Assembly (NCBI GenBank): GCA_025435555.1 | Contig: JAIWWG010000172.1 | Span: 1 to 30,291, forward strand | DNA from: Chytriomyces cf. hyalinus JEL632 | Lineage: Eukaryota > Chytridiomycota > Chytridiomycetes > Chytridiales > Chytriomycetaceae | Direction of reading: 5' to 3' | DNA length: 30,291 bases | Shown here: positions 1 to 30,291 of the stretch, in pieces | How the letters are laid out: each line of letters starts with the position of its first letter | How positions within the stretch are numbered: position 1 is the stretch's first letter | The notes under the pieces: generated by a model | What the model was told of the DNA's origin: nothing | The model's database searches: none | What the model saw: only the letters and a program-made list of their open reading frames with translations | Made by a program: the position numbers and the translations under genes

Positions 1-115
1 CAATTTTATCATTCTCGTTCACATGTTCATTTCAATAAAACTATACGCACTGTCTCCTTGCGTTCACTGATGAAACTGTGGAAATCAGTCTTGATGCTAT
101 TCTTAAAATCTATAT

Positions 116-121
116 TTTATT
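116..121 (-). terminator. poly(A) signal of the ABCG gene
   Basis: AATAAA on the minus strand, about 20 nt past the TAA of the transporter gene. It lies inside the possible last intron, so it supports termination at 140 over the spliced alternative. Confidence 0.45.
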
Positions 122-139
122 TGGATGTTGATGAGATAC

Positions 140-3042
140 TTACTTTTGCTTCTGCCGATTCAGCGACACCAACAAAACAAACGCAACAACTCGATAAGCA
201 ACCGCAATCCCCACCATCACCCACAAATTCCTCGCCGTCTGGCCCACTTGGTACCCAAAATACTCTGTCGGAACCCCCAAATCGTACACTGCAGAGTACC
301 GCTCAATCCACAGGATAAACAACACTTCTGAAGCCCACCGGTTCACACCAATGTTGAAAATCCATAAAATTCCCTTTTCGGCGGCTTCTTTGAGTGTGGG
401 GGCGAAACCGTTGAGGACGCCGAAAATCATTCCGACTGTGACGGCCATTAAGGGCGCGTTTTCGCGGCGGATGAACATGGAAATGATTTGGGCCATGCCG
501 TCTGTGACCGAGAAAAAGAAGAATGAGTTTCACGAGAGCAACAAGTGAAGCAAAGAAGGCAAACTCACAGATTCCAAAAAAGTTCAAAAACATGGCAGCA
601 TACTGGTACCCAATATAAATTGGCGGCCTCGCCATTACGTAAAACACGGCCACAAAGTGCGCAGCAGCCAGCGCAATGCGATACACAACACTCAAATTCT
701 TGCCCACAAAGTACGCAAGCTTGCTATGACCCGCCGCAGCTTCTCGATAATACACTTCCTTCTCTTCACCAAACACCTTGACACCAGGTGGCGCCGCAAT
801 CAGGGCAATCGCAATCCCATTAATCATGCCAGTCATTGCCAGGAAAACAGCGTCCTGAGAACCAGACAAGACTGCAAACTGGCCATTGAGAATACCTTGG
901 TACGTTTCAGCGTCTGGCACAGACATTCCCATCATGTAGCCAGCGAGAGCACCCAGGAACGCTTCCATCACAAACGCAGCCACAAGCCGCATTTGCTGGA
1001 GCATGGAACGGTTGTGCGAGAGAAGGACTTGGCGAAAGAAGGAAGACCCACGCAATTGGCTCACGCGTTTCATGGCTTGGATCGCCATTTCGTCGCCGCC
1101 GGTTTCCGATTCTGGAGTCACTGAGACGGCTGGTTCGCCCTTTGTACGCTTCCCGTCCAAATGAATCTTCCATTGCGCGACAATGTTATCCACGTTCACT
1201 CTTTCATGCGGGAATCCGTCTGCAAGCTCGCCTCGTCCAGACAAAATGTCCATCAAGACATCGGCGGGATTCAGGCGATCGTCAAACAGGAATCCGAGGC
1301 TCTGGAAGTAGGTTTGCACTTCGTTGACTGGGCCAATGTACGCGGTCCTGCCTCCCGGAGCAACCATCAAGACGTCATCGAATGCCTCAAAGATTTCCAA
1401 TCGCGGTTGGTGAATGACTGAAACGATGGTCAGTCCGAGACGCGAAATCGACTTCAAAATGTGCACAACGTCCAAGGCGGCGGTTGAATCGAGTCCAGAA
1501 GTTGGTTCATCGAGAAACACCGAAAGTGGAACTATTTTCCCAATCTTTTAGAAATTCAAAACATTTGGCACTTTTCCAAACAATCCGTCTCACCTGCTGC
1601 CAGTTCTAATCCAATGTTTACTCTTTTTCGTTGGCCTCCGGAAATACCGCGGTCCAAGCTACTGCCAATCCTGGAATTCGTGACATGCGACAAGCTAAAA
1701 TGAAAAAATTAAGCCATGGTTAATGAGTGCGCTTCAGGGGTAAAACAAGCGCAACTCACTTCAATGCTTTCAATAAAGCATTCACATGTTCCTCCACTTC
1801 CGCTCGACTCCAAGTTCCCGGCAACCGAACATTTGCAGAATACATCAAATTCTCCTTCACAGTCAGTTCCGTGAGCATGATATCCTCTTGCGGCACGTAT
1901 CCAATAATTTTGCGATACGTGGACATTTCCGCGACAACCGAGTTAATCTTGAGTTCACCGTCTGTACGGGACACTTTTCCCATCAATACATTCATGAACG
2001 TTGTTTTTCCACTTCCTGAGGGTCCCATGATGGCTGTCATGCGACCGGATTGAATGGAACCGGACACGCCTTGGAGGATACGTGTTCCTGTTGCGAGTTG
2101 GAGTCCGAGGTCTTGGAATTGGTAGTTCATGCGGAGGTCTGTGTGGCCTTCGAGACCTTTGCTGAAGCCGCTGGTGAGAACCGAGAGTGTGGAGGCAATG
2201 GTTTCGGCGGTGGATGCATTTTTCGGGATGGATGTGACAGAGGTTTGTGGTTCTGATGACTTGGTTGTTGAAGATTTCGTGTCGTCCTTTTTCTTGAAGT
2301 ATTCCTTGACATCCACAACGAGTTTTCTGAGAGCATAAGGAATGATTGCGGCAACTGGTTCGCCATTTGCTTTGATTTCACGGAGTCTGAAGAAGAGGTA
2401 GACAGCCAGGATCACGATGTCAATGACAAGAACAAGGACAATGAAGCCGTAGTGACGCTCCTTGTGTGAGCCTGGAGGGCAGTAGCTCATGAACTGGCAC
2501 TGCGTTGGCTCGGTTGTTGAGCCAGAGATGCAGAAGCTGCCTTCCGGGCTGTTGGATCTCAATTTAATAATCACACTTAGTAAGAGGAAATGTCAACCGA
2601 TACTCACCAAGTACGGACCGTGTTGTATGTCGGGCAATAGAAGCCGGTCCGGACACGCCATTGGTTCGTAGTATCCCTGCGGATTCAGACACCGCTCATA
2701 CGTGCCCAGACGGGTGGCCAGACACTCTCCCGATGGAGGGCAGTACACCGGAAACGTCAACGGATTGGCGGCATCCAGGTACGGACAAAAGAATCCACGC
2801 GGACACAACTCATCGGCCGTGAAAGCGGTAGCATTTCCCTTCCCTTGTGGAAGCAGCGGCGTTCCCAGTGGGTAGTCCGGGCATTGGAAGCATCCGTAGC
2901 CAGGTCGTGGGCCAGCGGTGTAGTTCAACTGCCGCAAGTCGGCAACGGAAGGGAGCTTCCAGTCTGTGCCAAGTGTGCGGTTGCCGTTGAGCGTGAACGG
3001 GTTGTAGGTGCTGAGGATCGGGACTGGGCAGAGACTGGCCAT
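140..3042 (-). CDS. ABCG-family ABC transporter with N-terminal cysteine-rich domain
   Basis: ATP-driven membrane exporter of the ABCG (White/PDR-like) class in the ABC-then-membrane order; the substrate is not readable. Five exons join in frame to 883 residues: 2615-3042, 1760-2557, 1594-1694, 569-1531, 140-501. The start is the first ATG after a 197-bp gap shared with the divergent pirin gene. Residues 1-175 are rich in cysteine and proline, as in the extracellular head of this subfamily. One membrane helix lies near 179-199. The nucleotide-binding domain shows Walker A GPSGSGKTT (321-329), Q-loop VPQED, signature ISGGQRKR (426-433) and Walker B FLDEPTSGLD. Several hydrophobic helices follow. 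Intron 1 (2558-2614) uses a weak GTACTT donor chosen to keep frame. The last codon overlaps a strong donor, GTAAGT at 138-143. Splicing to an acceptor at 76-77 would add about 16 residues and end at 27. A minus-strand AATAAA at 116-121 favours the stop at 140. The membrane class is certain; the exact C-terminus is not. Confidence 0.9.
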
Positions 3043-3239
3043 GCTTTTAAAATGGCGGAGTTAAGTTGATCCGCCCGCTCTTTTTATGGTCACGTCCAAT
3101 TTGGGGAATTCAAAATTCACGGCTGATAAATTCGGGCTTTTTGAATGAATTGTTAATGCGTAGAGGGCGGATTTCGTGCTTGGTTGCCCGGACCGATGTC
3201 CGATGTCTGTGAGTTTGAACAGTTTGAACAGCATTCGAA
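3043..3239. promoter_or_regulatory. Divergent promoter region, ABCG / pirin
   Basis: This 197-bp gap separates two start codons facing away from each other, so it must hold both promoters and both 5' leaders. It contains AT-rich stretches (for example TTTTTATGG near 3080) but no element that can be named with confidence. Confidence 0.5.
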
Positions 3240-4247
3240 ATGTCAAAACTGAGGAGCATTTTGGCGACGCATCCCGCGCACTCCTTCCACGGAACAACCG
3301 GCACTGTCCGCCGTCTCGTCAGTCCAAACACTTCCGGCCACGGCGACCTCCTCAAACCACTCGTTCTAATTGACCATGTCCTGGACGCAGACGGCCGCAT
3401 AATCAGTGCAACTCCGTCATCTCCACAAAAAGGAAAGAAGGGTGCATTTGGTTTCGGATACCATCCGCACTCTGGGGTTGCGACGTTGTCGTATCAGCTT
3501 GGGAATGCACTGCGGTACATTGACACCGAGGGTCAGAGGGGAGTGCTGCCGCCACATGGTGTCGAGTGGATGCGCTCGGGAGGTGTGCTTCAACCTATTC
3601 TCTCAATCCTTATCCTGATCATGTGATTGAATGCAATGGTCACAGGAGGTGCTTGGCATTTCGCTGAAGTTGAACCAGTCTCGGCGTCTCAAAAAACCCC
3701 AACCAACTTTACAGGCTTTCAACTTTGGATTGCGCTGCCGCCTGGAGTCGAGGATGGGTCTTCCTTTTCGCAGCTTGTTCCTCCTGAGCAAGTTCCCGAA
3801 CTGTCCGAGAACCAAAACACTTGTACAGTTCGCGTTCTTTCGGGCGTGTATAAGGACCTTGTCTCGCCAATCACAGACCCACCCGCCGATCAGATTGATA
3901 TCTTCGACGTTGCATTGAAGCCAAACGGCGCCGTGTTTGAACACCAATTCCGTGACGGACATGATTCTTCCTGGGCAGTTGTGTATGCTGGTTCTGGCGT
4001 TGTAATCAACGGGAAAACTGTTCCAAACAACGAAGTAGTACTCCTCCAAGGCGGAGGAGATGCTGTGCGCGTGGAGAACACGTCCGAAAGAGAAGACGCG
4101 TTGATCCTGTTGGGCAGTGCTGCACGGCATGAGCACCCGCTTTACACACGGAATGCGAGCGTGCACACCAATCAAAAGTCCATGGACGATGCTTGGAAAC
4201 GCATCAAAACAATTGGAAACGCGCTTCACGCGAAGGGTGACATTTAG
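3240..4247 (+). CDS. Pirin-family cupin protein
   Basis: Pirins are bicupin metal-binding proteins; family members act as nuclear cofactors or quercetinases, and the role here is unknown. Two exons (3240-3582 and 3646-4247, intron 63 nt) give 314 residues, close to the usual size of about 290-320. The first cupin has HPHSGVATLSY and, across the exon junction, WMRSGGGAWHFAE, supplying the histidines and glutamate expected for metal binding in the subfamily with GGGxWHxxE. The pirin C-terminal cupin follows, with GFQLWIALPP in the middle and a conserved tail (NNEVVLLQGGGD). The splice was placed because read-through stops at once and removing GTGTGC...CACAG restores the motif. The gene is divergent from the ABC transporter and followed after 71 bp by a gene on the same strand. 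Confidence 0.92.
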
Positions 4248-4318
4248 GGTTGTGAAAGTATAATAATATAATATAAAATCACGAGCTTGTTATCAGTCTT
4301 CCCTTAAACAATTTAAAC

Positions 4319-4810
4319 ATGGTCTACACAATCGTCGTCCATCTGTACGCGAAAGACGATGCCGAGTCCATCGCCAAGCTACACGAGAAGCTGATCGAAG
4401 CTTCACAAGTTTACAGCAAGGACCGCGAAACCATTTCCTGGTTTGTGATGCAGGACCACATCGATAAGGTGAACTCTGTCTTTCTCTTATTGCAGTCTCT
4501 TGATCCTGATGATCAGTTCTTCTGTCTATTTCTAGCGTGCATTCACCATTGTCGAGCGATACGAGCATGAGAGCGTAAAGATCTCGCTTCCAACTCTGTT
4601 ATCATTTCTTCCTGATCCTGATATCGCACTTACTTGCAGAGCCAACAATACCATCTCGGAAACCCGTACTGGAAGACATTTGATCCGTACGTGATGCCCT
4701 TGCTGGACAGACCCATGGATCTGCGCCGCTTCCACGAACTCGACACGAGCAACGAAGTCATGCTGCAGAGCACCCTTGATGCTTTGGCCGCGAATGCAGC
4801 CCAGAACTGA
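4319..4810 (+). CDS. ABM-like dimeric alpha/beta-barrel protein
   Basis: Small cytosolic protein of the antibiotic-biosynthesis-monooxygenase (ABM) fold; such proteins include quinol monooxygenases and many of unknown role. Three exons, 4319-4468, 4536-4574 (a 39-nt microexon) and 4640-4810, join in frame to 119 residues. The start MVYTIVVHLYAK is a typical first beta strand. It is followed by helix AESIAKLHEKLIEASQVYSKD, strand TISWFVMQD, strand FTIVERYE and a segment NPYWKTFDPYVMPLL, which is the usual order for the fold. Introns are 67 and 65 nt with GT-AG ends. AATAAA at 4844-4849 serves as the poly(A) signal. The 3' flank of this gene is repeated within the neighbouring F-box array. Confidence 0.82.
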
Positions 4811-4843
4811 CATTTATTGTATATCCCCGACATCTTTGACCGA

Positions 4844-4849
4844 AATAAA
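4844..4849 (+). terminator. poly(A) signal of the ABM-like gene
   Basis: AATAAA 34 nt past the TGA stop at 4808-4810. Confidence 0.55.
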
Positions 4850-4876
4850 GTGACGGTCAACGATCAAACGGCTTTT

Positions 4877-5460
4877 TTATTCCCGCGTCCAAGCCACAAT
4901 CGTGAGGTACGACCAAACATCCTTCGGCGCAAGCGCAACCCAACCCAAAGACTTCAGCCGCTTCTCGAATCGATTCCTAACATCCCATATTGCGCATGCA
5001 CTGACAGCCCGCTTGTTGGAATGTACTTCAACTCGTTTCAAATTCGGATGTGATCGCGTTCTGGACTTCTTCGTGGTGCCGCGGATAGTTGCTACGTATA
5101 CAGCTACCTATAACCAAGCATTGCGGAGACGGCATGGGTGGGATGGAATCGAATCCGGACGGATTTGCAAGATGTTGTCTTTTAAGTCCCTTGATTTGAT
5201 GTGGGGAAGATGCTCTAGCAGTTGTGTCGACGTTTCGGAAACTTTCAGCGTAGTAACACGTACACCTCGCATCTCAGACACATCCAAGTCCTCTTGCCCG
5301 ACAGTCAAGTGCCATACGTCCTCTTCACCCGCTTCTTCCTCTGATTCTATACTCAGAACCTCCAGATCGACCTTCCGTGGCTGTGCGAATCTGTTTAGAG
5401 ACAAGATGATACGCGTCTTTTGGCGCCGAGAAAAAAAACATATCTTCAACTGTCCGCAGA
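4877..5460 (-). pseudogene. F-box-like array copy 4, internally deleted remnant
   Basis: A decayed copy of the three genes to its right. Two blocks still match them. One is 5108-5400 (KVDLEVLSIE..., DVSEMRGVRVTTLKVSE, LLEHLPHIK), which matches the leucine-rich middle of the siblings. The other is 4877-5056 (HPNLKRVEVH, RFEKRLKSLGWV, VAWTRE then TAA), which matches their C-terminus. Between them the frame is lost by a deletion of about 11 nt in the stretch reading VQNAIIKGTHP in the siblings. The F-box half is missing: sequence resembling the siblings' upstream leader (5381-5460) sits directly against the middle block. This accounts for a repeat spacing of only 652 bp here against about 1.1 kb elsewhere. 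Confidence 0.75.
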
Positions 5461-5528
5461 GAAATGACATTTATGTATCCCCAGCATCTTGGCGACATAA
5501 AAAAGCCCTTCAGCAATAAATGGCTCTT

Positions 5529-6444
5529 TTATTGCCGCGTCCAAGCGACAACTGCGACGGCATCGTTGACATCCTTCGGCTTATTCACAACCCAACCCAG
5601 AGACTTCAGCCTCTTCTCGCATCGCTTCTCGGCAACCCACATTGGGTACATTCGTTCGGCCATCCATTTGCTGTAGAGCACTTCAACTCGTTTCAATTTC
5701 GGATGTGTGCCTTTTATGATCGCGTTCTGGACGTTTTGGTGCTTTGCATCGCTGCTATATATAATCAGGCATTCGAGAGAGTGCATGGGCGCAATATGGT
5801 CGAGTCCATCCGGATCATCTAATTGCAGGGTTTTGAGTCCATTGAGTTTTGGCAGTAGCTCAATAAGTGCAGCCGAGAGTTCAATGAGCTTCAGCGTAGA
5901 AACACGCATGTCTTGTATCGCAGATAAATCAACGCCCTCCAGCCCCTCTTCCTCGTCTCTTTCATCATCTGGCTGTAATCTCAGCACTTCGACATCCACT
6001 TTCCACAGCGCCAGCGTCCGCAGGATTGCCACAACCTGATTCTGTGGTGTCACACCCGATTGAATCGTGAGAATGATGCGCCTTGGGAGGAACTGTCTGT
6101 AGCAATGCAAGTGCCGCTCGCAACACAGATCAATCTCAAGTGTGCCTCCGAACCGGTTCAACAACTTTGCGTACGCAATCAAGCTCGCTTCTCCAGATTG
6201 AATCGATTCTAAGTAAGAATCGGGTGGGCATCTCCCTATATCCGTACCCCAGTTCGAAGCCAGGCCAAACAAAACACTCGGCGTTTTCAACGCGATGTTC
6301 CAGAATCATGGACACATCATAGATGGCTTTGGAAAGAGGCTTCAAATGTGGTAGACAGTGGCAGAGATTGAAGATGGAGTGGATATCGAGAAGAGGAACA
6401 AGTCCGTCGACGGTTTCCACCGGCAGGTGTTCGAGGCACGTCAT
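5529..6444 (-). CDS. F-box-like protein, array copy 1, one extra base
   Basis: F-box proteins bring substrates to SCF ubiquitin ligases; target unknown. The ATG at 6444 begins a frame with LEHLPVETVDGLVPLLD, IHSIFNLCHCLPHLKPLSKAIYDVS, an F-box-like N-terminus. After WPGFELG the homologous frame shifts. The second part reads RCPPDSYLESIQSGEAS, LNRFGG, CCERHLHCYRQFLPRRIILTIQ, DLSAIQDMRVSTLKL, HSLECLII, THPKLKRVEV, KSLGWV and ends VAWTRQ-TAA at 5529. The span is 916 nt, one more than a multiple of three. Against copy 2, the extra base lies between 6222 and 6250, in the CTGGGG...ATGCCC stretch. Corrected length would be 304 residues. No intron solves the shift. It may be a pseudogene or an assembly error. 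The F-box call rests on the N-terminal pattern only. Confidence 0.65.
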
Positions 6445-6561
6445 TCGAAACAATTGGATTTGAGCGCAGTACTAGTTAAATGTGTGTCAGTTATCCGAGC
6501 GGCCGTGAGTGCATCAAGTCTGTTTGCAGTTGCGCAGAGACAAGATGGTCGTCTTTTGTCC

Positions 6562-6583
6562 AAAAAAAAAAAAAAAAAAAAAA
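6562..6583 (+). repeat. 22-base A-tract upstream of F-box copy 1
   Basis: Homopolymer of 22 A (T on the gene's strand) about 120 bp upstream of the copy-1 ATG. A similar 17-A run is at 7699-7715 upstream of copy 2. On the coding strand these are T-tracts 5' of the genes, so they are not poly(A) tails of retrocopies; they could act as nucleosome-excluding promoter tracts. Confidence 0.8.
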
Positions 6584-6632
6584 GACATCCATGTATCCCC
6601 CCATCTTGAAGACATAAAAGAGTAGACTGCCT

Positions 6633-7557
6633 TTATTCCCGCGTCCAAGCGACAGCTGAGATGGACTCGTTGATATCCTTCGGCATATCCACAACCCAAC
6701 CAACAGACTTTAGCCGCTTCTCGCATAGCTTCTTGGCAGCCCACATTGTATATCCATCGGTGCTCCATTTACTGTAATGGACTTCAACTCGTTTCAGGTT
6801 CGGATGCGTGTCTTTCATGATCGCGTTCTGAACTTCCTTTTGGTGCTGCGTATCACTGCTGCCAATGATCAGGCATTCGAGAGAACGCATGGTTGCAATA
6901 TGTTCGAATCCAGCCGGATCTCCTAAATGTAGTGTTTTGAGCCCTTTGATTTGAGGCAGATGCTCGTGAAGCGCCACAGACATTTCAAAAAGCTTCAGCG
7001 TATCAACACGCATGCCTTGTATCGCAGAAACATCGACATCTTCCAGCCCGTCATCGCTATCATCTTCCGCTTCATCGTCTGGCTGAAAACTCAGCACTTC
7101 GAGATCCGTCTTCCACAGCGAAAGCGTCCTGAGGATTGCAGCAACTTGATCCGGCGATGTCACACTCAGCTGAATCGTCAAAATGATTCGCCTTGGGAGA
7201 AACTGTCTGTAACAGTGCAAGTGCCGCTCGCAGCACAGCGTAAGATCCATTGCGCCTCCGAACCGGTTCAACATCTTTGCATACTGAATCAAGCTCGCTT
7301 CTCCGGATCGAAACGAATCAAAATAAGATTCGGGCGGGCATTTATCATAGTCTTGACCCAGTTCGAAACGGGGCCAGATATAGTACTCGACATTGTCAAC
7401 ATCCAGGTCCAGGATTGTGCTCGACACGTCGTAGATAGGCTTTGGAGAGAGGTTTGAGATGCGGCAGACAGTGGCAGAGGTTGAAGAGGGAGTTGATGTC
7501 GAGCAAGGGAACCAAGATGTCAATGATTTCGACGGGGAGCGATTCAAGGGACGGCAT
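6633..7557 (-). CDS. F-box-like protein, array copy 2, one extra base
   Basis: Best-preserved member of the array. ATG at 7557 begins MPSLESLPVEIIDILVPLLD followed by INSLFNLCHCLPHLKPLSKA, a good F-box-like helix set. A single extra T on the coding strand (position 7437, between codons GCC and ATC) then breaks the frame; copies 1 and 3 lack it. Beyond it the protein continues IYDVSSTILD, WPRFELG, CPPESYFDSFRSGEAS, LNRFGGAMDLTLCCERHLHCYRQFLPRR, DVSAIQGMRVDTLKLFE, HLPQIKGLKTLHL, THPNLKRVEVHYSKW and VAWTRE-TAA. The central part has a leucine-rich-repeat-like rhythm. Span 925 nt, one more than a multiple of three; corrected length 307 residues. Whether it is expressed as a full protein is open. 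Confidence 0.65.
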
Positions 7558-7698
7558 TCGAAATATTTGGAATCCTTTTTCTGAATGTGCGTCAGTTATA
7601 TCAGCAGCTGTGAATGCTTGCCGTTCCGCAGAAACTCGATTTTGACATCTGAAAGGACCACTTTCTATTCATTCAGACAGTCTGGCAACAGGATAACG

Positions 7699-7715
7699 AA
7701 AAAAAAAAAAAAAAA
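7699..7715 (+). repeat. 17-base A-tract upstream of F-box copy 2
   Basis: Homopolymer of 17 A about 140 bp upstream of the copy-2 ATG on the opposite strand and just downstream of copy 3. Paired with the 22-A tract at 6562-6583. Confidence 0.8.
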
Positions 7716-7742
7716 GAACCCTTCCAACAATAAATAGCTCTT

Positions 7743-8653
7743 TTATTCCCGCGTCCAAGCGACTGCCGAAATGGACTCGCTGACATCCTTTGGCATATGC
7801 ACAACCCAACCCAGAGACTTCAGCCCCTCCTCGCATAGCTTCTTGGCAGCCAACTGTGTATCTGGAATGTGCGCGATTTCCCATTGGTGTAATGCACTTC
7901 AACTCGTTTCAAGTTCGGATGTGTGCCCTTTATGATCGCATTTTGGGCGTTGTATTGGTGCTTTGCGTCGCTGTTTTCTATAATCAGGCATTCGAGAGAA
8001 GGTATGGGTGCGATATGTTCGAATCCGTCCGCATCATCCAATTGCAGTGTTTTGACCCCTTTGAATTGGGGAACTTGCTCAAGAAGCAGCGGCGACACAT
8101 CAAACAGGTTCAACTTGGCAACACGCATGTCTTGTATCGCAGATAGATTGATTTTCTCCAGGTGCTCAATGTCGTAGTCTGGTTGGCACTCATCTGAAAA
8201 TATGCTCAGCTCCTCGACATCCACCTTCCAGAGCGATAGAATCCTCAGCAACGCTTCTACTTGATCCGGCAATGTCACACTCAGCTGAATCGTTAGAATG
8301 AAGCGCCTTGGGAGGAACTGTCTATAGCAATGCAAGTGCCGCTCGCAGCACAGCGTAAGGTCCAATGCACCCCCAAACCGGTTTAATATCGTGGTATACT
8401 GAATCAAGCTCGCATCTCCGGATCGAAACCAGTCAAAATAAGATTCGGGCCGGCAAGAATTATCATAAACTGGGCCAAGTTCGAGGCGGGGCCAGACATT
8501 TCTCATCAGGATTGTGGTCGACACGTCATAGATGGCTTTGGAGAGAGGTTTGAGATAGATCAGACAGTGGCAGAGGTTGAAGAGGGAGTGGAGGTCGAGC
8601 AAGGGAACAAGTCTGTCGATAATTTCCGCTGGGAGGGATTCGAGGGACAGCAT
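7743..8653 (-). CDS. F-box-like protein, array copy 3, C-terminal frameshift
   Basis: ATG at 8653 starts MLSLESLPAEIIDRLVPLLD, LHSLFNLCHCLIYLKPLSKA, the same F-box-like N-terminus as its neighbours, and continues in one frame through WPRLELG, CRPESYFDWFRSGDAS, LCCERHLHCYRQFLPRRFILTIQ, NLSAIQDMRVAKLNLFD and THPNLKRVEVHYTN. About 25 nt later a 5-nt length difference from copy 2 (near 7860-7885) throws it out of frame, and it stops at 7820 after 277 residues. The homologous tail is still present in another frame down to 7743 (LAAKKLCEEGLKSLGWVVHMPKD ... VAWTRE). It is either a truncated but usable protein or an early pseudogene. It is divergent from the SOUL gene across 188 bp. Confidence 0.65.
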
Positions 8654-8841
8654 TCAAAATATTTGGGATACTTTTTAGAATGTGCGAGAGTTATACAAGC
8701 AGCTGTGCATGCATCAAGGCTGTTTGTCCGCAGAAACGCGATTTTAACGTAAATACCAACTCTGTGATCGCTTCCAAATGCTTTGAAATCCAACCAATAA
8801 AAACTTGATTCAAATCCCAACACAAACAACGCACGCAAAAC

Positions 8842-9502
8842 ATGAACTTCATTGGCGAGATCTTTGGCGGTGTCAACGTCGAAACACCGGCCTTCACTCT
8901 GCTGCACCAGGCCACAGAGTACCAGGTGCGACGATACCCGGCTGCTGTTATGATCAAGACACCTATGGCTGAGGGCAAGACAGGTTCCTCGTTCCGCGCA
9001 TTGGCTGGATTCATCTTTGGCGGTAACCAGGACGCGTCAGTGGCGCCTGTGAAGCCGATTGCAATGACTGCCCCTGTGGTTTCATCAAAGAATGAGATGG
9101 CATTTATTCTGCCAAAGGTGACAGTCTATTTCTTCCCTCTTCGTGAATCGTGTCTCCCGTTTCCTCCAATACTGACTCTTCTCATTCCAACTCTTCCAGG
9201 AATACGACTCAATCGACAAAGTACCCACTCCCATCAGCTCATCCGGCGTCAAAGTCGAAGAACAGCAGTCTTGCGACATGGCAGTCTTACCCTTCACAGG
9301 AGACGGGTGGTCTCAATACAACGGCAAACTCGAAGAATTAAAGAACTCATTGAACCGTGATCAAATCGCGTTCAACGAGTCCAGCGCGGTCTTGAACCAG
9401 TTTAACCCTCCTTGGACTCTGCCTTTCATGCGGACGAATGAAGTTGCAGTCAAGCTGGTGAATCCGTTCGTGGTGAAGGCGGAGGCTGCGGAAGTAAAGT
9501 AA
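8842..9502 (+). CDS. SOUL-family haem-binding protein
   Basis: SOUL/HBP proteins bind haem or tetrapyrroles in the cytosol; exact role in fungi is unclear. Two exons, 8842-9117 and 9200-9502 (intron 82 nt), give 192 residues, the normal size. Recognisable family features are the start with ETPAFTLLHQATEYQVRRYPAAVM, the signature PIAMTAPV (about 73-80), MAFILPKEYDSIDKVPTPISSSGVKVEE across the splice junction, and a C-terminus with PPWTLPFMRTNEVAVKL. Reading through the intron destroys the frame, while splicing at AAG|GTGACA ... TTCCAG|GAA keeps it. The ATG follows a divergent promoter gap of 188 bp shared with F-box copy 3. Confidence 0.92.
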
Positions 9503-9822
9503 AAAGTTGGAGTTTTGTGTGGATCGCGAAAGTTGGATCAGTCAGAAGTTGTTCATATGTATTCGAGGTGTTTCGTGGTGGCTTGTCGGGGTTATAGCAT
9601 TTTTTATTCGTATCCAGCTTTTCGGCAATGAAGGAGTTCGTGTCAATCGATGTCGATAGTTTTCCGCTTCTACTTTTGCTGGACTGTGAATTGTGATAAT
9701 AGTAGCAAGCACGTCAGAAAGACTGCGTGTATCAAAAGCTCCCGCTTCGAACAGTCCATCAGTCTTCGCACCGCCTCCAGCATATTTCTCCCACACGACA
9801 TACCCAAGAGAGGAAAATGAAA
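9503..9822. other. 3' flanks of SOUL and ESSS genes
   Basis: Convergent gap of 320 bp. It holds the 3' ends of both transcripts. A minus-strand AATAAA is seen at about 9602-9607, some 215 nt beyond the ESSS stop. Because the ESSS exon reaches a perfect GTGAGT donor just before its stop, part of this gap (about 9660-9780) could be a further ESSS exon. No other gene is visible. Confidence 0.4.
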
Positions 9823-10367
9823 TCAATAAAACAACTCACAGCCAGGTGGGAATGGCCATCCAAAGTTTTCTCCAGATTCGGCGAGTCGTTTGTGGGCTTC
9901 GATCTTGGCAACCTGAGTCACACTTCTCACCCACAAAAAGGTGAAAATAGGGTACAACGCAAGGATCAGATCTCGGCCAGAACACAATATCGAAACGCAG
10001 GATTCGCTCCCAAGTTCGTAAGTTACGTAGAATTCGAAATAACATACGTCTTGTTTGGCGAGTAAGCATATGCAACCAGGAAGACGGCGGTTCCGCCCAA
10101 GTATCCCCACACCCAGACAGGCTCCCAGAAGTATTTGCCCTTCTTTCCGGCCTATTCGCAGGCAGTATCGAGACAGTTAGTGCTACCAACTAGCGGGGTA
10201 ATCGATTGTTGATGAATCACCTTGCCGGGTGCACCCAGAAAGTATCCGGTGGGCTCTCCTCCATGATGTTCGCCGTGGTGGTCGGAGTGGGAACTGGCGA
10301 AACGGACGGCGGTGCTCTGCTTTGGGGTCGAGCGGACGAGACGGGGAAGTGTTCGCAGCAGTGTCAT
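9823..10367 (-). CDS. Mitochondrial complex I ESSS subunit (NDUFB11-like)
   Basis: Accessory single-pass subunit of the membrane arm of NADH:ubiquinone oxidoreductase, inner mitochondrial membrane. Exons 10221-10367, 10048-10151 and 9823-9922 (introns 69 and 125 nt) join to 116 residues. Residues 1-25 (MTLLRTLPRLVRSTPKQSTAVRFASS) form a basic, hydroxylated presequence. Then comes a His-rich stretch, GYFLGAPGK, the hallmark WEPVWVWGYLGGTAVFLVAYAYSPNK with one membrane helix, and a charged helix VAKIEAHKRLAESGENFGW, matching the ESSS order. The second acceptor was chosen because it rebuilds this motif. The last codons overlap a GTGAGT donor at 9834-9839, so a further C-terminal exon is possible; the C-terminus is uncertain. 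The gene is divergent from the TLC gene. Confidence 0.72.
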
Positions 10368-10533
10368 TTGGCTGTTTTTATTTTTACGCTCTCATAAAAA
10401 CCTGAGAGTCCATCTCTCGCACAAAAAAGGTGAGCTCCGGTACACGAATCATTGAGAGTGTTGAGTACTAATCTGATGCTACGTCGTTGATCACGTATTC
10501 CTGTTTGCGAAAAGAACCTCTTCTTTAACTGAA
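10368..10533. promoter_or_regulatory. Divergent promoter region, ESSS / TLC
   Basis: The 166 bp between the two opposed start codons contain the promoters of both genes. No defined element can be named. Confidence 0.45.
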
Positions 10534-11593
10534 ATGTCTCTTCTCGAATCACTGGGCGTTGGTGCACTGGAGAAGCACTGGAAGGTGGTTGTCCTGTCTG
10601 CCGTCTTCTGGCAGGCCATGTTCGTGATGGCGGGTCTGGTATCGACGGCCATGTTTCCTGCGTACAGATCCTGGAAGAAGGTTTGCTCTCTTGTGTTGAT
10701 CTGTTGCTTAGCCTGTGTGGCTCATCGCTTTCTTTGTCATAGAACAAGCAGTGGGACTGGAGGTGAGCATGAAGTCCATCTGACTAACTCTAGCATCATC
10801 TCACAATCTGCATGGCATGCCTTCTCCCACAGGATGCGCATTGTGTCCTTCTTCAACGCCATCATCATCACGTCCGTTGCCTTCCCAATGCTCTTTGATG
10901 CGTCCTTGTACGAAAACAAGCTGTGGGGATACAACCAGTACTCGGGAGATGTGAATGCAGTCGTTGTTGGTGCGTTGTCTTGTCTTTCGAAAGCGCAGCC
11001 CGCGAATTAGTAATCATCCCAATCAAAAACAAAACAGGATACTTTGCCTGGGACATTTACGTGTCGATTCTGATGGGCGACGCGGGCTTTATCATCCACG
11101 GCATTGCCGCATTCAGCGTCTACTTTTTCTCCTTCAAACCGTTTATCCAGTACTACGGCGCCGTCTTCATCATGTACGAGCTCTCGACGCCCTTCCTGAA
11201 TATCCATTGGATGTGCGACAAGGTTGGGTGGACGGGAAGTACGCTTCAGTTTGTGAATGGGATCTTGCTTTTGGCAGTGTTTTTCGCGTGTCGGCTCGTG
11301 TTTGGGTTGTACCAGAGTTTCAACTTTTTTGTGTCGCTGTATGAGCAGTTTGACCAGATTCCGTTGCACTTGGTCGTGATTTACTCCATCTGTAACTTTG
11401 TGCTGGTGAGGGATCTCTTCGTATAACTGAGCGTGGATGTGAACTAACGCGTTGGATTCAGAACTCGCTCAACATATTCTGGTTCTTTAAAATGGTGGAC
11501 AGTGTGCACAGACGCTTCACAAACAAGAACGATTTGCGCAGCGAGACTCAGGGCGGCAGTGGGCTGACTTCCACGCGCGCAAAGAAGGAGTGA
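10534..11593 (+). CDS. TLC-domain membrane protein (TLCD4/TMEM56-like)
   Basis: TRAM-LAG1-CLN8 (TLC) multi-pass protein; the family handles lipids or ceramide in the ER and other membranes, and this member's substrate is unknown. Five exons, 10534-10680, 10743-10762 (only 20 nt), 10833-10969, 11038-11405 and 11462-11593, join to 267 residues. Helices include VVVLSAVFWQAMFVMAGLV, IVSFFNAIIITSVAFPMLF, GYFAWDIYVSILMGDAGFIIHGIAAF, YGAVFIMYELSTPFLNIHW and FVNGILLLAVFFACRLVFG. The blocks WDWRMRIVSFFNA, GYFAWDIYVS and YELSTPFLNIHW are TLC hallmarks of the TMEM56 branch. The C-terminus is basic (TSTRAKKE), as expected for a cytosolic tail. Each splice is in phase with GT-AG ends, and intron 4 has the branch-point-like GAACTAACGC. 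AATAAA follows at 11603-11608. Confidence 0.88.
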
Positions 11594-11602
11594 ACAAAAT
11601 AA

Positions 11603-11608
11603 AATAAA
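11603..11608 (+). terminator. poly(A) signal of the TLC gene
   Basis: AATAAA 10 nt past the stop, only 25 nt before the next gene's ATG, showing how tightly the genes are packed. Confidence 0.45.
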
Positions 11609-11632
11609 CTAAAAAAGATTGTGCAACCATCC

Positions 11633-12519
11633 ATGAGCCAGATCACAACGGTCAGAACACAACACAGCCCCCTTTCGCATTTACCCAACACACCCACACC
11701 AACAACAACACAACACAGACAGACAAGACCGTCAAGTTCCTCGCAACCACTGTCGGACGCGACAGAATCAACCGCTTCGTTCAGTACTTTCTGCGCTTCG
11801 CCGTGCACCAAGTCCAGGACAAAGACACTGCCAAGCGCATCTCTTCACTTGTTGCCGTGCTTGGACAGACGCGCAAGGTCATGCGAACTGGAAGACAGAT
11901 TGAGTTTCTCAGAGCCATCTATAAGTTCCTTGAGATTCGGGACGATGTTGTAAAGAGCACGAGTATCGCTAAGGCAGTGTTTCTGTCGCTGTGGCTGTGC
12001 TTTGATACGTGCCAATGGGTGAGACGCTGTGTTGTTCAGAGCATCAATCAGCATATTTAACGTTGTTGTTCCAGATCCACACGGCCAATATTTACAAATT
12101 CAACGACATCAAAGACATTGGCGTCAAAGCATTCAAATGCTGGCTCCTTGCGCTCGTCTTTTCATTCACGGGCGACCTGTACAAACTGCAAATGAACGGT
12201 CGGAAACTGGCCATCGAAAAGAAAGTCGCAGCGTCGGGCAACAAGGACGAAGGCCGCGTTTGCAAAGTTGAATGTTAAGTCGCTTTTAATTGAACGCGGT
12301 AAATTGCGGTTGGCGACCCTTCAGGACGGTGTCGATATTTTGTTGCCGGCTGCGGGGCTTGAGTATGTGCCACTTTCGCCAGCGTATGTGGGGCTTGCGG
12401 GCGCGTTTACTTCGCTTCTGGGTGGATGTGAGTTTAATGTTGTTTTTGATGTGAGTTTTGATGTGAGTTTGGAATCGCTGATGGAATCTCTTCTAGACAC
12501 CCACTGGAACTCTCTCTAA
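11633..12519 (+). CDS. PEX11-family peroxisome proliferation protein, copy 1
   Basis: PEX11 proteins bend and elongate the peroxisomal membrane before fission. Exons 11633-11650, 11719-12018, 12075-12427 and 12497-12519 follow the same plan as copy 2. The protein starts MSQITT, then KTVKFLATTVGRDRINRFVQYFLRF, TRKVMRTGRQIEFLRA, LSLWLCFDTCQW, IHTANIYKFNDI, LALVFSFTGDLYKLQMNGRKL and TLQDGVDILLPAAGLEYVPLSPAYVGLAGAFTSLLGG, ending in the tiny exon YTHWNSL. Exon 3 is one base too long: the frame ends in TAA at 12276-12278, while the conserved continuation is in the +1 frame. The overlap of the two open frames places the extra base between about 12200 and 12276. Corrected length is about 230 residues, normal for PEX11. 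The first exon, with a GTCAGA donor, is the least certain part. Confidence 0.78.
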
Positions 12520-12584
12520 CGCAGCATATTTCCCTCTCCGGCCATTCGCAGCACATATCTCCACGGGTGTTTTATTTTGTGATG

Positions 12585-12590
12585 AATAAA
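12585..12590 (+). terminator. poly(A) signal of PEX11 copy 1
   Basis: AATAAA 66 nt after the stop of copy 1. It lies 43 nt before the ATG proposed for copy 2. Confidence 0.5.
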
Positions 12591-12632
12591 GAAAGTTCAG
12601 AATATAATCCGCTCACAGAGTTGGTTGGAATC

Positions 12633-13474
12633 ATGGTAACCAACCACACGTGGCACAGATCATCGCTAACACAACAACCCAATGCCACCCAACGCAGGAA
12701 GACAAAGCAGTCAAATTCCTTTCCACAACCACCGGTCGAGACAGAGTCAACCGCTTTGTCCAATACCTCTGCCGCTTCCTCATTTGGCACTATACAAAGC
12801 AAGGCGCCAGCAAAGACACGATTCGATCCCTCACGAATCTAATGGCAACCGTGGGACTCACGCGCAAAGTTCTCTTTACGGGAAGACAGCTCGAGTTTTA
12901 CCAGGCCACTGTCAAGGAATGCATGGCGCAGAAGGATTACATCATCAAAGTAACGACAGTGCTCAAGAATTTGAGCATGATTCTGTGGCTTACTCTTGAT
13001 ACGTGTCAGTGGGTGCGTTTGCTCAGTTTTTGGTTCTTTCTGTGTTGACTCCTTCGCTGTTAAACCAACATGTTTTCATAGCTGCATGCCACCAACCTGT
13101 ACACCTTTACAAACATTCCTGAAATCAATTCACACGCAACAAAACATGGCTCGCTAGTATCCTGTTTTCATTCATTGGGAACTTGTATAAACTCAGAATC
13201 AATGCTCGCAATCTCGTCATCAACAGCGATGTCCCTGTGATGAGGCTTAAAAAGGAACGCTCGCAGTTGTTGCGGTCAACGCTGCAAGATTCTTTGGACG
13301 TGATTTTGCCCGTGGCCATGCTGGATTATATTCCTGTTGAGAGCGGGTATCTTGGGTTGATTGGTGCTGCGACTTCGCTCATTGGCGCTTGTGAGTCTTC
13401 TTTCCCTTTTGGTTTGGCGTGGACTTATTGACTGCTCTTGGTTTCATCCAGACTCTCATTGGAAGACGCTGTAG
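12633..13474 (+). CDS. PEX11-family protein, copy 2, one missing base
   Basis: Tandem paralogue of the preceding gene. The ATG at 12633 is split directly from the body by a 62-nt intron with a GTAACC donor, a CTAAC branch site and a CGCAG acceptor. Body exons are 12698-13012, 13082-13390 and 13452-13474. The protein reads EDKAVKFLSTTTGRDRVNRFVQYLCRFLIWHYTK, TRKVLFTGRQLEFYQATV, LTLDTCQW, LHATNLYTFTNI, WLASILFSFIGNLYKLRINARNLVI, TLQDSLDVILPVAMLDYIPVESGYLGLIGAATSLIGA and ends YSHWKTL. Exon 3 lacks one base near 13126-13130 relative to copy 1, between NIPEI and FTRNKTW; unspliced reading there soon loses the family motif. Corrected length is about 216 residues. An in-frame ATG at 12582 is an alternative start. 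Confidence 0.75.
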
Positions 13475-13651
13475 AAAACGCGTTTCATTTTTTTGGAAGG
13501 TGACATTCATCACCTCAGACACACAACAACAATCGATAAAAACAGCATATGGGGACATATAAAACGCGCAAATTTTGTAAAACACTTTTATGCTCTCAAT
13601 ACACCTCACGCATGATGTATAAAAAGACCCCCGCAGCCATATGCTCACTCC
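13475..13651. other. Convergent 3' gap, PEX11 copy 2 / CBP80
   Basis: The 177 bp between the two stops contain a plus-strand CGATAAAAAC and AT-rich sequence; nothing else is visible. Confidence 0.3.
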
Positions 13652-16600
13652 TCACCCAGACTTGACCAACAACTCTCCAACCGCTTTGATTTCATTCCAA
13701 ATCTTCAACATGCGCGGCTCAATCGGCTCCACAAATGCCGTTGCTTCAAGGGTAAACTTGAGGCGATTCACGTCAATGTGGAACTGGTTGCGAAATAAAG
13801 TAAGTTGGTTGGGGTGTTTTCAAAAAGGAAAATGAAATGTTTGCATACCGATCGTCCAAACTCGCGCATCTGCCCTGAAATCCATCTCCAGCGGCTCGAC
13901 GATTCAGGAATTTCTCCGCGGTCGAGCAACTGTTGCAGACAGATTTGGAATCGCTGGAACAAGAGAATAAACGCTGCTCTTTGGTCGCGCAATGCTTTGT
14001 CAAGAGCTTCTTGGGTTGTCGAATTGTCCTCTGAATCGCAAAGAGTTAACGTGTCGAAATCCATGGTTTAAAATTTGCGTAATCAAGGACATCCCACCAT
14101 CCATTGCGTTGATTCCAATCTTTTCGCGAAGCTGGGACACCTTCGAGTTCACCTTGAACAAAACATTCCTCAAAATTGTCCACACGTAGAACCTGTTTGG
14201 CAGGACGCGGTCACGAACTACACTACCGACTACCGTTTTCATTTAACAAATTGATATACCTTGAGTAATCGTTATCAAGCACGCTCAAGTCGAGGGCCCA
14301 TGTAATAATGCTGATTGGGTCCACGACACGGTAGTTCATGAGTTTGTCCAGCACAATTTCCATGTTTTGGGTGTTGAATTTCCAAAACTCGGCAATGATT
14401 CGAACGGTGTGGAGGCGATCCTCTGCTTCCTGATTCATTTGCTGCAAAATTTTGACGTACCTGAAAAAGTCGCCGAAATTTTTTTAAAAACCAGAACTCC
14501 GTGCGCCAAGTCTTGAAAAACTCACCGCTCCACAATATTCAAAAAGTGACTGAAACTTTTCGTTCCCAAAAACAAAATGTTCTGCACAAAGATATCCCGA
14601 ACGACAACGTCATTCTCCCATGATGATCCAGCAGGCCCGCCGAATCCTTCCACAGCCATGTCACTCGCGTTGTATGTAGATTTGCGATGGCTTGACATAT
14701 CTTCGAGGACACTGATGATTGATCCGTTATCCAGCTTCGTAGAGAGCTGGCGGCTCAATCGCTCAATCAAGACATCCAAGTTGCTGTCCACTTCCCCTCT
14801 GCCGAAAATATCTGCGCACAAACCATTCAAATCAAGATTCAGAATCGCGTGAGGGAAAGAGTTCGAAATGCGACAATACCTGCAGATTTAAAGCCAGCGG
14901 CATAACGAAAGTTTGCGTTTGGCGCAACCGCAGGAAACACAGCAGCATTGCTCGAAAAGTTTTCGGGAAGTGTCCCCACAATGCGATCAAAGTAAGAAAG
15001 CCGAATTTCGCGCTCCAACGTTTCGCGAATAAATGAAAACTTTGCCGTCGAGTCATCTTCGAGCGTATGAGACCTATTTTTGTGGTGCCGCATATTAAGT
15101 GCCAATTCTATTCTGCCGGAACCAGTTCGTTCTCACCAGTCTGCCCATTTCCAAGTATAGTTGAAGTTACTCAAATGATGCGCAAACCATTCTCCAAATC
15201 TCCTCACACATTCCACGTCCATCCCACCGCCAACACCGCTCCCTTCGCTATCCATTCTCGAAAAGATGATTCTCAAGCTTCGACCCATGGCGCTTGGCAC
15301 CTTTGACGGAGCTCCTTTACACAAGTCAAACAATAGCGTCGCATAATACACAGACAGTTCTTGGCTTCGTGGCAGTTTGATGAGTTCTCTGATCAAGTTT
15401 TCGACAATCGCTTGATGAAAGTTGTAATCGGTTTCTTTGTGGAATTTGTCCAGGTTCAATAGGAAATGACTGCATTCGATGTGATTGTGCGAGAGGAGAT
15501 GGATAGTGTCGAGCGCAATGTCGTCCATGATAAAGCGCTCGATTTTTTGAGTTGATGGAAGCTCTGAGATGACTTTCTGTAAATAGAGACATTCAATATC
15601 TCTTGACATGACCGTGCAATGTCGACATTCATACCTCAGAAGTATTTACAGAATCGTCAAAGACCCAGAACATGGGCTCTTGCTCAGGAATATCCGTCAT
15701 ATGGAAATTAGACGGCCACACAAATTCTTTGACTGCATGCTTCGTTCCTGCAGCGAGTTCATCGAAAAACGCGTTTTCGGGTCTCATCAACAGGCATTCG
15801 TCCCAATTGTTGTTTTGCAAGTCTTGAATTTGGTTCCACAGGTGCTCAAGTTTCTGATACGCGGACGCGTTTGTTAGTTTTTCTCATGCTGCATTTCCCG
15901 CACAGCAGGTAGTTTCGCAATTTGTTCGAGCTTACATCGATTTGATCGTATGGTTCCGTTTTGGGACAGTCTCGATACACTTTCAAGGCGTCAAAGACTA
16001 GACCTAGCGGTCCAAAGTGGATAGAGTCGCGCCGGCGGGTCATGTACGCATCTACAACAGAAGTAAGTCGCTGTAGCCCTTCTGGATCACTTCGATAGAG
16101 ATGGTGTGATGCCTGGAGAGATGGTGTTGCGGCGGACCCCATGTCAGAAAATAGCCCTCAAATTTTTGCGAATGCTAGTGTACCCAAGGAAGCGCTCCCA
16201 AAACGCAGAATACAATCGCATCCACAAGCTGAGGTTTCGTGTTGTTCGTGTTGTCGATAATTGCCAATACGCCCATTGCCAAATCAAGAAACGCGGAGCC
16301 AGTGATGACACCCGAATTGACCAATTCAGCAAAGAAGCGCAACTAGAAAGACACAAGAGCGTTACGAAATTGGGAGAATCGTTTGAGAACGCTATTGAAG
16401 TTCACCAGCAGTTTGGCTGATCGAAAGTCTCCACCCGCAATGGCTTCGTCAAGAACGTCCAGCATAGTTGATACGACAGAAGCAGCAAAGACTGCATCTT
16501 TCAGGTTGACGAGACCGACTAGGCAGCCGTAAATCGATGCTTTCAAAGGCACTTCGACAACGCTGAAGCAAAACAACATCAGTACCACCACACAGACACA

Positions 16601-16824
16601 GCTTCCACATATCGTTTACATACCACGCAATCAGGCCATGGGTAAATGCGCTTTTGAGAGCGCCGCTGTCTCTCAGGACGGCAGCCACGATTCCGTCCAT
16701 GCCTCGCTTAATCTCTCCGTTCTGTTTTTTGCGCATCGATGAGACACGTATCCGCACTGCGTCCTCTTCATTGCAGTCTTACGTCGCCGCATTCGACCAG
16801 CATCCGCGTCAGACGTCCGTCCAT
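13652..16824 (-). CDS. NCBP1: Nuclear cap-binding protein subunit 1 (CBP80)
   Basis: Large subunit of the nuclear cap-binding complex; with CBP20 it binds the m7G cap and guides splicing, export and decay. Twelve exons, the last eleven being 16406-16562, 16184-16342, 15936-16112, 15635-15853, 15137-15576, 14880-15073, 14526-14811, 14260-14460, 14098-14192, 13849-14030 and 13652-13783, join in phase. From the ATG at 16736 they give 784 residues (human CBP80 is 790). Three MIF4G-like helical repeats are recognisable: YGCLVGLVN...LGALPW; LIRELIKLPR...FGEWFAHHLSNFNYTWKWADW then FIRETLEREIRLSYFDRIV; SFSHFLNIVERYVKIL...RIIAEFWKFN...VLDKLMNYRVVD...FYVWTILRNVLFKVN...FILLFQRF. An ATG at 16824 (MDGRLTRMLVECGD) would add 29 residues but needs one base skipped near 16770-16780. 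Introns are 58-82 nt. No N-terminal nuclear signal can be fixed. Confidence 0.93.
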
Positions 16825-16900
16825 TTTTGCAAGTGCTGGGAAAAGTGAAATGATTTTAAACTTTGACCTCAAGGATTTATTTATGAATATTTCCAAGTAT

Positions 16901-16906
16901 TTTATT
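16901..16906 (-). terminator. poly(A) signal of the TauD-type dioxygenase gene
   Basis: AATAAA on the minus strand 47 nt past the stop at 16953. It lies in the short gap before the CBP80 start. Confidence 0.5.
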
Positions 16907-16952
16907 TAAACTACCGCAGGCAGCAGGGTTCAGCTTTCGCAAGCTTTCGATT

Positions 16953-18241
16953 TCATTTTCTGACAGAGGACAGCGATGCCAAATGCGCACGACGCGCCAC
17001 TGGAGGGGCGATGCCAAGCGCGTCTCTTCGCGACTTGCTCGCCGGGTCAAAGTACGGAACCTCCCCCACAGAAGTAGACCGCTCCCCGTATCGATGGTAC
17101 TCGTCAAAATCAAAATCAACTGTGGCAGTGTGGAAGGAGCTTACGATTGTCCCACACTGCCACGTCGTTCACGTTCCACTTGAACCGAACTTGCAAGTCA
17201 TGATTTTGAACACAGAGGTTCAGTAAATGCTCAAGGACAAGGTCGCTTTCATCCTTTGACAGCTCATTGATTCGTTTAGTAAACTCCTTGTTGGCAAACC
17301 TTGTGTGTGCTCATCATAAGTATTAAGTAGCTCACGGATTGGTGGTAGGTAGACTTACACTCCCTTCCACCCAGTCACGGGATTCGTTCGAATGACAGGG
17401 TGCACCGCCGACAAATGGTCGCCAACATTTTCAGGAGACCCGCGTGGACCAGGATTTATATTAACCAGCCCCAGCTGTTGAAGTAGCAGGAATCCGTCGC
17501 CCGTGTGCGTTGCGGTAAGACCTTCAAGGAAGGCTTGGAATGCCGGTGAAAGCCTGTCGTAGACCTCGTACGCACTGGCCCATAACGTGTCTCCGCCTTC
17601 GGGAGGAGACGAACGCAATTTCAATGCAGCATAGTCGGACGGAGCGTTTTCAAAAGTGACACTTTGTTTGGTATGTTTAAGCCGTAATCTTTGCCTTCAA
17701 TGTACTGAAGAAGTGGGGACTTACTCAGAGTGCCACTGAGTAGAATGCAGCTCCGATCTGACATAAGCGCTGTTCCTTTTATCCAACTCCGAAGAAATGA
17801 CATACGCCTCTTGTCCAAACTCGGAAGAAGACTCGCTGACTGGATGTCTGTGAAGGCCACTAGAGGCAGGCTTACCGGCAGCACGACCAAGGCGGTCAAT
17901 AAACTGCTTTTGCTCCTCGAATGTAATGTCCTGGTTTCGAAGGAATACAACGTTGCGCTCGGAGACGAGCACCGCCAAGTCAAGAAGGAGTTCGTCTGAA
18001 TTGGTGGCGTTCAAAATGTCGCGAATTTGGATTCTGGTGGAAAGATGCGCCATTCTCTCAGACGTGTCATATATATCCAATCAATCACATACCCTTGGTC
18101 GAACTCTGTTCCGATGTGAGGCTGCACCTTCCGGTGTGTGTACAGAGTGTCGAGCGAGTAGTTTCGCGACAGCGGTGTGACCTTCGGCGCTTGGCGATCG
18201 CGTTTCAAAGGAGCGAACTCAGAGTCTTTGTTGACAAGCAT
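16953..18241 (-). CDS. TauD/TfdA-type Fe(II)/2-oxoglutarate dioxygenase
   Basis: Non-haem iron dioxygenase of the taurine/sulfonate dioxygenase family, which in fungi releases sulfite from sulfonates; the substrate here is inferred only. Exons 18093-18241, 17725-18033, 17359-17661 and 16953-17299, introns 59, 63 and 59 nt. Landmarks: IGTEFDQGIQIRDIL; LAVLVSERNVVFLRNQ; the iron site QWHSDVTF, whose Asp codon is split by intron 2; SDYAALKLRSSPPEGGDTLWAS; HPVIRTNPVTGWKGVF; VRFKWNVNDVAVWDNR; and FHTATVDFDFDEY carrying the second iron histidine, then RYGERSTSVGEVPYFDP. The last exon has one base too many between WDNR and FHTAT (17135-17147), so the gene as given breaks there. Corrected length would be 368 residues, normal for the family. 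ATG at 18241, divergent from MHYT copy 1. Confidence 0.87.
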
Positions 18242-18453
18242 TGTTGTTCGCGGTTGTTGCTTGGTTTGGTTTTAGTTGTGCGTGAATGCAGTCTGGTTTT
18301 GTAGGTTTCGATTGCGTCATTTTGAGGAACGCGTGACTAAAAGCGTCCCGACCAAATGATCCGTGTATTCACTTTTCCAAGAGGCAAGAAGGGAATCGGT
18401 ACGCGTTGATTTGCGTATTCGGGAAGCAAAGTAGCATGTAAATCTTGCCTTTT
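18242..18453. promoter_or_regulatory. Divergent promoter region, dioxygenase / MHYT copy 1
   Basis: The 212 bp between two opposed ATGs hold both promoters. No defined operator is recognised. Confidence 0.45.
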
Positions 18454-19969
18454 ATGAACGCAACAACCTGCCATCCACGGAACATATCTCCAGGGCTACT
18501 GGGACTGGAAAGTGGCCATCATCTCTCTGGGAATATCCTTCACCGGATCTATATCAGGCATTCTCTTCAACGAGATGAAGGGGAGGTAAGAGTGAAACAC
18601 TTTATATTCAAACCGCAGCCATTCAATTGATCTCCAACTCAATTGACACAGATCCGACCCACCCATATCTCCACTCTATTCCACCGCGCTACTCTTTCTG
18701 TCCGCGTTTTCCATCTCCGTACGCGCCATATTCATGATGCATTTTGTGGGCATGACCGCATTCCCGCTCTTTCACCCGAACGGGATGCGTGTACCAATGT
18801 TCTTTGATCCCGTTCTGACAATTATAAGTGCAGTAGTGTGCTTGGTTGTGGTCTTGGGGGCATTCCATTTCGCTTCGCACGATGCGCATTGGAACGACAT
18901 TATTGAGGAGCGCATGAAGCTCGTCCAGCGAATCTACGCCAAAAGCGAAGCAAAGAGACTTGGACTCAAGAGGAGGAAGAAGGCAAAAAACGTAACAAAA
19001 TCCTCGCATCAACAGCAACAGCAGCAAGTGAGTTTCTTTTGGCTTGAAACTTGTGGACGGATATAAATTAAGCACACTCCCAAAAAACAAAAAAGCCACT
19101 CCTTCTCAAAACAGCCAGAATGATGAGTCCGGTTAAAGATAAAAACCGAGCCTCTGTTCAGACGGAGGATTATCGTCCTCACACTTCATCGCGTCCAGAT
19201 TCAAGCGAAGATGAGAACGGCCCATCGGAAAACTCTGTCCAGCAAGAAACCGAAGCAATCGCAGAAAATAACATTCCTTTCGAAAACAGCGCTCTCTTGG
19301 ATCCAGCCATGCAATTCACCAAGTTTGACCTGCAAATTATGATTCTCTTTGATCGTCCTTGGAGAATACTGGTTTCCGGAGTATTTGTTGCGCTGGCCGT
19401 GTTGTGTATGCATCACTTGGGCCTTCATTCAATCCGAATGGAAGCTCGCTATGAGTTTGATATGGGCCTTGTCGTTTTAAGCGCGTTGATTGCGCTCGTT
19501 GCAGCGACAGCTGGAATGTTTATCATTTTCCGAGTGCAGCCTTATTATCCGCATGATAATGTGAAAGTGATGGCGTCAATAGTGATTGCAATTGCCGTCA
19601 ACGGCATGCACTACACAGGAATGGCTGCGCTTCGGTACACTTACGCGCCTGATCCAAACTTTAACACGGCTGGGTTAATCGATGGGTCCATATTGGTCAA
19701 ATACATGCTTTACTTGGAGGTGGGTGCAAGCAGCGTTGCACAAAAGACGTATCATCTTATTCAACTGTTGAAATCGCCAGGTTGCCTTCAAAGTGGTGTC
19801 TGAAGTCATGGTACGCCGCGACATGACGGCAAGCATTTTGCTCCTCCGGGCAAGGGTGAAAGCTGCCGGCAGTTCGATATCACAGTCTGGGAAGAGCGGT
19901 GCGTCGTCTAAGGGTGCGTCATCCAAAGGCGCGTCGTCGAGCCCAAGTATCCGATCCAGTGGGTTCTAG
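18454..19969 (+). CDS. MHYT-domain seven-helix membrane protein, copy 1
   Basis: MHYT domains are membrane sensors, proposed to bind copper and sense gases, usually fused to bacterial signalling enzymes; no enzyme domain is present here. Exons 18454-18585, 18652-19027, 19096-19719 and 19781-19969 give about 439 residues. Helices: VAIISLGISFTGSISGILF; ALLFLSAFSISVRAIFMMHFVGMTA; LTIISAVVCLVVVLGAFHFA; WRILVSGVFVALAVLCMHHLGLHSI; MGLVVLSALIALVAATAGMFIIF; VKVMASIVIAIAVNGMHYTGMAAL; and one near the C-terminus. Three motifs carry the Met-His signature: MMHFVGM, MHHLGLH, MHYTGM. Between helices 3 and 4 sits a charged loop of about 170 residues with a basic helix, a Gln run and Ser/Glu-rich sequence. 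The tail is Ser/Gly-rich with GASSKGASSKGASS. Exon 1 is one base too long: the ATG frame shifts between MNATTC and GYWDWKV (about 18469-18500). Confidence 0.85.
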
Positions 19970-20001
19970 CAACATCATTGCATAATCGGGTCTTTAGTAG
20001 C

Positions 20002-20007
20002 AATAAA
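20002..20007 (+). terminator. poly(A) signal of MHYT copy 1
   Basis: AATAAA 33 nt past the stop of copy 1, inside the 137-bp gap to copy 2. Confidence 0.55.
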
Positions 20008-20106
20008 TGAAGCCATTTCCGCTGAGGTTTACGTTTTCAGAGACAATCTTGAAAATTGTGGTGACGTAAAACTCCAATAAACTTTGGCGGCACAATCCTC
20101 TTCACA

Positions 20107-21571
20107 ATGAACCAAACCGCGAACGATGTCCAAGCAGGAACAGCTCTGGTCGCGGTCTGGCAGCTGGAGAACGTGATGGTATCATACGGAATCTCCTGCC
20201 TGGGTTCGCTTTCAGCCGTCTTCTTTAACGAAATGAGGGGGAGGTGTGCCCTGCAAAAGAATATCTCCGATTTTTTCGGCTGACAGTGCCCATGTTCAGG
20301 TCTGACCCGCCTATTCCACCGCTCTATTCGTTCTTCCTTCTCATCGCCTCGGCTCTCTCGATATCGCTACGCGCCATATTCATGATGCACTTCGTGGGGA
20401 TGACTGCCGTAGCCTTATACCTTCCCACCGGGGAACGCGTGCCCATGTACTTTGACCCGGGACTGACAGCCATCAGTGCCATCATATGCTCGCTTGTTGT
20501 GATGTGGGCTTTTTATTTCGCGTCTCAGGACGAACACTGGAACACGATTGTTGAAAAGCGACTGCAGCTGGCTCAAAAGATTTACGCCAAGGCCGAGGCC
20601 AAGAAGATGAAAATCGAACAGAAACGAAGGTTGGCCAAAAAGAATACAAAAATTAACAAACGCCCTTTGATCGAAGAGAATGAAAGTGGGAGCTCGGATA
20701 CGCAGCAGGTGCTTTTTTTTTTTTTTTTTTTTTTTTGTGGCGTCATCACCGAGTGAACACACCACCGCAGCACGCGCAGTCCCGGCAAGGAAACTCGACT
20801 GCAGGCAATCGAAACCGAGTACTCATTGTCCGAAACAATATCAACGACACAAAAGCTCCCGTCGTCGAAACGCGTGTTCGCATCGACCCACCACCCGAAA
20901 CAGCAGTAATCATTCCAGGAAAACGGCGAACGAAACTCGGACATTCAAATCATGATTCTCTTTGACCGACCCTGGAGAATCGTCATCTCGGGTCTCTTTG
21001 TTGCCGCCTCAGTTCTGGCCATGCACCATCTCGGCATCCATTCGATACGAATGCAAGCTAGTTACGATTTTGATATGAACATTGTTTTGCTGAGTGCGGT
21101 GATTGCGCTTGTTGCTGCGACGGCGGGGATGTTTATCGTGTTTAGGGTCTTGCCGTATTATCCGAATGATATCGTGAAAGTGATTGCGTCCTTCATTATC
21201 GCGCTGGCTGTCAACGGCATGCATTTTACCGGCATGGCTGCGCTGCGGTATTCGTATGCTCCAGACCCTTCCTTCAGTGCTGACGGACTGATTGATGGAT
21301 TTACTTTGGCAGAGAGTATCTTGTATGTGGAGGTAAGTTGGGGAAATCAAATGTCCAGTGTGTGTCTGTTCCGCTGACACGCCAAACCTCGCAGGTTATT
21401 TTAAAGATTGTCTCGGAAACCATCATCCGACGCGACATGTCCAATGTGATTTTTCTCTTGAAGGGGCAGCTGAGGGCGATAAACGGAAGCACGGACTCGA
21501 GCAAGAAAAGCTCTGCTGTGAACGCCAGCGTATTTTCAAACGGTAGCATCTCTCAAAGGACGCAGCAGTGA
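20107..21571 (+). CDS. MHYT-domain seven-helix membrane protein, copy 2
   Basis: Tandem paralogue of copy 1 with identical exon plan: 20107-20243, 20300-20708, 20771-21332, 21395-21571, about 427 residues. Helix and motif order match: VSYGISCLGSLSAVFF; IASALSISLRAIFMMHFVGMTA; LTAISAIICSLVVMWAFYFAS; WRIVISGLFVAASVLAMHHLGIHSI; IVLLSAVIALVAATAGMFIVF; VKVIASFIIALAVNGMHFTGMAAL. The third motif is MHFTGM instead of MHYTGM. The loop between helices 3 and 4 is very basic at first (KMKIEQKRRLAKKNTKINKR) and diverges from copy 1 afterwards, while the membrane parts are closely alike. Exon 3 has one extra base near 20935-20945: KLG and then IQIMILFDRPW are in different frames, against KFDLQIMILFDRPW in copy 1. 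Intron 2 contains a 25-T run beginning five bases into the intron. Confidence 0.85.
20713..20737 (+). repeat. 25-base T-tract inside intron 2 of MHYT copy 2
   Basis: Pure T run in a 62-nt intron (20709-20770). It follows the GTGC donor almost directly, so it is next to the 5' splice site and not at the usual polypyrimidine position near the acceptor. Confidence 0.85.
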
Positions 21572-21937
21572 CACGCCAGTGCCGATGGTGGTGTCCATGT
21601 AAACACGATTATGAATGGGAAAGTAAAATATACCAATGACAAGTAGACTTTATTGATGGGCTGTTGGTTCATTGGATGTCAACTTAGTGAAATAGGGTTC
21701 GATACTACACGTATAATAGTCATATTAAACGATCATGTGTTCTGAAGTCTTTCTGAGTCCCTTCACAGACGATTCATTGAATCGATATCGCGGAATTTAC
21801 GCGACTCAATGACGGGTGTTCACACTCTCCCACACTGCTTTGTTGTTGGACCGGCAACACAACTGAGGATGGAAGGTTTTGGGGACGAGCGTGGAAGGTT
21901 TCGGAGAATACTCCTTTAATAAGCACAAACAAGAAAA
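21572..21937. other. Convergent gap, MHYT copy 2 / MHS transporter
   Basis: 366 bp without a convincing coding frame. It holds both 3' flanks; a minus-strand AATAAA is at 21649-21654. Nothing else is visible. Confidence 0.4.
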
Positions 21938-23481
21938 TCAAGACGCTTCCGTGACATTATTTGTCAAAAACTCAGGCCCACTCGTCTTTTCTAAATGAAC
22001 ATCGTGTTTCTCCTCAGACCCAATGTCCCTTAAATCCCGCATATTGGTTTCCGGCAGAAAAACAAGGCCAACCACAGTACACAATCCCATAATACCAATC
22101 GGGTAAAACAAGCCCCCAAACGTGCTCCCGGTTGAAGCTGAAATCGAAGCACTAACAACCCCTTGAATCCCACCAATCACTCCGAATCCAAGATGGTATG
22201 ACGTTGCTGTTCCAATAAACCGAGTGGACGTTGGAAACAGTTCTGCAAGAAATGCAGCAACGGGTCCGTATGAGATGGCTGCGGACATGATCAAGATCCA
22301 GATGCAGAAAGACATCATGACGGGACTGTGGTTGTCACGGTAGACGGGCCCGGGTTTGTTGTTTTCAAAGGGTCGGTAGTTGTAAATTCCGAGGTAGCAT
22401 GGGTATGTGAGAATAGCGCCAAGTGCGACTCCAGTTATCATCAGCGTTCTCCGACCAAATCGGTCACTCAGAAACGCGAAAAGGGCAAAAAATGGACATG
22501 CAATCAGGACGGGGACCAGCAGAATCTTGTACGCGTCAATCAAAGGAACTCCGAGACTGAGTACAAATGTAAGAGGGTACGCTTGAGAAACTTGCGCCAA
22601 GACTCCCTGTCCCATGCATGTTCCAAAGATTGCCAACAGAATTTGAAGCCAGTTTGCAGGTTTAGACAGCATTTGCAGGTACTGTGTAGTGGTTTTGGCA
22701 ACTGCACCAGACTCTTTGGCTTCAGTGTAAATCGGCGATTCCAACAGCTTTCGTCGCGCGTACAGAGAGACAAGAATCAACAGGAAAGAGATCAGGAACG
22801 GAATGCGCCAGCCGAAAGATACAAATTTCTCGGTTCCAAGGGTAACACGGAAAATAAGGCACATTGCCAAGGCAAGACCAAGACCAAGCTGAAGGGATAG
22901 AGAGAGAAAATTGAGTATTGCGAAACCAACATTTCGACAAAAAAAGCTTCTCACCGGTGCCATAACCTGCAATACACTCGTGTATCGACCGCGTTGGTCT
23001 ATAGGAGCATGTTCTACAATATAACTGATGGCTCCGGCATACTCTCCTCCCAGCGCGAGTCCCTGAATCACGCGAAGCACGATCAACCCAGCCCCAGCGG
23101 ATGAACCCACCATTGAAATCGTGGGAAGACATCCACATAGGGTCGTGGAAAGTCCCATCAGAAGCAGTGTGGCCATGAAAATGACCTTGCGTCCGTAGAT
23201 GTCACCCAACCAGCCAAACAGAATGGCTCCAATTGGGCGAAACAGGAAGCCGATTGCATAAGTGGCGAGCCAAGTAATTGTGGCTGCTGATTCGGTTCCT
23301 GAAGAACGAATGCATGATGTTGCGGGTCAGCGTGTGTGGGTGCCGGGGGATGGAGACAGGGACGGTTACCGGTGTAGAACTGGGTTGCCAGCGTGGACTG
23401 CAGGAACAGATAGACGTAGAAGTCGTACCACTCGATGAGCGTTCCGAGACAGGTCGCGGCAATGATGGTCACGATGTGCAT
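21938..23481 (-). CDS. MHS-type major facilitator (metabolite:H+ symporter)
   Basis: Twelve-helix plasma-membrane symporter of the MFS metabolite:H+ symporter (MHS) group, whose known members are mostly bacterial carriers of organic acids, betaine or citrate; the substrate here is unknown. Exons 23370-23481, 22955-23298 and 21938-22888 give 468 residues, typical length. The N-terminus has TLIEWYDFYVYLF, the MHS hallmark of helix 1. Next come ATYAIGFLFRPIGAILFGWLGDIYGRK with the MFS loop motif, RVIQGLALGGEYAGAISYIVEHAP in helix 4-5, SFGWRIPFLISFLLILVSLYARRKLLESP, FAFLSDRFGRRTLMITG as the second-half repeat of the loop motif, and GPVAAFLAELFPTSTRFIGTATSYHLGFGVIGG. Introns (71 and 66 nt) look like those of neighbouring genes, so it is integrated, not contamination. 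Only 87 bp separate its ATG from the upstream ORC5 stop. Confidence 0.9.
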
Positions 23482-23553
23482 TTTGAACTGATAGTTTTTG
23501 TGTGGACAAATTCTGCTTGTTACTTTTCAAAAGGACTTGGAAAATTCTGCTTG

Positions 23554-23559
23554 TTTATT
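23554..23559 (-). terminator. poly(A) signal of ORC5
   Basis: Minus-strand AATAAA about 10 nt past the ORC5 stop, within the 87-bp gap to the transporter gene. Confidence 0.45.
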
Positions 23560-23568
23560 TTACATGAA

Positions 23569-25340
23569 CTACGCCTTGAAATCGTGCAAGTATTTGGACA
23601 GATCGAAGCGCATGCGTCCCGCGAGTGCATACGCCGTCTCCAGTCCAATGTTCACTTTGCATTTGACCTCCTCCAGTCGCGACACTTGGCTCATGCGCAG
23701 GAGCAGTCCTTTCGAAATGAGACTCTTGATCTGCATCTGAATATCCACAAGACTCTCCATTTCCTCATCCACCTGCGTGTCCTCCTTGATGCGGTAGAAA
23801 ATGGCAAGCATCCGCTCAATCGGGAATGTTTTCGGTCCAACAAGCTGTTGACGGAGCTGGGATCATACAAAATTAGGATTCCTATGCGATTGGGCGGAAG
23901 AGTGATGGGTGGTACCTTGGTTGAAGACGTCTTCTTCATTTTTGACGCAGTCTTTCGGGTTCTCTTTTCTGAGGCGCGCGCAAAAAATCGCACGTCCAGT
24001 CCCTTTGGATTATAAGACGCGATAAACGAAGCCAAAAGCAGATACGCGGTATTATGCGGTAAATCGACATCTGTTGCATCTGACAGTCGCGCAAACATTA
24101 GGTCGATTCAACCGACTCTATCGAAACTAAAGATACCTGGTTGAGAAACAGTTGGGCCATTCGCAAAACTGGTTCGCACTGATACATTGGTCTGAGACCA
24201 TTCCGAACTTGATATCTTTCGAATGTACAGCTTGTCGATGACTTCTCTGAAAGTTTGATTTCGTCAGAATTCATAGCGACCATTTGTATTGCTTACTTGA
24301 AGTAAAACTGAATATGCGCATAAAGCTTTCCAGTGTCCTTTTTCTCGTCTGCCCCAAACAATATGAGTCCTCAAGAAAACAAAATCGAAGTCCGAAAGAA
24401 CCTCACATTTCCCTCGCATAATCGGTTCCTTGTATTTCGAAAACAGTAATGCAACCAAATGCCGCAGTTCATTCAAATCACGGCACGGCTGATGAAGTAC
24501 TTGAATGGCCAAATCGACAAACTGCAGATACAAGGACTGTTCTTCTTCCGGGCTGAGTTCTTCATCGTCATTGGATTCACTTCGAGGAGGAATCGCAGGA
24601 GCATCCAATGCCAAGATTGCTTTGGTTTCTGCACGCGTATAAGCCGGGAAATATAGAAATAGGGCAGGATCAATGCATTGCGCGGATTCTTTGAATCTGA
24701 CCCAATCGAGGCAAGAAATGAGCATGACAGTGATATTGGCGCCAGACTGAAAAATAAACAGTCAGTGCATCACCAACAAAAAGGAACGACAAAGGAAACA
24801 ACCATATCGGCCACACGCAAAAGCGACTGAATCAGCGTTGAAGAGTTTGGAAATGCGCGCAAGGCATCTGCATTATCGAGCACCAGAAAGCGATGCTGGT
24901 TGTGGCCCTGTTTCGCAAAGCGCATTTTGAGTTCAAACGCAAAGTCGGCGGCATTGTCGCATTTCCAGTTTAAATCACTATCGACGCATGTATCGCCGTT
25001 TTCGCAGCTGAGAAGAGCCTCCAGACAAGTGTCAAACAGTTGAGCAACTGTGAACACGGACATGCAGTCGATGATGGCGTGGATTGCTTTGGAATCTTCC
25101 AACACCTTGCGAGTGAGAGTGCTGTGTTTGCTTGTTTATATTCGATGTAATGGAGCACAAGAGAGAGGGGGTACCTCTTCCCAGTCGCTGGCAGTCCAAA
25201 CAGGTACGCCGACGGCACATGCTTGCCCTGGGCAGACTCTGATGAGGACGCATTCAATGGCAGTATTCAAGAGCACGACTCACCCTGCGCACGAGATTGG
25301 CCAGCACCTGTTTCTGGTGCTCGCGTCCAGGCATCGCCAT
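23569..25340 (-). CDS. ORC5: Origin recognition complex subunit 5
   Basis: AAA+ subunit of the six-protein complex that marks replication origins and loads the MCM helicase in the nucleus. Eight exons, 25284-25340, 25175-25227, 24803-25121, 24407-24746, 24297-24348, 24137-24246, 23916-24079 and 23569-23856, join in phase to 460 residues (human 435). It starts MAMPGREHQKQVLANLVRR. Walker A is GLPATGKSTLTRKVLE, rebuilt across intron 2. Walker-B-like FLVLDNADALR follows, then NITVMLISCLDW and FLYFPAYTRAE; HQPCRDLNELRHLVALLFSKYKEPI is a strong ORC5 hallmark. The C-terminal part has YIRKISSSEW, NTAYLLLASFIASYNPKGLDVRFFARAS, LVGPKTFPIERMLAIFY and FDLSKYLHDF. Introns are 50-59 nt. The first acceptor is uncertain by 9 nt (25228 or 25237). 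Confidence 0.92.
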
Positions 25341-25520
25341 TTTAATTTAAATATTTTATTCGTGCATTTATTCGGACAAGACTTTCTTCCTTCTCGCATG
25401 AGTTGGCGTCCCTGCTTGTTTCAGCGTAATCCTTTTGCTGGTCAAGCGCAACTGAAACACGTGCATTCGCCGAATAAAATGCACCAAACAATTTAAATAA
25501 AAAAAAAGAAAGAAAAAAAG
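25341..25520. promoter_or_regulatory. Divergent promoter region, ORC5 / eEF1B
   Basis: The 180 bp between the two opposed ATGs are AT-rich at both ends, with an A-rich leader (25497-25520) directly before the eEF1B start, as is common for highly expressed fungal genes. Confidence 0.45.
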
Positions 25521-26200
25521 ATGGCTGTTCAAGTTGCAGAATACGTTTGGGCTGAATGGCGCTGGACCAAAGGACAGAGCTCCCAAGGTTGCATTCCTTT
25601 CATGCGCATGACAACACTACTTTCCTCTAAATCCCACCCTTCTCTCCCACAGCAGCAGCTGCCCCAGAAGTGGATGAGAACGACATTGATCTGTTTGGCT
25701 CTGACGATGAGGAGGAGGATGAAGCGAAAGCAGCCTTGACTGCTCAACGCCTCAAGGACTACCATGCAAAGAAGGCAACAAGTTGAGTTTGTTCAGACAG
25801 ATCGCCCCTTCCCTTGCTTCCGCTCATCAAGCTGACACTCCCGTTTTAAACTCAACAACAAAAGAGCCAAAGGTTGTTGCCAAGTCTATGGTCATTCTTG
25901 ACGTGAAGCCATGGGACGACGAAACAGATATGAAGGTTCGAGCCTTTGAGTTTCTTCTGCCTTTGTTCATGAACAAGTTGTTTTTGGCAGGAAATGGAAG
26001 CTTGTGTTCGCGGCATCACTATGGAAGGTCTCGTGTGGGGAACTGCAAAGTTCGTTGCGATCGGTTACGGAATCAAAAAGCTCCAAATTACGTGCGTTGT
26101 TGAAGACGATAAAGTTGGAACAGACGATTTGGAAGAGGCCATCACTGCGTTCGAAGACTATGTTCAGTCTGTTGACATTTCCAGCTTCAACAAGATCTAA
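25521..26200 (+). CDS. Translation elongation factor eEF1B (EF-1 beta), short form
   Basis: Guanine-nucleotide exchange factor that recharges eEF1A with GTP in the cytosol. Exons 25521-25587, 25653-25781, 25865-25935 and 25991-26200 give 158 residues. The acidic CAGL-type segment [19 protein letters not shown] is followed by [10 protein letters not shown] and the full exchange domain: [80 protein letters not shown]. The C-terminus is complete and ends as in the family. The family's N-terminal GST-C-like domain is missing: only about 22 unrelated residues ([13 protein letters not shown]...) precede the acidic segment. The ATG exon is in phase with exon 2, but the same exon in the +1 frame reads [14 protein letters not shown], which looks like a normal eEF1B linker. 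The true N-terminus may therefore differ. AATAAA at 26302-26307. Confidence 0.85.
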
Positions 26201-26301
26201 GTTATTCTATTATTATGTATGGGGGAAATGGGGGATGCGTGGCAGTCTGATGACTCATGCTTTTCCAAGCTGGTACTTCTGCTGCCATTTCGAAATTATC
26301 A

Positions 26302-26307
26302 AATAAA
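26302..26307 (+). terminator. poly(A) signal of eEF1B
   Basis: AATAAA 102 nt past the eEF1B stop, in the convergent gap to the next gene. Confidence 0.5.
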
Positions 26308-26379
26308 ACTGGATATTAGCATTCGTATATCTGTCCCCCAAGAAGGAGCTGTAAATACACTCGTGAAAGGCGCATTTTA

Positions 26380-29300
26380 TTAGTAAAACCCATCTTCCTT
26401 ATCGAAAAGTCCAAAACCCGCCCTTCGGTTCATATCATCCTCATTGACAATCTCTTGAAGATCCTCATTCCACTCATTCTCATCTTCCATTCGAAGAGAA
26501 CCCGTGGATCGCGCGCTCAGCTTGTTTCTGTTAGAAACGGCATTGACTCTCCCGCCTGCGTTTACACCACCCGCACTATCGCGTTGCGCAGCCAATAACT
26601 GATGCGTGTATAAACCGGCATCCGCGCTCAATTTTCGAAGCCTTTTGAAGCTATCCCTCAAATCAGATTCATGTTCCTTCACATTTGCGAGCGGCAAATT
26701 GACTAATGGAGACATGGCAGAATCGGTATGATGGCTCGTTGTTGACATCGCCGTAGTTGTTCCTTCGGTCGCTTCAGTCAATGTTCCAGAATGATGATAA
26801 AAGTGATGATGGTGGTGATAATGATGATGTCTTGATCCCCTCGATAATTGCGACTGCGCAAACGACGACGCGGCGCTGCTACCAAACGATGGCGATGGGC
26901 GCTGCGTCATTGGAATTTCGAATCCTGAAAAGAATGGGCTGTAGAGTGGGCTGTCGAGAACGGTTGAATCGGTACTAGATCCATTCGGACTCATGAATTG
27001 CATGTCGGACGATGCAATCGGAGTCGTTGCGGTTTCTCCGATACTGCGAGTTTTTCGATTCGAACCGGGCGCAGAATTTATAGAAGGTGTCGCACTGTTG
27101 GGTCTTTGAATAGGTTCGACAAATGAGGAATGCGGTTGCGAGCGGCGTTTCGATTTTAGGACAAAGGAACCGTCATCGGAATCGGAGACAGCCACGCTGT
27201 TTGGATGGATGTAATTTGGGTTCGAAAATTGTTCGTAATGAAGTTGGTAATTGCGCGTGCCAGAGATATGGTTGAGCATGCGCCCATAGTCTGAGGCAGA
27301 GTAGTTGGCATCCGTGGGTGAAGGCCCAATCTTCATTGACCTGCTCGGTGAAGGGGTAAATTGATCGCGCAAGTGATATGTGGGTTCCGCGTTCCCTTGA
27401 TGCTCGTAGCTTGGAGTGAAAGGCTTTGAAGTCGCTGCGAGTCTGATAAATTCCGACTTCATTGTTTCATTAGAAGCCCGTTTGCGCAGAGTAAAGAATT
27501 TGGACGCAGAATTCGTGGAGCTTGACCCAGAAACGGACTTTAACTCATTATCTCTGGATAACCCTTTGACTGATTTCTGTTTGCCTCCAGACTGCCATTT
27601 CAGGCGATTGAACATGTTGTGCTTGTCATCACTCTCCATTGAGCCTCTCTGCTGTTTTGAAAACCGAGTGAGAATTCATTGACATAAACGCCCGATGCCA
27701 ATGCCACAAAAGTTACCTCAGCAGGATAACGCTGATCGTCCACCCAGTTTCTCGCTTCTTCATCGTGATACGGTATGGTTGGATCAAAAGGGGCAGAATT
27801 GGAATCATTTACAGATGTTGCCGCATTTGCGTACGAAGCAGATGGAGAGGACGATAATGAATGCTCAGTTCGCGCCGTTAAATCGCTCACAAGACGCTCG
27901 GTTGAAGACACGAACGGTTCTCCTGAATGTGGACTCCATTCCTTCAAAGCCATTCCATCAGTTTGAAGCCTATTTCGCTGCTCTTTTTTGCTCTTTGATT
28001 TCGACCCCCAAAATCGTTTTGATTCTGAACCTGATTTAATAGATTTACTGATGTCTGAGCTGGATAAGCTGCTGGACATTGCTCGTAGTTCCTGCATCCC
28101 GGGAAATATTTCAACAGGCTGAGACAGTTCTGTCTTCGATTTATCCTTTCGACCAGGTTTTGGAAGCTTCAAGGTTGGAACAGACGATGACAATTTCTGT
28201 GTTGATATCACAGCAGCAGCCGCAAGTGTCGAGACGATGGATTCGCTAGTGGAAGGTTCAAGTGCTTGTTTCGATATTGATGATGACGAGGCTGCGGACT
28301 GTTTCGTTGGCCAAAGCCCTTTCATCATTGTCGCAATTGGGCTAGCAGGAATAATGGGTGATTTACAACCGTCCCCACTGGCACCAGGGACGCCTGCAGT
28401 GCTCGCGCCGGTTGCTAGCGACGCCAGATCAGCATTACTTTTTCGCTTAAAGATGTTCAGTTTCGGCAAAATTCCACCGCCAGTTGGAGACTCGCCAAGC
28501 GAGCTTTCGTGAATGCTTGGCGGTCGACTGAAAGACCTTCTCCAAAATGATCCCAATCCAGAAATAGATCCCTGATGTTTATCGGTCGACGAAGTCAAGC
28601 TGCCACTTTCATCGTCCCCGTCTTTGAGGCGAATGCTGTGTTCGAAAGTCATTGTTGTTTTCAAGCTGTTGCTGAGGTTACTTTTCGATTCCGTGTCAGT
28701 TGTTGGCTGTTGACTTTTCGTGTTACATGACGACGTATGGAGTGACGATCCAGTCAAGGATGGATCATGCGCAATTTTCGGAGGAGATTCCAGACTCGGA
28801 AGATGGCAGCCTCTTTGGAAACTCAAACGATGAATCAACTACAGCCGGGGTATCATTTGGCTTTTCAGTTGCATTTTCTAGTGATGGCTCCCGAGTATTT
28901 GCTGAAGGGTGTGGGGGTTCTTTCGAAATTTGAAATGCATCTGAGGCATAGTCAGAGTGAGCGCCAGCCGGATCCAACCGCTGATGCGCTTGGGTCGCTA
29001 TTACAAAAAGTGTAAGTAACATCTACCAGATGCTGGATCCTGGAAATGGAGATGGAAGATGAGGATACCATCAAAGTCGCTCTCAGAAAGCATGGATTCC
29101 TGCAGCATGTGTCTATTTCTGTTTGCGCTCTTTCGATTCGCCCGATGATTTGTGTAATGAAAGTGCCGTGATCCTGCCGCTTCCTCTGAAACTCTTCGAC
29201 GATTCTTGTTTGAGCGCGCTGTTGATTGAGTCGAATGCACGTGCGCATGCGGGGGACTGTCGACAACTGGCGAAGCGTATCCTGCATCCGAGTCCTCGTT

Positions 29301-29812
29301 CGTGCTCAAAGTGCTCTTTGGTGGTGGCGAAGACTGTGCGGTCACAATGCGAGACGCGACTTGCGCTGTTTGAGGAAATGATTCTGTGGCGGAGCGGCGG
29401 TGGAATGAAGGCCAATTTGCTCTCCCGCTGAGAGAGCAAGAACATTTATGCTGAGCATCGAACTAGCAACCATTCAAGACCAAGCAACAACATCGATGGA
29501 GCTCACCTTCCGTCGCTTCTCTGCAAGCCCCATCCAGTAGCGTCTAATAGCGACCACAGCATACACGGCCACTCCGACCATGAGGATAATGTAGTTCTCG
29601 ACCCCGAATTCGGCCGAATCATCGGCCAGTGGAGGAGGTCCCACTGCAAAACCCGCCGACGAAGCGTCGTCGAAAGCAGCACCGAACTTGGAGCCCGAAG
29701 CCTCGAGGTCGATGTCAAAGTCGAAAGGGTCTCTCGCACGCTCAGCTGCGCTCGCATCAAACAGCTGATTTACGGGCGAGCGAGACGGGCAAGAGCACTG
29801 GCTGTTGTCCAT
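26380..29812 (-). CDS. Single-pass membrane protein with long disordered Ser/His-rich tail
   Basis: Not recognised as a known family. Exons 29507-29812, 29069-29427, 28998-side 27717-28997 and 26380-27651, introns 79, 71 and 65 nt, about 1071 residues if two frame steps are bridged. Residues 1-75 are short and acidic (DPFDFDIDLEASGS), then comes one helix YIILMVGVAVYAVVAIRRYW followed by basic residues, so the tail should be cytosolic. The rest is Ser/Pro/Thr-rich and likely unstructured, with many possible phosphorylation sites and short ordered islands (EEARNWVDDQRYP; SDLRDSFKRLRKLSADAGLYTHQLLAAQ). A His/Tyr cluster lies at 26791-26835. The C-terminus is acidic (EDENEWNEDLQEIVNEDD). Two +1 frame steps are needed, one in exon 2 (about 29310-29360) and one in exon 3 (about 28765-28838). 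The spliced halves have matching composition, but it could also be two genes. Confidence 0.6.
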
Positions 29813-30185
29813 TCCCAGTTTCGTACGAAATTTTTTGTGCGGTTTGAGATGATCAATTTAACGAAGCAGAGACTAGTTTATTAAGCAGCAGTGTACAGAC
29901 CCTGCGACAGAAGCTTTCTTTCGTGTGATCCGTCGTCCATTTGGATGCTTTGGTTCCCAACCCATCAGTCCCTCACTACCTCAGTCCCTTTTGTTCTCGT
30001 GCTGGACGCGCGCTTGTCTTTTCGAACACCTGCCCTCCGCCACACCTGCTTCTTCCTATCTCCAGGGCAAGTTGCTTTCTCAATAAATAGCTGGCAAAAG
30101 GCCTCCTCACTCGGCGCCTTGTTCTTTGCCAAGCCAATTCAAGTTGAACATTTCTCAAGCAAATAAACCCGACGCATTCACCACA
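29813..30185. promoter_or_regulatory. Divergent promoter region, membrane protein / F-box-like gene
   Basis: 373 bp between opposed ATGs. Both strands have open stretches but none begins with ATG or resembles a known protein. C/T-rich sequence from 29960 to 30065 leads up to the F-box-like gene. No RNA gene seen. Confidence 0.4.
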
Positions 30186-30291
30186 ATGGATCCGCTGAGC
30201 CTGACCACACGATCACGCACCAGCATCGATGCGCTACCCGTCGAAGTGATACAGGACATTGTCTTGTACGCAGAAATAGACAGCAACCTCA
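30186..30291 (+). CDS. F-box-like protein, 5' end only
   Basis: The window edge cuts this gene after 35 codons. It starts MDPLSLTTRSRTSIDALPVE and continues VIQDIVLYAEIDSNL. The LPVEVIQDIVLYAEID pattern fits the first F-box helix (LPxEixxxIl...ld). It is not a member of the 5-8.6 kb array, since its N-terminus is different and the array has LPVEII/LVPLLD. ATG is preceded by CCACA and sits 374 bp from the divergent membrane-protein start. Confidence 0.55.
   Translation, partial: MDPLSLTTRSRTSIDALPVEVIQDIVLYAEIDSNL

Follow-up and report, generated by a model that had tools for sequence, protein, structure and literature searches.

CoxC of Afipia carboxidovorans needs copper for CO sensing, and bacterial MHYT domains are mostly fused to signalling domains, according to the report that describes them (PMC11347149). 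For fungi, a survey of Aspergillus fumigatus counted 161 seven-TM proteins, and its appendix lists AFUA_5G10140 as an 'MHYT domain signaling protein' (PMC3576715); by annotation this is likewise a fungal MHYT protein. The MHYT histidine kinase of Taphrina (PMC4007546) also places the domain in a fungus, but fused to a histidine kinase, whereas the seven models described below are without a kinase domain. Titles and the starts of abstracts, mostly from outside subscription journals, disclosed no work devoted to stand-alone MHYT proteins of fungi.

Here we describe two genes, g1 and g2, which lie in tandem on the forward strand of the window, that is, the whole stretch of DNA analysed, a single contig (C82) of 30,291 bases in a genome of 37.8 Mb and 242 contigs. 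They are members of an already known family, stand-alone MHYT proteins being known in bacteria and annotated in Aspergillus. From the combined analysis we put at about an even chance the proposal that g1 and g2 are stand-alone seven-helix MHYT proteins of a fungal clade, working as copper-dependent gas or redox sensors whose output would pass through the flanks of a cytosolic loop.

The tandem pair and its paralogues

Genome profile searches found the Fungal_trans family at 13 places and the flagellar family Radial_spoke on three contigs; these matches most likely indicate a fungus with swimming spores, the zoosporic label coming from this one flagellar family. Two similar copies of the radial-spoke genes, on contigs C231 and C182, hint at a partly duplicated genome or at an assembly that contains two haplotypes. 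Neither Rfam nor tRNA scans gave a match in the window, and a bacterial promoter/terminator scan of positions 18000-18500, not meant for fungi, found nothing. The pair is flanked by two minus-strand ORFs, one TauD-like dioxygenase (17721-18080) and one sugar/MFS transporter (21938-23209). Elsewhere on the minus strand of the window (5529-8653), three adjacent ORFs share a stretch around CCERHLHCYRQFLPRR and make up a tandem gene family.

The first-pass annotation had read the locus as a tandem pair of MHYT genes, and both main exons of g1 and of g2 indeed match PF03707 (E 2.7e-9 to 1.3e-7). These values, together with the E of 1.5e-20 obtained over three stretches when the spliced g2 model is compared with Pfam, argue that the matches are not due to chance. 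The pair is not alone, however: the whole-genome profile search gave at least 14 MHYT (PF03707) matches in at least seven genes, all over the curated cut-off, the genes beyond g1 and g2 lying one each on contigs C123, C70, C134, C205 and C199. When the first 168 residues of C70 served as a protein query (E ≤10), the same seven genes were recovered. The exons of all models were joined by eye at GT and AG, and two of the acceptors used, one in g1 and one in C70, are not pyrimidine-AG. All seven spliced models match Pfam MHYT; the open proteins have 542 (C123), 549 (C70), 409 (C134), 411 (C205) and 411 (C199) residues.

In the spliced model of g1, helix 1 is encoded at 18494..18585, with an uncertain protein start. 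The next exon (18652..19027; PF03707 E 1.4e-8 at 18725-18889) encodes helices 2 and 3 and the start of the loop, and carries motif 1, MMHFVGM, at 18734-18754. It is followed by an exon for the rest of the loop, helices 4 to 6 and the start of helix 7 (19096..19719; PF03707 E 9.4e-9 at 19393-19542), which has its left edge at 19096 or 19115 in two splice versions and carries motif 2, MHHLGLH (19408-19428), and motif 3, MHYTGM (19606-19623). The last exon (19781..19969) supplies the end of helix 7, a C-terminal helix and a tail. Either of the two possible loop splices leaves an open frame between 18494 and 19969. The region first described begins at 18454, but the ATG there is not in the frame of helix 1; in the helix-1 frame a stop lies just upstream and there is no ATG before the helix. 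Putative upstream exons can be modelled, and the true start of g1 is therefore uncertain.

The first exon of g2 in the spliced model (20107..20243) encodes helix 1, and the second (20300..20708; PF03707 E 2.7e-9 at 20373-20537) helices 2 and 3 and the start of the loop, with motif 1, MMHFVGM, at 20382-20402. In the open model helices 4 to 6 and the start of helix 7 come from 20919..21332 (PF03707 E 1.3e-7 at 21009-21152), with motif 2, MHHLGIH, at 21021-21041 and motif 3, MHFTGM, at 21219-21236; the spliced gene closes with an exon for the end of helix 7, the C-terminal helix, the tail and the stop (21395..21571). The open model has 378 residues and ends at 21571, the same end as in the first-pass annotation. 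A long T run at 20709-20736 falls inside a g2 intron as modelled, and another inside the first intron of the C70 gene (L010) as modelled.

The tree, for which the 80 bacterial rows were thinned by identity to 44, places the seven fungal proteins in a single clade (branch support 100/100), separated from those 44 rows by 2.47 + 0.93 changes per column. Within the clade g2 joins the dispersed trio C134, C205 and C199 (99/92), and g1 stands outside that group. Because g2 groups with the trio, a recent tandem duplication giving rise to g1 and g2 is rejected.

In the trio (L011, L012 and L013) a single segment is present three times, with identities of 93-95% over the MHYT gene and 97-99.5% over the next gene. 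The MHYT gene of the trio, which has Tyr in motif 1, immediately precedes a gene that, in C134, the copy scanned, encodes two HR1 repeats and a C2 domain, and a Pkinase_C match is found about 4 kb downstream in each of the three; these matches make protein kinase C the probable identity of the neighbour. Fusion of the trio MHYT protein to this HR1-HR1-C2 neighbour is ruled out, the MHYT models reaching a stop first. Between the MHYT and kinase genes of L011, at about 3775-3930, there is a repeat of some 155 bases, which recurs at 75-89% identity in at least eight other places of the genome and is perhaps a short mobile element.

The helix bundle and its bacterial relatives

A profile of helices 4-7 gave at least 594 bacterial stretches, at least 562 of which encode relatives. 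The bacterial set was picked by the patterns GMHYTGM and VAATAGMF and then by best score, the best 80 of the 562 being kept; given this choice, the counts of 0/76 and 0/80 reported below are valid for that set only. The helix 4-7 alignment omits L042 and L043, which had been misplaced. MHYT matches were also listed in 18 bacterial genomes, apart from the comparisons below, and a scan of 158 bacterial stretches with fungal-specific patterns confirmed no relative. Each of the seven fungal proteins can be aligned to bacterial MHYT domains from helix 1 to helix 7, at about 27-30% identity for the best bacterial rows.

The three Met-His motifs noticed at first in g1 and g2 are all present in both, and also in C70 and C123 (four of the seven fungal proteins); in C134, C205 and C199 the motif-1 His is replaced by Tyr. 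The His of motif 2 and that of motif 3 are kept in all seven fungal proteins and in all of the best 80 of the 562 bacterial relatives. The initial count of seven helices stands in so far as g2 and C70 show seven hydropathy peaks, but helix 7 is weakly hydrophobic: its hydropathy is 1.33-1.71 in five of the seven fungal models, whereas the 80 bacterial proteins have a median of 2.55 and go no lower than 2.01. This weakness may allow a sixth-helix topology. The inner loop is basic in the seven models (net charge +4 to +9), which fits an N-terminus outside and agrees with the positive-inside rule.

Searches of Protein Data Bank chains gave no sequence relative, at E ≤1 with one alignment and at E ≤10 with another. 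AlphaFold2 models were obtained for a bacterial stand-alone protein, L076 (mean pLDDT 92.6, pTM 0.90), and for the g2 exon with helices 4-6 and the start of helix 7 (mean pLDDT 85.9, pTM 0.70). In both, every motif His lies five or six residues short of where its helix ends, a predicted depth compatible with a three-His site.

Several residues are common to the fungal proteins and differ from the bacterial rows. Six residues before the motif-1 His, in helix 2, all seven fungal proteins have Arg (0/76 bacterial rows), and three residues before the same His the fungi have Phe where the bacterial rows have Trp (76/76); both counts were made by motif and leave out L025, L031, L045 and L084, in which motif 1 was not recognised. 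In the alignment, 79 of the 80 bacterial rows have W in the Trp column and one has a gap. In helix 7, whose alignment is less certain than that of helices 2-6, the column of g2 E320 is Glu in 7/7 fungal and 0/80 bacterial rows, and the column of E328 has Glu in none of the 79 bacterial rows counted out of 80. Asp, Glu, Lys or Arg in the helix-7 core occurs in three of the 80 bacterial rows. These columns point to a possible Arg-Glu pair inside the helix bundle of the fungal MHYT proteins.

The first-pass annotation had seen no fused output domain and had taken its absence for a eukaryotic redesign. The first of these observations is borne out: GGDEF, EAL, LytTR and kinase domains are absent from all seven models (Pfam, E ≤0.1), in which the single non-MHYT Pfam match is TfoX_C in one member (0.071). 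The histidine-kinase model NF038348 of NCBIfam matches all seven, but g2 scores 56.4 bits with a cut-off of 450 and covers profile positions 106-243 of 574 only. An output domain overlooked in the gene models is accordingly rejected, the Pfam and NCBIfam scans of the seven having found none, though a separate gene may supply an output partner. The interpretation as redesign fares less well. Eleven short closed ORFs occur among the best 80 bacterial relatives, and of the ten scanned (L092 was left out) nine have MHYT only and one has GGDEF; together with the seven fungal models, these nine show that a catalytic domain is not carried by all homologues. Since bacterial stand-alone relatives exist, the stand-alone form is not new by itself, and the lack of a fused domain gives no support to a eukaryotic redesign. 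What survives is a narrower form of the claim, limited to the helix 3-4 insert, the charges in helices 2 and 7 and Phe where bacteria have Trp, all common to the seven paralogues and lacking in the bacterial rows compared.

The helix 3-4 insert and the state of the two genes

As had been proposed, the insert sits between helices 3 and 4 and, judging from the motif spacings of the seven fungal proteins, it is confined there. The spacing of motifs 1 and 2 is 142-314 residues in the fungal models versus 63-64 in those rows from bacteria for which both motifs are shown; the spacing of motifs 2 and 3 is 66 in fungi and 61-69 in bacteria. The length of about 170 residues first given for the loop has to be revised: the modelled loop has 122 residues in g1 and 63 in g2, and 118-120 in the trio, 228 in C123 and 234 in C70. 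The loops of the latter two are rich in Ser, Thr and Pro (28-29%).

The contrast between a conserved core and a fast loop holds good for g1 and g2, which are 62% identical in helices 1-3 and 68% in helices 4-7, against 27% over the 59 aligned positions of the loop. Within the loop, conservation is uneven. Among g1, g2, C70 and C134 the helix-3 extension is 55% identical and the segment preceding helix 4 is 74% identical, while identity in the distal loop, counted over the columns filled in g2, is 18%. With conserved flanks around a fast middle, the flanks look like a shared contact. In the same four proteins identity is 45% for helix 7 and 44% for the C-terminal helix, which is moderately but not specially conserved.

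Comparison of g2 with the trio gives dN/dS values of 0.16-0.19 in both core halves, and the core of g2 is under purifying selection; the aligned loop gives 0.33-0.39. Between C70 and C123 the values are 0.03-0.05 for the core and 0.15 for the loop. Within the trio they are 0.11-0.41 for the core and, from few changes, 0.86-1.76 for the loop. In most comparisons that involve g1, dS is saturated.

The 210-base intron of the open g2 model contains a coding-like block at 20771-20938, 56 codons that resemble the coding loop of the trio, in which loop and helix 4 belong to one open exon. Over the last twelve codons of the block there are eight to nine third-position but one to three first- or second-position differences from the trio. 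The block is offset by one base from the frame of helix 4, and the g2 frame stays open if the intron takes it out. The offset may reflect decay, an assembly error or true splicing, all three alike. Considered along with the start of g1, it means that the two genes of the window may not both be working.

It is accordingly worth asking whether g1 and g2 are decaying, damaged copies of a family in which C70 and C123 are the working genes. The out-of-frame ATG of g1, the one-base offset of the g2 loop block and the simple open models available for C70 and C123 speak for decay. We nevertheless hold it to be unlikely, in view of the low dN/dS of the g2 core relative to the trio, of the uninterrupted g1 frame and of a fully open splice model for g2; assembly errors, moreover, may explain both flaws.

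A proposed role and its place among known systems

Our best guess, by homology to CoxC, is that the fungal pair would act as a copper-dependent gas or redox sensor. With the N-terminus outside, the Met-His motifs would be placed close to the outer tips of helices 2, 4 and 6, at the depth predicted by the models, and could together hold copper, a topology and a metal suggested by bacterial MHYT proteins. The copper may bind or react with a small gas (CO, O2 or NO), as the CO and copper dependence of CoxC would suggest. The bundle would then shift, the invariant helix-2 Arg and helix-7 Glu being candidates for the moving part, and partners on the inner face might read the helix-3 extension and the segment before helix 4, perhaps also the helix after helix 7. 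Several findings weigh against this model: helix 7 is weakly hydrophobic, the C-terminal helix is not specially conserved, the motif-1 His is absent in three of the seven paralogues, the pair in the window may not both be working genes, and identity to bacterial proteins is about 27-30% at best.

These proteins could instead handle copper or redox equivalents in the membrane (storage, delivery or oxidation) without any signalling, with the Met-His motifs as a metal site while Arg and Glu help to move charge. The retention of the motifs and the lack of an output domain in the seven models suit such a role, and charged residues within helices 2 and 7 are odd for a pure sensor. Yet most relatives described from bacteria carry a fused signalling domain and CoxC is a demonstrated sensor (PMC11347149), and the conservation of the cytosolic flanks is suggestive of a surface for docking; we therefore judge this alternative unlikely. 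That the fast-evolving helix 3-4 loop is itself the output, as the first-pass annotation had it, seems to us very doubtful, for although no other loop holds the insert and the C70 and C123 loops are rich in Ser, Thr and Pro, the distal part is poorly conserved among the four representatives, its length runs from 63 to 234 residues, and g2 may splice out much of it. For the proposed sensor, the sequence conservation makes signalling through the loop flanks (55% and 74% identical) most likely, ahead of the fast loop middle (18%).

A bolder extension, which we consider improbable, is that fungal MHYT proteins form a distinct receptor class: seven-helix copper gas receptors that lack a fused output. 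Their charge pair of helix-2 Arg and helix-7 Glu, absent from the bacterial rows compared, would replace the bacterial Gly/Trp packing beside the metal site and couple that site to cytosolic surfaces at the helix 3-4 loop, much as in GPCR-like receptors. In a zoosporic fungus several such receptors might guide movement with respect to oxygen, NO or CO.

As matters stand, a known and little-studied family has been extended. If the sensor interpretation holds, fungi possess bacterial-type membrane gas sensors without a fused output, the fungal-only residues and conserved loop flanks make a short list for mutagenesis, and the question of how MHYT signals without an enzyme of its own becomes testable.

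The nearest bacterial counterparts include the stand-alone proteins L033, L036, L052, L063, L076, L088 and L100, which, like the fungal ones, consist of MHYT alone with all seven helices aligned. They differ in being without the long insert between helices 3 and 4 (the motif 1-2 spacing of L076 is 63), and the bacterial rows have neither the helix-2 Arg nor the Glu of column E320, with Trp where the fungi have Phe. CoxC, compared here by its published description (PMC11347149), resembles g1 and g2 in having three Met-His motifs in an MHYT domain of seven helices, the number predicted for the fungal pair; it carries a LytTR DNA-binding domain, whereas g1 and g2 have none but possess the helix 3-4 insert.
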